Below are positions 1-64,000 of a DNA stretch of 64,000 nucleotides, piece by piece. The notes under the pieces are model-generated. The model saw only the letters and a list, made by a program, of their open reading frames with translations. It did no database searches and had not been told where the DNA came from. Each line of letters begins with the position of its first letter. Position 1 is the stretch's first letter. The stretch is from the NCBI RefSeq assembly GCF_000025885.1, contig NC_014011.1, positions 1,860,001 through 1,924,000 of the forward strand, written 5' to 3'. A program made the position numbers and the translations under genes. This DNA is from Aminobacterium colombiense DSM 12261 (GTDB lineage Bacteria > Synergistota > Synergistia > Synergistales > Aminobacteriaceae).

Positions 1-2528
1 TCCAGTTCATCAATGCGGGTTTTCAAATGACCGCGCTCTTCATTCAGCTCCTCCAGTTGCTGGGAAAGAAGCTGCTCCTGCTCTTTACTCTCACCTATGA
101 GGATTTGCGACTCTGCTGGTGTTCTTTTAGGGAGCTCCTCCAAAACTTTTGTGAGATTCTCGTTTCCGCCAGCTATGGCAAGAAGAGAGAGCCTGTGGTT
201 TTCAATGATCTTTTTCAGGTCGTTACAGCGCTGCCATCTCTCACCCAGCTCTAAAAAAGACGGCTCATCGTGAACCTTCGCCTGCTCAAACAATTCCTTT
301 TTTAGCGTTCTGCTTTCATTCCATGCCTTATGGGCTCTTTCGTATATCTCCTCGTTCCGTTTTTTCTCTCGTTGGATCATGGTTATCTGGTTCCACTGCT
401 CCTCTGCTTCTTCAAGGCGGGATGTGAGAATATCGATAGGAGAGACGAGACTAAGCTTGCTCCATGGACCTAAAGACAGTGAGCGGAAAAGAGAATGGAT
501 TTCCTCCTCCTTAGCTGATATATACTCCTGAGAAGAGGAGAGCTGCTTTTCCATATCCCTTATCTGAGCAAGCCGGCCGCGAAGCTGTTTGACCAGGCTT
601 TCAAATTCTGTCCAATGTTCTACTTTCAATGAAGCGGAGAATCCTTTCTCCTCTACAAAGCTTTTCCACTCTGCATCAGTTTGATCTAAAAGCTTTTTTA
701 TACTGTTGAGGGAGCTTTCGCAATCTTCGAGTTTCCTTTGGCGGCGACCCAGTTCTTCCTCCGCATCCCTTTGGGACTGAAGAGCCTGGTCGTACTCACG
801 AATACCGTCAATACAGTCATCGATATACATTTCTGCTTTCTCCAGCTCAAGATAATCCTTCGGGCACTCTATCGCCAGGCCTTCCACTGTATGGCTAAGC
901 TCTTCCTCTGTTTCTACAAGATTTTTTCTTAGGCGGCAAAGAAGCTCTTCTTTTTCATTGAAGAACTTCCTTTTCTGGAAAAAATCCACGATTATAAAAC
1001 CTAAGCTTGCAGCTATGGCTGTTATCCCTGTCTTCAAAAAGAATATGTCTCCTGTCCTGTAGCCCGCTCCAAGAAAAGCTAAACCTAAAGTTCCTGCTGC
1101 TGCCCCTCCCCACTGCAACTCTTTTTTCTGCCGGAAAAGGTCAAGATTCATTTCATTTTCTTTTATCTGATTTTGAATCTGATGCCAACGGGTGAAGAAT
1201 TGGCGTAACGATCCGCACTTCTCTCTCAATGTCTGAACTGACAGTGGGGAGACATTTCGTTCCATCTTCTCAACATGCTCTTTTCGTGTTTTAAGCAGGG
1301 ACCTTGCTTCGTCTCTGGCTTTTCGGGCCTGCTCGCAAGTTTCATTACGTATGACATGCTGATTGCGAAAATCTTCTTTCTGCTTTTCTAAATCCCCTGC
1401 TTTTTGGGAAACGCCAAAAGACAAATCAAGGGATTCCAGGTCATCAATAGTCCATGACTGATGGATTTCCCGTACCTCACGGTCAAGACGCTGTTTCATC
1501 GACAGAATATCTAAACTGAGATTCTGAATGATTTCTTCTTCTTTTTCGATGCGATTTCGATTCTGAGCCAGTGCCCGAATGGCGCCTTTCTGTTCAAGGA
1601 CCTTCTGAATAGAGGGAATATGGAAGGCCTGAAGCTGCTTGTCTAAGTTTCGGCATTGGAAGACCAGTTCCTCAAGTTCTCTTTCTCTAGCCCCTTCTTC
1701 CTCATGAATTTTTTTGAATCGCAGAAGACCTTCGTCTGGGAAAAAGAGAACTTCACCAATCTCTTCAAGCTTTCTCTGTGCTTCCGTCATTTCCACCCAG
1801 GGAGACCTGGCCTTTTCAACCCATTCCATCAAGGAAAGATCGTAACGGATGGCTTCTAAGTTTTTTCGCGCCGATTCTATCTGATGACCTGTCTTTTCCA
1901 ATTCTTCTTTCTTTTGCAGATACTCGTCTTTTTGTTGCTGGAGAAGTTTTATTTGTTCTTTTGTCTCCTGTATTTTTTTTAGGAAAACATTGATCTCCGC
2001 AGATGACCTGGCCCCGCCCTGAATTCTGTAAAGGGCCTTTTCCTGATTGGAAAGGGAAGCAAGGAATGTGGGAAGAGATGCTGTACCCAGTCCGGCGCCT
2101 GCAGAAAAAAAACGACTTTGTATTCCTCGATCATTGAGAGGACGTATCTTTTGCATATCCTCGAGACCTACGGAGAAGATACGCTCATACATTTCCCGAT
2201 CCACATATCCCAGAAGATCCTCAAGGCTTGTTCCATTCCGCGCACCTGAAAAAGTTGAGTTTCTGCCGTTCATGACCAGGCTAAACCGTTCGCCCTTGAG
2301 GGATTCAATAATTAAACTTCCCTTTTGCTTTCCTCCGTGGGGAGGGGCATATAGATTACGGCTGGAACGTCCGTCAGGGCACCCAAAGAGGCTATATCGC
2401 AAAAAGCTCATCAGGGTTGTCTTACCGCTCTCGTTATCTCCAAGGATAAGAGACAGACCTGCAGGAAAATGTCCTTCCATGTTCTCGAGGAGACCAAAAC
2501 TACGGATTTTGAACTCTATGAAACGCAT
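1..2528 (-). CDS. YhaN/SbcC-like AAA ATPase, C-terminus beyond window
   Basis: The start is an ATG at 2528 that overlaps the end of the upstream nuclease gene by 13 bp, so the two are translationally coupled. The protein begins MRFIEFKIRSFG and carries a Walker A motif (GDNESGKTT) at about residue 35, as in SbcC/RecN/YhaN-type ATPases. Most of the rest is charged, Glu/Lys/Gln-rich coiled coil. Around residues 470-515 there are two short hydrophobic stretches separated by a small loop, as in YhaN proteins, so the coiled coil may be tethered to the membrane. The family works with an SbcD-like nuclease in DNA end processing or repair. At least 842 residues are present; the C-terminal half of the ATPase head (signature and Walker B) lies outside the window. 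YhaN-like is favoured over SbcC because of the internal hydrophobic pair. Confidence 0.85.
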   Translation of the reverse strand, partial: MRFIEFKIRSFGLLENMEGHFPAGLSLILGDNESGKTTLMSFLRYSLFGCPDGRSSRNLYAPPHGGKQKGSLIIESLKGERFSLVMNGRNSTFSGARNGTSLEDLLGYVDREMYERIFSVGLEDMQKIRPLNDRGIQSRFFSAGAGLGTASLPTFLASLSNQEKALYRIQGGARSSAEINVFLKKIQETKEQIKLLQQQKDEYLQKKEELEKTGHQIESARKNLEAIRYDLSLMEWVEKARSPWVEMTEAQRKLEEIGEVLFFPDEGLLRFKKIHEEEGARERELEELVFQCRNLDKQLQAFHIPSIQKVLEQKGAIRALAQNRNRIEKEEEIIQNLSLDILSMKQRLDREVREIHQSWTIDDLESLDLSFGVSQKAGDLEKQKEDFRNQHVIRNETCEQARKARDEARSLLKTRKEHVEKMERNVSPLSVQTLREKCGSLRQFFTRWHQIQNQIKENEMNLDLFRQKKELQWGGAAAGTLGLAFLGAGYRTGDIFFLKTGITAIAASLGFIIVDFFQKRKFFNEKEELLCRLRKNLVETEEELSHTVEGLAIECPKDYLELEKAEMYIDDCIDGIREYDQALQSQRDAEEELGRRQRKLEDCESSLNSIKKLLDQTDAEWKSFVEEKGFSASLKVEHWTEFESLVKQLRGRLAQIRDMEKQLSSSQEYISAKEEEIHSLFRSLSLGPWSKLSLVSPIDILTSRLEEAEEQWNQITMIQREKKRNEEIYERAHKAWNESRTLKKELFEQAKVHDEPSFLELGERWQRCNDLKKIIENHRLSLLAIAGGNENLTKVLEELPKRTPAESQILIGESKEQEQLLSQQLEELNEERGHLKTRIDEL

Positions 2529-3826
2529 GGGTCATTCTCCCCCTTAAGCAGCCCGTCCAATCCCTTTATAGCGGCTTTTTCAAGAATTTGAGCAATGTCT
2601 TCCCTTTCCAGGGTTTGCAGGTAGGGCTCCAGGTCGCCGCGCCTCCATTTCCCATTCCCCAAGCCCTCATCCATAAGTGCAAAAAGTGTTTCATTGTCGT
2701 GTATCTGAGATCGGACGGTATCCATCTCTCTGAGAAAGTCCCCCACAAAGGTCTGGGTCTTCCGAAGGTTTTCTATGGCATAATCAGGACAGGTTTTATT
2801 CTGGATGGCCTCAATCCATACAAAGTCGGACAAGGCCTCTTCCTCCCTATTGAGTTCCCTTATCAAGGTTTCCATGAATTCATCCCGGCCTAATCGCCTG
2901 TAAAGACTCGTATTTCCCGTCAATGTCACACGAAGCATAATGCCCCTGCCCTCCGCTTCCTTACGGTATTTTCCCCTAAGGTTTTCGAGGGCATCCATGA
3001 GAACCTGCTCTTCCTCCACAGAGGAAATATCAAGGGTTTCTTCCCACCAGCGAATTTTATCTGTAGGATAGAAAATCGGAGAGATGAAGCCCTGTGCCGA
3101 TACCGTCACAAGGTAGCATCCGCGAGGGCCCGTTTCCCTTACACTCCTCCCCTGAATTGTTCCCGGGTAGACCACTAGTGGATTTTCACATGATAGAATC
3201 ATGGGGCGATGGATATGCCCCAAAGCCCAGTAATCCACAGAAGAATCCCGAAGATCTTCAATAGAACATGGGGCATAATTCTCGTGGCCCTCCATGCCCC
3301 CTACATTGCAGTGAAGAAGGGCGACATTAAATCCCTTCCTGCTTTCAAGGGCTTTTGCCATTTGAATGGCGACATTGCCCCTTTCATCCCCAGTGGGGTA
3401 ACTATATCCTGCTATGTGGCCGATAAGGGCATTATTTTTTCCGTATAAGGGACGGACCTCTACCTCACCCTTAAATTGGAAAACCCTCTCTGGGAGACTT
3501 AATTTTGCCCGATCTCCAGAAAGGGGGTCATGGTTCCCATGAACCATATACACGAATATTCCAGCCTGGCTTAAACGAAGAAGCTGCCGCCTAAGGGCAA
3601 GTTGGGCACTGAGGCTTCTATCAGCGCTATCATACAGATCTCCGGAAAGGAGCACAAAATCCACTCGCTCCCGCAGTGCCAGGTCAACTACTCTTTCAAA
3701 GGATTTAAAGACCGCATCCTGCAGCATGCCCGCAATTGCCGGCGAATAAGAACGTACCCCCCGAAAGGGACTGTCCAGGTGCAGGTCTGCACAGTGAAGA
3801 AACGCAAAATCCCGCTGAAGGCCCAT
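2516..3826 (-). CDS. SbcD/YhaO-like DNA repair metallophosphoesterase
   Basis: This 436-residue protein has all calcineurin-like phosphoesterase signatures in order: DLHLDSPF (D-x-H) near residue 15, SGDLYD near 62, GNHDP near 98, a histidine in ALLHCNVGG near 170 and GHIHRP near 202. These residues form the di-metal (Mn) site of SbcD/Mre11-type exonucleases. About 200 residues follow the catalytic domain and presumably hold the partner-binding region. The ATG at 3826 is preceded by a strong Shine-Dalgarno sequence (GGAGGG). The gene overlaps the downstream ATPase start, giving the classical nuclease-ATPase pair. I infer a role in trimming or opening damaged DNA ends. The substrate cannot be told from sequence. 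Confidence 0.9.
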   Translation of the reverse strand: MGLQRDFAFLHCADLHLDSPFRGVRSYSPAIAGMLQDAVFKSFERVVDLALRERVDFVLLSGDLYDSADRSLSAQLALRRQLLRLSQAGIFVYMVHGNHDPLSGDRAKLSLPERVFQFKGEVEVRPLYGKNNALIGHIAGYSYPTGDERGNVAIQMAKALESRKGFNVALLHCNVGGMEGHENYAPCSIEDLRDSSVDYWALGHIHRPMILSCENPLVVYPGTIQGRSVRETGPRGCYLVTVSAQGFISPIFYPTDKIRWWEETLDISSVEEEQVLMDALENLRGKYRKEAEGRGIMLRVTLTGNTSLYRRLGRDEFMETLIRELNREEEALSDFVWIEAIQNKTCPDYAIENLRKTQTFVGDFLREMDTVRSQIHDNETLFALMDEGLGNGKWRRGDLEPYLQTLEREDIAQILEKAAIKGLDGLLKGENDPCVS

Positions 3827-3861
3827 TCCACTGCCCTCCTTCTTCTGTTAGACTTTTATTT

Positions 3862-5103
3862 ATGATGACAACAATATTTCTAGGAAAGGGACTTGTTTAT
3901 ATTATTTTCATTCTCGTCTATCTTGGCATGATCGTCGGACGATTTCCATCATTGGCTCTCGACCGAACCGGCATCGTGCTGCTTGGAACCATTATATTGC
4001 TTATTGCAAGTCCTTTCCCCCCAGAGATCCTTTTCCAGGCTGTGGATATCTCCACAGTAATGCTTCTTTTTGGCTTTATGATTATTTCCGCTCAATTACG
4101 GCTAGGGGGATTTTATACAATAATAACCCAAAGGGCAGCAAACCTCGAAGGTCCCCCTCAAAAGCTTTTGGCCGTGGTTATTATCGTCTCAAGCGCTCTT
4201 TCCGCCCTTCTTTCCAATGACATCATATGCCTTGCCATGACCCCTGTCTTAGGAGAAATCTGCATCAAGAAGGGACTAAATCCTCTTCCTTTCTTACTCT
4301 CCCTGGCCTGTGCCGCAAATATAGGATCGGCATTGACCCTTATCGGCAATCCTCAAAACATGCTTATCGGTCAAAGCCTTCTTCTTCCCTTTGGACCCTA
4401 TATGCTTTTCGCCCTCATACCAGTGGTTGTATCTCTTTTTGTTCTCTGGGGCATAGTCTGTTTCCTGTATAGACAACATTGGCATGAAACCCTTCCTCTG
4501 CCGCAGAAGGTAAACCTTCCTTTCCTGGGCTGGCAGACTGCAAAGGGGATTCTTGTTCTGTCTGTTGTGGTCGTCCTTTTTCTTTTCGCCCCTCTGCCCC
4601 GTGACATGGTAGCGCTAGGTGCCGCGGCTATTCTGTTAACAAGCCGTACCATGGCCTCTCGCAAGGCCCTTAACCTTGTAGACTGGCAACTGATCGTTCT
4701 GTTCATAGGTCTCTTTATTATAAACGGTGCTTTCGCAAAAAGTGGAGGACTCGCAGCCATAGAAAAAGGCCTGCACATGGCAGGGATCTCTCTCCAGCAC
4801 GGAAGCTGGCTTTTCTGGATATCGGCCATCCTTTCTAATGTGGTTTCTAATGTTCCCGCCGTCATGCTGCTTCTTCCGCTCTCAAAGATCCCCCTGGCAG
4901 GACCGATCCTGGCATTAAGCAGCACCTTCGCAGGAAATCTCATCGTCGTAGGGAGTATCGCCAACATTATTGTGATCAATGGGGCCAGGGATCTGGGACT
5001 CGCTATTTCATGGAGGGACCACGCTCGTATTGGCATACCTGTTACTTTAACATCTCTTCTTATTTCATGGATTTGGATTTTTGCTGGAGGGCCCCTATGG
5101 TAA
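3862..5103 (+). CDS. SLC13/ArsB-NhaD-type anion permease (YbiR-like)
   Basis: A polytopic membrane protein of about 413 residues with roughly 10-12 hydrophobic segments. Small/polar breaks such as NDIICLAMTP and GNPQNMLIG are typical re-entrant motifs of the ion transporter superfamily (SLC13/CitMHS/ArsB/YbiR). I place the start at ATG 3862 (or 3865), 35 bp from the divergently transcribed nuclease gene, because the open frame farther upstream only mirrors that gene. No good Shine-Dalgarno sequence precedes it, so the exact start is uncertain. The last codons overlap the start of the next gene (ATGGTAA), so the two are probably co-transcribed. The substrate is unknown; the family moves dicarboxylates, sulfate, arsenite or Na+. 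Confidence 0.8.
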   Translation: MMTTIFLGKGLVYIIFILVYLGMIVGRFPSLALDRTGIVLLGTIILLIASPFPPEILFQAVDISTVMLLFGFMIISAQLRLGGFYTIITQRAANLEGPPQKLLAVVIIVSSALSALLSNDIICLAMTPVLGEICIKKGLNPLPFLLSLACAANIGSALTLIGNPQNMLIGQSLLLPFGPYMLFALIPVVVSLFVLWGIVCFLYRQHWHETLPLPQKVNLPFLGWQTAKGILVLSVVVVLFLFAPLPRDMVALGAAAILLTSRTMASRKALNLVDWQLIVLFIGLFIINGAFAKSGGLAAIEKGLHMAGISLQHGSWLFWISAILSNVVSNVPAVMLLLPLSKIPLAGPILALSSTFAGNLIVVGSIANIIVINGARDLGLAISWRDHARIGIPVTLTSLLISWIWIFAGGPLW

Positions 5104-6137
5104 CAATTTGTTTGGGAACAGTTGCTCCTTCCCGCTACTCTATAGGTAAAGATGTTATTGCCAGGCAGCTGCGAGAAGAGGGGTATTGCCTTATAGATCT
5201 GGGGGGAAACATCACTGTCCAAACCCTGGAAGAAGCCTTTTCTCGAAAAACCTTTAGCCTTCTAGCCCTTTCCTGTCCTGAAGAGGAATGTTTAAATGAG
5301 CTGAACTTTCTTATATCCTGGGCCGTTAAACAATCCATTCCCGTCCTTATAGGCGGAAGGGCTGTTAATGTTCATGACGTCGCAGCCTTGCGTTCCGCGT
5401 TGAAAGCCCCTTTTCTCTATTACAGCTGCAATGTCACCGATCTTCTGCCGGTTGTTCAAAAAGCGCTGAAGCTCGAGCCCCCGGCCATGCCCCTCCATGG
5501 TAAAGGAAAACCCTTCTTTCTTTTCGAGGAAGAAAAGGCTCTCGCTGAAGAGATGGGGCTATGGATCTTAGAAGGAAACAGGGACCATGTGGTTATTCAT
5601 GAAAGAACCCGACAATGGTGCGGCGAGTGCCCTGGCAACATAAACCGCACATGTCCTATGAGCAGCGGCTATTTTGTCCAGAGATCCATACAAGAAAGCC
5701 GACTCTTTGTAGAAAAATTCCGCCGCCTGTTCCTTATCGGCCTTCCAGTGCTGAAGAGAGAAGAACGAGAAGTGGAAAGAAAGGGGAGAATAGCCATATG
5801 GCTGGCCATGAAAAAGCTTGAAGGAGCTTTTTCAAAACGTTTTTCACAGGCTGTCATGTTCAAACTGCCCATTCAGTGTCCTCTCTGCCCGCCTGAGGAC
5901 TGCATCATGCCCCTGGCCAGATGCCGCCGGCCCCAGGATCAGTTTCCCATGCACGAAGAATATAATATAGACATGATGGAAACGGCCCGCGTTATTGCCG
6001 GGGACAGAAGATCAATGGAGATGTATGCCCTTCTTCTGGCCGATCCTTTTCCAAAGGAAAAAGTAAACCAGGATAGATGCCCCGAAAGCAAAGAGAGAAA
6101 AGCCCCTGAACGCCCACGAGATTCCTGCCAAGGCTGA
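5097..6137 (+). CDS. B12-binding-like domain plus two cysteine clusters
   Basis: The start is an ATG at 5097 with GGAGG 7 bases upstream; it overlaps the permease stop. Of 346 residues, the first 125 resemble a cobalamin-binding Rossmann domain: IGKDVIARQL, then IDLGGN, then VLIGGRAV. However, the D-x-H-x-x-G loop that supplies the cobalt-ligating histidine reads S-R-Y-S-I-G, so normal base-off B12 binding looks lost. The C-terminal half has cysteines at about 175, 178, 186 and at 261, 264, 269, 276 (CPLCPPEDC), followed by LARCRRP. This arrangement resembles DUF2284-type predicted metal or Fe-S binding proteins. I do not recognise an exact family. The last 126 bp overlap the convergent MFS gene. 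Confidence 0.65.
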   Translation: MVTICLGTVAPSRYSIGKDVIARQLREEGYCLIDLGGNITVQTLEEAFSRKTFSLLALSCPEEECLNELNFLISWAVKQSIPVLIGGRAVNVHDVAALRSALKAPFLYYSCNVTDLLPVVQKALKLEPPAMPLHGKGKPFFLFEEEKALAEEMGLWILEGNRDHVVIHERTRQWCGECPGNINRTCPMSSGYFVQRSIQESRLFVEKFRRLFLIGLPVLKREEREVERKGRIAIWLAMKKLEGAFSKRFSQAVMFKLPIQCPLCPPEDCIMPLARCRRPQDQFPMHEEYNIDMMETARVIAGDRRSMEMYALLLADPFPKEKVNQDRCPESKERKAPERPRDSCQG

Positions 6138-7196
6138 TGCATATCCAATATAGACCGGCAGAAGGGTCCAGCTGATATCCATGGAAAAATACACCATGGA
6201 TGATGCCCTCCCTCTGAATCGCTCAGGAATCATATCTCCAATAAGGGCGAGGTGAGTGGGATATCCGTACCCAACTGCAGCGCCGTAGAGGAAACCAAAG
6301 AAGGCGATCATGAAATTCGAAGCGGCGAAGGAAGCGCCGAAAAGGGCCAGTCCCATGGCCCCAAAGGATGGAGCTGCTATGACCGTTCGCGGTACCCTCT
6401 CATAAAGCCCACTGCCAAAGAGCCTGATAATAATCGCTCCGATGGAAATAGCCACCATATAGACTGATGGGTTGAGACCTCTGCCAATGGCAAGACTTGA
6501 TACATAGGCAATGGACGCATCCGTAAGTCCCAGGAAAACACAGGAAATCAGAAGAAATTTTATGGGCGTTTCCTTGAAAAGAGCCGCATAAGAAGTTTTT
6601 TGAGTTTTGTTCGAAGAAAAATCCTGCTGGACAGGGGGGAGAAGAAAGGCCATGGACATTGCCCAAAGGGATGCCGCGGAAGCCATGAGCAGATAGGGAA
6701 GGTCCCAGCCCCGGTTAATAAAAAGTTCAGCCAGAGGAATAATGGTAAAAGCTGTCATTACCCCCCCAATACTTGTAATAGCAAAGGCAGAACCTCGTAT
6801 TCGCTCTGGAATGACAAGGGATTGGTAGGTTGTTGTGGAGACTACAAAAACACTGAAACCGCCTCCCATAAAAAGACGAATAGTATAGAGGATTCCAGGC
6901 GTATGGTCGGTAAAAGCCAACAAAAGGGCGGAAACAACGCAGATACTCGAGGCCCCAACCATGGTTCTCCGTATTCCGAAACGGTCTATAAACCACCCCG
7001 CGGTGGGACGGCATAGTGTAGCGGCAAGATAAAAAGCGCTGATGATCCAGCCAATGCGCTGAGGCTCCAGACCGGCCTTTTTCAAAAAAGGCGGCAACAT
7101 GAAAAAAGTATGAGAATAAGAAAAAATAGCAAAGTAGGTAAGGAGTATAAGAATAATCCGCTTTCTCCACGATGCGAGCTCCGATCCACAGAACAA
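6012..7196 (-). CDS. MFS transporter
   Basis: A 394-residue, 12-segment major facilitator. The loop between segments 2 and 3 has the family signature (AGWFIDRFGIRRT), and a long polar loop follows segment 6 (residues about 190-205). The start is a TTG at 7196 with AAGGGGG about 9 bases upstream; an ATG 22 bases farther up is out of frame. The protein resembles monocarboxylate/oxalate-formate antiporter-like MFS carriers in general shape, but nothing in the sequence fixes the substrate. It is transcribed divergently from niaR across a 120-bp gap. Its 3' end runs 126 bp into the convergent cysteine-cluster gene. Confidence 0.85.
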   Translation of the reverse strand: MFCGSELASWRKRIILILLTYFAIFSYSHTFFMLPPFLKKAGLEPQRIGWIISAFYLAATLCRPTAGWFIDRFGIRRTMVGASSICVVSALLLAFTDHTPGILYTIRLFMGGGFSVFVVSTTTYQSLVIPERIRGSAFAITSIGGVMTAFTIIPLAELFINRGWDLPYLLMASAASLWAMSMAFLLPPVQQDFSSNKTQKTSYAALFKETPIKFLLISCVFLGLTDASIAYVSSLAIGRGLNPSVYMVAISIGAIIIRLFGSGLYERVPRTVIAAPSFGAMGLALFGASFAASNFMIAFFGFLYGAAVGYGYPTHLALIGDMIPERFRGRASSMVYFSMDISWTLLPVYIGYASALAGISWAFRGFSLFAFGASILVYFFLWKRIGQKKGIHLH

Positions 7197-7280
7197 TTAA
7201 ATCGCCCCCTTGATGCATTCACATTAAGACCCTCCGCATTCTTTGTAAAGCCCCTTCTGCGAAGAATGTTGCCAATAGGC

Positions 7281-7286
7281 TATAAT
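7281..7286 (+). promoter_or_regulatory. Candidate -10 element of niaR
   Basis: A perfect TATAAT lies 33 bases before the niaR start codon. The matching -35 position (TGCGAA with a 17-base spacer) is weak. The call rests on the -10 match and its location. Confidence 0.4.
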
Positions 7287-7318
7287 ATCTGAGTTGACCC
7301 ATAGGGGAGGAATAAAAA

Positions 7319-7834
7319 GTGAAGGGACCTGAACGGAGAAAGAGAATTTCTAACATTCTCAATACAAGTCAATCAGCAGTGAAGGGAAACGAGCTTGCGG
7401 AAACCTTCAATGTGAGCCGGCAGGTGATTGTTCAGGATATAGCCCTGTTGCGGGCAGAAGGGCATAACATTATAGCAACGCCCCAAGGATATATGATGCT
7501 TTCACCACACCAACCCTCCTCACTAAGATCAATTATGTGCAATCATACTGGAATCAAAGAGATGAAAGAAGAACTTGATATTATGGTGGATAATGGAGCC
7601 ACTGTTATTGATGTCATGGTAGAACATCCCGTATATGGCGAGATAATAGGCAACCTCATGCTCCGAAACCATGAGGACGTGGAAGAGTTCATTGAAAAGG
7701 TTATTCAGACAAAGGCGGAACCTTTATCAATCCTGACAAGAGGCGCCCATTTTCACACATTGGAAGTACCTAATGATGCAACGTTTCAAAAGATAATCGC
7801 GGCTTTAAAGAAAAAAGGGTACTTGATGGATTGA
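7319..7834 (+). CDS. niaR: Niacin-responsive transcriptional repressor NiaR
   Basis: This 171-residue protein has an N-terminal HTH_11 winged helix (residues about 5-60, NVSRQVIVQDIALLR) and a C-terminal 3H domain with the conserved histidines in VEHPVYGE and TRGAHFHTLEVP. The order and length match NiaR (YrxA), which binds nicotinic acid and represses NAD synthesis or niacin uptake genes. The start is a GTG at 7319 with AGGGGAGG 7 bases upstream. A transporter gene follows 56 bp downstream, and the gap contains a long palindrome of NiaR-operator type. That makes direct regulation of the transporter likely. Confidence 0.92.
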   Translation: MKGPERRKRISNILNTSQSAVKGNELAETFNVSRQVIVQDIALLRAEGHNIIATPQGYMMLSPHQPSSLRSIMCNHTGIKEMKEELDIMVDNGATVIDVMVEHPVYGEIIGNLMLRNHEDVEEFIEKVIQTKAEPLSILTRGAHFHTLEVPNDATFQKIIAALKKKGYLMD

Positions 7835-7848
7835 GTTAAAACCTATAT

Positions 7849-7884
7849 ACTCCTTTACAAGTGACAAGACACTTGTAAAGGAGT
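7849..7884. promoter_or_regulatory. Putative NiaR operator (15-bp perfect inverted repeat)
   Basis: The arms CTCCTTTACAAGTG and CACTTGTAAAGGAG, plus one flanking A/T pair, are exact inverted repeats around the 6-base spacer ACAAGA. The core GTGTCTTGTCAC read on the minus strand resembles the NiaR box core I recall from Firmicutes and Thermotogales. The right arm contains the ribosome binding site of the next gene (AAAGGAG, 7 bases before the ATG). The element could therefore act on DNA, or as an RNA hairpin hiding the ribosome site. There is no T tract, so it is not an intrinsic terminator of niaR. Confidence 0.75.
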
Positions 7885-7890
7885 TGTTCC

Positions 7891-8901
7891 ATGTTGAGCA
7901 ATAAAAATCTTCGTTCCTACGCTATCAATGTTTTTAATGGAATGGCACTGGGTTTGTTTGCTTCTCTCATTATTGGGCTTATCCTCAAACAGTTAGGCGC
8001 TTTTCTTTCTATTCCCATTCTTGAGCACTTCGGTAAAATAGCACAACTTCTTATGGCTCCAGCTATAGGGGCGGGCGTCGCTCTTAGCGTCAAATCACCG
8101 CCATTGGGGGTATTTGCTGCCTCAATTGCTGCAGCAATAGGGGCCGGATCTATCAACTTTACAGACAACGGGGCTATTCTAACTATAGGAGAACCCATGG
8201 GAGCCTTGGTGGGGAGCCTTGTGGGAGCAGAAGTCACCAAGCTCATCGCTGGGAAAACGAAGGTGGATATCGTTCTTGTCCCCGCCGCAACAATCCTCGC
8301 CGGGGGGCTGGCGGGATATTTGACCGGGCCATGGATTGCTCAGGGAATGAATTTTTTGGGAGCCCTCATCAACACGGCAACGCGCCTCCATCCATTTCCT
8401 ATGGGAATTCTGGTTTCTGTACTCATGGGCATTATTCTTACCCTTCCCATTAGCAGTGCCGCTCTCGCCATAGCCCTGGGGCTCAACGGCCTTGCCGCCG
8501 GAGCTGCCACTGTAGGCTGCTGCTGTCAGATGATTGGATTTGCCGCCCAGAGCTACAAGGATAATGGTGTGGGAGGACTTATCTCCCAGGGGCTAGGTAC
8601 ATCCATGATTCAAATTCCCAACATTATCCGCAATCCATGGATATGGGTTCCTCCCACCCTTGCTTCCGCCATTCTCGGACCAGTAGCCACTATGGTCTTT
8701 AAGATGGAAAACAATAAGGTGGGCGCGGGAATGGGAACAAGCGGACTGGTTGGACAATTTGGAACCATAGCAACCATGGGAGGCTCCGGATGGGTGGGAA
8801 TCGTGACCCTTCACTTTCTACTCCCTGCTCTCCTCAGCACTCTTTTTTGTCTTATTCTGCTGAAGGTTAAAAAGATCCGCCCCGGCGACATGAGGTTATA
8901 A
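7891..8901 (+). CDS. PTS EIIC_2-like membrane permease, putative niacin transporter
   Basis: A 336-residue, Gly/Ala-rich polytopic protein with about 9-10 membrane segments. Motifs such as VGCCCQMIGFAAQSY and SQGLGTSMIQIPNI are characteristic of the PTS_EIIC_2 family (PF13303). These are EIIC-like permeases usually annotated as sugar transporters although they occur without EIIA or EIIB; none is encoded here either. Position directly behind niaR and its operator suggests that nicotinate, nicotinamide or another pyridine is the cargo. The membrane family call is firm. The niacin role is inference from context alone. Confidence 0.75.
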   Translation: MLSNKNLRSYAINVFNGMALGLFASLIIGLILKQLGAFLSIPILEHFGKIAQLLMAPAIGAGVALSVKSPPLGVFAASIAAAIGAGSINFTDNGAILTIGEPMGALVGSLVGAEVTKLIAGKTKVDIVLVPAATILAGGLAGYLTGPWIAQGMNFLGALINTATRLHPFPMGILVSVLMGIILTLPISSAALAIALGLNGLAAGAATVGCCCQMIGFAAQSYKDNGVGGLISQGLGTSMIQIPNIIRNPWIWVPPTLASAILGPVATMVFKMENNKVGAGMGTSGLVGQFGTIATMGGSGWVGIVTLHFLLPALLSTLFCLILLKVKKIRPGDMRL

Positions 8902-8912
8902 AGAACACATAC

Positions 8913-8948
8913 AAGGGGATTCCATCTACCAGGGGAATCCCCTTTTTT
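8913..8948 (+). terminator. Intrinsic terminator after the EIIC-like gene
   Basis: An 11-bp perfect stem (AAGGGGATTCC with GGAATCCCCTT) and a 10-base loop are followed by six T residues, 12 bases after the stop codon. Confidence 0.85.
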
Positions 8949-9075
8949 ATAAAATATATTCAAGCCGCAAAAAGATTTACCCCCCCTTCCCATACCTTTT
9001 AATTTCATGTATTATTTTTAATAATTTATCATTTTCTTAAAAGAGCAATATTCTTCCTTTCAGGAGTGTGATTCT

Positions 9076-10713
9076 TTGCCCAATTATACAAATAGCAACC
9101 TCTCCACAGAAATGAGAGGGAACATCTTGCGTCGCTCTCTATGGATACTGCCTATTCTCCTAGCAACGATATGGCTCATGGGGCGCTTCTATTCTATGGA
9201 AATCGCCCAAGAGCAGGAGCTGCTCGAGAGTCTGGAATACCAAAGCAGCCTCTCACGCCTTGAAATTGCTCGCCAACGCATGGATACCGTCCTTAGCGAT
9301 CTGTTCTTTTTAAACCACGTAGCAAGCTATGTATGGGTTGACGGCGTATTATCACCTCATGAGCAAGGATATATTGAAAATTTTTTTCGCTCTTTCATCG
9401 AAAACAAGGTCTATTATGACCAAATCCGCATTATCGACATGTTTGGACAGGAGTTCATCCATATTGAAAAAAGGGATGGAAGCTCTGTCATTGTGCCTCC
9501 GCATAAAAGGGATAAAAGTTCAGAGGAACATTGCTTCAATCACTCTATCAAACTGGAAAGAAACCAGGTGTACCTCTCTCCTCTTAATCCTCATCTGAAC
9601 TATGAAGAGATGGAAGGTTCCTTAAAGCCCCTGCTCCATATAGCAACTCCTATTTTTGCAGGAAACAATACTAAGATCGGTGTTTTGATCATCAACTATC
9701 TGGCTCGTGATCTGTTAGATACCCTTTATTCCTCTTCTGCCATGGGAAATATTATGCTCCTCAACAAAGACGGTTTCTGGCTGGAAAGTTCGAACCAGGA
9801 AATAGAAAAAGAGATACAGACTCAAAAGAACCGAACCAGGAATTTCTTTACCCTTTACCCCGAGGAAGCAAAAACGATTTACTCCCAGAAACAGGGGCAG
9901 GTCAAATCATCAGATGGTCTTTTTACCTTTGTCACCATAGGCCCCCTTGACTCCATGGCTCTTACACAGGAAGCCCGTGATTATGAATGGAAGATTGTTT
10001 CAATGATCCCTGCTTCTATGCTGGAATGGCGTGAAGAGGCCATAAAAAACCGCTTCAGAACCCTTTTAGGCATTGTCGTTCTGATTCTCTCTGTTGCGAT
10101 CTTTCTTTTTATAGTTGAATACGAACGCCGGCAAAAAATACATGTTCACTTAAAAGAGAAGACCCTTGAGCTCGAAAGGGTCAACATGGCCCTTAACGCC
10201 ATGGTTAAAAAAACAGAACGGGATGCCATGATAGATCCACTGACAGAACTTTGGAACCGCCGGTATATGATTAAGCGCCTTCACGAGGAGGATGCCCGCA
10301 TTCAGCATACCCAAGGGAGCGCCTCCATCGCCGTCATTGACCTTGGCAATTTTAAAAAGATTAATGATACCTATGGTCATGCCAGAGGGGACAGAGCCCT
10401 TGTGCAAATAGCCGCTATACTCAGAGAAGGGTTACGGCAGACAGATTACGTAGCCCGCACAGGGGGAGACGAATTTCTCATCTATTTTGCAGATCTTTCC
10501 TTAACAAAGGCAAAAAAGATTATGGAACGTCTCTATAACCGCATTATGCAGCATAGGTTTGCCGGGGCAAATTCACCTATTTTCGCTGATTATGGTATCG
10601 CCCATTGTCCTTCTGACGCAGACAGCCTTGAAGAAACCGTCAAAGTAGCAGATTCGAGGATGTACGCGTTCAAGGTCAACCGAAAGAAACATACGGCCGA
10701 CACCGGAAAATAG
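9076..10713 (+). CDS. Membrane diguanylate cyclase with periplasmic Cache-like sensor
   Basis: 545 residues: a membrane segment at about 18-38, a periplasmic region of roughly 280 residues resembling double-Cache sensors (LSRLEIARQRMD, then YDQIRIIDMFGQE), a second membrane segment at about 325-348, a short coiled coil and a C-terminal GGDEF domain. The active site GGDEF is intact at residue 463. RQTD, five residues before it, is a standard RxxD inhibitory site, so the enzyme should make c-di-GMP and be product-inhibited. The start is a TTG at 9076 with AGGAG nine bases upstream. Promoter signals should lie in the AT-rich 127 bases after the preceding terminator. The extracellular ligand is unknown. 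Confidence 0.9.
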   Translation: MPNYTNSNLSTEMRGNILRRSLWILPILLATIWLMGRFYSMEIAQEQELLESLEYQSSLSRLEIARQRMDTVLSDLFFLNHVASYVWVDGVLSPHEQGYIENFFRSFIENKVYYDQIRIIDMFGQEFIHIEKRDGSSVIVPPHKRDKSSEEHCFNHSIKLERNQVYLSPLNPHLNYEEMEGSLKPLLHIATPIFAGNNTKIGVLIINYLARDLLDTLYSSSAMGNIMLLNKDGFWLESSNQEIEKEIQTQKNRTRNFFTLYPEEAKTIYSQKQGQVKSSDGLFTFVTIGPLDSMALTQEARDYEWKIVSMIPASMLEWREEAIKNRFRTLLGIVVLILSVAIFLFIVEYERRQKIHVHLKEKTLELERVNMALNAMVKKTERDAMIDPLTELWNRRYMIKRLHEEDARIQHTQGSASIAVIDLGNFKKINDTYGHARGDRALVQIAAILREGLRQTDYVARTGGDEFLIYFADLSLTKAKKIMERLYNRIMQHRFAGANSPIFADYGIAHCPSDADSLEETVKVADSRMYAFKVNRKKHTADTGK

Positions 10714-10742
10714 TTGCATATGCAACGAATATCTTCTATACT
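10713..10742 (+). promoter_or_regulatory. Promoter with palindromic operator for the MATE-marR operon
   Basis: TTGCAT (10714-10719), a 17-base spacer and TATACT (10737-10742) form a good sigma-70-type promoter. The -35 lies inside a perfect 14-bp palindrome, GTTGCATATGCAAC (10713-10726). Palindromes of this size over a -35 are typical MarR binding sites, and a marR-type gene is second in the operon. Autoregulation is inferred. Confidence 0.7.
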
Positions 10743-10775
10743 AATCTCTCGTTTTATAAACATGGAGGGATGAGT

Positions 10776-12134
10776 ATGGATCGGCGTGAATTACTTGCAA
10801 AAGAACGGGTGGGACGGCTGCTTTGGCGGCTCTCCGTCCCCGCGGTTATAGGGATGTTGGTTCAGGCATCCTACAATATAGTCGATGCTATTTTTATAGG
10901 CCGGGGTGTGGGGCCTCTTGGCCTTGCGGGAACGACTATTGTTTTTCCCATTCAATTATTGGCCTCATCTCTTGCCGTTACCATTGGGGTAGGAGGCGCT
11001 TCCATTATTTCCCGCAGCCTTGGGGCCAAAAAATATGAAAAGGCGAACAGGGCTCTTGGAAACATGGTCTTTCTCTCGTTAATATTCAGCACCACCATTC
11101 TCATTACGGGTTCCCTTGCTCAACAGCGTCTCCTTCGTCTTTTTGGCGCGAGTCCTACTATCCTTCCTTACGCTGAAGAATATTTACAGGTCATTTTGAT
11201 GGGCCTGCCCTTTGTGGGATTTGGCATGTCATTGAACCACGCGGCCCGGTCAGAAGGCAATGCCAGGGTTGCCATGATCAGTATGATCATATCTGCTGTC
11301 ATGAACATGATATTAGATCCTATCTTCATCTTTGTGCTTAATATGGGCATTCGCGGGGCTGCCATAGCCACCGTGATCTCTCAGATAGCCATGGCCTGCT
11401 GGATGGGTTACTATTTTCTGTTATCCGGAAACAGCTTTCTTGTACTTGCCCTTCGCTATGGACAACCCCAATTGGAATACATTAAAGAGATTCTCTCTGT
11501 AGGGGCAGCGGAATTTGTACGCATGGCCTCAGGGAGTATGATCATAGTCTTTATCAATAACAGCCTTATCCATTACGGCAGTGATATTTCAGTAGCTGTA
11601 TATGGCATATTGCATCGGGCACTCTCTTTTTCTTTTCTGCCCATTGTGGGAGTTTCCCAGGGATTACAGCCCATACTTGGCTTCAACTATGGGGCAGGAC
11701 GGTACGACCGCGCTCGAGATGTCGCGCGCCTTGCAATTATAGCCGCATCATGCATTGCCTTTTGTGCCTTTATGGTCGGGATGTTCTTCCCGGAAAAAGT
11801 TGTCAGGCTTTTCACTACAGATCTTCTTCTCATCAAAGAAGCAAGTGCTTCTTTGCGTATTGTGATCACGGCTTACTTTCTTGTGGGATTCCAAATTACA
11901 GGTTCGTCCATGTTTCAGGCCCTCGGAAAGGGCAGGGCTTCCCTTATTTTGTCTTTGACCAGACAGGTTATTTTCTTTCTTCCCTGCGTGGTTATTCTGC
12001 CGCGATTTTTCCTTTTAAAGGGCATATGGCTAGCCTTCCCCACTGCGGATGCTCTTGCCTTTCTTGTTACGGTAACTCTTGTTTCCCGACAATTAGGAGC
12101 TCTTAAAATGGAAAGGAGTGAACAAAACCAATGA
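10776..12134 (+). CDS. MATE family efflux transporter
   Basis: A 452-residue protein with 12 predicted membrane segments in two related halves. The N-terminal motif (PAVIGMLVQASYNIVDAIFIG) and the second-half GVSQGLQPILGFNYGAGR are classical for MATE multidrug or Na+/H+ antiporters of the NorM/DinF-like group. I choose ATG 10776 because GGAGGG is six bases upstream; an in-frame ATG at 10770 directly abuts that motif. The stop overlaps the marR start by four bases (ATGA). Drug or metabolite export controlled by the adjacent repressor is the usual arrangement. Confidence 0.9.
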   Translation: MDRRELLAKERVGRLLWRLSVPAVIGMLVQASYNIVDAIFIGRGVGPLGLAGTTIVFPIQLLASSLAVTIGVGGASIISRSLGAKKYEKANRALGNMVFLSLIFSTTILITGSLAQQRLLRLFGASPTILPYAEEYLQVILMGLPFVGFGMSLNHAARSEGNARVAMISMIISAVMNMILDPIFIFVLNMGIRGAAIATVISQIAMACWMGYYFLLSGNSFLVLALRYGQPQLEYIKEILSVGAAEFVRMASGSMIIVFINNSLIHYGSDISVAVYGILHRALSFSFLPIVGVSQGLQPILGFNYGAGRYDRARDVARLAIIAASCIAFCAFMVGMFFPEKVVRLFTTDLLLIKEASASLRIVITAYFLVGFQITGSSMFQALGKGRASLILSLTRQVIFFLPCVVILPRFFLLKGIWLAFPTADALAFLVTVTLVSRQLGALKMERSEQNQ

Positions 12135-12583
12135 CCCAGCAACCCCATATCGGCCGGTGGATCTCATGTTTATACAGGCAAATGCAATGTCTTTTCGATC
12201 GGGCATTTCAACCTCTCGGTCTTGGCTGTGGTAATTACTCTTTTTTGCTGATGCTGCGCCGCTGTGACGGCCAAACACAGGAAGAGCTGAGCAATGAACT
12301 GGGTTTTGACAAGGGAACTACAGCAAGATCTCTAAAAAAGCTGGAACGCCTTGGATATATTCAAAGAAAACGAAGTAAAATTGATGGCAGAGCGAATCTC
12401 GTTTTTCTTACTCTTCAGGGTAAAAATGTGATACCATTCGTTGAGCAAATTTTAGAGGACTTAATGTCCAAAATTCTAGAGGGCATGTCGAAGGAAGAAA
12501 AAGAAATGACTTACTCTCTGATCAACAAAATGGCATTAAATGCCCTTTATCTTAAGCAGGTTGAAGGAGATCGAACACCATAA
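12131..12583 (+). CDS. MarR family transcriptional regulator
   Basis: 150 residues with a MarR winged helix: the recognition-helix region is GFDKGTTARSLKKLERLGY at about 57-75, followed by a wing with RSKIDGRANLVFLT (D-x-R signature). It overlaps the MATE gene by four bases, so the two are coupled. It probably represses the promoter with the palindrome at 10713-10726 until a toxic ligand binds. A short gap of 25 bases leads to opgG, so the glucan genes may be under the same control. Confidence 0.88.
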   Translation: MTQQPHIGRWISCLYRQMQCLFDRAFQPLGLGCGNYSFLLMLRRCDGQTQEELSNELGFDKGTTARSLKKLERLGYIQRKRSKIDGRANLVFLTLQGKNVIPFVEQILEDLMSKILEGMSKEEKEMTYSLINKMALNALYLKQVEGDRTP

Positions 12584-12608
12584 CAGTTCGAACAAGGGGT
12601 GACGTTAC

Positions 12609-14177
12609 ATGTTCCTGAGGAGATTTTTGTCTCACCCAAAGAGATATCTCGTATCACTGACACTTCTCATCAACATTCTTACCGTTCCTATACCTCTTTT
12701 TTGCGCCGTTCAGGAAGAGGTTGGACTTGCCTTCGTAAACCACAAGGCAGAAGGCCTGGCTTTAAGGCCTTTTGAAGATCCCAGGGGCTCCGTACCTAAA
12801 CTCCTCATGGAATTAAGCTATGATCAGTGGCGCGATATTCGGTTCCGCCCTGAAAAGGCCCTTTGGAAAGAGGAGAAACTTCCTTTTTCCCTTCAATTTT
12901 TCCATCTTGGCATGTTTTATGACCGGGCAGTCCAAATTAATATCGTAGATAAAGGAAAGGCTGTACAGTTTCCTTTTTCTACAGACCTGTTCGATTACGG
13001 TCAGAATCAAATAGATCTTAAAAAGCTTCCGCCAAATCTTGGGTTCGCTGGTTTTAGAATACATTTTCCTATCAACAGGCCAGGCTATGATGATGAAGTG
13101 GCTGTTTTTCTTGGCGCCAGCTACTTCAGGGCTGTGGCAAAGAATCAGCAATACGGCCTCTCTGCCAGGGGAATGGCTATTGACACTGCCTCTCCTACCG
13201 GAGAAGAGTTTCCCTGGTTCAAGGAATTCTGGCTTGTGAAACCAACATCCCGCTCTTCGTCTTTAATCGTCTACGCCCTGCTTGATAGCCCAAGCTGCAC
13301 AGGGGCCTATAAATTTACCATCACGCCGGGAGAAGAGACGCAAATGGATGTTACATGCAACATTTTCAAGCGTAAGGATATGAACAAAATAGGTATCGCT
13401 CCTTCCACAAGCATGTTCTTCTACGGAGAAACCGAAAATGGCCGGCCTGGGGATTTCAGACCCGAGGTGCATGACTCCGACGGCCTTTTAATGGAAACCA
13501 ACGGGGGGAAATGGATTTGGCGTCCTCTTGCAAACCCCTCCCGCTTGCTCATAAGCCGGTATAAAGACGTTGACGTAAAGGGCTTCGGTCTGATGCAAAG
13601 AGACTTGAACTTTGATCACTATCTCGACCTTGAAGCACGTTATGAAAAGCGTCCAAGCTTGTGGATTACCCCCCAGAACGATTGGGGGGAAGGGCATGTG
13701 GAGCTTGTTGAAATACCTTCTGATAGCGAGATAAACGACAATATCGTAGCCTATTGGGTTCCCGAACCCAACGGGAAGCTCTCTTTCGCCTACAGCATGA
13801 AATGGCTTACTCCCCACATGGATAAAGACAAGCCTGCCCGAGCTGCCCATACCCGCCTCGTCACAGAAAAAGAAGAAGGGGTCTATCGTTTTATTATTGA
13901 CTTCGAAGGCAAAGAGCTTAATGCCATACCGGCCGAAACCGGCTTGGCCAGCGACATCACCGTGGAAGGAGATGCCTTTCTTATAGAACGGCAACTTCTG
14001 AAAAACCCTGCGACAACAGGATGGAGGCTCAGTTTCAAAATAGCTGTCCCTGTAGAAAAGCTGAAGAGTATCGTTCCTGACCGAAAACCTATAGTAAAAC
14101 TTACAGCCTTCCTTAAAAAAGGTGAAAACATACCTGAGCCCCTCACTGAAATATGGACCTATGATTTTAGGCCTTAG
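12609..14177 (+). CDS. opgG: Periplasmic glucan biosynthesis protein OpgG/MdoG
   Basis: 522 residues starting with a basic N-terminus and a hydrophobic segment (residues about 13-33), a Sec signal peptide that sends the protein to the periplasm. The remainder is the MdoG/OpgD fold: conserved stretches include LSYDQWRDIRFRPEKALW, FLGASYFRA and LSARGMAIDTA. OpgG acts with OpgH in osmoregulated periplasmic glucan synthesis, by branching or handling the beta-glucan backbone. The start has AAGGGGTG upstream. The pathway is best known in Proteobacteria, so its presence here hints at lateral acquisition. Confidence 0.93.
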   Translation: MFLRRFLSHPKRYLVSLTLLINILTVPIPLFCAVQEEVGLAFVNHKAEGLALRPFEDPRGSVPKLLMELSYDQWRDIRFRPEKALWKEEKLPFSLQFFHLGMFYDRAVQINIVDKGKAVQFPFSTDLFDYGQNQIDLKKLPPNLGFAGFRIHFPINRPGYDDEVAVFLGASYFRAVAKNQQYGLSARGMAIDTASPTGEEFPWFKEFWLVKPTSRSSSLIVYALLDSPSCTGAYKFTITPGEETQMDVTCNIFKRKDMNKIGIAPSTSMFFYGETENGRPGDFRPEVHDSDGLLMETNGGKWIWRPLANPSRLLISRYKDVDVKGFGLMQRDLNFDHYLDLEARYEKRPSLWITPQNDWGEGHVELVEIPSDSEINDNIVAYWVPEPNGKLSFAYSMKWLTPHMDKDKPARAAHTRLVTEKEEGVYRFIIDFEGKELNAIPAETGLASDITVEGDAFLIERQLLKNPATTGWRLSFKIAVPVEKLKSIVPDRKPIVKLTAFLKKGENIPEPLTEIWTYDFRP

Positions 14178-14199
14178 GTAGGAAAGGGTGAGAGACTGA

Positions 14200-14538
14200 A
14201 TGGAAAGTTGGCAAGTGGTAAGAGACCGCATTCTTCTTTATGTACGCGCCATGGATCTTCCGCCTTTTAAAGGGCTGGAATTAGCGTTAGATGCCCTCAA
14301 ACAATCAGAGGCATCAAGTATAGAGGAAGCTATGGATGCTCTTGAAAGCTGCATCGTGAAACAAAAGATCGACCTTGGCGTGCGAAATGCGAAAGGGGAG
14401 CATATTTCTTCAGTCCCCCCCATGACCAGAGGCACAATGGTATCGAAAAACTTTGATCGCACTCCCTGGCTCACGGCTTTAAACAAATTTATTCTGCGAT
14501 GGGCCCGGAATCTTTTCGGTCCGTCGCGATCCCGCTAA
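14200..14538 (+). CDS. Small protein resembling the detached N-terminal region of OpgH
   Basis: A 112-residue soluble protein between opgG and opgH, 22 and 19 bases from its neighbours, with AAAGGGTG ahead of the ATG. It has no signal peptide or membrane segment. Its order of features mirrors the cytoplasmic N-terminus of Enterobacterial OpgH: an acidic helical part (LELALDALKQSEASS), a central stretch, then a basic Trp/Arg-rich end (LNKFILRWARNLFGPS) just before where OpgH's first membrane helix would begin. The following opgH lacks that N-terminal extension. I infer a split OpgH. In E. coli this part contacts FtsZ; whether that holds here is unknown. Confidence 0.65.
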   Translation: MESWQVVRDRILLYVRAMDLPPFKGLELALDALKQSEASSIEEAMDALESCIVKQKIDLGVRNAKGEHISSVPPMTRGTMVSKNFDRTPWLTALNKFILRWARNLFGPSRSR

Positions 14539-14557
14539 AAAACGAGGCACATCTATT

Positions 14558-16654
14558 ATGACCACAAAGCCTGTTGAATTAAAATGGACTCGAGCCGCCA
14601 GCTGGAGAAGGATTTTGCTTTTAGCCTGTATTCTTCTCCCCACCATCATGGCAACCCGATACATGGCAGGAATTCTTCCTTATAAAGGAACTACTTTTGT
14701 AGAAGCTGCTCTTGTGACGGTCTTTGGCATTCTTTTCGCCTGGATTTCTATTGGATTCTGGACAGCCATGCTCGGTTTCTTTGTATTAATCCGCCAGAAA
14801 GACCCCTTTTCATTTTCACAGGCACTGAAGGGAAAACCCCTCCATATCGAAGATCCTGACGCTCTTACCGCCATTCTTGTTCCCATTTACAATGAAGATG
14901 TAAACCGGGTCATGGCAGGAGTGCGGACAACCCTTCAGGAACTGAGAAAGACAAAGCTCGACCACATGTTCCGCATTTTCATTCTTAGCGATACTACAGA
15001 CCCGGACATCTGGATTCATGAGGAAACTGCATGGCATGAGGTCTGCCGTGAAGAAAACGCCTTCGGTTCGATTTTTTACCGCCACCGCAAGAGCAATGTG
15101 AAAAGGAAAAGCGGCAATGTAGCAGATTTTTGCCGACGATGGGGAAAAAGCTACCGCTACATGATCGTCTTCGACGCCGATAGTATCATGGCGGGAGAAA
15201 CCCTTGTCCGAATGGTACAGGCCATGGAGCTTTATTCTAATGTGGGGATACTTCAAACACCGCCTTCTGCTGTTAAACGACATTCCCTCATCTCTAGAGT
15301 GCAACAATTCGCCAACAGGGTCTATGGCCCTGTCTTTGCCGCTGGACTTCATTTCTGGCTTCTTGGCGATGCTCAGTACTGGGGGCACAATGCTATCATA
15401 AGGGTCGTGCCATTTATGGAACATTGCCAGCTCCCCCGGTTACCTGGAAAGGGGCCCTTGGGGGGAGAGATCTTGAGCCATGACTTCGTAGAAGCTGCTC
15501 TTATGCGCCGGGCAGGATTTGGCGTCTGGCTCGCCTATGACCTAAAAGGAAGTTATGAGGAAACACCACCCACCCTGCTTGATGAACTTAAACGCGACCG
15601 CCGTTGGTGTCAGGGGAATTTGCAACACCTCAGGCTTATCTTTACCCATGGTTTCTTCCCCGTTCACAGAGCGCTTTTTATAAATGGCGTCATGTCATAC
15701 GGCTCTGCCCTGCTATGGCTTGTCTTTTTGATCTTAAGCTCTATTGAGGCTGTAGCAGAGGTAATCATTGAACCGAAATATTTCCCTTCAGCTGGGGTGT
15801 CCCTCTTTCCTCAATGGCCGGTCTGGTATCCCCAGTGGGCTATTACGCTCTTAGGTTCCACTGCTATAGTTCTCTTTCTGCCTAAATTTCTCAGCGTTGC
15901 CTACATTGTTTTTCACGAGAAAAAAGCCCACCTCTATGGAGGGACTTTTCATCTCTGGGCCAGTATGATTTTGGAGACCCTTACTTCTACCCTTCTTGCT
16001 CCTATCCGCATGGCATTCCATAGCCGTTTTGTTATTATGACTCTGGCCGGACGGACCACAGGCTGGGGAACACAAACCCGTTCCGATCGAGGCACCACCT
16101 GGAATGACGCTTTTCAATATCACATTGATCAAACTCTTGTTGCTTTGCTTTGGGGAAGCATTCTGTATATCTTCAATCCCTCTTTCTTCTGGTGGATGTC
16201 GCCTATCCTGGGACCAATGGCCATATCCATCCCTATTTCGGCCCTGACCAGCCGTGTTTCCATGGGGCTAAGGGCTCAGAAGGCCCGTTTGCTCATCACA
16301 CCGGAAGAAACGGATGAACCAAGGGAGCTCCGTAAGATTGACCAAAATGCGGAAAAGCCATCGTCGTACTTTCCTCTTCCCCTTCCGCTGGAAAAGGGAT
16401 TTGTACGGGCAGTAGTGGATCCAAAGGTTCTTGACCTCCATACGTCTCTGATTCTTCGCCATCGCATAGCAGCCCCTTCTATCCGCAAACGACGGGAAGA
16501 CCTCCAGGCAAAGGCGCTGGAGAAAGGACCAGAGGAACTCACATCCAAAGAGAAAATGGAATTATTGAATGACCCTGAACAGCTGCGGGAACTTCACTGT
16601 AAAGTCTGGCGCATACCTACGTGGGAAAACGCGGCTCGGTGGGGCATAAAATAA
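14558..16654 (+). CDS. opgH: Glucan biosynthesis glucosyltransferase OpgH/MdoH
   Basis: A 698-residue inner-membrane GT2 glycosyltransferase. It starts almost directly at the first membrane helices (residues about 15-75), then has a cytoplasmic catalytic domain with ILSDTTDPD, a DAD metal site at about 204 and the DRRWCQGN acceptor motif at about 346, then several more membrane helices and a basic C-terminal tail (about 570-698). OpgH polymerises UDP-glucose into the linear beta-glucan exported to the periplasm. Enterobacterial OpgH is about 850 residues, and the missing N-terminal portion matches the small upstream gene. GAGG lies 10 bases before the ATG. Confidence 0.93.
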   Translation: MTTKPVELKWTRAASWRRILLLACILLPTIMATRYMAGILPYKGTTFVEAALVTVFGILFAWISIGFWTAMLGFFVLIRQKDPFSFSQALKGKPLHIEDPDALTAILVPIYNEDVNRVMAGVRTTLQELRKTKLDHMFRIFILSDTTDPDIWIHEETAWHEVCREENAFGSIFYRHRKSNVKRKSGNVADFCRRWGKSYRYMIVFDADSIMAGETLVRMVQAMELYSNVGILQTPPSAVKRHSLISRVQQFANRVYGPVFAAGLHFWLLGDAQYWGHNAIIRVVPFMEHCQLPRLPGKGPLGGEILSHDFVEAALMRRAGFGVWLAYDLKGSYEETPPTLLDELKRDRRWCQGNLQHLRLIFTHGFFPVHRALFINGVMSYGSALLWLVFLILSSIEAVAEVIIEPKYFPSAGVSLFPQWPVWYPQWAITLLGSTAIVLFLPKFLSVAYIVFHEKKAHLYGGTFHLWASMILETLTSTLLAPIRMAFHSRFVIMTLAGRTTGWGTQTRSDRGTTWNDAFQYHIDQTLVALLWGSILYIFNPSFFWWMSPILGPMAISIPISALTSRVSMGLRAQKARLLITPEETDEPRELRKIDQNAEKPSSYFPLPLPLEKGFVRAVVDPKVLDLHTSLILRHRIAAPSIRKRREDLQAKALEKGPEELTSKEKMELLNDPEQLRELHCKVWRIPTWENAARWGIK

Positions 16655-16688
16655 AAGAAGACATTTCAAGAAAGGAAGAGCAGCAACA

Positions 16689-17486
16689 ATGAATGATGAA
16701 AACAAGTCGTTCCTATTTATATTTCAGAAGGATAGGGTTCTTGTAAAAAAGAACTCTTTCTTCTCTATACCGACCTTTTCTGAAGGCTGCGATTTCACCC
16801 TTCCCTTCATTCGTCAGGGAGATGTTGGCATCCCAAAAGGGAATGGACACCATTGGGCAGAAGTTCCAGAGGGCATACAGGCCCCTCAATCCATGGATTT
16901 TGTTCCCTTGAGGGGGCTTTATGAAGGAGTAGGAGAAGAGCTTTTTGCCGTGGCAGGGCAGGCTTTTCAAATAATGTACTGGTATCGGACAACTCGCTTC
17001 TGCAGTTGTTGCGGCGCCCCCTTGCAGAAACATAAGGTGGACCGTGCCATGGAATGTCCGGCCTGCAATTTTCTAATCTACCCGAGGATATCACCAGTTA
17101 TTGCGGTAGCAGTGGAAAAAGAGGGGAAGCTCCTCCTCGCCCGAAGCCCCCACTTTCCTCCCAGACGCTATAGCATTTTAGCTGGTTTTGTTGAACCCGG
17201 AGAGAAGCTTGAAGAAGCCGTTGCCCGTGAAGTTATGGAAGAAGTTGGTCTGGAGATAGAGCATATTCAATATTTTGGAAGCCAGCCCTGGGCCTTCCCC
17301 CACTCCCTCATGATGGGATTTACCGCTCAATGGAAATCTGGCGTCATTCATATTGATGGCAAGGAAATAGAGGATGCTGGCTGGTATACTCCCGAAACGC
17401 TGCCTTCCACGCCAACAAAAGCAAGTATTTCCGGTTGCCTTATCTTAAATTATTTAGAGAGATCAAAGGGTTTATCAAAACCTTGA
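16689..17486 (+). CDS. nudC: NADH/NAD+ pyrophosphatase NudC (Nudix)
   Basis: 265 residues: an N-terminal domain, a four-cysteine zinc ribbon (Cys 105, 108, 123, 126), a complete Nudix box from Gly 166 to Leu 188 (GFVEPGEKLEEA then REVMEEVGL) and the NudC signature SQPWAFP at about 198. NudC hydrolyses NAD(H) to NMN(H) and AMP and can remove NAD caps from RNA. It lies 34 bases after opgH in the same direction and may be the last gene of that operon. Its 3' end overlaps the convergent HD-GYP gene by 37 bp. Confidence 0.92.
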   Translation: MNDENKSFLFIFQKDRVLVKKNSFFSIPTFSEGCDFTLPFIRQGDVGIPKGNGHHWAEVPEGIQAPQSMDFVPLRGLYEGVGEELFAVAGQAFQIMYWYRTTRFCSCCGAPLQKHKVDRAMECPACNFLIYPRISPVIAVAVEKEGKLLLARSPHFPPRRYSILAGFVEPGEKLEEAVAREVMEEVGLEIEHIQYFGSQPWAFPHSLMMGFTAQWKSGVIHIDGKEIEDAGWYTPETLPSTPTKASISGCLILNYLERSKGLSKP

Positions 17487-18649
17487 ATGGGTAGGGAATC
17501 CTTGCGTTTTCCTATGTGATCAAGAGCGATATGAATAAATATATGAGGGTTTTCAGAAAGGTCAACGATAGCATGTTCCTCATATTTGTTTCCCTCTTCG
17601 TCTGTTTTAAGAAGCACTCTCGGTTTTGCGGCGTTCTTCTCTCCGGAAGTCAGCACCATTCCAACTCGATTATCTGACAGCTGAACCATGGTTCCCGGCG
17701 GGTACATGCCAACAGCGTCAAGAAAGGCCGCTACAATAGTTTTATCAAACTGAGACTCTGCTTCTTCAAGAATAATTGAAACGGCCTTGTGCAAAGGAAC
17801 TGACCCTTTATAAACACGAACTGTGGTAAGGGCGTCGAATACATCGGCGACAGCCGCAATTCTGGCGGCAAGGGGTATTTCTTCGGCCTTCAGCCCGTAA
17901 GGATACCCTGTACCATCCATTCTCTCATGATGAGACTCGATAACAGCAAGAATATTCTCGTTCTTTATGTCAAGCTGCCGGGCTATTTGGGCACCATAGA
18001 CCGGATGTTTTTTTACTTCCTTGAACTCTTTTTCAGACAAACGGCCAGGTTTGTTCAAAATAGAAAGAGGCAATCTGGCCTTGCCAAGATCATGAAGAAG
18101 GCCTCCCGTTGTCACCGCCTTAACCAGTTCTCTGTTTTCAGGGAAAAGGCGGTAGGCTAGAAACCCGCCAAGAAGTGCTACATTAAAAGAATGGACAAAG
18201 GTATAATGGTCCTGTTCCCTCACGTTGCCAAGGGAAAGAAGAATGCGTGGATTGCGAATAATACACTGAGCTAAGAGCTTTCCTACCCGCAAAAGAGGAA
18301 CAAAATACATTTTGGAAGATTCGCCGGCGGCAATGGCAGTAAAAATCTGTTCAACTTCACGAACAGTGTGAAGGGCTAACACTGAATCTGTTGGATCTGA
18401 AGGAATCCGGAGGCTTTCGAGAACCTCAAGCACTTCTCCAAGGGCAAAATCCACGCTTTCTTTTACGGTCACATAAGAAATGCCTTGATACTCAAGAGTC
18501 GCAGCAAAGGAAAAACGGGAATCGCCCATTTTTGAAAGATTCTTCCCTTTAGGAACTAATAAAGCTCCCCTGGGGGAAAGTACATCTTCAACTATTACAC
18601 CAGAACAGCAAGGAATATCCCATACCGGGATACGTTGTGCTACGATCAT
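17450..18649 (-). CDS. HD-GYP domain protein (predicted c-di-GMP phosphodiesterase)
   Basis: A 399-residue cytoplasmic protein. The HD-GYP domain covers about residues 150-330, with LLHDLGKARLP (HD pair) and ESHHERMDGTGYPYG (HH...GYP) intact, so hydrolysis of c-di-GMP to pGpG/GMP is likely. The N-terminal 120 residues resemble the DUF3391-like lead domain seen in such proteins. The C-terminal 70 residues contain PPGTMVQLSDNRVGMVL, the usual tail. The ATG at 18649 has GGAGGA upstream. With the cyclase at 9.1-10.7 kb and a second HD-GYP at 37.4-40.0 kb, the window holds both synthesis and breakdown of the second messenger. Confidence 0.9.
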   Translation of the reverse strand: MIVAQRIPVWDIPCCSGVIVEDVLSPRGALLVPKGKNLSKMGDSRFSFAATLEYQGISYVTVKESVDFALGEVLEVLESLRIPSDPTDSVLALHTVREVEQIFTAIAAGESSKMYFVPLLRVGKLLAQCIIRNPRILLSLGNVREQDHYTFVHSFNVALLGGFLAYRLFPENRELVKAVTTGGLLHDLGKARLPLSILNKPGRLSEKEFKEVKKHPVYGAQIARQLDIKNENILAVIESHHERMDGTGYPYGLKAEEIPLAARIAAVADVFDALTTVRVYKGSVPLHKAVSIILEEAESQFDKTIVAAFLDAVGMYPPGTMVQLSDNRVGMVLTSGEKNAAKPRVLLKTDEEGNKYEEHAIVDLSENPHIFIHIALDHIGKRKDSLPIQGFDKPFDLSK

Positions 18650-18844
18650 TTCCCATCCTCCGCTTTGAATATTGCGTCATGTCGCCATGTATTTAAAGTA
18701 TATTAAGTTATTTTTTGGTTATTTTTATTTCACCTGGTTTTTATTTTACACTTTTTTATTTTTTATGCCACTACTTTATCTTAGTACAGTAATTTTTATA
18801 TGATAAGATTCCTATACCGGCATAAACTATTTGGAGGTGATCAT

Positions 18845-19360
18845 ATGGAGAGAACGGGAATTGTTACTATGAAGGGGAAACCTCTCACTCTGATTGGGGA
18901 AAGCCTTTCTGTAGGCGATAAGGCTCCGGATTTTGCCGTCTTGGACCAAACCTTGGCTACTAAGACACTAAAAGACTTTGAGGGGCGAATCAAAGTAATT
19001 TCTGTAACACCATCACTTGACACCCCTGTTTGCGACCTGCAGATCCACTGGTTCAATGAAGATGCGGCCAACCAGCCTGATGATGTAGCCGTTTTAAACA
19101 TCTCCATGGACCTTCCCTTTGCCATAAAACGGTTTTGCTCGACGAAGGGAATTGAGAGGGCCGTAGCCCTTTCTGACCACAGAGATGCATCCTTTGGCAT
19201 GAACTGGGGGGTTTTAATCAAAGAACTTCGTCTTCTTGCCCGGGCCGTTTTCATTGCGGATAAAGATGACGTGATTCGGTATATTGAAATAGTTCCCGAA
19301 GCGACCCACGAGCCAGACTATGAAAAGGCCCTCCAGGCCCTCGTAAAAATAATACGATAG
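18845..19360 (+). CDS. tpx: Thiol peroxidase Tpx
   Basis: 171 residues of the atypical 2-Cys peroxiredoxin (Tpx) type. The peroxidatic cysteine sits in SLDTPVCD at about residue 62, the resolving cysteine in RFCSTKGIE at about 97, and the C-terminal half keeps GVLIKELRLLARAVF. It reduces alkyl hydroperoxides and H2O2 with thioredoxin and is a common oxidative-stress defence in anaerobes. I choose ATG 18845 because of the strong GGAGGTGATC in front; an in-frame start 45 bases earlier has no such site. A very AT-rich 195-bp leader precedes it, and a strong terminator follows. Confidence 0.93.
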   Translation: MERTGIVTMKGKPLTLIGESLSVGDKAPDFAVLDQTLATKTLKDFEGRIKVISVTPSLDTPVCDLQIHWFNEDAANQPDDVAVLNISMDLPFAIKRFCSTKGIERAVALSDHRDASFGMNWGVLIKELRLLARAVFIADKDDVIRYIEIVPEATHEPDYEKALQALVKIIR

Positions 19361-19394
19361 ATCTGTGTTTCTTTCTCACCACGCCGCATACTCA

Positions 19395-19428
19395 AACCGA
19401 GGGAAGGTCCTTCCCTCGGTTTTCTTTT
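19395..19428 (+). terminator. Terminator between tpx and the convergent SSB-like gene
   Basis: A perfect 13-bp inverted repeat (AACCGAGGGAAGG with CCTTCCCTCGGTT) with a T-rich run after the right arm on the plus strand. It may also serve the convergent gene. Confidence 0.85.
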
Positions 19429-19436
19429 GCATGCAC

Positions 19437-19736
19437 CTAGCAAATTGTTATTTTTTCGATCTTCTCCACTTGAACATACATCTCGCCACTTCCGGCAGAA
19501 GAGCGTATCTTTCCCTCGATGCGAACTGGCGTTCCTTCTTCTTTGTCTCGCAACCATTCCTTAATATCGGAATCGAAGGCCCGCATTAGAAGAAAATCGT
19601 GGCGAATGCTCCCGTCTTCCCATGGCGTGTCCTGCCTCACCGAAAAAGCTACATACTTTCCCATACGGCTGATTTGTTCTTGTACACCCTCAATAAAATG
19701 TAGTCTTCCCGAAATCTTAACAGTATTTTCAATCAT
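19437..19736 (-). CDS. SSB-like OB-fold protein, paralogue A
   Basis: A 99-residue protein starting at ATG 19736 (AAGG upstream); the in-frame extension farther up is not conserved in the neighbour and is left out. Patterns such as GKYVAFSVRQDTPWEDG and GTPVRIEGKIRSS read as strands of an OB fold like those of single-strand DNA binding or PriB proteins. About 60 percent of positions match the next gene upstream, so the two are tandem duplicates. There is no acidic SSB tail of the DDDIPF type. Its function is not established; nucleic-acid binding is an inference from the fold-like pattern. Confidence 0.65.
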   Translation of the reverse strand: MIENTVKISGRLHFIEGVQEQISRMGKYVAFSVRQDTPWEDGSIRHDFLLMRAFDSDIKEWLRDKEEGTPVRIEGKIRSSAGSGEMYVQVEKIEKITIC

Positions 19737-19824
19737 TTTGCCTTTTCCAACCCCTTTACTGGCTTCGTATGGAGAACACATATACCACGAACAGAACTTT
19801 TTCGCCAATAGGAGACAAGCCACG

Positions 19825-19853
19825 AAAAAAGGGAGGCACCGTTCCCCTCCCTT
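19825..19853 (-). terminator. Terminator between the two SSB-like genes
   Basis: On the minus strand AAGGGAGG and CCTCCCTT form an 8-bp stem followed by six T residues. The stem starts inside the stop codon of paralogue B, so the two paralogues may be expressed separately. Confidence 0.75.
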
Positions 19854-20145
19854 ATGCTTCTTCTATTTTCCGAACAAGGACATACATTTCACCGCTGCCA
19901 AGTGACGAACGAACATCACCTTCCACCCTTACAGGCGTGCCCTCCTTCCGGCCCAATATCCACAATCGCAGTTCAGGATCATACGCCCGCATAAGCAGAA
20001 AATCGCGCCGGGTGCTCCCATCCTCCCAAGGGGTCTCCTGTTTTACCGAGAAGGTCACATACTCACCCAACCTACTTTGAAGAACCCTGTTCCCCTGGAC
20101 GTGATGCAGAGTCCCGGCCACCGTAACGATGTTCTCCGTCAGCAT
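19852..20145 (-). CDS. SSB-like OB-fold protein, paralogue B
   Basis: A 97-residue protein beginning MLTENIVTVAG at ATG 20145, with AAGGAG 10 bases upstream (GTG 20151 is an alternative). It shares the strand pattern of its neighbour: GEYVTFSVKQETPWEDG, RRDFLLMRAYD, GTPVRVEGDVRSS. Conservation is highest in these blocks and lowest at both ends, as expected for a conserved OB core with diverging surfaces. There is no recognisable catalytic motif. Single-strand nucleic-acid binding is the best guess. Being one of two copies separated by a terminator suggests different expression conditions. Confidence 0.65.
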   Translation of the reverse strand: MLTENIVTVAGTLHHVQGNRVLQSRLGEYVTFSVKQETPWEDGSTRRDFLLMRAYDPELRLWILGRKEGTPVRVEGDVRSSLGSGEMYVLVRKIEEA

Positions 20146-20283
20146 ATGCACATCACTCCTTGTGGCTGGATTTGAGGAAGTCATATTCCTCTTTTTACCT
20201 TATGTCTTTACTTTACAATGGAAAATGTTTTGACTCAAGCCCCGGAAATATTCACCTCTGGCTGTAGGGTCTTCTTGTAAAGA

Positions 20284-20325
20284 AAAAACCCCAAGGGAAC
20301 GACGTTTTCACCGGGGGCTTTATTT
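20284..20325 (-). terminator. Weak terminator after the FKBP gene
   Basis: On the minus strand a GCCCC/GGGGT imperfect stem is followed by six T residues, directly after the stop codon of the isomerase gene. Mismatches in the upper stem lower confidence. Confidence 0.4.
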
Positions 20326-20326
20326 T

Positions 20327-20758
20327 TTACATTTCAATATCAACAACTGTTATTTCAAAGGTCAGCGCCTTCCCCGCCAGGGGGTGGTTGGCATCGAGAA
20401 CCATTCCTTTCTCTGTTACGTCTACCACTAGGGCGTTGAACACATGGCCGTCTGGCGTCTGGACCTGCAGTACTTCTCCTGCTTTGGGATTCAAATCTTC
20501 TGGTATGTGTTCCGGAGGAACTTCCGCTGTTAAATTGGGGTCATACTCGCCATAGGCCTTGGCTGCCGGGATGGTAACCGTCTTCGTTTCTCCTGCGGAC
20601 ATTCCCAACACTGCCTTGTCAAACCCCTCCACCACCTGGCCAGACCCCACAGTGAACTTCAAAGGATCCCGCCCTTCGGATGTGTCGAACACTGTGCCAT
20701 CATCTAAGGTGCCCTTATAGTGCACCGCTGCTATATTTCCATTTTCTATTTGAACCAT
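20327..20758 (-). CDS. FKBP-type peptidyl-prolyl isomerase (SlyD/SlpA class)
   Basis: 143 residues with the bacterial two-domain FKBP layout. The first part (VHYKGTLDDGTVFDTS, GQVVEGFDKAVLGM) is the prolyl isomerase strand-helix unit, an insert-in-flap chaperone domain lies at about 70-120, and the last strand (GKALTFEITVVDIEM) closes the FKBP fold. It has no His-rich metal-binding tail, unlike E. coli SlyD, so SlpA-like is the better comparison. It helps folding by cis-trans isomerisation of Xaa-Pro bonds in the cytoplasm. AGGAGG precedes the ATG. Confidence 0.92.
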   Translation of the reverse strand: MVQIENGNIAAVHYKGTLDDGTVFDTSEGRDPLKFTVGSGQVVEGFDKAVLGMSAGETKTVTIPAAKAYGEYDPNLTAEVPPEHIPEDLNPKAGEVLQVQTPDGHVFNALVVDVTEKGMVLDANHPLAGKALTFEITVVDIEM

Positions 20759-20892
20759 GAGGTCCTCCTCTCGGCTACCCTTTCCTTAAAGGCGCTTTTT
20801 TATTCTACATGGACAGGAAGACCCCGTCAAAAGAATAATATTTGCTAAAAATGATATAGTGGATGGGACGAAAAGGGTCAGGAGGGATCATA

Positions 20893-21570
20893 ATGGATTA
20901 CTGTTCTGTTGCAAGCCTTATTGATAACACATTGTTAAAACAAACAGCGTCTTTTAATGAGATTCTGGCTTTTGTTAAAAAGAGCCTGCCTTACAATTTC
21001 AGGACACTTGTCATTCCGCCATTCGCCCTTGAAGAATCTCTTCGCTATTCTTGTTCGGAAAATATCTCATGCCGCTTTTCCGCTGTAGTGGGCTTTCCCC
21101 TGGGGTACATCTCCACAGCCCTAAAGTGTCATGAGATTGAAACATATAAAAGCTTCGGCCCCGCCCTTTCCGACATTGATGCTGTTATCAACATCAACTA
21201 CATAAAGTCTGGAGACTGGCACGCAATTGATAAAGAAATGCAAGAGCTTTGCAAGGCTGCGGAGGGAAAAACGCTTAAACTTATTATTGAGACACCTCTT
21301 CTTACCCATGGAGAAATCACCCATGTATGCAAAATAGCTTTAAATCATGAGAATATCCATTTCATAAAGACTGGAACCGGTTTTTCAGGAAAAGATACGT
21401 CTATAGAGGAAGTGCGAACAGCAGCGAAAGCCCTTCATGGTCAAAAGGGAATTAAAGTTTCTGGCGGCGTTCGAAGTCTGGAGCACATCCAGGCCTTTCT
21501 CGACGCAGGAGCCGCCATCTTTGGATCAAGCGCAGGCATTACTCTTGTTGAAGAGGCCCGAAACAAGTAG
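20893..21570 (+). CDS. deoC: Deoxyribose-phosphate aldolase DeoC
   Basis: 225 residues with the DeoC barrel motifs: an Asp in DIDAVININY at about 97, the Schiff-base lysine in FIKTGTGFS at about 159 and the second lysine in IKVSGGVRS at about 188. It cleaves 2-deoxyribose 5-phosphate to acetaldehyde and glyceraldehyde 3-phosphate during deoxynucleoside breakdown. ATG 20893 has CAGGAGG upstream. The family usually has KTSTGF where this protein has KTGTGF, a mild change. It stands alone, convergent with the ureide operon; no other deo genes are nearby. Confidence 0.9.
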   Translation: MDYCSVASLIDNTLLKQTASFNEILAFVKKSLPYNFRTLVIPPFALEESLRYSCSENISCRFSAVVGFPLGYISTALKCHEIETYKSFGPALSDIDAVININYIKSGDWHAIDKEMQELCKAAEGKTLKLIIETPLLTHGEITHVCKIALNHENIHFIKTGTGFSGKDTSIEEVRTAAKALHGQKGIKVSGGVRSLEHIQAFLDAGAAIFGSSAGITLVEEARNK

Positions 21571-21587
21571 TTTCAAGCCTCTTCAAC
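21547..21587. terminator. Large stem-loop between convergent deoC and the M20 gene
   Basis: GTTGAAGAGGC and GCCTCTTCAAC pair perfectly (11 bp), and an inner GAAAC/GTTTC stem closes on a 5-base loop. The deoC stop codon lies inside the structure. There is no T tract on either side, so termination may need Rho or the hairpin may simply protect 3' ends. Confidence 0.5.
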
Positions 21588-21605
21588 GCTAAGGACCGGA
21601 TTATA

Positions 21606-22817
21606 TCAGTCTTTGCCATCAAGCTCCAAAAGAGTTTCAAGAAGGGTGTTTGCTCCGCAAATTATATCTTTTGGAGCAGTGGCTTCCTCTTTAGAGTGAC
21701 TGACCCCTTCAATGCTTGGAACGAAGATCATGCCTGTGGGCACAAAATGAGCCATGGGACTGGCATCATGAGATGCCCCACTGGGTATCAGCTGATGAGA
21801 AAACCCGCGCTTCTGAGCAGCTATCTCTATGGCTGAAATAAGGTTCCTGTCAAGTTCTACAGCTGGTTTCTCTACCATAAGCTCCATGGATCCCCGGCAA
21901 GAAGGCATTTCCTCAAGAAAAGATCTGAAGGTTTTGGCTACCTTATCTACAACTTCATCCCGCAAGGAACGGAGTTCTAGTATGAAAGACGCTTTTTCCG
22001 GGACAATGGGCGCCCCGCCGGGAAATAGAGAGAAGACTCCCACGTTACAGACAAAATCATTCTTTTCCCGCAGCCGTTGCTCTACCCACGTAAACCATCT
22101 TGCCAAAAGAAGAGAGGCAGATCTCATGGCGTCACGCCTTTCTTCCATTGGTGTGGTTCCTGCATGATTGGCCTGGCCGCAAATATCGATCTTATAGCGA
22201 GTAATACCCACGATACCTGTGGGAATTCCAATGGCAATGTTTCGCCGCCAAAGGATTGGTCCCTGTTCTATATGGAGCTCCAGATAGGCCAGATAATCTT
22301 CTTTTTTACCCCGGCTCTTTTCTATCACCTCGTGAGATAAACCGAAAGAAGATAAAATATCATTGGGTACATCCCTGGACACGAGCCCTGTAAAGGCCCT
22401 GCTTCCAAAAGTTCCGCCAAGGGGGCCGCCCTCTTCGGCCGTAAATGCCACGACTTCGAGGGGATGACGAAGAGGCCCGCGCTCTTCTCGAATCCTCCGC
22501 GAAACTTCTATTCCGGCCAAGATTCCCAAGGCACCATCGTATTTCCCCCCGCCAGGAACAGCATCGAGATGAGATCCGACGAGAAAGCTCTTCGCGCCTT
22601 TCTCTTTTCCATCGTATCGGCCAAAGAGATTGCCTACCCCATCAATTCTGGTCTCCATCCCCGCATCGTTCATAAGGGTGTGGAGGTACTCCCTCGCTTC
22701 ATTATATGAGGCAGAATAGGCTGGTCGATCCATACCTTTTCCAGGAACCCATCCTATTTCACCAAGTTTTTCAAATTCTTTTAAGAAGCGCCCTTCCTGG
22801 ACGGTTAGCAACCACAC
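21606..22817 (-). CDS. M20 amidohydrolase: N-carbamoyl amino acid or allantoate hydrolase
   Basis: 403 residues of the AllC/HyuC/ureidopropionase branch of M20 metallopeptidases. Metal-site motifs are GSHLDAVPGGGKYDG near residue 80, TAEEGGPLGGTFGSRA near 130 and ELHIEQGP near 195. The dimerisation lid follows (ICGQANHAGTTPMEERRDA near 225) and the C-terminal histidine is in SGASHDAS near 375. The family removes a carbamoyl group from N-carbamoyl amino acids or allantoate, giving NH3 and CO2. The start is probably GTG 22817, overlapping the previous gene by 13 bp (TTG 22811 is an alternative). It is the last gene of the ureide operon and fits the step after a cyclic amidohydrolase. Confidence 0.85.
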   Translation of the reverse strand: MWLLTVQEGRFLKEFEKLGEIGWVPGKGMDRPAYSASYNEAREYLHTLMNDAGMETRIDGVGNLFGRYDGKEKGAKSFLVGSHLDAVPGGGKYDGALGILAGIEVSRRIREERGPLRHPLEVVAFTAEEGGPLGGTFGSRAFTGLVSRDVPNDILSSFGLSHEVIEKSRGKKEDYLAYLELHIEQGPILWRRNIAIGIPTGIVGITRYKIDICGQANHAGTTPMEERRDAMRSASLLLARWFTWVEQRLREKNDFVCNVGVFSLFPGGAPIVPEKASFILELRSLRDEVVDKVAKTFRSFLEEMPSCRGSMELMVEKPAVELDRNLISAIEIAAQKRGFSHQLIPSGASHDASPMAHFVPTGMIFVPSIEGVSHSKEEATAPKDIICGANTLLETLLELDGKD

Positions 22818-23728
22818 TCTCCCCCTTCGACACGGGAGAAAAGGGCTAATGCTTCGTCATATATCCTCCGAATTTCATTTTTCACTTCTTCTGTGGCGGG
22901 AAGAATTGGCAAACGTGGATTTCCTCCCCAGTATCCGGCCATTTCCATAGCGGACTTCATGCCTCCGATGCCAAAACGGGCCGTGACAGCAGCATTGAGC
23001 TCAAGGAGCCCAAGCTGAAGTTCCCGGGCCTTATCAATCTCCCCTTTGTTCCAGGCATTGTAAATGGCAACGCAATATTCCGGAACAACGTTAGCCACCG
23101 CGAGGGTTCCCCCAACACCGCCAAGCATTAGAGTAGGAAGAAGAAAGCTTCCCGACCCGGCAAAAACAGAGAAGTTCTTATTTCTTGTCTTTGCGATAAC
23201 TTCTGATATCTGCACGATATTTCCGGAACTGTCTTTAATCCCCACAATATTCGGGTGATCGGAAAGGGCGATTGACAGGGAAGAAGGAATATTTACCCCT
23301 GCGTTTCCGGGCATGTTGTAAAGCATAATGGGCATGGGGGAGGCATCAGCCACAGCAACGAAGAACTTTTCAAGAGTCTGTGGGTTCATGTCTCTTTTAA
23401 AGAAATTCGGCGTGATGACAAGAGCGGCATCCGCACCGGCCCCGGCGCACCGTTTCGTCAGTTCTATGGTATCGCGGAGAGACTCGCATCCCGTTCCAGC
23501 AATAATTTTCATTGAGGAAGAAACCGCTTTCCTCGCAGTTTCGACCAACGTCACCTTTTCTTTCATATTTAACATGACAAACTCGCCATTGCTCCCGAGA
23601 ATAACCAGTCCGGCGAGGCCAGTTTGGCTAAATTTCCGGGCGTTCTCTTCATATTTCTGAAGATCAAGGTTCCCATCACCATCAAAGGTGGTTCCCACTG
23701 GGGCAAAAATTCCTCGAATGTCTGACAT
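22805..23728 (-). CDS. DapA/N-acetylneuraminate lyase family aldolase
   Basis: A 307-residue class I aldolase of the DapA/NanA superfamily. It shows GSNGEFVML (the GTTGE-like pyruvate carboxylate site), the catalytic tyrosine in LYNMPGNAG at about 137, the Schiff-base lysine in GIKDSSG at about 164, and GGVGGTLAVANV later. Such enzymes add to or remove pyruvate (or a 2-oxo acid) from an aldehyde. Its place between TRAP permease and M20 genes suggests it handles a product of the ureide pathway rather than lysine synthesis. The C-terminus ends unusually in GGECGC. AAGGAGG precedes the ATG. The substrate is unknown. Confidence 0.85.
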   Translation of the reverse strand: MSDIRGIFAPVGTTFDGDGNLDLQKYEENARKFSQTGLAGLVILGSNGEFVMLNMKEKVTLVETARKAVSSSMKIIAGTGCESLRDTIELTKRCAGAGADAALVITPNFFKRDMNPQTLEKFFVAVADASPMPIMLYNMPGNAGVNIPSSLSIALSDHPNIVGIKDSSGNIVQISEVIAKTRNKNFSVFAGSGSFLLPTLMLGGVGGTLAVANVVPEYCVAIYNAWNKGEIDKARELQLGLLELNAAVTARFGIGGMKSAMEMAGYWGGNPRLPILPATEEVKNEIRRIYDEALALFSRVEGGECGC

Positions 23729-23758
23729 AATATCGCTTTCCTCCTTATAAGATTTTAG

Positions 23759-25045
23759 TTATTTAAATATCCAGAGAGGCCAAAGAGAAATAGCCGGAAC
23801 ATAGGTAATGATCAACACCGCTACGAAATTCGCAATAATGAAAGGCATGGCTCCCTTCAAGATGTTTTCGAAAGGTGTTTTCACAATGTTTGCGGCAACA
23901 AAGAGGTCTACACCCATGGGAGGTGTCACCATTCCTAAAGCCAGGTTCGCCGTTACGAAAATCCCAAAATGGATGGGATCGATACCAATCTGATTGACAA
24001 TGGGAAGCAAAAGAGGGACAAAAATAAGAATATTTGAAAGAGTATCAATAAACATGCCTCCCAGCAAGAAAAGGATGTTAAAAAGAATCATGATAATAAA
24101 CTTATTGGTGGTAACTGAAAAGATCATATTGGCAATCATACCTGGCAGATCTTTCATATAAAGGAATTTTGAGAAGGCACCGGCAGCACCCATAAGAATA
24201 ATGCACGAAGCTGTGATAACCGCCGCTTCGATCATTGCATTGCAAAGACCTTTAAGGGAAAGTCCACCAGTAACGCCTCCGAGAATTATAGCATAGACAA
24301 CGGCCACTACCCCTGCTTCGGTGGGAGTAAACACACCGGAATAAATGCCGCCAAGAATAATGATTGGCATGAGAAGGGCATATTTTGCATCCCATATTTT
24401 GCCCATGACCCATCCAAAACCTCCATCACGCGGCTCCCCGACATAGTTGCGTTTTTTTGAAATGGTCACGGCCACGATGATAAGCACAATGCCTACCAGA
24501 ATGCCAGGAAAGACTCCCGCGATGAACATGTCCGTAACCGATACTCCGCTTACTACTCCATAAACAATCATGGGTATGCTTGGGGGGATAAGAACGCCTA
24601 TGCCGCCGGCTGCGGCAAGAAGGCCGCCGGAAAACCCTTTATCATATCCGCGGGCGTTCATTGCCGGAATCATAATAGCTCCGATAGCCGCCACAGTTGC
24701 CGGCCCTGAACCCGAAACGGCCGCAAAGAACATGCAGGCGACCACTGCTGAGATCGCAAGGCCGCCCGGGTAGTCCCCCGAAATGGCTTCTGCAAGATCA
24801 GTTAATTTTCGTGATATGCCTCCATTGGACATGAGGGTCCCCGCAAGAATAAAGAAAGGAAGGGCAAGAAGAGTGAAAGAATCTGCCGTTGTTATCATCC
24901 GCTGCCCTACCAAAAGCATGACTCTGTCTATACCGCCAACGAGCCACGGAGTGAAGACGAGACAGCTTCCTCCTATAGCAACAGCTACAGGTACGCCAAG
25001 GAACAACAGTAGAAACATTGTGCCGAACACATAGAAAAGAAGCAT
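23759..25045 (-). CDS. dctM: TRAP transporter large permease DctM
   Basis: A 428-residue protein with about 12 hydrophobic segments and the DctM/YgiK family pattern, for example SGSGPATVAAIGAIMIPAM, GGIGVLIPPSIPMIVYG and GMVTPPMGVDLFVA. It is the ion-coupled membrane channel of a tripartite ATP-independent periplasmic transporter, driven by Na+ or H+. It lies 12 bases after dctQ and is followed by the DapA-like gene, so all are one transcription unit. Together with DctP and DctQ it should import the acid that the flanking amidohydrolases consume. Confidence 0.92.
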   Translation of the reverse strand: MLLFYVFGTMFLLLFLGVPVAVAIGGSCLVFTPWLVGGIDRVMLLVGQRMITTADSFTLLALPFFILAGTLMSNGGISRKLTDLAEAISGDYPGGLAISAVVACMFFAAVSGSGPATVAAIGAIMIPAMNARGYDKGFSGGLLAAAGGIGVLIPPSIPMIVYGVVSGVSVTDMFIAGVFPGILVGIVLIIVAVTISKKRNYVGEPRDGGFGWVMGKIWDAKYALLMPIIILGGIYSGVFTPTEAGVVAVVYAIILGGVTGGLSLKGLCNAMIEAAVITASCIILMGAAGAFSKFLYMKDLPGMIANMIFSVTTNKFIIMILFNILFLLGGMFIDTLSNILIFVPLLLPIVNQIGIDPIHFGIFVTANLALGMVTPPMGVDLFVAANIVKTPFENILKGAMPFIIANFVAVLIITYVPAISLWPLWIFK

Positions 25046-25057
25046 TATGGCCCCTCC

Positions 25058-25549
25058 TTACATCATCCGGGATTCTTTTTGGGGCCTGAAGAGCGGCAGA
25101 ATTTCTTTTTGAATAATACGAAATGCCATCAGACCGAAAAAGAATGGACCAAAAACAAAGTACGTCCACGTAGGCAGACCCATGGCCGCAGTAATCTGGG
25201 AACTTTTAAACTGCATAGCAGTAATTTTCACAGAATAATGGGTAACCAAAAGACAAAATATAAGAAAAACCGCTGAGGAAAAAACATTCGCCGCTACCAG
25301 CAAGCGGGGAGGGAGAATGAGCTTGATAACTTCAACCCTCACATGCTGCAATTTCTTTTCGCACAGCGAAAAACCCACGAGAGAAAGCAGCACAAAACAA
25401 ACTCTCATCAATTCCTCAGACCATGAATGTACAAAGCTAAAGAGATACCGGGTTATTACCTGTTCTATCCCCACAACGATAATGATGGAAAAAAGAAGAA
25501 TGGTAATGACTTCTTCCAGATATTTGTCAATTAATTTCAGCGCTTTCAC
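25058..25549 (-). CDS. dctQ: TRAP transporter small permease DctQ
   Basis: 163 residues with four hydrophobic segments (about 15-38, 48-68, 86-108, 128-150) and the family pattern FSFVHSWSEELMRVCFV. The DctQ subunit bridges the binding protein and DctM. The start is a GTG at 25549, with a G-rich region 5' of it as ribosome site. It sits between dctP and dctM in the usual P-Q-M order. There is no sign of DctQ-DctM fusion. Confidence 0.9.
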   Translation of the reverse strand: MKALKLIDKYLEEVITILLFSIIIVVGIEQVITRYLFSFVHSWSEELMRVCFVLLSLVGFSLCEKKLQHVRVEVIKLILPPRLLVAANVFSSAVFLIFCLLVTHYSVKITAMQFKSSQITAAMGLPTWTYFVFGPFFFGLMAFRIIQKEILPLFRPQKESRMM

Positions 25550-25631
25550 AGCCTTACCCCCTCGAGAACCTTTTCCATGGGGCGGGAGGATATCATGGCC
25601 CCTCCCACCCTTTTCTTACTCTGCAGTTCCA

Positions 25632-26654
25632 TTAATTTTGTGGCGGAACCTCTTCAAAATCTTTTTGGAAATCCACTACTTTTTTGTAAAGGTCTTCGCC
25701 TATTTCAGGCAGGTATGCGTCATATATAGGCTGTGAAGCTTCGCGGAAGGCCCGACGCTCTTCTGCTGTCAGTTCAATAATTTCAGGAGAACCGGCTGCC
25801 TTAAACTCTTCCATAATTGCGCGGTTAGCGGCCAGAACATGTTCCTGGTCCCATTTACAGGCCTCTGTGGCCGCATTTTGGATGACCTCTTTTTCCCTGT
25901 CAGACAGGGAATTCCACGTATTCAGGGAAATGACAAGAACCATAGGGTCAAGAACGTGTCCATCCATGGTTATGCATTTCTGAACTTTATCAAAACCCTG
26001 GGCTTTGATATTTTCAAAGGGGTTTTCTCCACCATCAATAATTCCCTGCTGCAGAGATGTAAAGACTTCGGAAAATGCCATAGGAATTGCGTTCGCTCCA
26101 AGGGCTTTGAAAAGCTCGATGTGAATAGGAGTGGACATGGTCCGTATCTTCATGCCGGCCAAATCCTCAGGGCTCCGAACAGGTTTGTTGCTATGGATAT
26201 GACGCCATCCCTGGGTCATATATCCAAGGCCTTTAATGCCTTTGTTTTCAAGGGGCTGAATGATTTCCATAGCGATATCGCTGTTAAAGAAAGCAATGCC
26301 TGCTTCAGCGCTCTTAAAAAGATAAGGGAGATCGTAGAGAGCGACAGCATTTGTAAAAGGCGCCAACAATCCTGTCGAAATTACCCAAAAATCGGTAACA
26401 CCAAGCTGAAGCTGTTCAATACCTTCCCTGTTATCTCCCAGAGCCCCGGCTCCCATAACCTTGACTTCGATTTTGCCATCGGAGTATTCATTAACGTACT
26501 CGGCAAATTTAACTGATGCCTGGCTGAAGATATTAACCTCTTGCCCTGTATGGCCCAAACTGAGAGTTTTAGCTTCCGCGACTGCCATGTGAGATCCTGC
26601 AACAAAGAGCGCCAAAAGAAGACCTGTAATGAGTTTGCACATCTGCCGTTTCAT
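25632..26654 (-). CDS. dctP: TRAP transporter solute-binding protein DctP
   Basis: A 340-residue exported protein with signal peptide at residues 1-28 (cleavage near AVAEA). The mature part has DctP-family blocks: SDGKIEVKVMGAGALGD, GLGYMTQGWRHIHSN, the carboxylate-binding arginine in GMKIRTMSTPIH and FTSLQQGIIDGGENPF. It captures organic acids in the periplasm for DctQM. The conserved Arg implies a carboxylate ligand, compatible with ureido acids, carbamoyl amino acids or ring-opened products. GGAGGG precedes the ATG. Confidence 0.92.
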   Translation of the reverse strand: MKRQMCKLITGLLLALFVAGSHMAVAEAKTLSLGHTGQEVNIFSQASVKFAEYVNEYSDGKIEVKVMGAGALGDNREGIEQLQLGVTDFWVISTGLLAPFTNAVALYDLPYLFKSAEAGIAFFNSDIAMEIIQPLENKGIKGLGYMTQGWRHIHSNKPVRSPEDLAGMKIRTMSTPIHIELFKALGANAIPMAFSEVFTSLQQGIIDGGENPFENIKAQGFDKVQKCITMDGHVLDPMVLVISLNTWNSLSDREKEVIQNAATEACKWDQEHVLAANRAIMEEFKAAGSPEIIELTAEERRAFREASQPIYDAYLPEIGEDLYKKVVDFQKDFEEVPPQN

Positions 26655-26680
26655 GATAAACCCTCCATTTTCTCTAAAAA

Positions 26681-27355
26681 TTAAAACACCGGATTATAGC
26701 GGCGTTTTTTGCTTGTGGAAACACCGTAACGAACCATACCTGATGCTACAATCAGAGCACAGACCACTCCATCAAGCACTGGAACACCAAGTTCTTTTTC
26801 CATACTTTTGTCAAGTCCGGCAAAACCGGCACAGCCCAACACGATCACTTCCGCCATATCTTCATCAATGGCCTTCCGTGCCGCTCCCATAAGACGCTGC
26901 TCCTCGTTTTTCCCCTCATCTTCCTTTTGAGGTGCTCTTATAGAAGCAAGGTACCCTTCAAGATGATACTTTTCTATAAGAACTCTCTTGTTCGGAATAT
27001 TGCGTTCCACGGGGGAAATGACAGAAAAACGGTCTCCCAGCATAGTGGCCATTTTCATGGATGCCTCTGCGATACCAACAACCGGCTTGTCACAGATCTC
27101 TTTCATTAAGTCAAGGTTCGGATCTCCATGACAGGCGATGACAAAAGCATCGAAATCATCGTTATTATCCCGAATGATCTTCATCATTCCGGAAGCGGCC
27201 CTGGCGTGGTCTTCATAGGTTGCAACAAATGGGGAGGACTCGGGTATGTGAAGAGTTACGACCTCGAAATCCCCTTTCGCAAAGCCACAAGCACTTTTAT
27301 GAATGGCTTCCGTCATTTCTAAACTGCTATTGGGATTGATAATGAGTATTCGCAT
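26681..27355 (-). CDS. Asp/Glu/hydantoin (allantoin) racemase family
   Basis: A 224-residue protein starting MRILIINPNSS at ATG 27355, with AGGAGG 12 bases upstream (a longer in-frame reading overlaps the previous gene and is rejected). The two catalytic cysteines are present in VIACHGDPNLD near 77 and VLGCAGFAGLD near 181, the spacing expected for HyuE/HpxA hydantoin or allantoin racemases rather than glutamate racemase MurI. It would interconvert enantiomers so that a stereospecific cyclic amidohydrolase can use both. It lies just after the two amidohydrolases and before the TRAP genes. Confidence 0.88.
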   Translation of the reverse strand: MRILIINPNSSLEMTEAIHKSACGFAKGDFEVVTLHIPESSPFVATYEDHARAASGMMKIIRDNNDDFDAFVIACHGDPNLDLMKEICDKPVVGIAEASMKMATMLGDRFSVISPVERNIPNKRVLIEKYHLEGYLASIRAPQKEDEGKNEEQRLMGAARKAIDEDMAEVIVLGCAGFAGLDKSMEKELGVPVLDGVVCALIVASGMVRYGVSTSKKRRYNPVF

Positions 27356-27372
27356 GAGAGATAGTTTCCTCC

Positions 27373-28761
27373 TTATTTCTGAGGATAGAGACGCTGTCCC
27401 CACCCCTTAGCTTCTGGGTCGACAACGCCATCTTTCATAACCATACGTCCCCGAACAGCTGTATGAAGAGGACGCCCCACAAGTTTCGTACCATTATATT
27501 GAACCCCTATGGCCTTGGCATGGGTCAATAGATTCTCATTTGAAACTTCAAAAGGCGTTTTCATGTCAACTACAACAAAATCGGCATCTGCCCCCGGCCG
27601 AAGAACTCCTTTTTTCGGAAAAAGGCCAAAAATCCGAGCCGCATTTTCACTCAAAAGCTCCACTGCCCTGGGAAGGGTAAGCCTGCCATCCCGCACCGCC
27701 GTCAACATGAGAGGCAATGTAAGCTCAATGCACGGAGAACCTGCGGCGGCAGTGAAAATATCTGTAAGGCCCTTCTCTTTTTCTGAAAGAAGGAAGGGGC
27801 TATGGTCACTGCCAATAAAGTCTACTGTTCCGTCGTTAATGTAATCCCAGAGCTTTTTCATAGATTCTTTGCTGCGAAGAGGCGGATTCCCCTTGGCAAA
27901 AGGCCCAATTTCTAGTAACTTCTCATCTGAGAGGAAGAGATAATGGGGGCACGTTTCGAGGTAGACTTCCTGTCCCTCGTATTTTGCCTGTTTTACCAGT
28001 TCCATTGCTTCAGGAGTGGAGATGTGGGCGAAACTAATTCGAACTCCTGTTTCCCGGGCGAAACGAAGCAGTTTTTCCACTGTCTCAATTTCGGCTATTG
28101 GCGGACGGGAAAGAGCATGGTAGGGAAATCCGACTTTCCCTTCCTTGCGAAACTGCTGAATCAGGCGCTGAATAATGTCATTGTTCTCGGCATGAACAGT
28201 ACAGATCAGCCCTGTTTTCGCCACTGCCTTGAAGCCGTCGAGAATGGCGCCATCGTTGGCCATGGTCAGCCCTCTAAACTCTTCCTCTCTCCCTTCTGGA
28301 GCTTCATGAAGAAAAGTCTTAAAGGCGACAATGCCTGCTTCCGCTACCCTGCCAACCTCCTGAGGAAAATCGGCTCCTGCCGCTCCAAAAAAGGCGTAGT
28401 CAACCAAGCACTGAGGCTCAGCAGACTTGACCCTCGCCTCGAGGATCTCAGGAGAGTAGGGAGGAGGACATGAAATAGGATGTTCCAGGAACGTAGTTAC
28501 GCCGCCGTGAGCGGCAGCCCTGGTTTCTGTTTCGAAGTTCCCTCTTTCAGTATGTCCGGGATCCCTTACATGGACATGGGGGTCGACGACCCCTGGAAGT
28601 ACAGGATTGTTTTCTGCATCGATAACTGTTTCTGCGTCAGGAAGAAGCTCGTTTCGGCAAATCGCAACGATAGTGCCATTCTTAACGGCAATGCCGCCAG
28701 AGAAGAGCTCCCCTCCTGTAAATACTTGGGCGTTACGAACGACAAGATCAACTTTTACCAT
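27373..28761 (-). CDS. Cyclic amidohydrolase A (allantoinase/hydantoinase-like)
   Basis: 462 residues of the dihydroorotase/allantoinase group. Metal ligands are visible: HVH in VVDPHVHVRDPG near 62, the carboxylated lysine in VAFKTF near 147, histidines in VHAENND near 188 and FAHIST near 246, and Asp in GSDHSPF near 318. The sequence follows allantoinase more closely than dihydroorotase (LSRPPIAEIETVEKLL, ETCPHYLFLSDE). The ATG at 28761 overlaps the preceding gene's stop (ATGGTAA). It opens cyclic ureides such as allantoin or hydantoins to the carbamoyl acid. No pyrimidine synthesis genes are nearby, arguing against PyrC. Confidence 0.88.
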   Translation of the reverse strand: MVKVDLVVRNAQVFTGGELFSGGIAVKNGTIVAICRNELLPDAETVIDAENNPVLPGVVDPHVHVRDPGHTERGNFETETRAAAHGGVTTFLEHPISCPPPYSPEILEARVKSAEPQCLVDYAFFGAAGADFPQEVGRVAEAGIVAFKTFLHEAPEGREEEFRGLTMANDGAILDGFKAVAKTGLICTVHAENNDIIQRLIQQFRKEGKVGFPYHALSRPPIAEIETVEKLLRFARETGVRISFAHISTPEAMELVKQAKYEGQEVYLETCPHYLFLSDEKLLEIGPFAKGNPPLRSKESMKKLWDYINDGTVDFIGSDHSPFLLSEKEKGLTDIFTAAAGSPCIELTLPLMLTAVRDGRLTLPRAVELLSENAARIFGLFPKKGVLRPGADADFVVVDMKTPFEVSNENLLTHAKAIGVQYNGTKLVGRPLHTAVRGRMVMKDGVVDPEAKGWGQRLYPQK

Positions 28762-30170
28762 GAGAAACAACTTCCCCTCCTTTGTAATAAAGATGTGTTT
28801 ATGTATTTCCCCCACCCAGCGCCTGACTCGCAAAGATATCCACGGCTATAGACAAAACGCCCCCTGACCATGGTGTGAAGAACCTTTCCATATAGGGCCT
28901 GTCCTTCATAAAGCCTTGCGATCTCTCGGCCATTGGTGAGAAAATCTGATGACTTCACTATAAAAGGTGTTTTTACATCAACGATAATTAAGTCTGCATC
29001 GGCTCCGGGCAAGAGGGAACCTTTTTGCGGATGAAGATCAAAAACTTGTGCAGCCTGACGTGATAGGAGATCAACAGCTTTAGCCAAAGAGATTTTTTTC
29101 TCTTTCACCGCTGTCATAAGAAGGGGAAGGCGCACCTCAAACCCGACAGAACCTGCTGGTGCGTTAAAAATGTCATCCCATCCCCTTTCTTTTTCTTCAA
29201 AAAGAAAGGCCCCATGATCGCTTCCCACGTAATCCACTGTCCCATCAAGTAAAAATGGCCACATTTCTTCTTGATGACATCGAGAGCGAATAGGCGGATT
29301 GAATTTTGCGTAAGGACCGTAACCAAGGGCACTCTCTTCATTAAGAAACAGATACTGGGGGCATGTTTCAGCAAAGATGCGCTGCCCTTTTGCCTTGGCC
29401 TTCTTGATCATCAAAAGGCTCTCGGGACACGAAACGTGGCAGAAGCTCACTGGAATATTGAGCAAGGAAGCATAGCGGATGATTTTTTCGACTGCCTGAA
29501 CTTCCGCATGGGGCGGACGGGATAGGCCATGAGCGGCAAAATCTTTTCTTCCCCCGTTACGAAGTGCAGCTGTACATCGCTGGATAATAGCATCATTTTC
29601 AGCATGAACGGCAAGGGTAAGACCTGTTTCAGCAACAGCCCTCATTCCTTGCCACAAAGCACCATCATCATCCATGCATGTTCCTCTGAACTCCTGATCC
29701 CGTCCCGGCAAGGGAGAGAAGAGGAATGTTTTGAAACCGATAATACCGGCCTCCGCAAGAGCCTTGAAATATTGGGTTTCCCGGCCGGCGGCACCGTAAA
29801 AAGCAAAATCTATATAGGATTGAGCGGAGGCTGTATCTATTCGCTTCTGAAGTATTTCCGGACAATACTGGGGAGGGGCGGAAATGGGCATTTCAAAGAT
29901 TGTGGTAATGCCTCCAGCAGCAGCTGCTGCTGTTTCAGATTGGAAGGTTCCTCTTTGACACATTTCAGGCTCTCGAATGTGTACATGGGTATCGATTCCT
30001 CCCGGAAGGACAAGATCTCCGTCCGCATCCATTTCTTTCTTACCGACAATTAAATTATCTTTTCCTATATAGACGATCCGACCCTCATCCACCCCTATGC
30101 TCCCGTGAAAAAGGGTGTGGTTATAAAAAATGTTTCCATTTCGGATAACACAATCTACATATTTTTGCAT
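28755..30170 (-). CDS. Cyclic amidohydrolase B, paralogue of A
   Basis: 471 residues, clearly related to the next gene (IDTHVHIREPE for the HxH pair, IGFKTFL for the carboxy-lysine, AVHAEND, FCHVSCPE and GSDHGAF for the other ligands). All metal residues are retained, so it is probably active. Differences cluster in substrate-facing loops (SDHGAF against SDHSPF; EPEMCQRG against DPGHTERG), which suggests a different ureide or opposite stereoselectivity. The ATG at 30170 overlaps the IclR gene by 16 bp. Its extended C-terminus (INTSLLQRRGSCFSW) is not shared with A. Confidence 0.87.
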   Translation of the reverse strand: MQKYVDCVIRNGNIFYNHTLFHGSIGVDEGRIVYIGKDNLIVGKKEMDADGDLVLPGGIDTHVHIREPEMCQRGTFQSETAAAAAGGITTIFEMPISAPPQYCPEILQKRIDTASAQSYIDFAFYGAAGRETQYFKALAEAGIIGFKTFLFSPLPGRDQEFRGTCMDDDGALWQGMRAVAETGLTLAVHAENDAIIQRCTAALRNGGRKDFAAHGLSRPPHAEVQAVEKIIRYASLLNIPVSFCHVSCPESLLMIKKAKAKGQRIFAETCPQYLFLNEESALGYGPYAKFNPPIRSRCHQEEMWPFLLDGTVDYVGSDHGAFLFEEKERGWDDIFNAPAGSVGFEVRLPLLMTAVKEKKISLAKAVDLLSRQAAQVFDLHPQKGSLLPGADADLIIVDVKTPFIVKSSDFLTNGREIARLYEGQALYGKVLHTMVRGRFVYSRGYLCESGAGWGKYINTSLLQRRGSCFSW

Positions 30171-30949
30171 GGCCCTTCAAATCCCCAATCAAGGCGTTTT
30201 CGAGCCTCGCAGGCTCCTTGCTGAACAGCAGCAAGAACTCTTTGAATCTTTTCTTCGTCCGCACGATAGTCAGGCAAAACAACGCCAAGGCTTCCGTAAC
30301 ATCGCTCGTAGGGGAAATAAAGAGGAACCGCAATACCCGTAGTCCCTGGGTCAACCTCGCCGGAAGCGATAACGTACCCATTCTCTCTTCGTTCTTTATA
30401 ACGTTCTCTCAATTCCTCCATGCACGTTGGGGTCTTGTCTGTATAGACAGGAAGAGGCAGATCGTGGGAAAGAGTTCTAAAGGCCTCTTCTTCAGGCATG
30501 CCAATAAGAACAGCGAATCCGGTAGCCCCTGCGTGAAGTGGAGAACTCTGGCCTACCTGAGATGAGATCATAAGACGTTGAGATGTTTCAACCTTATCGA
30601 CACAAATGGCCTGATTTCCCATAACCATTGTTAAAATTGATGTTTCCCCCGTAATTTGCGTCAATTTTTCAAGGATGGGATGAATGGCTGTTATGGAGTT
30701 CGCATCGGACACGGCCTTTTTGCCAACGGCTATAAGCTTCAAGCCAATACGATATTTATCTGTTTCCGGCATACGAAGTAGCCACCCTGAAGTTTCAAGG
30801 GTAATGACAAGGCGATGAACTGTACTTTTATGGAGTCCTACCAAACGGCTTATTTCAGTGACACCAAGCGGTTCTTCCCGCTGTGCGAAAAGCTCAAGAA
30901 TACGGAGGGCCCGGATAATTGATTGATTCAGGTATCGATCTTTTTCCAT
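30155..30949 (-). CDS. IclR family regulator heading the ureide operon
   Basis: 264 residues beginning MEKDRYLNQSIIRALR at ATG 30949 (AGGAG eight bases upstream). The N-terminal winged helix has EISRLVGLHKSTVHRLV at about 33-49. The C-terminal IclR effector domain contains SPLHAGATGFAVL and GTTGIAVPLYF, the usual ligand pocket. It is the first gene of the minus-strand operon and probably senses a pathway intermediate. Its own promoter carries a palindrome at the start site. Confidence 0.9.
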   Translation of the reverse strand: MEKDRYLNQSIIRALRILELFAQREEPLGVTEISRLVGLHKSTVHRLVITLETSGWLLRMPETDKYRIGLKLIAVGKKAVSDANSITAIHPILEKLTQITGETSILTMVMGNQAICVDKVETSQRLMISSQVGQSSPLHAGATGFAVLIGMPEEEAFRTLSHDLPLPVYTDKTPTCMEELRERYKERRENGYVIASGEVDPGTTGIAVPLYFPYERCYGSLGVVLPDYRADEEKIQRVLAAVQQGACEARKRLDWGFEGPCKNM

Positions 30950-31023
30950 GGTCTTGTCTCCTTTTTTCAAAATATAGAGCAATGCGTCTTGCATAGTAAG
31001 ACGCTATCTCTGTAAATGAAACA

Positions 31024-31060
31024 ATAGCGCTATCATAGCTACTCCTTTCACAATTGTCAA
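31024..31060 (-). promoter_or_regulatory. Consensus promoter and palindrome ahead of the IclR/ureide operon
   Basis: On the minus strand TTGACA (31060-31055), a 17-base spacer and TATGAT (31037-31032) form a near-consensus promoter. A perfect 10-bp palindrome, ATAGCGCTAT (31024-31033), lies at the expected transcription start, a position from which a repressor could block initiation. Confidence 0.75.
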
Positions 31061-31072
31061 TATGACCATATA

Positions 31073-31104
31073 TAAAAAGGGGTTCCCTTTAAAGGGAACC
31101 CCTT
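31073..31104 (-). terminator. Terminator after the class V aminotransferase
   Basis: AAGGGGTTCCCTTT and AAAGGGAACCCCTT are perfect 14-bp inverted repeats, followed on the minus strand by a run of T. It separates the aminotransferase unit from the ureide operon. Confidence 0.9.
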
Positions 31105-31136
31105 ACCGTAAAAAGTATTTTGTTTTCTTATGTGAT

Positions 31137-32294
31137 TTAGTGCTCTTCAGCAAGACCCTTCTGCAGAACACCGAGGCCCTTGCCAGGCTCAATGTCTATG
31201 CCACAACGCATTGCTGCCCGTTCCACCGCTGCCACTGCCGAAACAAGTATATGCTTGTCAACGTTGCCCATATGTCCCATTCTGAAGCCTTTTCCTGCAA
31301 AATCCGCGAGACATCCTGCTGTCTGGGCCCCTTCTTCGGCCAATACGGTTCTAAATTCGGCATCATTCACATTGGCGCCTTCTGGATAGAGATAGACGGA
31401 AAGGGTGGGAGCGCGGAAAGGTTTCTCCGCGGCAACCCTGAATCCCATGGCTTCAAGAGCGGCATCAACGAGAGCTGCCTGACGAAGATGGCGATTATAT
31501 CGTTCTTCGATGCCCTCTTCTTTGATAATTCGGATCGATTCTTTCAGGGCCCATACAAGGTTGATCGCCGGGGTTCCCCAATACTTAGAAGGATCATGCA
31601 TAACGGGAAGCCATTTTTCAAAATCCGCATAGGACTCAGGGATGGTTCCGAGAGAACGTCTCTTTTCGACAGCCTCTTTGCTTGCCCAGAGGATAGCCAG
31701 GCCGGGAGCAACTCCAAAAGCTTTCTGAGTACAGCTAAGGAGTACGTCGATCCCCATGGGGTCCATATATTCCTCGGCCCCAGCCGAAGCCGCGACACCA
31801 TCTACTACATAAAGGGCTCCGTGAGCCTTTACAACCTTCCCAATGGCGTCGATAGGAGCCGCCGCCCCAGTGGACGTTTCCACGTGGGTTACAGTAACCA
31901 CATCATATTTCTTCTCAGATAGTTTTTTCTCAACTTCTTCCGCGGTAACAGATGTGCCCCATTTGGCTGAGAGAACATCAACTTCAAGGCCTTTTCTCTG
32001 GCACATATCTATAAAGCGGTCGCCAAAATAACCGTTGGAGCAAATGAGAACGCTATCTCCTCGTTTGGTTATGTTGGCAATAGCCATTTCCATGGCAAGG
32101 GTTCCTGAACCGGCAACGACAAAAACCTCTCCGCTGCACTTCCAAAGCTCTTTCAGATCTGCCAGAACATCTTTATAGTCCTGAACAAAAAAAGGATCGC
32201 CAAAAGCTACTGTCTCTCGACCCATCTGGTCTTGAATCGAGCGGGTCACCGGAGTTGGTCCTGGAATCATAACGAGTTTGGGGGTTTTAATCAT
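31137..32294 (-). CDS. Class V aminotransferase (alanine/serine/ureidoglycine-glyoxylate type)
   Basis: 385 residues from ATG 32294 (AAGGAGG eight bases upstream). It has the N-terminal PGPTPVTRSIQDQMG typical of AGT/PucG enzymes, the PLP aspartate in VVDGVAASAG near 182, the catalytic lysine in SCTQKAFGVAPGLA near 205 and GTPAINLVWAL near 257. The family transfers amino groups to glyoxylate. PucG-type members use S-ureidoglycine, the product of allantoate hydrolysis, which would connect it to the neighbouring operon. Phosphonate or serine-pyruvate aminotransferase remain possible. The IclR gene upstream overlaps no codons and is separated by 28 bases. Confidence 0.85.
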   Translation of the reverse strand: MIKTPKLVMIPGPTPVTRSIQDQMGRETVAFGDPFFVQDYKDVLADLKELWKCSGEVFVVAGSGTLAMEMAIANITKRGDSVLICSNGYFGDRFIDMCQRKGLEVDVLSAKWGTSVTAEEVEKKLSEKKYDVVTVTHVETSTGAAAPIDAIGKVVKAHGALYVVDGVAASAGAEEYMDPMGIDVLLSCTQKAFGVAPGLAILWASKEAVEKRRSLGTIPESYADFEKWLPVMHDPSKYWGTPAINLVWALKESIRIIKEEGIEERYNRHLRQAALVDAALEAMGFRVAAEKPFRAPTLSVYLYPEGANVNDAEFRTVLAEEGAQTAGCLADFAGKGFRMGHMGNVDKHILVSAVAAVERAAMRCGIDIEPGKGLGVLQKGLAEEH

Positions 32295-32322
32295 TTCATA
32301 TTCCTCCTTCGCCGATAAGGCT

Positions 32323-33075
32323 CTATTTTTTAATTTTTCTTTCACGTTCATAGTGAAGTAATGCGGCGCCAATGTCCTGGGCAGTTTGATAAACCGTCTC
32401 GCCATATTTAGCGATCATTTCATAGCTGAAACGATATACGGGCGCAGAAACACTCAGTCCTCCCACAGGTCGGGAATAGCTATCTAATATAACAGCCCCC
32501 ACACAACGAAGGCCTTTTTCATTTTGCTCATCATCAATAGCGAATCCTCTTTTGCGAATCTCCTCCAGTTCGTTAAATACATCGGGCGTCGCCTCATCCC
32601 CTAATATACGACTGACCTCTTGCTGGGGAAGGGCGGAAAGAAGGGCTCTCCCCGCGGAGAGATGGAGCAAAGACCCCTTGACACCCACACGGGAATGCAT
32701 TCGCACCTGATACGGGCTTTCAAGTTTATCGAGGTAAAAGAACTCCCCATGTTCAAAAACGAAAAGATGAACCGTTTCTTTTGTTTCTCTGTTAAGCCTC
32801 TCAAGAAAGGGCCTTGCGATTTCAGAGAAAGCCACTTGAGAGCGATAGGCATCGGCCAAAAACAACGTGGCAGGGCCCATTTCGTATAGACCCTCCCGCT
32901 CTGTCACCATCCGTTGCGTTATAAGGCTATCAAGAATACGATATGCCGTTGCCTTGGGGAGATTTACATTTCGTGCTACATCAGTAACACCTATAGGTTC
33001 TTTATGGCGGGCCATAAAGAACAGAATGGAAAAAGCCCGATCAATAACTCGTATTTGACTCTGATTTTGTGTCAT
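32323..33075 (-). CDS. IclR family regulator, second copy
   Basis: About 250 residues. The start is taken as ATG 33075, with GGAG eight bases ahead; an in-frame GTG nine bases earlier is possible. The winged helix (VARNVNLPKATAYRILDSL) spans about 35-53, and the effector domain has GSLLHLSAGRALLSALP and VGGLSVSAPVYRF. It differs strongly from the other IclR protein, so the two probably sense different ligands. It is co-directional with, and upstream of, the aminotransferase it likely controls. Confidence 0.88.
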   Translation of the reverse strand: MTQNQSQIRVIDRAFSILFFMARHKEPIGVTDVARNVNLPKATAYRILDSLITQRMVTEREGLYEMGPATLFLADAYRSQVAFSEIARPFLERLNRETKETVHLFVFEHGEFFYLDKLESPYQVRMHSRVGVKGSLLHLSAGRALLSALPQQEVSRILGDEATPDVFNELEEIRKRGFAIDDEQNEKGLRCVGAVILDSYSRPVGGLSVSAPVYRFSYEMIAKYGETVYQTAQDIGAALLHYERERKIKK

Positions 33076-33153
33076 TTGTTCCACTCCATGGATTTATAAT
33101 CTATTGTGCGAAACCAAAATGATGGTATCACAGTTTCATTTTTTTGTAAACAA

Positions 33154-33182
33154 TAAAAAAGGGGCTGTTGAAAACAGCCCCT
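33154..33182 (-). terminator. Terminator after butyrate kinase 1
   Basis: On the minus strand a perfect 10-bp stem (AGGGGCTGTT with AACAGCCCCT) around a 3-base loop is followed by six T residues. Confidence 0.9.
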
Positions 33183-33213
33183 AAAAATCCATTTTGTGAG
33201 CGTTGATGAGGTC

Positions 33214-34284
33214 TCACCTGTACTCTCTGCCTTTTTCTTCTCCCTGAAGAACCCGGAGTGCTCCTTCGGCAAGGGCCTTCATTTCGTCTTCTCCCGGGTA
33301 GACCAGCACCGGCGCGATAAAAGAGATGCGTTGGCGTATTTTCCCGACGAGTCTATCACTATAGGCTAATCCTCCTGTCAAAACGATGGCATCCACCCGC
33401 CCCTTCAAAACAGCTGAGCAGGCCCCTATTTCTTTTGCCACCTGATAGGCAAGAGCTTCAAAAAGAAGGGCTGCTTTTTCGTCCCCTTCTTCATCGATCC
33501 TTCTTTGAACTTCCCTCAAATCATTGGTCCCGAGGTGAGCAACAAGGCCGCCGCCTCCTACGATCCGTTTTAAAAGACCGTTCAGATCATGCTCACCACT
33601 ATAGGCAAGGTGCACCAGCCCGCCGGATGGAAGGGATCCAGCCCGTTCCGGTGAAAAGGGCCCTTCTCCATCAAGGGCATTGTTGACATCCACAACCCGG
33701 CCGCAATCATGAGCTCCCACTGATATGCCTCCCCCCATGTGCGCCACCACAAGGTTACAACTGCCAGGTTCTTTGCCAAGTTCCGCTACAGCCCGTCGTG
33801 CTACTGCCTTCTGGTTTAGGGCATGAAAAATCGATCTCCGCTTTATTTCAGGCAGGCCCGAAAGACGGGCTTCAGGTATCATTTCATCCACGATAACAGG
33901 GTCAACAATATAAGACCTATTACAGCTTCCCTGCTGGGCCAGCCGAAAGGCCAGGGGGGCTCCAAGATTACTGGCATGGGAACCATACCGGCATGAACGC
34001 AAGTCTTCCAACATGGGCTCACTGACAATATAGGTTCCGCTAGGTATGGGTTTTAACAGCCCCCCACGCCCTACAACAGCATCCAGGGATGTAAGGTCAG
34101 TATGGTGGGCGGCCAGTGCTTTTTTTATTTCAACAAGACGAAATTCTTCCTGGTCTGGAATGGAGGAAAATTGTTTGATAACTTCCACATCGTACCGCTG
34201 GGTATCGCTCCAAAGTTGTGATTCGTCTTCAAAAAGAGCAACTTTAGTACTCGTAGAACCAGGGTTAATCGCTAGTATTTTCAT
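33214..34284 (-). CDS. buk: Butyrate kinase 1
   Basis: A 356-residue ASKHA-fold acyl kinase. It has NPGSTSTKVALF at the N-terminus, VVGRGGLLKPIPSG near 70, VAHMGGGISVGAHD near 185 and VLTGGLAYSDRL near 300. It converts butyryl (or branched acyl) phosphate and ADP to the acid and ATP, the energy-yielding last step of amino-acid fermentation. It is about 50 percent like the second kinase at 36.2-37.3 kb. AAGGGG precedes the ATG. A terminator-like hairpin lies just upstream, so its expression may be partly separated from ptb. Confidence 0.93.
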   Translation of the reverse strand: MKILAINPGSTSTKVALFEDESQLWSDTQRYDVEVIKQFSSIPDQEEFRLVEIKKALAAHHTDLTSLDAVVGRGGLLKPIPSGTYIVSEPMLEDLRSCRYGSHASNLGAPLAFRLAQQGSCNRSYIVDPVIVDEMIPEARLSGLPEIKRRSIFHALNQKAVARRAVAELGKEPGSCNLVVAHMGGGISVGAHDCGRVVDVNNALDGEGPFSPERAGSLPSGGLVHLAYSGEHDLNGLLKRIVGGGGLVAHLGTNDLREVQRRIDEEGDEKAALLFEALAYQVAKEIGACSAVLKGRVDAIVLTGGLAYSDRLVGKIRQRISFIAPVLVYPGEDEMKALAEGALRVLQGEEKGREYR

Positions 34285-34312
34285 AGTTTTCCCCTTCCGT
34301 TATCAAAATATG

Positions 34313-34340
34313 AAAAAGGAGCCGCGCAATGCAGCTCCTT
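34313..34340 (-). terminator. Hairpin between ptb 1 and buk 1
   Basis: On the minus strand AAGGAGCTGC and GCGGCTCCTT form a 10-bp stem (one G-U pair) with a 5-base loop and five T residues. Located inside the cluster, it may act as an attenuator for buk 1. Confidence 0.7.
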
Positions 34341-34351
34341 AATCACGAAAG

Positions 34352-35287
34352 TTATCTTTCTTCAAAAGAAGAGAGGACCACTGCTGCAGCGATGGAAAGC
34401 ATTTTGGCCCTTGGCGTATCGGCCCGGCTTGTAAGAATGACAGGAGCCGCTGCACCAAGAATGAGGCCTGCTGTTTCATTCTTGGAGAAATAAACGAGGG
34501 CCTTAACCATCATGTTTCCTGCTTCAATGTCAGGAACTAGAAGGACATCGGCATTCCCCGCTACAGGAGAAACAATACCCTTCGTTCTGGCAGACTCTTC
34601 ACTCACTGCGTTATCAAGGGCAAAGGGGCCGTCAACGATACAGTTTTTGATCTGGCCACGGCGGTTCATAACCGTAAGAGCTGCTGCTTCCAGGGTGCAG
34701 GGCATGTCTGGATTGACAACTTCCACGGCTGCAAGGACTGCGGCTTTTGGTTCCTGTACGCCAAAGGCGCGTGCAAAATTCACCGTATTCTGAAGGATAT
34801 CCGCCTTGGCAGAAAGGTCAGGATACATATTAAAGGCAGCGTCAGCCACAAAAAATACTCTGTCGAATCCTTCCACAGAGTGAAAATAGCAATGGGAAAT
34901 GGTATTCTTGCCTTTGCGAAGCCCTACTTCTTTATTAAGCATGCCTCGAAGGAAGTTATTGGTGTGAAGCTGCCCCTTCATATAAATATGGGCTTGGCCG
35001 GAAGATACTTTTTCAACAGAGGTCATAGCCATTGCTGTTTCACCTCTGGGCTCATCCACTACTTCGTAATTGGAAAGGTCCACTCCTGCAGCTTTCGCCG
35101 CTTCTTCCATTTTTTCCTTACGCCCCACAAGGATAGCCTCAGCAAAACCGGCAACCCTGGCTTCCTCTATAGCAGAAAGCAAGCCTGCATCTTCAGCCAT
35201 GGCTACTGATACTTTTTTGGGCCCTTTTTCTGCACCTATTTTTTTCGCATACTCAAGCAGTTGAGACAAAGAACGAATTTGTTCCAT
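34352..35287 (-). CDS. ptb: Phosphate butyryltransferase 1
   Basis: 311 residues of the phosphate acetyl/butyryl transferase family, with blocks MKGQLHTNNFLRGML, VEVVNPDMPCTLEAAAL and IVDGPFALDNAVSEES that mark the butyryl branch. It exchanges CoA of butyryl-CoA (or isobutyryl/isovaleryl-CoA from Val, Leu and Ile breakdown) for phosphate. The resulting acyl phosphate feeds butyrate kinase. AGGAGG lies 12 bases before the ATG. It is followed by a hairpin and buk 1. Confidence 0.93.
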   Translation of the reverse strand: MEQIRSLSQLLEYAKKIGAEKGPKKVSVAMAEDAGLLSAIEEARVAGFAEAILVGRKEKMEEAAKAAGVDLSNYEVVDEPRGETAMAMTSVEKVSSGQAHIYMKGQLHTNNFLRGMLNKEVGLRKGKNTISHCYFHSVEGFDRVFFVADAAFNMYPDLSAKADILQNTVNFARAFGVQEPKAAVLAAVEVVNPDMPCTLEAAALTVMNRRGQIKNCIVDGPFALDNAVSEESARTKGIVSPVAGNADVLLVPDIEAGNMMVKALVYFSKNETAGLILGAAAPVILTSRADTPRAKMLSIAAAVVLSSFEER

Positions 35288-35328
35288 GAGAGTAAAAAAC
35301 CTCCTTAATAGATTTATTTAATATAAAA

Positions 35329-36237
35329 TCACTCTTTACTGGCGACGACTGCTCCCAGAGCGATAGAGAGCAGTTTCGTTTCCATTGAATCAAAACGACT
35401 GGTAAGAACTATGGGCTTCCGTGCGCCAAGAATGACACCTGCACCTCGACCGCCAGTCATATATAACAGTACCTTTCCTATGAGATTTCCAGATTCGATA
35501 GTAGGAACAAGCAGCATATCTGCTTTTCCCGCAACTGGAGATTCGATTCCTTTAATCTGGGCAGCTTCTTCGCTGATTGCATTGTCAAGGGCAAAAGGGC
35601 CGTCGATAGTACAGCCCTTGATCTGGCTCCGGCTGTTCATAAGAGTTAACGCTGCCGCGTCGAGAGTCGCAGGCATGTCAGGATTCACAACTTCTACCGC
35701 ACCTAAGGCTGCGATAAGAGGATTATCCACCCCTATTTTATGGTAACATTCTACCGCGTTTTCGATGATGCCAACTTTTGCGTTCAGGTCCGGGTACATG
35801 TTCATACCTCCATCGGACAAGCCTATGATCCGCCGATTAAGGAGGGGAATCTCGAAAAGAAACAAATGAGAGAGCAACGACCCCGTTCGAAGCCCCCATT
35901 CCTTGTTCAGGACTGCCCGAAGGAGAACTGCCGTTTTTACCAGTCCCTTCATGAGGAGATCTGCTTCTTGTGAAGAAACCATCTGAACGGCCTTCTCAGT
36001 AGCGGAATAGTCGTCTTTCTCTTCTACAAAAGTGAGGCCTTCAATATCAAAATGATGTTCCTGTGCTTTTTTCTTTATCTGCTCTGAATCCCCAATAAGA
36101 ATACCGTTGACCAGCCCTCTTCCGTGAGCCTCACAAACCGCTCCAAGAACATCGTCTCCATAAGGGCAGGCCACTGCAAGGTTCATCCGCTTGCCTGCCT
36201 GACATTTTTCGAGCAGAAAGTCGAGATCATGCATCAT
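35329..36237 (-). CDS. ptb: Phosphate butyryltransferase 2
   Basis: 302 residues, paralogous to ptb 1 (LMKGLVKTAVLLRAVLN, VEVVNPDMPATLDAAAL, TIDGPFALDNAISEEA). The start at 36237 overlaps the stop of the upstream kinase by four bases, so kinase 2 and transferase 2 are translationally coupled. Retention of two full pairs suggests different chain-length or branch preference, for example straight against branched acyl-CoA. That cannot be decided from sequence alone. Confidence 0.93.
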   Translation of the reverse strand: MMHDLDFLLEKCQAGKRMNLAVACPYGDDVLGAVCEAHGRGLVNGILIGDSEQIKKKAQEHHFDIEGLTFVEEKDDYSATEKAVQMVSSQEADLLMKGLVKTAVLLRAVLNKEWGLRTGSLLSHLFLFEIPLLNRRIIGLSDGGMNMYPDLNAKVGIIENAVECYHKIGVDNPLIAALGAVEVVNPDMPATLDAAALTLMNSRSQIKGCTIDGPFALDNAISEEAAQIKGIESPVAGKADMLLVPTIESGNLIGKVLLYMTGGRGAGVILGARKPIVLTSRFDSMETKLLSIALGAVVASKE

Positions 36238-37328
36238 TGTTTTCTACCTCCTGCAATACACTGTTCATAATCTTTAGGTTCCTCCTCGCCAGATAAGACC
36301 CGTAGAGCGCCCTCCGCCAGGGCTTTCATCTCGTCCTCGCCGGGATATACAAGCACTGGGGCAATCCACTGGACCCTACTCTGGAGCAACGCTATGAAAT
36401 CACTATCAAAGGCAACTCCGCCTGTTATAAGTATGGCATCTACATCGCCGGACATGGCAACAGCCTGGGCTGCTATTTCTTTCGCGAAATGATAGGCCAT
36501 TCCTTCATAGGCAAGTCTTGCTTCCTTATCCCCTTCAGCAATTCTACTTTTTACTTCGCGAACGTCACTTGTTCCAAGATAGCCCATGAGACCCCCCTTA
36601 CCCACCATCTTTCGAAGCAAATCTTTTTCGTTGTATTTTCCGCTAAAGCAAAGGCGAACCAAATCCCCTGCAGGCAAACCTCCAGCCCGTTCCGGAGAAA
36701 AGGGGCCAAAATCGTTCCCGCTATTGAGGTCGATCATCCGTCCCTGACAATGGGCACAAACAGTGGAGCCTCCGCCGATATGGGCTACTACAACATTCAG
36801 TGTTTCCCAACCTCGCCCAAGGTCTTTCGCTGCCCGGCGGACAGTGGCTTTTATGTTGAGAGCGTGCCCTAAAGAGATCTTCGGCAATTCCGGAAGGCCG
36901 GTAATACGCGCCACGTCATTCATTTCATCAACAGCAACAGGATCCACAATAAAAGCGGGAATATTACGGGGAGAAGCTATGGCATCCGCAATAATTCCAC
37001 CTAGATTAGAAGCATGTTCCCAGGGTTTTCCAACGTGCAAGCGTTCCAGCAAAGCATCATTTACAATAAAGGTTCCGCCAGGTACCGGCTCAACGAGCCC
37101 ACCCCTCCCTACAACGGCACTGAGACTATAGAAAGATGAACCGTGAGAGGAAGCGGCAGCCTGAATCGTAGCAAGGCGAAATTCAAATTGGTCGGCAATG
37201 GCTTCAAAACGAGCCAGTTCTTCAGGATCATGGCGAACCGTTTCTCTCCACTGTTCTTCTTCATCATAGAACCAGGCGATCTTAGTGCTTGTGGAGCCAG
37301 GATTGATGGCTAACACTTGAAATACCAT
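36234..37328 (-). CDS. buk: Butyrate kinase 2
   Basis: 364 residues with the kinase signatures NPGSTSTKIAWF, VVGRGGLVEPVPGG, VAHIGGGSTVCAHC and LITGGVAFDSDF. It is the first gene of the cluster; the following genes are ptb 2, ptb 1 and buk 1, so the order is kinase-transferase-transferase-kinase. GGAGG precedes the ATG. A TATAAT on the minus strand at 37386-37381 could be the -10 of its promoter, lying in the end of the upstream gene. Compared with kinase 1, the glycine motif in the phosphate site has GGGST instead of GGGIS. Confidence 0.93.
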   Translation of the reverse strand: MVFQVLAINPGSTSTKIAWFYDEEEQWRETVRHDPEELARFEAIADQFEFRLATIQAAASSHGSSFYSLSAVVGRGGLVEPVPGGTFIVNDALLERLHVGKPWEHASNLGGIIADAIASPRNIPAFIVDPVAVDEMNDVARITGLPELPKISLGHALNIKATVRRAAKDLGRGWETLNVVVAHIGGGSTVCAHCQGRMIDLNSGNDFGPFSPERAGGLPAGDLVRLCFSGKYNEKDLLRKMVGKGGLMGYLGTSDVREVKSRIAEGDKEARLAYEGMAYHFAKEIAAQAVAMSGDVDAILITGGVAFDSDFIALLQSRVQWIAPVLVYPGEDEMKALAEGALRVLSGEEEPKDYEQCIAGGRKQ

Positions 37329-37381
37329 GGAACGACCTCCCTCTAAAGGTGCTCTGCCCCATACTTTTTTACCAAATTACA

Positions 37382-40036
37382 TTATACATTATGGGATGAC
37401 TTTGTGATTTCTTTCCAAAACTCTCCTCCTGTTTCCTTAAAAATATGAAGACATACGTCAACAACCCTGCTATCGAACCATATTTGCCGTTTTTTCTGTA
37501 TCTCTTCCAGGGCTTCCTCTATGCCGAGAGCCGGCCGATAGGGCCGAAAAGAGGACATGGCCTCCACCACATCAGAAACACAAACAATCTTTGCTTCAAG
37601 GGAGATCTCGTCACCCTTCAGGCCATGGGGATACCCTGTACCGTCAACATGCTCATGATGCTGAAGAACAATATCTGCGATAGGCCATGGGAAATTTATT
37701 GCAGATAATATTTCCGCGCCAAAACGGGCGTGGTTCTTAATAATGGCAAACTCAGCTTCGCTGAGACGTCCGGGCTTGCTAAGAATAGATGAGGGGACAG
37801 GGATTTTTCCGATATCATGCACGAGAGCCGCATAAAATACGGCTTCTACCCTGTTATGGGGAAGCTCCATCCTTTCGGCAATTGCTTTGGCGAGGTATGC
37901 TACTTTCTGCTGATGTCCCGCAGTGTAAGGATCTTTTATCTCAAGGAGACGGCTCATGAGATGAAAAGTTTCCTTGAATGTCTTTGATAACAAAAGTAAA
38001 TTTTTCTCCAGGGCCAGTTCTGTTTCGTAGCGCGAGAGAGCAGAACCTAACAAAAGTGAATAGATGCCAAGAAGGCCTTCAGATATATGTTCTTCATGGT
38101 CATTTCCCTTTTCCCGCACAAAAACACAACAGACACATCCTGCCATGGCTTCATCTCGCAAAAGAGGAAGGAGAATAACTGTTTCGTCAGGTGTAGTTTC
38201 AAGTATTTGCTTCTTTTCTTCTGTGTCCCAGGTAAAGGGACTTTTCCCTTCTAAAAAAAACACGGTCTGAGACTGGATCGTTCGTCTAAGAGGTTCAGTT
38301 TCCCCAAAGGTAAGGGGAAAAACCTTCCTGCCCATTTCTTTTTCTCCTTCATAACGAATAAAAGCTGTTCCTCTTCCTTTATCTGGCCTGTCAAAGAGGA
38401 AAACGGACATATATCGAGCCCGAAAAAAAAGTCTCAGGTCATGGAGAGAAGAAAGAATCGTCTGCTCAAAATCTTTTTCTTTGACAAGAGCCGCTGAAAG
38501 GGACGAGATAATTTCTTCTGCCCTGAGATGCTGACGAATAGCTCCCTCATTGTTCTTGCGGGCGGAGATATCAGTATAAATTCCATAACTCCCTCGATAC
38601 ATGCCTTTCGTTACAAGAGGGTACCCAGAAATCATAACAGGAAGAAGGGAACCATCTTTACGCAGTCTTAAACTTTCCCGCCCCGAAACCACACCGCCCA
38701 GACCTGTGATTATGGTCAAATCCTGGGCGTGGCGCAGCAGGTCTCCTGCTTTTGCCAAAAGGGAATCCACATCCTTTCCCTTAACATCTTTCCGACCATA
38801 TCCAAACATCCGCAGAAAAGCGCGATTGGCCCTCATTATCTCTCCTCTTGGATTAATGAGAATGGTTCCATGGGGGGAGTTTTCAAAAAGTTTCTCCAGG
38901 TGCTCTGTTTCGGACTGTAAGTTCAATACTTCCCTTTTGAGCAATTTGTCATTCCAGAGGAGAGCAATGACGAGAATGGCAAGAACGGATGTGATAGCCA
39001 CGTTAATAGCGATAAGCCGTCTATGCCGGTAAAAGAAAGTTTCTGGTTCACCAAAGAGGATCATATCCCCTGGAAGGCTCTGAAGGGATTTTTTCAAATC
39101 TTTAAGCCCGGTGTAGTTGCCCATGGACACCGGCACATCCTCTCTGATTGGGATAGATGAGGGAGCCTTGCCATCCAGGATTTCAACAGCCAGTTTAGCC
39201 GCTCGTTCTCCGTGGGCTTCTCCCCTGAGAACACTCCCGGCGAGAGTTCCCCTCTCGATCATCATCTCCAATACTGAAAAAATGGGCAGGTCAGTAGCAT
39301 CCTGTATTATGGCAAGGATTTCGTCAGGAGAATAATATTCTCCCTCACCGCCCTGGGCATATAACAGTAACAGAATAATAGTCTGGGGAGGGAGTTCTCG
39401 TAACGATTTCTTTAAGTCATCAGGACCTAGACCCATAAGGTTAATTTCGTTGACTTTTCCTTCATAGGACTTCATGCTTTCTCGAAGCTGGTTAATGATC
39501 CACATTCCAGTTAAAGACAAGTCACTGATGACCGCCACGTTTTCTGTGACAGGGAATAACCTTAAAGCCAGATTTATGGTTCCCTCTATGTCAAGCCGTT
39601 CTATGAGACCGGTAGTGAGGCTGTCTATTTCTTCCGTCAGGGACTCTCTGCTGTTAACTCCGCAAAATACAACAGGGACCTTGGGGAAAAGGCGCCGCCC
39701 CGCGTGGTTCATAAAGATAAAAGCATCATCATCGCCACAAAGGATAATATCTGGCGGCTTCTTTTTGTATTTTAAACGAAGGCTATTTTCCAGAAAGAGG
39801 GTGAAACGATTGGGACTGGCACGTTTAGCATCAAGATATTCCACATAAATATTGACTTCTTTGTCTCGCTGATCAAAGACCTTTGCTATTCCTCGACTTA
39901 TGGCATCAGTCCATGGGTATCCGTTATGGTAGGAATGAAGAACAAGTATGGTTTCCTCTGCAAAAGCCACTTTTGAAAAACAAAAAAACATCAGCAGGAC
40001 AAACAAAAAAAAACGAAATTTACCTGTCCTATCCAC
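37382..40036 (-). CDS. Sensor HD-GYP phosphodiesterase with periplasmic ABC-type domain, PAS and GAF
   Basis: An 884-residue membrane protein. Signal or anchor at 1-26; a periplasmic domain (about 27-335) of the ABC-sub-binding (LivK/YtfQ-like) type with VLHSYHNGYPWTD and PPDIILCGDDDA; a membrane helix near 342-362; PAS (about 380-500); GAF (about 510-670); then HD-GYP (about 690-865). The last has VHDIGKIPVP and QHHEHVDGTGYPHG intact, so the protein should degrade c-di-GMP. It likely couples detection of an extracellular small molecule to second-messenger turnover. The start is read as GTG 40036, with a weak ribosome site, so the first residues are uncertain. Confidence 0.88.
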   Translation of the reverse strand: MDRTGKFRFFLFVLLMFFCFSKVAFAEETILVLHSYHNGYPWTDAISRGIAKVFDQRDKEVNIYVEYLDAKRASPNRFTLFLENSLRLKYKKKPPDIILCGDDDAFIFMNHAGRRLFPKVPVVFCGVNSRESLTEEIDSLTTGLIERLDIEGTINLALRLFPVTENVAVISDLSLTGMWIINQLRESMKSYEGKVNEINLMGLGPDDLKKSLRELPPQTIILLLLYAQGGEGEYYSPDEILAIIQDATDLPIFSVLEMMIERGTLAGSVLRGEAHGERAAKLAVEILDGKAPSSIPIREDVPVSMGNYTGLKDLKKSLQSLPGDMILFGEPETFFYRHRRLIAINVAITSVLAILVIALLWNDKLLKREVLNLQSETEHLEKLFENSPHGTILINPRGEIMRANRAFLRMFGYGRKDVKGKDVDSLLAKAGDLLRHAQDLTIITGLGGVVSGRESLRLRKDGSLLPVMISGYPLVTKGMYRGSYGIYTDISARKNNEGAIRQHLRAEEIISSLSAALVKEKDFEQTILSSLHDLRLFFRARYMSVFLFDRPDKGRGTAFIRYEGEKEMGRKVFPLTFGETEPLRRTIQSQTVFFLEGKSPFTWDTEEKKQILETTPDETVILLPLLRDEAMAGCVCCVFVREKGNDHEEHISEGLLGIYSLLLGSALSRYETELALEKNLLLLSKTFKETFHLMSRLLEIKDPYTAGHQQKVAYLAKAIAERMELPHNRVEAVFYAALVHDIGKIPVPSSILSKPGRLSEAEFAIIKNHARFGAEILSAINFPWPIADIVLQHHEHVDGTGYPHGLKGDEISLEAKIVCVSDVVEAMSSFRPYRPALGIEEALEEIQKKRQIWFDSRVVDVCLHIFKETGGEFWKEITKSSHNV

Positions 40037-40157
40037 GAGAAAGGCTGCTATCCTACATTTTCTTTTACTTCTGGAAAAAAGAAGCAGGAGCTTTCCCCCC
40101 CTGAGGTTCTCATATACTGTGTAATCATACCACTTTCGACCCTCTTCAAGAAACTAA

Positions 40158-41051
<894 letters not shown>

Positions 41052-41060
41052 AAAAATTGT

Positions 41061-41107
41061 AAAAAGAGGCGAAAAAGGAGAAACTTATTTCCTCTCGCCT
41101 CTTTTTT
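41061..41107. terminator. Terminator shared by convergent genes
   Basis: AAAAAGAGGCGA and TCGCCTCTTTTTT pair over 12 bp with a 22-base loop and a T run on the plus strand (and an A run that gives T on the minus strand). It lies between the class IV aminotransferase and the DMT transporter. Confidence 0.75.
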
Positions 41108-41111
41108 CTTA

Positions 41112-41984
41112 TCATGCCATACAAAGCAGACTCGCCCCGATAAACATGAAGAACACTCCCTTAAGCCTGTAACGAATGTCTTCCTTCAAAATAATTGATG
41201 ACAGCATGACGGTAACAACCATGCTCAACATTGAAAGGGGTTCCGCAATGCTTACTTCAATAGATTTGAAGGAGATAAGGAGGCATAAATAGGCGTAGGC
41301 GTTTATAAAGCCACTGGCGAGAGAAATCCAGGGACGATCTTTAAAGAGGACAAAAACCTCCTTTAAGTTCTTTCTTAAAAACATCAGCAGGCCTAAATAG
41401 AGAGCTACAAAAAAGTAAAGGAAAAAGGAGTAAAGGACAGGGGATGTGGAAGCGGCGCCACCCTTGTCAATAATACGGCCAATTGCAACTAAAAAAGAGG
41501 AAGCCATCATCATTTGACAAGGCTTGTCAGCGAGTAACGCCTTAAGGGATAAGTACATGTTTCTCTGCCTGTTCAGAAAGGTTGCTCCGTAAAGCAAGAC
41601 CAGCAGCCCGGCTCCTTTCACAAAAGAAAAGGATTCAGAAAGGAAAAGTATGGAAAGGACAAGCAAAAACAGAATGTTAAAATTAGAAAGGGGAGCGACA
41701 AGAGAGGCCTCCCCTTCTGAAAGGGCACGAATGTATAAAAGAAAGGCTAAAGCATAGATTAGACTGCTTGCCGCAACATATTTAATAAAAGCCCAATCTA
41801 TATGGCCGCCATAAACCGTATTTACGGCAAATGGCAGAAGAAATAAGGCGGCTAAGCCGACAAAAAGCATTAAAGCGGCCTTGGGATTAGCTCCTGTTCC
41901 CAATTTTTTTACTACGATCCTCTCGAAACCAAGCATAACGATTCGACCTGCAAGTGCTACATATGCAAACAAGACAAACGCCAC
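41112..41984 (-). CDS. EamA/DMT-type permease
   Basis: About 290 residues and 10 hydrophobic segments in two repeats of five, the drug/metabolite transporter (EamA) shape. The typical end-of-repeat motifs are present (ALSEGEASLVAPLSNFNIL with FLSESFSF, and SIEVSIAEPLSML with LKEDIRYRLKG). The start is uncertain: GTG 41984 gives a family-length protein but its ribosome site directly abuts it; TTG 41972 is an alternative. The open frame continues upstream into the photolyase promoter region without membrane character, so I do not use it. The substrate is unknown. Confidence 0.75.
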   Translation of the reverse strand: MAFVLFAYVALAGRIVMLGFERIVVKKLGTGANPKAALMLFVGLAALFLLPFAVNTVYGGHIDWAFIKYVAASSLIYALAFLLYIRALSEGEASLVAPLSNFNILFLLVLSILFLSESFSFVKGAGLLVLLYGATFLNRQRNMYLSLKALLADKPCQMMMASSFLVAIGRIIDKGGAASTSPVLYSFFLYFFVALYLGLLMFLRKNLKEVFVLFKDRPWISLASGFINAYAYLCLLISFKSIEVSIAEPLSMLSMVVTVMLSSIILKEDIRYRLKGVFFMFIGASLLCMA

Positions 41985-42073
41985 CCTTCTATGCTGGATA
42001 ATAGCATATTCAAGAAAATCGAAAACAGCAAAAAGAGAGGCCTTTGAAAAATTTTTTTGAAGAAGGTGATCTA

Positions 42074-43444
42074 GTGAAAGAACGTGGGCGAATACTTCAA
42101 AATGGCATACCGGGAGAGGGACCTGTTGCATACTGGATGAATCGTGACCAAAGAGTGGAAGATAACTGGGCATTACTAGAGGCGCAAAAGTATGCGCTAT
42201 TAAATAAAAAACCCCTTCTAGTAGTTTTTTGTTTAACCCCTCATTTTTTATCGGCTTCATACCGAGCATATCATTTTATGCTCCATGGTTTGCACGAAGT
42301 AAGGCAAGGGCTTTTAGGTTTAAACATTCCCTTTATTCTGTTAGAACAGGAAGCGCCTCTTTCTCTTCCGAATTTAATAAAAAAAATTGATGTATCAGCC
42401 CTCTTCACTGATTTCAGCCCTCTAAGAATTAAAAAAGAGTGGGTAGAACAGATAAAAAAGGATATTGCTATCCCCTTTTATGAAATAGACGCCCATAACA
42501 TTGTTCCGTGTTGGGAGGCATCGACAAAAAAAGAGTACTCCGCCCGCACTTTCAGACCGAGGATTTTAAAAAAAGTGCCAGATTTTCTTACGCCTATCCC
42601 CTCTTTGATCCGCCATCCTTATAATGAAACACTAGCTTTGAAGACTGCCGCCCCATTGGAAATGCTTACCAAATATCATTATCCCCAAAAAACGCTGCCC
42701 CTTTATGGAGGTAAAGCTGGTTACACTGCAGGGATGGAGTGCCTTCAAAAATTTATCAAAAAAAAATTGCGCGTATATAAAGAGTTGCGTAACGACCCTA
42801 CTAATAATGTTCTCTCCCAACTCTCCCCCTTCTTACATTTTGGTCAAATAGCCCCTCAAAGAGTGGCCATTGTCATAAAAAAACATGGGGAGAATCACGA
42901 ATCAATACGGGATTCTGTTGACAGTTTTCTAGAAGAACTGATAGTTCGACGAGAATTAGCCGATAATTTTTGCTTTTATACCCCTTCTTACGACTGTTTT
43001 GAAGGGTTCCCCCAATGGGCCCAGAAAACCCTGGATGAGCACAGATGGGACCCTCGAAAATTTACATATACCCTCGAGGAACTTGAACACGGCAAAACCC
43101 ATGATCAATTATGGAACGCCTGCCAGTTAGACATTCTTTTCCACGGTAAGCTTCACAGCTGGTTGCGCATGTACTGGGCAAAAAAGATACTCGAATGGAG
43201 CAAATCTCCTGAAGAAGCCATGAAGGCAGCCATTTATCTCAACGATTGCTATGAAATAGACGGCAGAGACCCTAACGGCTATGCAGGAATCGCATGGAGC
43301 ATTGGCGGCGTCCATGATCGAGCCTGGCCAGAGCGGCAAATATTTGGAAAAATCCGATATATGAATGACAGCGGCGCAAAAAGAAAGTTCCACGTGAAAC
43401 AATATATAGAAAGCATTACATCAAACCCAATAGGTCAGCTTTGA
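42074..43444 (+). CDS. phr: Class II CPD photolyase
   Basis: A 456-residue light-driven DNA repair enzyme. Class II hallmarks are YWMNRDQRVEDNWAL near the N-terminus, VLSQLSPFLHFGQIAPQRV near 255 and DGRDPNGYAGIAWSIGGVHDRAW near 400 in the FAD-binding half. It splits cyclobutane pyrimidine dimers with FADH. I choose GTG 42074 (AAGG seven bases upstream); TTG 42044 is in frame. The coding sequence contains a 15-of-16 parS-like site at 43386. A photolyase in a presumed strict anaerobe suggests exposure to light at some stage of its life. Confidence 0.92.
   Translation: MKERGRILQNGIPGEGPVAYWMNRDQRVEDNWALLEAQKYALLNKKPLLVVFCLTPHFLSASYRAYHFMLHGLHEVRQGLLGLNIPFILLEQEAPLSLPNLIKKIDVSALFTDFSPLRIKKEWVEQIKKDIAIPFYEIDAHNIVPCWEASTKKEYSARTFRPRILKKVPDFLTPIPSLIRHPYNETLALKTAAPLEMLTKYHYPQKTLPLYGGKAGYTAGMECLQKFIKKKLRVYKELRNDPTNNVLSQLSPFLHFGQIAPQRVAIVIKKHGENHESIRDSVDSFLEELIVRRELADNFCFYTPSYDCFEGFPQWAQKTLDEHRWDPRKFTYTLEELEHGKTHDQLWNACQLDILFHGKLHSWLRMYWAKKILEWSKSPEEAMKAAIYLNDCYEIDGRDPNGYAGIAWSIGGVHDRAWPERQIFGKIRYMNDSGAKRKFHVKQYIESITSNPIGQL
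43386..43401. other. Second parS-like ParB-binding site inside phr
   Basis: AGTTCCACGTGAAACA matches the parS consensus TGTTNCACGTGAAACA at all positions except the first. It is 1.9 kb from the perfect parS and inside the photolyase coding region; multiple parS sites near an origin are common. Confidence 0.6.
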
Positions 43445-44044
43445 TCAACCTCTTGATTCTCTTTTATGGCGAATCTGAGTTGAAGATTTTTGCAAGATTC
43501 CAGATCTATTAAGAATCGGAACAATCTTCCACGAAAGCATTGACGCACCCACGCCTTTTAGAATATCCGCCGTGATGAAGGGGAAAACCCCTATTTGCAG
43601 CACTTTCAGCCAACTAATGCTCTTTCCTGCCACTACATTTAAGTTGAAATAGAGACCAACCGATCCTAAAAGGTAAATCAGGGTAATACCAAGAAAGGGC
43701 GCTACACCGTACCGGAAAAAAAGAGGCAATGTGTCGTCATGACTTATACGGCCAACAACATAGGCAGCAACAATAAAGCCCAATATAAAACCAACGGTGG
43801 GAGACACAAAAATCTGAAGGCCGCAACCGCCAGCAAAAACAGGCAGCCCTAATAATCCAAGGAAAAAATATAGTACCTGAGATAAACTGCCGAGTTTCGG
43901 CCCCAAAAGCATTCCTGAAAGAAAAACAAATAACGTTTGCAATGTCATAGGGACAAAGGGAAAAGGAATACGGATATAAGCGCTCACCACCATCAACACG
44001 GCAAAAAGAGAAGCCAGAACCATTGCGCGAACTGAAAACCTCAT
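43445..44044 (-). CDS. bioY: Biotin ECF transporter substrate component BioY
   Basis: A 199-residue membrane protein with six hydrophobic segments and the BioY signatures VPMTLQTLFVFLSG and GPKLGSLSQVLYFFLGLLGLPVFAGG. BioY captures biotin, alone or with an ECF energy-coupling module (none is encoded here). The start is ATG 44044 with AGGAGGTG upstream. The C-terminus is basic. Directly upstream is a long palindrome that fits a BirA repressor operator, so biotin-dependent control is likely. The stop lies one base past the convergent photolyase stop. Confidence 0.92.
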   Translation of the reverse strand: MRFSVRAMVLASLFAVLMVVSAYIRIPFPFVPMTLQTLFVFLSGMLLGPKLGSLSQVLYFFLGLLGLPVFAGGCGLQIFVSPTVGFILGFIVAAYVVGRISHDDTLPLFFRYGVAPFLGITLIYLLGSVGLYFNLNVVAGKSISWLKVLQIGVFPFITADILKGVGASMLSWKIVPILNRSGILQKSSTQIRHKRESRG

Positions 44045-44049
44045 AAAAC

Positions 44050-44100
44050 CACCTCCTATGTCAACCCTGCTATTATATGGGTTGACATAGGAGGTGTAAA
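44050..44100 (-). promoter_or_regulatory. bioY promoter with BirA-type operator
   Basis: CACCTCCTATGTCAACCC (44050-44067) and its exact complement (44079-44096) form an 18-bp perfect inverted repeat around 11 bases. On the minus strand the spacer carries TATAAT, and TTTACA lies 17 bases upstream (44100-44095). Half-sites TGTCAACC/GGTTGACA fit the BirA operator type. The inner arm also contains the bioY ribosome site. Confidence 0.8.
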
Positions 44101-44162
44101 GCGCCGCCTTCAAGCAATCTTTGGCTATAAAGAGTGCCAAGATGTTGACCTGTACTGACCTT

Positions 44163-44783
44163 CTATTCTCTGCTCCATCCTTTTATAAAGGATCTATTTT
44201 GACTTTCACAAAGAAATGCTTCTACTCTCCCCCATAGGGAAAGGGGAACAAAGCAACTCACTCTTACGTCCTCTTCAAATGTCACATTACAAGAGCCTTC
44301 TTCGACCCCCAACCCCTTTAACTGGTATAAGAACGCGCTATAAGAAGGGTAATCTATTTGTATATTGCAGCGGCTTCCCAGGCGCCCTCTTATTTTGCCA
44401 GCGTTTTCCAGAACGTTGGATGCAGCCTCACCATAAGCTTCTATAAGCCCGCGGACTCCAAGCTTGATTCCGCCGAAATATCTTGTTACCACTAAAACTG
44501 TATTTGTTACGTCAAACCGCTGTATAGCGCCTAAAATCGGCTTCCCGGCTGTGCCATTCGGTTCTCCATCATCAGAAGAATATTCGTGTGGCGGGTCGAC
44601 CCCTATACGGTAGGCCCAACAATTATGGGTGGCTTGCTTATGCTTTTGTGAAATATGGGTAACAAACTGGCGGGCATCTTCTTCGGTCCGTGCGACAGAA
44701 ATATGGGCTATAAAAATAGAGCGTTTTATTTTTATTTCGGCACTTATATTTTCGGCTGGCTCCCAGAACTCATCAACAATCAT
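44163..44783 (-). CDS. yigZ: YigZ/IMPACT family protein
   Basis: 206 residues with the IMPACT-family N-terminal domain: KRSIFIAHISVA, QATHNCWAYRIG, SSDDGEPNGTAGKPILG and VTRYFGGIKLGVRGLIEAYG, followed by a shorter DUF1949-like C-terminal domain. The family has been linked to translation stress control in eukaryotes and to an unassigned role in bacteria, so no function is claimed here. The ATG at 44783 overlaps the HIT gene end by 11 bases and has only a weak ribosome site, pointing to coupled translation. Confidence 0.9.
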   Translation of the reverse strand: MIVDEFWEPAENISAEIKIKRSIFIAHISVARTEEDARQFVTHISQKHKQATHNCWAYRIGVDPPHEYSSDDGEPNGTAGKPILGAIQRFDVTNTVLVVTRYFGGIKLGVRGLIEAYGEAASNVLENAGKIRGRLGSRCNIQIDYPSYSAFLYQLKGLGVEEGSCNVTFEEDVRVSCFVPLSLWGRVEAFLCESQNRSFIKGWSRE

Positions 44784-45264
44784 TCAAAGGCCACTCATCC
44801 CTTAATCTCTTATATGTTTGTTCTAGACTCTCTGCTATAACACGTGTTTCAGCGAGCACTGGCATAAAATTAGTATCTCCATTCCAGCGGGGGACAATAT
44901 GAAGATGCAGGTGTCCATCAAAACCAGCACCGCCAACCTTGCCTAGGTTTATACCCAGGTTAAACCCTTGAGGATGCATCACTTTTTTGAGCACCTTCAA
45001 ACAAACTCCGCCCAGGCGATGCATTTCTAAAAGCTCCTCATCGGATAACTCCTCGTAAACTGCCGTATGGCGATAAGGAGCAACCATAAGGTGCCCAGGA
45101 TTATAGGGAAAAGCATTACAGATGACAAAACACATTGTCCCTCGATGGAGAATAAGATTTTTTTCATCTTCGTTTTTTTTAGGGAACTCGCAAAAAATAC
45201 ACGTTTTTTGTTTGTCTGCATCTGCTATATATGTCATTCTCCATGGTGCAAAAATGCTTTCCAA
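44773..45264 (-). CDS. HIT family nucleotide hydrolase or phosphorylase
   Basis: 163 residues with the histidine triad HLHLHIVPRW near 120, a preceding N-terminal CxxC (CIFC near 22) and NPGHLMVAPYRH near 57. The layout is like the Ap4A phosphorylase/HIT group that acts on dinucleoside polyphosphates. The start is a TTG at 45264 with GGGGGTG 10 bases ahead. It is co-directional with yigZ. The upstream gap to the AtpZ-like gene contains the parS site, so its promoter region overlaps ParB binding. Confidence 0.85.
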   Translation of the reverse strand: MESIFAPWRMTYIADADKQKTCIFCEFPKKNEDEKNLILHRGTMCFVICNAFPYNPGHLMVAPYRHTAVYEELSDEELLEMHRLGGVCLKVLKKVMHPQGFNLGINLGKVGGAGFDGHLHLHIVPRWNGDTNFMPVLAETRVIAESLEQTYKRLRDEWPLNDC

Positions 45265-45289
45265 CGTAAAAACACCCCCATAGACAAAT

Positions 45290-45321
45290 ACAAATAATGT
45301 TTCACGTGAAACATTATTTGT
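45290..45321. other. parS centromere site
   Basis: TGTTTCACGTGAAACA (45298-45313) is a perfect parS 16-mer, and the palindrome extends to 32 bp (45290-45321). ParB encoded 0.3 kb away should load here and spread, and ParA then moves the origin region. Confidence 0.93.
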
Positions 45322-45347
45322 GAGAATCGTAAATGTAAATATTACAC

Positions 45348-45596
45348 CTAGCTTCCTTTAGTTTTTTTATCTTTACCTTTGCTATTAGCTTTCCATAAAG
45401 GGCGCAATGTTATCCAGCCCTGCCAGAGCCCAATAGCGGCCCCTATAGTTGCACACACTACTATTACCATTGCTGGGTATCCTCTAGATGTTAACTTTTT
45501 CCCTATAATATAACCCAAGACGATATAGCCTGCTATTATGAGAGCTGTAGATATGACTTTTCCGAAGTTGATCAGATCAGAAGCTCTTTTTAGTAT
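45348..45596 (-). CDS. AtpZ/AtpI-like small membrane protein
   Basis: About 82 residues with two membrane helices (about 17-31 and 43-60). The glycine-rich pattern GYIVLGYIIGKKL and VVCATIGAAIGLWQGW resembles AtpZ/AtpI, the Mg2+/assembly helper of the F-type ATPase. The start is unusual: the frame opens after a TAA shared with the parB 3' region and contains no ATG, GTG or TTG before the first helix. A reading from ATA 45596 has AAGGGGGA seven bases upstream, so a non-standard start is the best fit. A basic tail ends in KDKKTKGS. No F-type ATPase genes are nearby. Confidence 0.55.
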   Translation of the reverse strand: MLKRASDLINFGKVISTALIIAGYIVLGYIIGKKLTSRGYPAMVIVVCATIGAAIGLWQGWITLRPLWKANSKGKDKKTKGS

Positions 45597-45611
45597 GGTA
45601 ATTCCCCCTTT

Positions 45612-46502
45612 TTATTTCCCGGGAAATAAAATCGAAGCTGAGTCCTCCAAAAGCGTTTCCAGCCTTTCAATCTGTTCTATTGTGAGTCCGTCAATTGATA
45701 GCTTTTTCTTAACTCCATTTCCCGTCACCTTTATTTTGATTCCGTGACGTTCAGCCATGGATTGCATAAACGGCGAAGAATAAGAAATCTTTGAATATGG
45801 TGTCTTATTTTGAATAAAATCTGTTCTTTTAATTTCTTGTATCAGTTTCTCCAGTTTCCTGACTGACATTTCTTCTCGCATTACGCGAAGAGCAAGAGCT
45901 TCCATCTGATTTTCTGTTTCAAGAGCCAAAAGAGCCCTTCCGTGACCTTCTGTTATGCTTCCATTCTCTATCATCTGATGAATCCGTTCAGGCAGCTGCA
46001 GCAATCGTAATTTGTTCGTGAGAAGGGTGCGGCTCCAGCCTATGCGCCCCGCAAGCTCTTCCTGAGTGAGCTCAAAGGTTTGAAGCAGTTCTCGAATGGC
46101 CCGTGCAACTTCCAGAGGTGAAAGATCCTCCCGTTGTATATTTTCAATGAGAGAAATTTCCTGAACATCTTTTTCTGTACCCTCGAAGAAAAAAACCGGG
46201 ACTTCGTTCAATCCGGCCATTTGCGCAGCTCTCCATCGCCGTTCACCAGCAACAATCTGGTATCCATCTTTTATTTTTCGAACAACAAGCGGCTGGATAA
46301 CGCCGTGGGTCTTGATAGAGTCGGCAAGGGCCTGCAATTTTTCTTCATCCCATGTTTTCCGCGGCTGGTTAATATTGGGCTGCAGAAGAGAGAGAGGAAG
46401 GCTTGTTGCATTTTGCTTCCCTTTTTCTCCAGCAAGATCGCCCGCCCCAGGAATAAGGGCCCCAAGACCCCGTCCTAATGCCTTTCCTTTTGCTGCAACC
46501 AT
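45612..46502 (-). CDS. parB: Chromosome partitioning protein ParB
   Basis: 296 residues from ATG 46502 (GGAGG 10 bases upstream). The N-terminal ParB/Spo0J box has KALGRGLGALIP, then the CTP-binding box with NINQPRKTWDEEKLQALADSI and GERRWRAAQMAG at about 75-95 and ENIQREDLSPLEVA near 120. A helix-turn-helix (TQEELAGRIGWSRTLLTNKL) binds parS, and the C-terminal dimerisation domain closes the protein. It acts as a CTP-dependent clamp that loads at parS. It overlaps parA by 28 bp. Confidence 0.95.
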   Translation of the reverse strand: MVAAKGKALGRGLGALIPGAGDLAGEKGKQNATSLPLSLLQPNINQPRKTWDEEKLQALADSIKTHGVIQPLVVRKIKDGYQIVAGERRWRAAQMAGLNEVPVFFFEGTEKDVQEISLIENIQREDLSPLEVARAIRELLQTFELTQEELAGRIGWSRTLLTNKLRLLQLPERIHQMIENGSITEGHGRALLALETENQMEALALRVMREEMSVRKLEKLIQEIKRTDFIQNKTPYSKISYSSPFMQSMAERHGIKIKVTGNGVKKKLSIDGLTIEQIERLETLLEDSASILFPGK

Positions 46503-47251
46503 CGCTCCGCAACCTCCATGGAAAAGTTCATGTACGCCTTGGCACCTGTACATGTTGGCTCATAATAGGCAATTGGCATTGCGTGGCTTGGCGCTTCAGA
46601 TAATTTTACATTACGGGGAACAATGGTAGAAAAGACAATCTCACCAAATTGCCTGCGAACTTCCTCAACAACATCATTGGCAAGACGGGTTCGCGAATCG
46701 TACATTGTTAGAAGAACCCCATCAACAGCCAAATCAGGATTAAGACAATCTCTCACTAACCCTATAGTATGGGCAAGTTGTCCAACGCCTTCGAGGGCGT
46801 AGTACTCGCACTGAATGGGGACAACCAGCTTATGGGCCGCGACAAGAGCATTGATTGTTAACAACCCCAGGGAAGGAGGGCAATCTATAATTGCAACATC
46901 GAATTGATTAAGATTCGCCATATGCCTTCGAAGACAGGTCTCTCTGCTTATGACAGAGGCAAGCTCAACTTCCGCCCCCGCAAGATCGATTGTGGCAGGG
47001 AGAAGAGAAACACCTTGCCAAGAAGTAGCCATTAGGGCATCTTGTGCGGAAGCACCCCCCAATAGCACATCATACAAACTTACTTCAATAGCCCTCGCCT
47101 CTATGCCCAGGCCGCTCGTACAATTTCCCTGAGGATCCATGTCCACAGCAAGAACAGAGTAACCTAAACGCCCCAGTTCTGCAGAAAGATTTACGCACGT
47201 TGTTGTTTTGCCAACGCCACCTTTCTGGTTCGTTACAGCTATAGAAAGCAC
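46475..47251 (-). CDS. parA: Chromosome partitioning ATPase ParA/Soj
   Basis: 258 residues with a deviant Walker A (KGGVGKTTT) at 10-18, Walker A' VDMDPQGN and Walker B VAIIDCPPSLG near 120. It binds the nucleoid as an ATP dimer and drives segregation of ParB-parS complexes. The start is GTG 47251 with GGAGGTGACATT before it. It follows rsmG by four bases and precedes parB, the conserved rsmG-parA-parB order near bacterial origins. Confidence 0.95.
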   Translation of the reverse strand: MLSIAVTNQKGGVGKTTTCVNLSAELGRLGYSVLAVDMDPQGNCTSGLGIEARAIEVSLYDVLLGGASAQDALMATSWQGVSLLPATIDLAGAEVELASVISRETCLRRHMANLNQFDVAIIDCPPSLGLLTINALVAAHKLVVPIQCEYYALEGVGQLAHTIGLVRDCLNPDLAVDGVLLTMYDSRTRLANDVVEEVRRQFGEIVFSTIVPRNVKLSEAPSHAMPIAYYEPTCTGAKAYMNFSMEVAERWLQQKERH

Positions 47252-47255
47252 AATG

Positions 47256-47945
47256 TCACCTCCACCAGAATTTCTTTTCTGCCATTCCCGTTTTCCTAGG
47301 AAATTCTTTTGGACATGGCTTCTTTTTTTGCCATGTTAAAAGAAAATGCTCCTTCCCGTTAAGGCTGTAATAGAAAATATCAGGAGCCGAAAGGCCGAGA
47401 CGATACTCCTGACCAGCCAGGGGTTCTATTTCCTCTTTATATAATGGTCCCTTAAAGGCAAGGGCTTTCCCGCCCTGAGCAACAAAAGGGGAGAGATATT
47501 CAAGCAACACTCCAGCTCCCTTGACAGCTCTGGCGCCTGCCAGAGAAAATGTTTCTCTCCGGGACAGAGCGAACTCTTCAGCCCTGGAGCAGATGATGGT
47601 AACATTCTTCAAGTGGAGAAGACCCGATAGTTCTTCAAGAGCCACGCACTTTTTTTTAACGCTATCGAGAAGGGTGATATGTAAATCCGGCCGGCAAATG
47701 GCCCACACCATCCCCGGCAGCCCGCCGCCTGTCCCTACATCGATAATATCTCCCTCCTGGGGGAGGAGGGGAACTGAATAAAGACAGTCGAGAATATGTT
47801 CCGACCAAAGGGTCTCTCTATCCTGAGGCCCTGTAAGGCGGACTCTGCCAGAGAATGACACCAGTCCATCTATATATGTTTCTAGAGCTTTTCTGTTATG
47901 TTCCGCTATTTCAGCAACGATATTTTCATTTAAATGCTGGAACAC
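47256..47945 (-). CDS. rsmG: 16S rRNA m7G527 methyltransferase RsmG
   Basis: 229 residues with the GidB/RsmG motifs LWSEHILDCLYSVPLLP, DIVGTGGGLPGM-like SAM site (reading DVGTGGGLPGMVWA) near 67, and the linker RAVKGAGVLLEYLSP. The enzyme methylates G527 of 16S rRNA; its loss gives low-level streptomycin resistance in other bacteria. The start is GTG 47945 with AGGAGG seven bases upstream. The C-terminal end is basic. It is the first gene of the parA-parB operon. Confidence 0.93.
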   Translation of the reverse strand: MFQHLNENIVAEIAEHNRKALETYIDGLVSFSGRVRLTGPQDRETLWSEHILDCLYSVPLLPQEGDIIDVGTGGGLPGMVWAICRPDLHITLLDSVKKKCVALEELSGLLHLKNVTIICSRAEEFALSRRETFSLAGARAVKGAGVLLEYLSPFVAQGGKALAFKGPLYKEEIEPLAGQEYRLGLSAPDIFYYSLNGKEHFLLTWQKKKPCPKEFPRKTGMAEKKFWWR

Positions 47946-48064
47946 TGGCTATCCTCCTAACGATAACAAACAGATATCTTTCTGATATCATAACCCTTAC
48001 AAAGGAGATATCCAAATAAATAAAGATTATTTTGCCCCAATATAATCAGGCAGGTGTATTACTC

Positions 48065-48859
48065 GTGGCATACAAGAATTTTATAAAAGGTGTTGTTCTT
48101 TTTCTTTTTTTTGTTCTATTTAAAAGCGTTATTCTATTTGCAGATACTTCGCCCAATCTCATTCCCGTTACCGTTTTAAATGTCATTGACGGTGATACGA
48201 TCACTGTCTCCCTTCCTAGTGGGAAAGTAGAGCGAGTTCGATATTTGCTTATAGATACGCCGGAACTCCATCATCCTTTTCATGGAAAAGAGGAATTCAG
48301 CGAAAGGGCATGCCGCCTCAACGGCCAGCTCCTAGAGCTCGGAGATATCTTACTGGAATTCGATGTTGAAAAAAGAGACCGTTACGGCCGGCTCCTCGCC
48401 TATGTTTGGTGCCATTCCAGCAAAGGGATGTTTCTCATTAACGAGGAGCTTGTCAGAAGAGGAGCGGCTATGCCTTTAATTATTCCTCCCAATAAAAAAT
48501 ATACCCATTGCATTCAAAGGGCCCTTGCCCATGCCAGAAGAGAAAAGGCCGGACTATGGGGACAAGCCTCAAACAGGCTTTTTACTTCGAAGGAAATATG
48601 GACATTCCTTCCCTTTCTGAAGGGAAATTTTATATTTGCTTCGGTTACCGTTGATTCTATGCAATCCACACCTTCAAAAATACTCCTTAAAGACGGGGCT
48701 TTTTTTCTCGTCATTTATAAAAGCGACATACACAAATTCCGTCATCTTAACTTGGGTAAAGGGGCAAATCTAACTGTTATGGGAAAAGTTGAAACTAGTT
48801 ACAGTGGAAGTGAAATGATCATTAGCGATCCTTTACAAATTATTAAATTTAATTTTTAA
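48065..48859 (+). CDS. Secreted thermonuclease (SNase) family protein
   Basis: About 264 residues from GTG 48065 (an upstream in-frame TTG 48032 is also possible). An N-terminal hydrophobic segment (about 6-27) looks like a signal peptide. The SNase fold is complete: NVIDGDTITVSLPSG near 40, VRYLLIDTPE near 58, KRDRYGRLLAYVW near 108 and NEELVRRGAA near 133. The Arg and Glu of the catalytic site are visible. A C-terminal region of about 80 residues resembles an additional OB-like domain (GANLTVMGKVETSYSG). It would degrade extracellular DNA and is the first plus-strand gene beyond the par operon. Confidence 0.88.
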   Translation: MAYKNFIKGVVLFLFFVLFKSVILFADTSPNLIPVTVLNVIDGDTITVSLPSGKVERVRYLLIDTPELHHPFHGKEEFSERACRLNGQLLELGDILLEFDVEKRDRYGRLLAYVWCHSSKGMFLINEELVRRGAAMPLIIPPNKKYTHCIQRALAHARREKAGLWGQASNRLFTSKEIWTFLPFLKGNFIFASVTVDSMQSTPSKILLKDGAFFLVIYKSDIHKFRHLNLGKGANLTVMGKVETSYSGSEMIISDPLQIIKFNF

Positions 48860-49151
48860 AGGGCTTTTGTCTAGTGGCATTAAAAAAACTCTCCACAGAG
48901 AGATAAGTTATCCACATATCCCATATAATCTCATTAAACAGTTGACAAATCCACGGGTTTTCCACTATCTTATCCACTTATCCACACCATCAAAAAATTA
49001 GAGAAGACCCTATATGTGGGCAGCTCTTATTTGAATTATTAAAATTATCTGTTTAGTATTCTGTCAGCACTCTTGCCGATGACAAATTACCTGGAAAAGG
49101 GTATTGTAAGATTTGAATTGCTTCTTTTTATGAGAAGATTCGAGGTGTACT
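48860..49151. other. Candidate replication origin region (oriC) with DnaA boxes
   Basis: This gene-free, AT-rich gap holds TTATCCACA at 48908-48916 and 48978-48986, TTATCCACT at 48970-48978 and several single-mismatch partners such as CTCTCCACA at 48890-48898 and TTTTCCACT at 48958-48966, all in the same orientation. Long A/T stretches follow (49000-49060) and could be the unwinding element. It is 1 kb from rsmG and 3.6 kb from parS. Genes to the left are mostly minus strand and genes to the right plus strand, as expected at an origin. No dnaA gene is in the window. Confidence 0.65.
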
Positions 49152-52100
49152 ATGAAGAAACGACGTGTTTTTTTCCTATCCTTAGCAGCCCTGTTTGCTA
49201 TAGGCGCTGTTTCCTTATACGCTCTTAGTGGAATAAACTTTGGAACTGAAACTCTTCGCTCCGTTCTTGAAAAAAGTTTTGGCCCTGAATCTCCTTGCGT
49301 TCTCTCGGTGGGAGAGATAAAAGGGAATCCCGTATCTGGCTATACTATTTACAATCTCGCTCTTTCCACTCCTGTTTCACCCATTTATGAAGCAGAAATG
49401 ATGTTTGCCCGTCCGTCCCTCTCTTCTCTTATTGCAAGACGCCCGGCAATTCATAAACTTCGCATTGAATCCTTTACTATTTTTGCTGATACCCTTTCAC
49501 GGGTGTCAATGAACACAAAAGAAGGGAATAGACTTCAAAACCTTCCATTATTGGAAGTGGATATGGAAAAAGGACGGGTAACCGGCTCTCCCATTGGTAG
49601 TGTTTTCCTTGAAAAAGGGCACCTTCATCTAGAAAGAAATCAATTTGAAGCCACAATCCAAAGCAAGTTTAACGATCTTCTTATTGAGATAGAAACAACC
49701 GGCAAATATGGAGAAGATGGGATATCTGTGCAAAATCTTACGGCAAAAACTGAAGATAGCCTTCTCCGCCTCTCAGGACGCCTTACACATGAAATTGGTC
49801 TTGCGGGAAAAATAGAGTCTATATATTTAGCAGACATACAGAAAGCTCTGCCATCTTCCGAAAAAGGGCAGGAGGTTTCTTTATCCGGTCAGGGTGCGTC
49901 GAGTCTGATTATACGAGGAAGGTGGCCTAATCTCGTCGCAGAAGGTGGCCTTTACGCAGAAAAGGCAAACCTTGCCGGATTTGATCTTTCTCAAACTCTA
50001 TGCCGTTGGTCGTGGGATGGAAAAAACATAAGTTTTTTAGATATTAAAGGAGAAGCTTTTCAATCTCCCATTACAGGTTCTATCATTCTGGCACAAAACA
50101 ATTTTGTCCATTTTGACCTTTCCGGCAAGGATGTTGTCCCTTCGAAATGGTACGGAGTATTTCCTTGGTTGAAGTTTGCCCAAGGTCCTCTGGAAACGCT
50201 CCATTTGGATCTCGCTATGCAAGGCGGCAACAAAAATGGCACTGTTACATTTTCCAGCCCGGCCACAGCCATGTCCGGCATTCCCTTAGAAAATGTTTCA
50301 GGGACAGTGGCGTTCAATCCTGACAACACGCTGACAGTCAAAACTCATGGGGAATGGCATAAAGCCCGGGTTGTGGGGGAGGGAACGGTTTCTCTCGGCA
50401 AAGATCCAATGCTTGATCTTGCTCTTTCAACATCTCGTCTCGCGCTGAAAAACATCCGTAGTACAAAAGCCCCCCTTCGCTCGTTGGCTCTGGAAGGAGA
50501 TGTAGCTGGCACGATAAAATTATTGGGGCCTTCTTCTTCTTTTTTTATAACAGGCCAATTTGGCTCTGAACGGATTCGCCTCGGCGGAAATCTTTTGGAA
50601 AAACTTTCTATAGCCTTTGAACAGAAAGAAAATGTAACAACGGTATCTTCCTTTTCAGCTTTTCTTGGAAAAACCCCAATACAGGGAAAGGGGCATCTTA
50701 CAAACCTGTTTTCTGAAGAAGAAACTTATGTAAACTTTGAAGGGCGAGGAGAAAAATTGCAGCCATCGTTCCTTGAACAAGTTTTCCCCGCTATAAAAAC
50801 TCTCAAAATGAGAGGACCAGTTTCTCTGGAATGGAAATTAACAGGCCCGGCGCAAAATGCAGCATTAGACATAAACATTCAAGGAACCAGCAACTCCATA
50901 TTTGATACTGTTCCTCTTGAACAATTCCTTTTATCCGGCCGGTATGAGAAGGGACAATTAGCGTTGACAAAAATCAATGCAAGGATAATGGACGGAATCC
51001 TTTCTTGTGCAGGAGTTTTCAACATGCAAAAGGACACGCCCTTCTTGCAGCTTGAGGGCAACGTTGAGAAAATCCATCTATCACGCCTTGCGGAAATATC
51101 CCCAAATTGGCCTTCTCTGAAGGGACAAGTATCGAGTTCTTTCTCCTTGTCAGGCCCCTTGAACTCCCCCGGGATAACAGCCACTCTGGATGGGGAAAAA
51201 ATTTCCCTTATGGGACTTCTGCTTGATCGCACAACTATGGAATTTGCGGGCTCGCTCAGGGACCTTTCTATTGAAAAGGCTGAGATAGCCCTTGGAGACT
51301 CTTTATTGACAGGGTCAGGGCTCTTGTCTTTTGAAAAGGGACTGGATATCAATATTACCATTCCACCAACCCATATTCAAAAGATCATAAGCCAATGGTA
51401 TCCTAACACCCCGGTGGATGGGGTTGTATCTGGCGAAATTGCCTTTTCAGGCCCCTTCTCAAATCCGGTAATGGATGTCAAGGGGACATTGCCCACGCTA
51501 CGCATTGGGGGACTGGCGCTCAATGATGTCGCCCTTATGGCGAAACCTGAAAAAAATGGGGTTATTCAATTTTCTCTCGACAGTATCTATAAAAAGTTTA
51601 ATCTATCCCTTACTGGAGAGGGATCTCCATCTTCAGACGGATGGCTTTTTTCCCTTTCCTCCGGCCCAGAGGGGCTGCCCCTTGAAAAATTGACAGCGAA
51701 TGGAAATGGGCAGCAACATTTCTTCGGCACTCTTCAGCTGTTATGTGAAGGAAAGATTACATCGAAAGGAATTTCTGGAAAAGGGATACTTACATCCCCT
51801 AAGGTAAAATTTTACGGATTTACCCTTTCTAACCTCGATCTGCCTTTTGAAACAACTGCGGAGGGCAGGGTTGTCATTGCTGATGGGAAAGCAAAAGCCT
51901 ACGACGGCAAGGGAGCCATCTCCGGATCCTTTGACCCCCATAAATTTCGTTGGGAAGGCTTTTTGAATTTTGAAAATATGGATCTTGAGAAAGCCTCTTC
52001 AGACTGGCTGCCGCCCCAGGGAAAAATTACCGGCACGGGCACTTTGAATCTCAATGTATCAGGCACCATGGGACAATTGAAACTTATTTTCGGGAATGGT

Positions 52101-52799
52101 TCTCTCTTTGCAAAAGAGGGGGCGGTTTCAGAGTTCCCCCTTGTTACAAAGATTAGTTCTAATGACGAAATCCGCTACCAGACTATCCTCGCAAATTTCA
52201 ACCTTGATGGAAGAAGCGTCTACCTTCTCCCTGGCAGCCGTGTCGCAGCATATCCAGAGGATACTACGTATCGTTATTTCACAGCCAGCGGCGCTGTAGG
52301 TCTTGGAAACCAACCAATCAACTTAAAATGTGTAGGGGACATAAATCTCAAGGCTTTAAATGCTTTTTTAGGAGCCATTAGCGGCCTCATGAGCGTAGGA
52401 GATAATATCACTGACCCCTTGCTTCTTCAAAGGTTCTTATCTGGTTTAGTCGGAGGTTATTCCTCAATTCGGGATTTTCGGGAAGCAAGCTTTACGCTGT
52501 CCGGGACGTGGAATAACATTAAAATGTATGACTTAAAAGTATCTCAGCCGGCATACTCAACGTCCATTTCTTCACCCTCTCCCCTTGATGAAAAACGAAC
52601 TGAAGATGAGGACGAGATTAAAATAAAGCTATCTTTCCCCACTGGGGAGGGAAAAGATAGCTCTCTTACCCCGGGGGAACAAGTGAAAAAACAGATTATG
52701 GAAAATCTTTTAAAACAGATTATTAAACCTGGCGAAGAAGATACAACAATAACATATCCGGAACGAGAAAATGGAACTACGTCCCCCAACGGGCAATAA
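49152..52799 (+). CDS. TamB/AsmA-like large envelope protein
   Basis: 1215 residues: an N-terminal membrane anchor (about 6-25), then a very long run of short alternating strands with repeating hydrophobic/polar pattern and many Gly/Ser turns. The last 250 residues contain KITGTGTLNLNVSGT-like units. This is the overall design of TamB/YhdP (AsmA-like) proteins, which span the periplasm as beta-taco lipid conduits from inner to outer membrane. It has no enzymatic motifs. GAGGTG precedes the ATG at 49152. The C-terminal tail is acidic and Pro/Thr-rich. No TamA/BamA gene is adjacent, so the partner must be elsewhere. Confidence 0.75.
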   Translation: MKKRRVFFLSLAALFAIGAVSLYALSGINFGTETLRSVLEKSFGPESPCVLSVGEIKGNPVSGYTIYNLALSTPVSPIYEAEMMFARPSLSSLIARRPAIHKLRIESFTIFADTLSRVSMNTKEGNRLQNLPLLEVDMEKGRVTGSPIGSVFLEKGHLHLERNQFEATIQSKFNDLLIEIETTGKYGEDGISVQNLTAKTEDSLLRLSGRLTHEIGLAGKIESIYLADIQKALPSSEKGQEVSLSGQGASSLIIRGRWPNLVAEGGLYAEKANLAGFDLSQTLCRWSWDGKNISFLDIKGEAFQSPITGSIILAQNNFVHFDLSGKDVVPSKWYGVFPWLKFAQGPLETLHLDLAMQGGNKNGTVTFSSPATAMSGIPLENVSGTVAFNPDNTLTVKTHGEWHKARVVGEGTVSLGKDPMLDLALSTSRLALKNIRSTKAPLRSLALEGDVAGTIKLLGPSSSFFITGQFGSERIRLGGNLLEKLSIAFEQKENVTTVSSFSAFLGKTPIQGKGHLTNLFSEEETYVNFEGRGEKLQPSFLEQVFPAIKTLKMRGPVSLEWKLTGPAQNAALDINIQGTSNSIFDTVPLEQFLLSGRYEKGQLALTKINARIMDGILSCAGVFNMQKDTPFLQLEGNVEKIHLSRLAEISPNWPSLKGQVSSSFSLSGPLNSPGITATLDGEKISLMGLLLDRTTMEFAGSLRDLSIEKAEIALGDSLLTGSGLLSFEKGLDINITIPPTHIQKIISQWYPNTPVDGVVSGEIAFSGPFSNPVMDVKGTLPTLRIGGLALNDVALMAKPEKNGVIQFSLDSIYKKFNLSLTGEGSPSSDGWLFSLSSGPEGLPLEKLTANGNGQQHFFGTLQLLCEGKITSKGISGKGILTSPKVKFYGFTLSNLDLPFETTAEGRVVIADGKAKAYDGKGAISGSFDPHKFRWEGFLNFENMDLEKASSDWLPPQGKITGTGTLNLNVSGTMGQLKLIFGNGSLFAKEGAVSEFPLVTKISSNDEIRYQTILANFNLDGRSVYLLPGSRVAAYPEDTTYRYFTASGAVGLGNQPINLKCVGDINLKALNAFLGAISGLMSVGDNITDPLLLQRFLSGLVGGYSSIRDFREASFTLSGTWNNIKMYDLKVSQPAYSTSISSPSPLDEKRTEDEDEIKIKLSFPTGEGKDSSLTPGEQVKKQIMENLLKQIIKPGEEDTTITYPERENGTTSPNGQ

Positions 52800-52824
52800 T
52801 AAGTAGAGGAGGAGAGTCATTCTT

Positions 52825-54438
52825 ATGGGAATTACTGTACGTCAAATGCTGCGAATACCCGAATTGAACAGGATGAAAGTTATTGCCGGAGAAAGCGGCC
52901 TTGACACTAATTATGTAACCACTGTTACCGTTCTCGACGCCCCGGATATTCAGAGGTGGGTTCATGGGGGAGAATTTGTCATAACTTCCGGATACATTCT
53001 TAAAGACGATCCTGACTCTCTCGCACGGATAATTGAATGTCTTAGCCGCGGGGGTATGGCTGCTATCGGCATCAAATTTGAACGTTTTTTAAAGACTCTC
53101 CCGGCAAGTGCGAAGGAAACAGCTGACCGTCTTCATTTTCCTGTTATTGATATTCCCATCGACTATGCATTCAGTGATATTATCAACCCTGTCCTTTCAA
53201 GGGTTGTCAACGCCCAGGCCCATGAACTCAGTTTTTCAGAAAAAGTGAGTCAATCTTTTTTTGAACTCATTATCAATGGAGAAGAGGTTGATCCTATTCT
53301 CAACAACCTCCATAACTTTATTCACGTAGACATTGCCTTTGTGGACTCCATTTTCGGGCAAAGTTATTTCTGCGCTCAATCTGACAGCTTTATCGAGCTG
53401 ATTCGGGAAACTGACCTGCCCCGGCTTATTCGAAAGGTTCCTAACCGGACTGTAGCCATTGGGGACAAAGTGTATGGGTATCTTTTCTTCGATGTAGATT
53501 CCACAAACATTCAAAAGAGCTGGGAAACCTCCCTTTACCATGCCATCTCGGCCCTTCTTATCTGTATCCAGAAAAAACTCGCAAAAAGCGAAGCTGAAAA
53601 ACGATATCGAGATGAATTTGTACAAGACATACTTCTCAAAAATGTCCGTTTTGAAAAGGAGGTCTGGAACCGGGCCAAGCTCTTCAATTGGGATCTCAGA
53701 GGACCCCAGACAGTCGTTGTCATAGATATCGACAATTACAAACATCAATTTGGAATCGCACAACAAATAGACGAAGCCGTATCCAATCTTGAGGAGATAA
53801 AGAAGCGCATTTACTATATCGCTATCTCTCTGGTGAAAATGAAATTTCCCAATGTTCCCCATGCAGAGATGAGCGATTCTATAGTCTTCATCCTTCCGTC
53901 GCCGTTCAACGAATATGAGGTCTTCAAAAAAAACTTAAACGCAACCATAGCCTACATACAGCAGGAAGTTCTAAAGAAAACCCAATTCTCTGTAACAGTT
54001 GGAGTGGGAAGTGTTAAAGACAGCGTTTTCAGTTGTTATCAAAGTTACGATGAAGCTCGAAAGGCCCTTGAAATGATTCGAAGAACCTGCGGAAGGGGAC
54101 ACTCCATCTTCTGGAAAGACCTTGGTGTGTACAAACTTCTAGGGAATCTCTACAATATAAAAGACGCGGTTAATTTTTACTACGATTATATTGGAAAGCT
54201 CATCGACCATGATAAAAAGAAAAAAAACCAGCTCATCGAAACCCTTGAAACGATCATTCGGTGCAACTGGCAACTGAAACCAGCCGCAGAAGAACTGTCT
54301 ATTCATTACAATACGCTGAAATATAGGTTTCGAAAGATCTGCGACCTTCTGGAATTTGACGTTAATGACAGCGAGCAACGCCTGAATGTTGCGCTTTCAT
54401 TAAAACTATACTATATGGACAAATATTTGGACGTTTAA
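52825..54438 (+). CDS. PucR family transcriptional regulator
   Basis: 537 residues with the three-part PucR layout. The N-terminal PucR ligand domain (about 1-125) has VRQMLRIPEL and GGEFVITSGYIL. A central CdaR/GGDEF-like domain follows. The C-terminal HTH_30 (about 475-530) has NWQLKPAAEELSIHYNTLKYR. PucR-type activators respond to purine or ureide breakdown products in other bacteria. The gene sits between the TamB-like gene and the two unknown membrane proteins with M20 genes; a regulator of that block is likely. AGGAGGAG precedes the ATG. Confidence 0.9.
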   Translation: MGITVRQMLRIPELNRMKVIAGESGLDTNYVTTVTVLDAPDIQRWVHGGEFVITSGYILKDDPDSLARIIECLSRGGMAAIGIKFERFLKTLPASAKETADRLHFPVIDIPIDYAFSDIINPVLSRVVNAQAHELSFSEKVSQSFFELIINGEEVDPILNNLHNFIHVDIAFVDSIFGQSYFCAQSDSFIELIRETDLPRLIRKVPNRTVAIGDKVYGYLFFDVDSTNIQKSWETSLYHAISALLICIQKKLAKSEAEKRYRDEFVQDILLKNVRFEKEVWNRAKLFNWDLRGPQTVVVIDIDNYKHQFGIAQQIDEAVSNLEEIKKRIYYIAISLVKMKFPNVPHAEMSDSIVFILPSPFNEYEVFKKNLNATIAYIQQEVLKKTQFSVTVGVGSVKDSVFSCYQSYDEARKALEMIRRTCGRGHSIFWKDLGVYKLLGNLYNIKDAVNFYYDYIGKLIDHDKKKKNQLIETLETIIRCNWQLKPAAEELSIHYNTLKYRFRKICDLLEFDVNDSEQRLNVALSLKLYYMDKYLDV

Positions 54439-54738
54439 TTGTCTATGTATTTCTATCGCTCTACATAAACACTTTTTTATGGTAACCATAAACATATTAT
54501 TATCCCCTTTGATGTTCTTAAATGACGATGAAACACCCCGTTTCATAGTATAAAATCACCTCGTGAAAAAGGAAACTAAATTAAATTCCCAGAAGCTCTG
54601 TTGTTTAAATAAAATTTAGAACTTTCTATCAATAGCGGTATCGGGGTCATTATGCCGCAATGCTAATGGGGAGGCTTTTATTTCCTTTTTTCTTCATTAT
54701 AAACATCTGTCGCTCATATTTTTATGGAGGTGTTATTT
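54439..54738. promoter_or_regulatory. Leader between the PucR gene and the unknown transporter
   Basis: About 300 bases without a gene. It holds an inverted repeat ATGAAAC/GTTTCAT (7 bp, 54529-54546) followed by TATAAA (54549-54554), a possible operator and -10. A second structure GCGGTAT/ATGCCGC with a wobble lies near 54634-54658, just ahead of a G-rich stretch and T run that could act as attenuator. No known riboswitch was recognised. Confidence 0.45.
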
Positions 54739-55470
54739 ATGCCAGAAGCAGTACTTCAAGCGGCGAATAGCTGGGGTGTATGGTTAATAGCTATCGCAAT
54801 CGTAGTTATCGTTCTCATTCAGTCTCTCCTTTATATTCGTCTTTCTTTCAAAACTGCAGACCTGATCGGATTTCCCAGAGAAAAATGTGTTCAGGGTCTC
54901 CGGGCTGGCGCCATTTCAGCCATAGGCCCTTCTATTGCTGTCTTCATCGTTATGGTAGGCATGATGTCAGTAGTAGGCGGTCCTATAACCTGGCTTCGAC
55001 TTTCAATTATCGGTGCGGCACCTACAGAACTTACTGCTGCTACCGTTGGAGCCGAGGCCCTTGGTGTAAAGTTCGGCGGCGCGGATTATGACGTTATGGC
55101 CCTTGCCACCTCATGGTGGACCATGGCTATTAACGGCACAGGATGGCTTCTTGTAACGGCCCTTTTCACCCATAAGCTTGAAGACGTACGGGAAAAGATT
55201 GGCGGAGGCGACCCCAAATGGCTTGCCATCGTTTCTGGGGCAGCCATGCTTGGCTGCTTCGGATTCCTCAACTCTAACAGCATAATGGCCGGGTACAAGG
55301 GACTCAAGGCTGGTGCAGCTGGCGGCGGCGGTCCTCTTTATGCGGCTATCGGAGGGCTTTTGGGCATGGTGTTAATGCTGACCCTTGCTAAAAAACTAAC
55401 GTGGCTCAGAGAGTATACCCTTGGAATAGCCATGCTTATTGGAATGGCCGTAGCCGTCATTCTCGTTTAG
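54739..55470 (+). CDS. Uncharacterised DUF5058-like membrane protein, transporter subunit 1
   Basis: 243 residues, starting at ATG 54739, with GGAGGTG six bases upstream (an in-frame ATG at 54724 lies in front of that site). About seven hydrophobic segments. Glycine/alanine-rich conserved-looking stretches are GLRAGAISAIGPSIAVFIVMVGMM and APTELTAATVGAEALG. It resembles the DUF5058 membrane family, whose function I do not know. Pairing with a second membrane protein in front of two hydrolases suggests a two-subunit importer. It is neither ABC nor TRAP by sequence. Confidence 0.6.
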   Translation: MPEAVLQAANSWGVWLIAIAIVVIVLIQSLLYIRLSFKTADLIGFPREKCVQGLRAGAISAIGPSIAVFIVMVGMMSVVGGPITWLRLSIIGAAPTELTAATVGAEALGVKFGGADYDVMALATSWWTMAINGTGWLLVTALFTHKLEDVREKIGGGDPKWLAIVSGAAMLGCFGFLNSNSIMAGYKGLKAGAAGGGGPLYAAIGGLLGMVLMLTLAKKLTWLREYTLGIAMLIGMAVAVILV

Positions 55471-55491
55471 TTTTGAAGGAGGATTCTTCTT

Positions 55492-56181
55492 ATGGTATCT
55501 AAAGCTGAATTTGACAATATATGGAAAAAACCAGTTATAAAAATAGGTGTTGTCACTGTTTTAATTCCTACGTTTATGTGCTTTTTACCAAACTTGTTCC
55601 TGTATATCAAATTTGGAGTTTTCCCGCCCGTTTCCGTGGCGTTGAAAGCATGGGGCATGATTGCCGCCATTTTTGGCGCCTTCTACATTGTTGAACCTAT
55701 ATCGTATTATCCCGTTCTCGGCTTGACTGGCACATACATCTCATTCTTGAGCGGAAACATAGGCAACCTTCGTCTGCCTTGCTCTGCTGTGGCTCAGGAA
55801 GTAGTGGGAGTAGAAGCCGGATCCTCTGAAGCAGAGATCGTTTCTACTCTTGGTGTGGCTGGTTCTGTTATTACGAATCTCTTTTTTACTACCTTAGCAG
55901 CAGTGGCAGGAGCAGCCCTTCTGGCCATCTTCCCCGAACCCATCGCTATTGCCTTTAAACAGTACACTGTAGCCGCTATTTTCGGTGCTGTCTTTGGCCA
56001 GTTTACCCTTAAGTTCCCTAAACTGGCCTTTGTCGGAATTGCTATTCCCATGCTTCTGCGCATTGTAGGTCCTGCTATTGGGATGCCTTTTTTGACACAG
56101 ACATGGGTTGTCATCGTAGCCTCTGTATTTGGAACTATTCTCGTGGGGCGAATCCTCTATAAAAAGGGACTGCTTCATTAA
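55492..56181 (+). CDS. Uncharacterised membrane protein, transporter subunit 2
   Basis: 229 residues with about seven hydrophobic segments, 21 bases after subunit 1, with AAGGAGG before the ATG. Notable blocks are the polar ENIGNLRLPCS-like SGNIGNLRLPCSAVAQEVVG near 90 and EAGSSEAEIVSTLG near 110, which may line a substrate path. I do not recognise a family. The two proteins probably form one complex, because they are always read in the same direction here and share a leader. The substrate is presumed to be an acyl or aminoacyl conjugate, from the neighbours. Confidence 0.55.
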   Translation: MVSKAEFDNIWKKPVIKIGVVTVLIPTFMCFLPNLFLYIKFGVFPPVSVALKAWGMIAAIFGAFYIVEPISYYPVLGLTGTYISFLSGNIGNLRLPCSAVAQEVVGVEAGSSEAEIVSTLGVAGSVITNLFFTTLAAVAGAALLAIFPEPIAIAFKQYTVAAIFGAVFGQFTLKFPKLAFVGIAIPMLLRIVGPAIGMPFLTQTWVVIVASVFGTILVGRILYKKGLLH

Positions 56182-56255
56182 AAATACAGCAACCCTCATA
56201 GCATCCCACTATGCAATTCTTAACATACTATCAACATTAAAGGGGGTATTCCCTT

Positions 56256-57464
56256 ATGGAAATCATGAAAAAACAAGCACTGGCGCTGCAGGAGCAGATA
56301 GTCACATGGAGGCGGGATCTTCATCAGATACCCGAAACTGAAATGGACACAGTCCAGACTGAAGCCTACATTTGTGCACGCCTTGACGAGATGGGCATTC
56401 CCTACCGAAAGGGCGTAGCAGGACATGGAGTAGTGGCTGTATTGGAGGGGTCAAAGCCCGGCAAGGTGTTTGCCATACGGGCCGACTGTGATGGTCTGCC
56501 TATAAAAGAAGAAGCAGATCTTCCCTTTGCCTCCACTAACGGTTGCATGCATGCCTGCGGGCATGATGTTCACACCGCTATGGCCCTTGGAGCGGCTAAG
56601 ATACTTGCTGACAATAAGGATAAACTCGAAGGAAGGGTTAAATTTATTTTCCAGCCCGGCGAAGAGGGATGCAAAGAAGGTTACGGCGGCGCAAAGCGCA
56701 TGATCGACGACGGCGCTTTAGAAGATCCTCGCCCTGACGTGCTCATAGGGCTTCACACCGGCGCTATCTGGAAGGAGAATTTTAAGCCGGGAGACATCGG
56801 CTATCACTACAGCGGCATTATGGCCTGCATGGATCGATTTGAGATTCTGGTAAAAGGGAAGGGAAGCCACGGTGCCTATCCTCACGGCTCTATAGATCCC
56901 ATCAGCATTGCCTGTCAGATAATCTCTGAACTCCAGACCATCGTGAGCCGAGAGATGAATCCAGTGGAACCAGCCGTTATATCCATTGGTGAAATCCACG
57001 CCGGTACGGCCTTCAACATTATTCCAGGAGAGTGCCGCATCAGCGGGACAGTGAGAGCCCTTTCCACTGAGACCAGAAAATTTATGGCCAGCCGGATTGA
57101 GGAAATCGCCCGAACAGTAGCCCGGGGAATGCGTGGCGACATAGAATTACGTTATGGATGGGAAGGCCCTTCCCCCGTAATGAACAACGCTGAGGTCACC
57201 GAGGAGCTTCGCAAGGTAGCTGTGGAAATTCTTGGAGAAGAACACGTAAAGGAAATCAAGAATGCCTCCATGGGCGGAGAGGATATCGCTTACTTCCTTG
57301 AGGAAATTCCAGGAACTTTCTTCTTCCACCCCAGCTGCAACGAGGAAAAGGGACAGATCTATCCCCACCATAATTCCCGTTTCGCCATAGACGAAGACGT
57401 TTTGTGGATTGGCCCGGCAGTTATGTCCACCATGGCTATTGAGTGGCTGAAAAAACATAAATAA
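56256..57464 (+). CDS. M20D amidohydrolase 1 (aminoacylase/IAA-amino acid hydrolase type)
   Basis: 402 residues of the HipO/AbgB-like M20 peptidases. Metal-site blocks are HACGHDVHTAMALG near 102, FQPGEEGCKEGYGGAKRM near 137 and GLHTGAIW near 168, with the lid domain GKGSHGAYPHGSIDPIS near 205 and the final histidine in PHHNSRF near 370. It splits an N-acyl or aminoacyl amide bond with two divalent metals. The paralogue that follows is of similar length. ATG 56256 has AAAGGGGG upstream. It follows the membrane genes by 74 bases. Confidence 0.88.
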   Translation: MEIMKKQALALQEQIVTWRRDLHQIPETEMDTVQTEAYICARLDEMGIPYRKGVAGHGVVAVLEGSKPGKVFAIRADCDGLPIKEEADLPFASTNGCMHACGHDVHTAMALGAAKILADNKDKLEGRVKFIFQPGEEGCKEGYGGAKRMIDDGALEDPRPDVLIGLHTGAIWKENFKPGDIGYHYSGIMACMDRFEILVKGKGSHGAYPHGSIDPISIACQIISELQTIVSREMNPVEPAVISIGEIHAGTAFNIIPGECRISGTVRALSTETRKFMASRIEEIARTVARGMRGDIELRYGWEGPSPVMNNAEVTEELRKVAVEILGEEHVKEIKNASMGGEDIAYFLEEIPGTFFFHPSCNEEKGQIYPHHNSRFAIDEDVLWIGPAVMSTMAIEWLKKHK

Positions 57465-57470
57465 AACTCT

Positions 57471-57502
57471 GGGGACAGACCTTTAAAGCCCGTCCCCTTT
57501 TT
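57471..57502 (+). terminator. Hairpin between the two M20 genes
   Basis: GGGGAC and GTCCCC form a 6-bp stem with a 15-base loop followed by five T residues. It may partly terminate transcription before the second hydrolase. Confidence 0.5.
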
Positions 57503-57556
57503 ATGCGCCACACTGTATTCTACATTCAAAACTTCGGGAAAGGAGAATACTGTATC

Positions 57557-58744
57557 ATGGCAAACATAAAAGACGAGGCTAAAAGAATTTTGCCTCAAAT
57601 TGTTGAGTGGAGACGGCATATCCATGCTCATCCGGAATTAGGCCTTGAAACACCGGAAACAGAGGCTTATATTGTCAAAGCGCTTGAGGGGATGGGGTTC
57701 CCTTCTTCATCCATTAAAAAAGGCATTGGGGGACACGGAGTAGCGGCAGTTCTGCAAGGAGACATTCCTGGACAAACGTTGGCAATTCGCGCCGATCTTG
57801 ATGCACTACCCATAAAGGAAGAAACAGGGCTTTCCTTTGCCGCCACCAATGGCAATATGCACGCTTGCGCCCACGATGCCCATACGGCCATGGCTTTGGG
57901 AGCTGCCAAGGTGCTCATAAACCATCGCCGCGAATTGAAGGGAAGCGTTAAGTTCATCTTTCAGCCAGCAGAAGAAACCGTTATAGGAGCCAAGGCCATG
58001 ATTGATGACGGAGTGCTCGAAAATCCCAAGGTTAACGCACTCATTGCCCTTCATACAGGGCTGCTCTGGAAAGACTTTTCCGTCGGACAGATTGGATATT
58101 CCCGCGGCGGAATGATGGCTTCCGCCGACCGTTTCCTTATTACGCTAAAAGGGAAGGGGGGCCACGGAGCGACCCCCCATCTGACAGTGGATCCCATCTC
58201 CATGGCTGGTCAGCTTATCTGCCGCCTTCAGACAATTCTCAGCAGGGAGATAAATCCGGTAGACCCGGCAGTTCTCACTATTGGACGAATAGCTGGAGGA
58301 TCAGCCTATAACATCATCCCTGGCGAATGTATCCTAGAGGGAACCGTTCGAGTTCTTGACGTAGCCACACGAAAGATGGTTGAAGAACGCATTCGTGAAC
58401 TGACCGTATCTACGGCTGAAAGCATGGGGGGTGAGGCAATGGTGGAGTATACGCCAGGCCCGCCGCCGGTGATTAACAATGAAGCCATGACCAATAAACT
58501 CATAGCCTCTGCCGCTTTACTTCTGGGGAATGATAACGTTCGGGAAATACCAGAACCATCTATGGGGGCGGAGGACGTGGCATATTTCCTTGAGCAAGTG
58601 CCAGGGACCTTCTTCTTCCATGTTGGGAGCAACCCTGACAAAGGACAAACCTATCCTCACCATAACTCCAGGTTCGATATAGATGAAGAGACTCTTTGGA
58701 TTGGATCAGCCATCTTTGCCCACTTCGCTCTGAATTGGCAATAA
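57557..58744 (+). CDS. M20D amidohydrolase 2, paralogue
   Basis: 395 residues from ATG 57557 (AAGGAG 11 bases upstream). It shares metal motifs with the previous enzyme (HACAHDAHTAMALG, FQPAEETVIGAKAM, ALHTGLLW) and the lid GKGGHGATPHLTVDPIS. The second-shell Gly of the CGH motif is changed to CAH, and a 3-residue difference follows the FQP motif. A terminator-like hairpin precedes it, so it may be under separate control. It probably hydrolyses a related N-acyl or dipeptide-like compound. Confidence 0.88.
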   Translation: MANIKDEAKRILPQIVEWRRHIHAHPELGLETPETEAYIVKALEGMGFPSSSIKKGIGGHGVAAVLQGDIPGQTLAIRADLDALPIKEETGLSFAATNGNMHACAHDAHTAMALGAAKVLINHRRELKGSVKFIFQPAEETVIGAKAMIDDGVLENPKVNALIALHTGLLWKDFSVGQIGYSRGGMMASADRFLITLKGKGGHGATPHLTVDPISMAGQLICRLQTILSREINPVDPAVLTIGRIAGGSAYNIIPGECILEGTVRVLDVATRKMVEERIRELTVSTAESMGGEAMVEYTPGPPPVINNEAMTNKLIASAALLLGNDNVREIPEPSMGAEDVAYFLEQVPGTFFFHVGSNPDKGQTYPHHNSRFDIDEETLWIGSAIFAHFALNWQ

Positions 58745-58812
58745 AACTAGCTGTTAAGGGATAAATTCTACTTCTCCGCAAGGGCAGATGGAACAGGATC
58801 TGCCCTTGCTCT

Positions 58813-59604
58813 CTATTTTCTTAACAATGAAAGAGCATACCCCGCCGCTGCTACGAGAATAATCATGGCTCCCGCTGTAAGGTTGAAGAAAACTGCCAGC
58901 CACAATCCTGCTACAGAAAAGATCAGACTCAGGATAAAGGCTGCGGCCATCATGGAAAAAAGAGAACGGCTCCAGCCTTCGGCAATAGAAGGGGGTATGG
59001 TAAGAAGAGCAATGACGAGAATAAGGCCTACCACCCGAATAAGAAGCACTACGGCCATAGAGATGAGAATTACTGTAACATAATGCATAAGGGCAACATT
59101 GACTCCTCTGGTCTTGGCGAAATCCGTATCATAGACAAAGGCTAAAAATTCCCGGTGATAGGGAATACCCAGCAATAAAGAGAGAAAAATCAACCCTGCC
59201 ATAGAGATAAGGTCGACGCGGGACACCGAGAGGATGCTTCCAAAAAGGTAGCTCATGAGGTCTTGAGCATATCCAGGAGTCAAGTCTATAAAGATAACTC
59301 CCGCTGCCATTCCCACCGCCCAGAGAACGCCAATAATAGAGTCGGCCCGCCACGGCCTTCGCCATGTGACCCACGCGATGAGAAAAGCCATTACGAGAGA
59401 AAATCCCATCGCTCCCAGAGAGGGAGAGATCTTCAGAAAAAAGGCCAGCCCCACGCCGCCATAGGCAGCATGGGCGATCCCGCCTGCAACAATAACCTGG
59501 CGCCTCACCACTACAATGCTGCCCATCATGCCGCAGATGATGCTTGCGAAAAAAGCTGCCCAGAGAGCATTTTGCATAAACTCATACTGCAGAAGTTCAA
59601 TCAT
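58813..59604 (-). CDS. Zn/Mn ABC transporter permease (ZnuB-like)
   Basis: 263 residues from ATG 59604; the ATG overlaps the end of the ATPase gene by 8 bases. About eight hydrophobic segments with the ABC-3 family stretches GGIAHAAYGGVGLAFFL and ALLTIPPSIAEGWS. It is the membrane half of a divalent-metal importer. The last gene of a three-gene operon, its stop faces the convergent M20 gene across 70 bp. Confidence 0.9.
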   Translation of the reverse strand: MIELLQYEFMQNALWAAFFASIICGMMGSIVVVRRQVIVAGGIAHAAYGGVGLAFFLKISPSLGAMGFSLVMAFLIAWVTWRRPWRADSIIGVLWAVGMAAGVIFIDLTPGYAQDLMSYLFGSILSVSRVDLISMAGLIFLSLLLGIPYHREFLAFVYDTDFAKTRGVNVALMHYVTVILISMAVVLLIRVVGLILVIALLTIPPSIAEGWSRSLFSMMAAAFILSLIFSVAGLWLAVFFNLTAGAMIILVAAAGYALSLLRK

Positions 59605-60385
59605 GACGATGCCTGTCCAGATGGTCGTGGCGGGCCAGAACCCGGTGAGGGACACCGTGGGCAACGAGTTCTATTGGGCATGTGCCGCCATATTCCATTT
59701 TCAGCATTTCCTCCGTAATTTCTCCTGACCCATGATAATACACATCCCCGCACACGCAGGCAACAGCCGTAGCACCATTGGCAATAACGGAGAGATCGTG
59801 GCTTACTAAAATGATAGTGACGTTTCCGGCAAAGGAAGCCAAGTCCTCATATAAAACCCCTCTCGCTTCTGGATCAATGCTGGCAAGAGGTTCGTCCATC
59901 AGTAGAATTCGAGGACGGGAGGCTAATGCCCTGGCAATAAGAACCCGCTGGCGCTGTCCTTGGGAAAGATCCCCCATAGGATCATTTCTCCTTCCTGCCA
60001 GGCCCATGTGTTCAAGAACGTCCATGGCAATTTTTTTGTCTTCTTCAGTAAATATCTTCCTTCGACCAATGCCAAGACGTCCCATGAGAACAACATCGAA
60101 GACAGATACGGGGAAGATTTTGTCCCGTACTCCTTCCTGGGGAACATAACCAACAGAAGTAACAGCCCTGTCCGGCGTTGTGCCTAAAACTTCAATTTTC
60201 CCCCTAGCTGGTTTCTCGAGACCAAGGATGAGCCTCAACAACGTTGTTTTACCGCCGCCGTTAGGCCCGATAATCACAAGAAACTCTCCCTGGGGAACCT
60301 GGAAAGAAGCCTGATCCAATACCATGGTTCCATTTTCATAGCCGAAAGACACGTCTTCGAACACAACCGCGGGGGCAAGATTCAT
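59597..60385 (-). CDS. Zn/Mn ABC transporter ATPase (ZnuC-like)
   Basis: 262 residues with Walker A GPNGGGKTTLL near 40, Q-loop YVPQEGV near 84, signature LSQGQRQRVLIARAL near 142 and Walker B RILLMDEPLASID near 162. The last 30 residues (CPIELVAHGVPHRVL then RHDHLDRHRHD) are His-rich and may sense or bind metal. It starts four bases before the binding-protein gene ends (60382-60385 overlap). Confidence 0.92.
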   Translation of the reverse strand: MNLAPAVVFEDVSFGYENGTMVLDQASFQVPQGEFLVIIGPNGGGKTTLLRLILGLEKPARGKIEVLGTTPDRAVTSVGYVPQEGVRDKIFPVSVFDVVLMGRLGIGRRKIFTEEDKKIAMDVLEHMGLAGRRNDPMGDLSQGQRQRVLIARALASRPRILLMDEPLASIDPEARGVLYEDLASFAGNVTIILVSHDLSVIANGATAVACVCGDVYYHGSGEITEEMLKMEYGGTCPIELVAHGVPHRVLARHDHLDRHRHD

Positions 60386-61221
60386 TGCAGGCTCCCTCCA
60401 ATAGCCCTCGCTGTTTCTGCCATATCGTCCATCCAGTTCCAGGGGAGGGGGTCTATTGCTATGATCGTTCCATTTGTTTCCCTTGCGAGATTTTCTGCCA
60501 TTTTTCTTGAATATTGAGGTGATACAAAGATACTTTTTATATTCCTTTCTTTCATCAATTGAATAAGAGCTGCCAAATCAGAAGCTTTTGGCTCTTTTCC
60601 TTCCCTTTCCATAGATATCTGATGAAGCCCGTATTCCCTGGCAAAATAACCCCATGAGGGGTGAGCGACCACAAAATCCTTTTTTCTCACCCTTTCTAAA
60701 AGCTCCCTTATCGTATGGTCAAGCTCATCCACATTCTGACAAAACTGATCATAGTTTTTTGAATATTCCTCTTTATGTCCGGGGTCAACGGCCATGAGAC
60801 CATCACGAATAGCTATCCCTTGAACTTTAACAAGAGAAGGTGCTAACCAGATGTGAGGATCTCCAGGCATTCGTTCAATTCCTGCATAGGTTTCCACAAT
60901 ACGCAGCGAGGGATTTAAGGAAACAAGCCTTGAAAGCAAGGGCTCTTCAAAAGGAAGACCTATAGAAAAATAGACAAGGCTTTTAGAAAGGGCTGCCATT
61001 TGAGCCGGCCTTGGTTCGTAGGTATGGGGGTCATCGCCAGAACGGATCAGCACCTGGACATTGACACGGGCTCCACCGATCTGCTGCACGAAATAGGCCT
61101 GGGGAGGAATAGATACGGCCACATCCATGTATTCTGACCCATAAACAGCTCCTCTGTGGAAAAATGAGAGAGAAAGCAAACAGAATAAGAGCACTGCCTT
61201 CATTACGCCTCCATGAGACAT
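60382..61221 (-). CDS. Zn/Mn ABC transporter substrate-binding protein (ZnuA-like)
   Basis: About 279 residues. The ATG at 61221 has GAGGTGA upstream; ATG 61203 with GGAGG is an alternative. A signal peptide covers about 7-28. Cluster A-1 metal ligands are visible: DDPHTYEPRP near 65, GDPHIWLAP near 125, VAHPSWGYFAREYGL near 190 and a final acidic ligand in IDPLPWNW near 260. No His-rich loop is present, so Mn/Fe is as likely as Zn. It is the first gene of the operon. Confidence 0.9.
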   Translation of the reverse strand: MSHGGVMKAVLLFCLLSLSFFHRGAVYGSEYMDVAVSIPPQAYFVQQIGGARVNVQVLIRSGDDPHTYEPRPAQMAALSKSLVYFSIGLPFEEPLLSRLVSLNPSLRIVETYAGIERMPGDPHIWLAPSLVKVQGIAIRDGLMAVDPGHKEEYSKNYDQFCQNVDELDHTIRELLERVRKKDFVVAHPSWGYFAREYGLHQISMEREGKEPKASDLAALIQLMKERNIKSIFVSPQYSRKMAENLARETNGTIIAIDPLPWNWMDDMAETARAIGGSLQ

Positions 61222-61295
61222 GGTTGTCACCTCGTTATAATGATCAAGCCTTCATTCGTTATTGTATTATTCTACATAAAAACCAATAAAACAAG

Positions 61296-61328
61296 AGAAA
61301 AGACCTTCCCTTATATCGTGGAAGGCCT
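61296..61328 (-). terminator. Terminator after the small charged protein gene
   Basis: On the minus strand AGGCCTTCC and GGAAGGTCT (one G-U pair) form a 9-bp stem with a 10-base loop, followed by a short T-rich run. Confidence 0.5.
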
Positions 61329-61336
61329 CTGCATTT

Positions 61337-61534
61337 TCAATCTGGATAGGGCTTGTTGTCTCGGTGGTTTCTTCTCTTTGGCGCAGGACGTCCTCGAAGT
61401 TTCTGTTCCTCTCTATATATATCTTCAAGGATCTTCAAATAACGAATCTCCCACTCACGTTTGTCCATATTCTTTCGCGTAGATTCACGAGAGAGATAAT
61501 CTCGCTCCTTTCTAAGAGAATAAAGGTCTCCCAT
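61337..61534 (-). CDS. Small highly charged hypothetical protein
   Basis: 65 residues, rich in Arg, Lys and Glu (SLRKERDYLSRESTRKNMDKREW), with a likely amphipathic helix over about 5-48 and a basic Pro/Arg tail. No signal peptide. AGGAGG sits 10 bases before the ATG, which supports it as a real gene. Its closeness to the lipoprotein and barrel genes (16 bases after the lipoprotein stop) suggests the same operon. I do not recognise a family. Confidence 0.55.
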   Translation of the reverse strand: MGDLYSLRKERDYLSRESTRKNMDKREWEIRYLKILEDIYREEQKLRGRPAPKRRNHRDNKPYPD

Positions 61535-61549
61535 GTTTCTAACGCCTCC

Positions 61550-62023
61550 TTATGTTTCCTGGATCGCAAGACGAATCCTGATATGCCCTAAACTTCGCGG
61601 TGCTTCATTCGCGGCTTTAAGAAGAACCACGCCGCTTCCCCGCACACCGTATATTCCCCACACACCTGTTAACAGTTCCACTTCTTGAGAACCAAGCTCC
61701 TGAAGTCCTGTGGATATGCCTCGTATAGGAGAATCAAGCCTAACGAAGATCTGAACGCCTTCAGGCAAACTCCCTTCAAGACGGCCTGTAACGCTACGGA
61801 ATGTCTGCCCAGTAGCCGTTATGGTGTATAACAACTGAGCTGTTTCTCCCCTGTCATTAATATAACTATGTAAAGAAAGGGGCTGCTGGAGGATGGAAAT
61901 AGCGTTCTGTTCCACTATCTCTATCTTTATGCTCACAACGGCAACAGTCCTGTCTACCCCTTCAGACACTCCGCAGGAGAGAAGAAAGGTTGCAAGGAAT
62001 ATCAAAACAAGCAGCTTCCTCAT
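61550..62023 (-). CDS. Predicted lipoprotein
   Basis: 157 residues with an N-terminal signal and lipobox (LLSCG, Cys 17), so lipid-anchored, probably to the outer membrane. The mature part is all-beta in appearance, with regular alternation as in TITATGQTFRSVTGRLEG, QIFVRLDSPIRGISTG and VELLTGVWGIYGVRGS, reminiscent of pilin-like or immunoglobulin-like surface subunits. It is 11 bases downstream of the barrel gene. A surface-structure or barrel-accessory role is a guess. Confidence 0.65.
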   Translation of the reverse strand: MRKLLVLIFLATFLLSCGVSEGVDRTVAVVSIKIEIVEQNAISILQQPLSLHSYINDRGETAQLLYTITATGQTFRSVTGRLEGSLPEGVQIFVRLDSPIRGISTGLQELGSQEVELLTGVWGIYGVRGSGVVLLKAANEAPRSLGHIRIRLAIQET

Positions 62024-62034
62024 AATCGTTCACC

Positions 62035-64000
62035 TCACTTCTCGCCACGTTTCATAACAACGCGCCCCTCTTCAATAAACCGTATGGTTCTTTTACGGGG
62101 CAACACCTTCGCCTCAAGGATCAGATTGTCTCCAGGAGCAATTTCGAGGGTCTGCTCGGGTTTTTCAAGGCGATAAGATGACGGAATATTTATATCGTAA
62201 ATTTTCAAAACCCACTTTCCTGGACGCAACCCTTCAAAAAGGAACCGTCCCCAACTATCAGTAAGCCTACGATGCACTTCGTCTCCATTGGCCATTTCTA
62301 CGAGAACGCTTTGCAATCCGCCAGCTTCTAATGTTCCATCCTGTTTCAATGTATCACCCACGACGTATCCTTTTTCTCCCTCTATGGACGATACCGACTC
62401 TTTTCCCGAATCCGGATCTACGAGAACCACCATGCCATTAAGGGATGCGCCGTCAGTAATGCCAATGTCCATGGAGGTTATTTCGCCGTATCCGGCAATT
62501 TCTACAGTAATAGGAACCCGCTGATCAGGAACCCGGTTCCCTACGGAAGCCCGATCAACTTCCAGCAAATATGTTCCAGGGAGCAAGGCAGGGAAAAGGA
62601 ACATGCCTTTTTCATCTGTAACGGATGTCTCCCCCTCAAGCTTCAGAACCACCTGAGAAATTCCCCTTTTCTCTCCATCTACCGTTTCATAGACAAGGCC
62701 TTGCAACACTCCCACATTTTTCTTTTTCGCAAGCTTGATATCAATAGGAATGACGTAGGACACCGAGTAAGACGTTTCCATATCTCCTCTGTAATCGTTT
62801 CGCTGTATACGAAACCGAAGAACGTTCTCGTTTTTAAAGGTCTGTTCGGCGATAAATTCGTATTGCTCGCTGTTATCAGCATAGTCTCTCTCATAGGAGT
62901 ATCGTGTATACCAGAAAGAGAGTTTGAGGGTGGGATTTACATCCCACACGAGAGAAATGCCCCGGTTATCTGAAGCCCTCATGAGATAACTAGCGGCAAG
63001 AACTTCGTTATCACCGAAACCGCCATAAATGGAAACATAGAGATCTGGAGTCAACTGGTAACTTATGAAAACATTATAATTCCAAGCCGATCCGCTCTCT
63101 CCGCCAAAGCGATCCTCCTGGTCGGCATAACGGGCCTCGAAGGAGTAGCTATAGCGATCCATGGTTCGCCCAATTCGAAGCCACCACGAATCTTCGCAAT
63201 AGTCGTATTCGGCCGGCAGTAAACGATCTTCCATTGAAAAAGAGTCGTATCCTACTGTGAAATACCAGCCGTTGGCCAGCTCATAATCAAAATAAACCTG
63301 TAAAAGCTCTTCATAGGTCTGAGTGGTTCCTTCCGGCCGCCTGAGATTCAGGTTATCCTTATACTGATACCAGGAAATGTTTCCCTGCAGCCTGTCACTG
63401 AATGGGTAACCTATGGTTGCGCTTGTATAATCGTAATCGTGATAATAGCCCCAAAAGTCGGTGCCTGCACGAATTCTTGCGATAGAGTAGGGGATATTGC
63501 CATTCATACGCCCCCGTAAATAAATTCTATAGGCTTTATCGTCATCGAGGGCCTCCACCCTGTCTGTATCGCATAATCCATACTCAAGTTCAAGAAGGGT
63601 ATGGGCCCAGGGCCTGTATTCGGCGCTGACAGTCCATAACGTGTCTTTCATGTCGGGTTTTTTCCCATAGGCTTTCCTTTCTTTCTGGAGCATATTAAGC
63701 CGCACCTCAAGATCGCTTCTTATTTTCTGGCTGATATAGAATCCAAACTCTTTTTTATCGGGATAGCCCCAGCGGCTTTTGAGAAAGTGAGCCCCGCCGC
63801 CCCAACCTAATTCAACAGGCTTTATGGCAAATCCCAGCCCCCGTCCATAAGACCCTAATGACGTAAGGCGAGACAAGGGATATCCCTGATCGCCAAGGTA
63901 CAGGTCGAAAGTTTCAGTAAAGTAATTCAGCCAATACTCGTCAATATCGCCATAGATTCCATACTCGTTGACATCAGGTCCTCTAAAAAGGAATTCTATC
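62035..64000 (-). CDS. Outer-membrane barrel protein with C-terminal regulatory-like domains, N-terminus beyond window
   Basis: The open frame runs to the window edge (from 63876 outward it continues with GDQGYPLSRL upstream of any start), so the N-terminus is missing. At least 650 residues are visible. The first two thirds alternate aromatic and polar residues with Tyr/Trp-rich hairpins (YFDYELANGWYFTVGYDSFS, YSFEARYADQEDRFG), typical of a beta barrel. The last third has two carboxypeptidase-regulatory-like/CNA-B modules (GISQVVLKLEGETSVTDEKGMFLFP; VEMANGDEVHRRLTDSWGRFLFEGL). The layout is usher-like in parts. The next genes encode a lipoprotein and a small charged protein. Confidence 0.65.
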   Translation of the reverse strand, partial: IEFLFRGPDVNEYGIYGDIDEYWLNYFTETFDLYLGDQGYPLSRLTSLGSYGRGLGFAIKPVELGWGGGAHFLKSRWGYPDKKEFGFYISQKIRSDLEVRLNMLQKERKAYGKKPDMKDTLWTVSAEYRPWAHTLLELEYGLCDTDRVEALDDDKAYRIYLRGRMNGNIPYSIARIRAGTDFWGYYHDYDYTSATIGYPFSDRLQGNISWYQYKDNLNLRRPEGTTQTYEELLQVYFDYELANGWYFTVGYDSFSMEDRLLPAEYDYCEDSWWLRIGRTMDRYSYSFEARYADQEDRFGGESGSAWNYNVFISYQLTPDLYVSIYGGFGDNEVLAASYLMRASDNRGISLVWDVNPTLKLSFWYTRYSYERDYADNSEQYEFIAEQTFKNENVLRFRIQRNDYRGDMETSYSVSYVIPIDIKLAKKKNVGVLQGLVYETVDGEKRGISQVVLKLEGETSVTDEKGMFLFPALLPGTYLLEVDRASVGNRVPDQRVPITVEIAGYGEITSMDIGITDGASLNGMVVLVDPDSGKESVSSIEGEKGYVVGDTLKQDGTLEAGGLQSVLVEMANGDEVHRRLTDSWGRFLFEGLRPGKWVLKIYDINIPSSYRLEKPEQTLEIAPGDNLILEAKVLPRKRTIRFIEEGRVVMKRGEK

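Follow-up and report, generated by a model that had tools for sequence, protein, structure and literature searches.

The window analysed here is a 64,000-nucleotide stretch of the 1.98 Mb genome of Aminobacterium colombiense DSM 12261 (contig NC_014011.1, positions 1,860,001–1,924,000 of the forward strand), and within it a block of plus-strand genes encodes a regulator, two membrane proteins and two hydrolases, in the positions and order given by a first-pass annotation of the sequence. The block opens with a 537-residue PucR-type regulator (52825–54438), one of three PucR genes in the genome, in which the PucR, GGDEF_2 and HTH_30 domains all score above the Pfam cut-offs (118, 59 and 66 bits, respectively). 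A leader (54439–54738) separates this gene from that of membrane subunit A (243 residues; 54739–55470), and the gene for subunit B (229 residues; 55492–56181) starts 21 bases after A. Two M20D amidohydrolase genes follow, M20D-1 (402 residues; 56256–57464) and M20D-2 (395 residues; 57557–58744), both of them intact, with an in-frame ATG upstream at 57503 as a possible alternative start for the latter. Between the two hydrolase genes lies a GC-rich hairpin (57471–57497) that was called on the minus strand; read by eye on the plus strand it is followed by TTTTT, and it could be a candidate attenuator of M20D-2. The block ends at a strong intrinsic terminator on the plus strand (58778–58809; 12-bp stem with seven GC pairs, T-rich tail). 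Directly past this terminator, at 58813–61230 on the minus strand, is a convergent set of genes (permease, ATPase and solute-binding protein) that, judged from sequence, resemble an ABC uptake system of the metal type.

The first-pass annotation had also described an inverted repeat in the leader, which proved to be at chance level: repeats that equalled or bettered it arose in 124 of 200 shuffles of 54439–54738, and its arms are not preserved in the closest relative. An Rfam scan of the leader gave no match near the gathering score to a riboswitch or any other RNA family, and neither an RNA element nor a palindrome has support in this interval.

Both hydrolases exceed the TIGR01891 cut-off of 153.75 bits (349 bits for M20D-1 and 340 for M20D-2), and the putative metal-site Cys and His of the HAC-x-HD motif, together with the predicted catalytic Glu pair, can be read in both sequences. 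Alignment of M20D-2 with solved M20D enzymes matches the HAC-x-HD motif, QPAEE and the His region near the C-terminus. The nearest solved structures for the two proteins are YxeP, a plant IAA-amino acid hydrolase homologue and N-alpha-acyl-glutamine aminoacylase, the closest solved relatives of M20D-1 being YxeP, ILR1-like 2 and N-alpha-acyl-glutamine aminoacylase. Assignment to the carboxypeptidase CpsA family (NF040868) was rejected, as M20D-1 and M20D-2 score 386 and 362 bits against an equivalog cut-off of 500, and a preprint on bile-salt hydrolase (PMC13081902) was set aside since it concerns another amidohydrolase superfamily. TIGR01891 finds ten matches above cut-off in this genome; M20D genes being this common, the presence of one is unspecific by itself, and it is adjacency to the membrane genes that is specific.

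Subunit A belongs to DUF5058 (PF16481; 249.4 bits against a cut-off of 28.2, 4e-74), with profile positions 1–222 of 222 covered. This family has no assigned function, and our literature search found no paper that names it. For subunit B, Pfam returned nothing at E ≤ 1 and NCBIfam offered no family; by profile it is not a DUF5058 protein, and this constant partner of A is itself in no family. Profile comparison of A with B is marginal (E 0.02–0.025, with one to four of 150 shuffles equally good). Conserved residues of A include G63, P64, W85, R87 and E97, and eight positions of B are invariant in 76 sequences (E68, G77, G80, Y82, G88, N89, R94 and P96), B carrying within its conserved stretch 51–100 the segment VEPISYYP..G..GTY..FLSGNI. 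Conservation in both proteins is highest at residues of membrane segments and half helices. The two had been described as neither ABC, TRAP nor MFS proteins, and this holds in that neither matches a Pfam family of ABC, TRAP, MFS or PTS type; nor do the block's genes include the ATPase, binding protein or phosphotransfer (PTS) partner by which an ABC, TRAP, PTS or ECF system would be recognised. Profile searches found no sequence relative of A or B in the PDB, no viral relative of the pair was confirmed, and a viral fold library gave no useful match. Literature searches on split inverted-repeat transporters and on N-acyl amino acid uptake yielded nothing on the A-B pair.

We examined the distribution of the two membrane genes at two scales. 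Among 151 Synergistota genomes, the A and B profiles hit the same 55; 82 of the 84 copies of A adjoin B on the same strand, and every copy of B (82/82) adjoins A, lying downstream of it in 81 of the 82. A collection of species genomes was then scanned with the alignment of B, which gave at least 261 relatives from 304 pattern matches, and the best 80 of these at least 261 relatives make up the set of 80 named loci discussed below; they come from Synergistota, Clostridia, Tissierellia, Negativicutes, Halanaerobiales, Chloroflexota, an enterobacterium (Raoultella) and a haloarchaeon. Both genes are present in 79 of the 80; in the remaining one (L073) the contig stops at B. Even the 31 loci that have A and B in the same frame encode them as separate reading frames. 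A and B are one inseparable, conserved unit. Plasmids also carry the pair, in Natronococcus, Haloterrigena, Halobellus, Halalkalicoccus, Paracoccus, Vibrio and an Arthrobacter-type host, mostly annotated as DUF5058 plus 'hypothetical protein'. A search of E. coli DNA with the Raoultella locus returned only porin genes among the matches listed and is uninformative on the pair.

Several individual loci have features of their own. In the uncultured Dorea contig of L073, B and a divergent PucR fragment lie too close together to leave space for A, possibly through an assembly fault. In a member of the same genus as the window's host (L010; G005:C1:228076-228761), B is in two overlapping pieces in different frames, and is either broken or misread. 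A sister genome (G024:C1) holds four A-B pairs (at 209082, 1862389, 1882686 and 2377289), against one in the window's genome. On a Vibrio diabolicus plasmid (L120, 7217–8651), the pair has no hydrolase and is flanked by transposase genes, and A is unannotated there despite a match of its DNA.

Since A and B are in the same frame and eight codons apart in the window, the pair could be modelled with AlphaFold2 as one chain with an 8-residue read-through linker, the two stops being read as glycine; the 31 naturally in-frame relatives entered the alignment as paired rows and the rest were left unpaired. This artificially tethered chain gave a confident joint placement (mean pLDDT 89.3, pTM 0.84), compared with a mean pLDDT of 82.4 and a pTM of 0.62 for B alone at an about equal number of B sequences. 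The gain is seen in the conserved stretch of B, where residues 51–100 reach a pLDDT of 87–94 beside A and 65–74 alone at equal B depth. The model, in which the predicted contact was formed under an artificial tether, supports an obligate A-B complex.

The hydrolase partner was analysed in the same 80 loci, M20 presence having been no criterion in the locus search. Of the 80, 68 have an M20D gene no more than 1.5 kb from the pair, and M20D coverage is 73% of the first kilobase downstream of the pair, against about 0–2% at 3–8 kb downstream. The A-B-M20 arrangement is far above chance. Of the 12 loci lacking a near M20D gene, nine have another amide hydrolase: an M20C enzyme of the hydantoinase/carbamoylase type directly upstream of the pair (L047, L089, L096 and L119), an ArgE/DapE deacylase in place of M20D (L103), an amidase-signature enzyme by the pair (L055, L058 and L085), or a divergent M20D together with an AstE/aspartoacylase-type protein (L111). 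Two more reach a contig edge (L043 and L073), and L102 is the sole locus with sequence to inspect in which no amide hydrolase was found. More widely, M20C is found near the pair in 16 loci and ArgE/DapE in ten, often alongside M20D. Rather than being scattered without M20 partners, then, the membrane genes have an amide hydrolase within about 2 kb in 77 of the 80 loci; the hydrolase family is exchangeable around a fixed membrane pair.

A constant pair accompanied by hydrolases of unrelated folds, all with the same bond chemistry, is what would be expected of a transporter for the enzymes' substrate, and as the partner enzymes have only their amide chemistry in common, the link between pair and enzyme would be the substrate and not a need for protein–protein contact. 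The constant adjacency of a hydrolase might also be read as a sign that A-B is a membrane scaffold or anchor for the enzyme, with no transport activity, but a specific docking surface would not tolerate partners as different as M20, amidase-signature and AstE proteins, and the best-conserved residues of A and B sit within the membrane; we consider this reading barely plausible.

Our preferred interpretation, which we hold to be probable, is that A and B would be the obligate subunits of a heterodimeric, secondary-type importer that feeds cytoplasmic hydrolases. Its cargo would be N-blocked amino acids, those with an amide or ureido linkage at the amino group (N-acyl and N-carbamoyl derivatives or short compounds resembling peptides), which would enter the cell to be cut by the co-encoded hydrolases, here two M20D enzymes, freeing the amino acid for fermentation. 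We infer in this way transport itself, its direction, the substrate class, the energy source and control by PucR. Given that the block contains no ATPase, binding protein or PTS enzyme, transport would be ion-coupled or facilitated. The first-pass suggestion of a two-subunit importer for N-acyl or aminoacyl compounds gains support from the loci described above, and from fold searches in which no unrelated channel emerged as a confident match, and keeps its outline as a predicted transporter with a putative substrate class; its N-acyl scope is widened to N-acyl and N-carbamoyl amino acids because the hydrolase partner changes.

The same gene order and missing energy source would also suit an antiporter, and end-product disposal is required of fermenters. 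A-B could accordingly be imagined as an exporter or exchanger that expels the product (a free amino acid or carboxylate), the blocked amino acid entering otherwise or by exchange. Haloarchaeal plasmids bear on both readings: in L121 and L125 glycine-cleavage genes are found near the pair and its amidohydrolase, and in L124–L126 a divergent TRIC-family gene is close to the pair. This neighbourhood would fit hydrolysis that frees an amino acid such as glycine; the glycine-cleavage genes count in favour of the importer, and together with the TRIC-family gene they may be counted in favour of export too. Against export, what the partner hydrolases have in common is a class of substrate more than one of product, and no other transporter recurs as a constant neighbour in the operons. 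On balance we regard export or exchange as unlikely, and import of the blocked amino acid as the better account.

In the importer model, PucR would probably turn the block on. PucR homologues are found near the A-B pair in many related loci, and this frequent proximity would equally suit a pair that, instead of acting as a carrier, forms a channel for N-blocked amino acids or senses them and signals to PucR. Many other loci, however, have the pair with no PucR nearby, and no ligand-sensing domain was found by Pfam in A or B, which leaves a channel or sensor role very unlikely. As to RNA elements at other loci, L093 has a lysine riboswitch some 4.5 kb upstream of A-B, and L065 has a T-box some 3 kb downstream of the pair.

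The models also bear on membrane topology. The sizes of 243 and 229 residues first given for the two proteins are correct; the accompanying count of about seven segments each is uncertain, as the models contain six long helices plus broken or half helices. A and B have a common order of elements, comprising a long transmembrane helix, a long broken transmembrane helix, a half helix and four transmembrane helices, and equivalent loops of the two have an opposite charge bias. From the loop charges alone, we prefer six complete crossings plus one re-entrant half helix in each subunit over seven crossings, a topology in which the ends of A would be outside and those of B inside. Such opposite placement of the ends would explain why the genes never fuse.

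Searches with the joint model returned, as top structural matches, mostly prestin and other SLC26 proteins, SLC23 proteins, UraA and band 3, which belong to one superfamily with a 7+7 inverted repeat. These matches are weak (best Foldseek match E 2.9e-3, probability 0.99; by VIA-align, 295 residues at 5.3 Å with Z 8.8, where Z < 13 for helical bundles may reflect a common arrangement; TM-score 0.31), B alone gave no convincing match, and no fold match is confident enough to support transport by itself. One tentative idea, to which we give low credence, is that A and B are the unfused inverted halves of a UraA/SLC26-like transporter, forming an antiparallel heterodimer for N-blocked amino acids. 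The common order of elements, the opposite loop charges and the marginal profile similarity of A and B keep this idea alive at the level of a hypothesis. The six-crossing pattern sits uneasily with a strict 7+7 fold. Were the idea true, A-B would offer a living picture of the pre-fusion state of inverted-repeat transporters.

If the importer interpretation is right, a Pfam family with no function and an unnamed family become a single transporter with a predicted substrate class, spanning gut Lachnospiraceae, amino-acid-fermenting Synergistota and haloarchaea. It would explain the uptake of N-blocked amino acids by such fermenters, and would allow hundreds of 'hypothetical' pairs to be named at once. 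M20D enzymes whose substrate is not known would also be easier to place, because a transporter and its enzyme have to act on one class of substrate.

Known systems offer three points of comparison. In Clostridioides difficile, the transporter gene yfcC, which encodes a putative antiporter of basic amino acids and is controlled by a lysine riboswitch, is in an apparent operon with an M20D amidohydrolase gene (PMC11477304). That block resembles ours in placing a membrane transporter gene beside M20D, and differs in its lysine riboswitch, none having been found by Rfam in the A-B leader. The UraA, SLC26, SLC4 and SLC23 proteins are the weak structural likeness of the joint model discussed above, but they are single chains where A-B is encoded by two genes, and there is no match in sequence: A and B match no UraA, SLC26 or SLC4 family in Pfam at E ≤ 1 and have no sequence relative in the PDB. 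AbgT works with AbgA and AbgB, p-aminobenzoyl-glutamate being imported whole and cut inside the cell by M20D amidohydrolases. AbgT is a single long chain with a Pfam family to itself, whereas A-B consists of two short subunits of other families, neither of which matches the AbgT profile in Pfam (DUF5058, for A, is the sole match). What A-B and AbgT have in common is a membrane transport component, in our case a predicted one, encoded together with M20D amidohydrolases.
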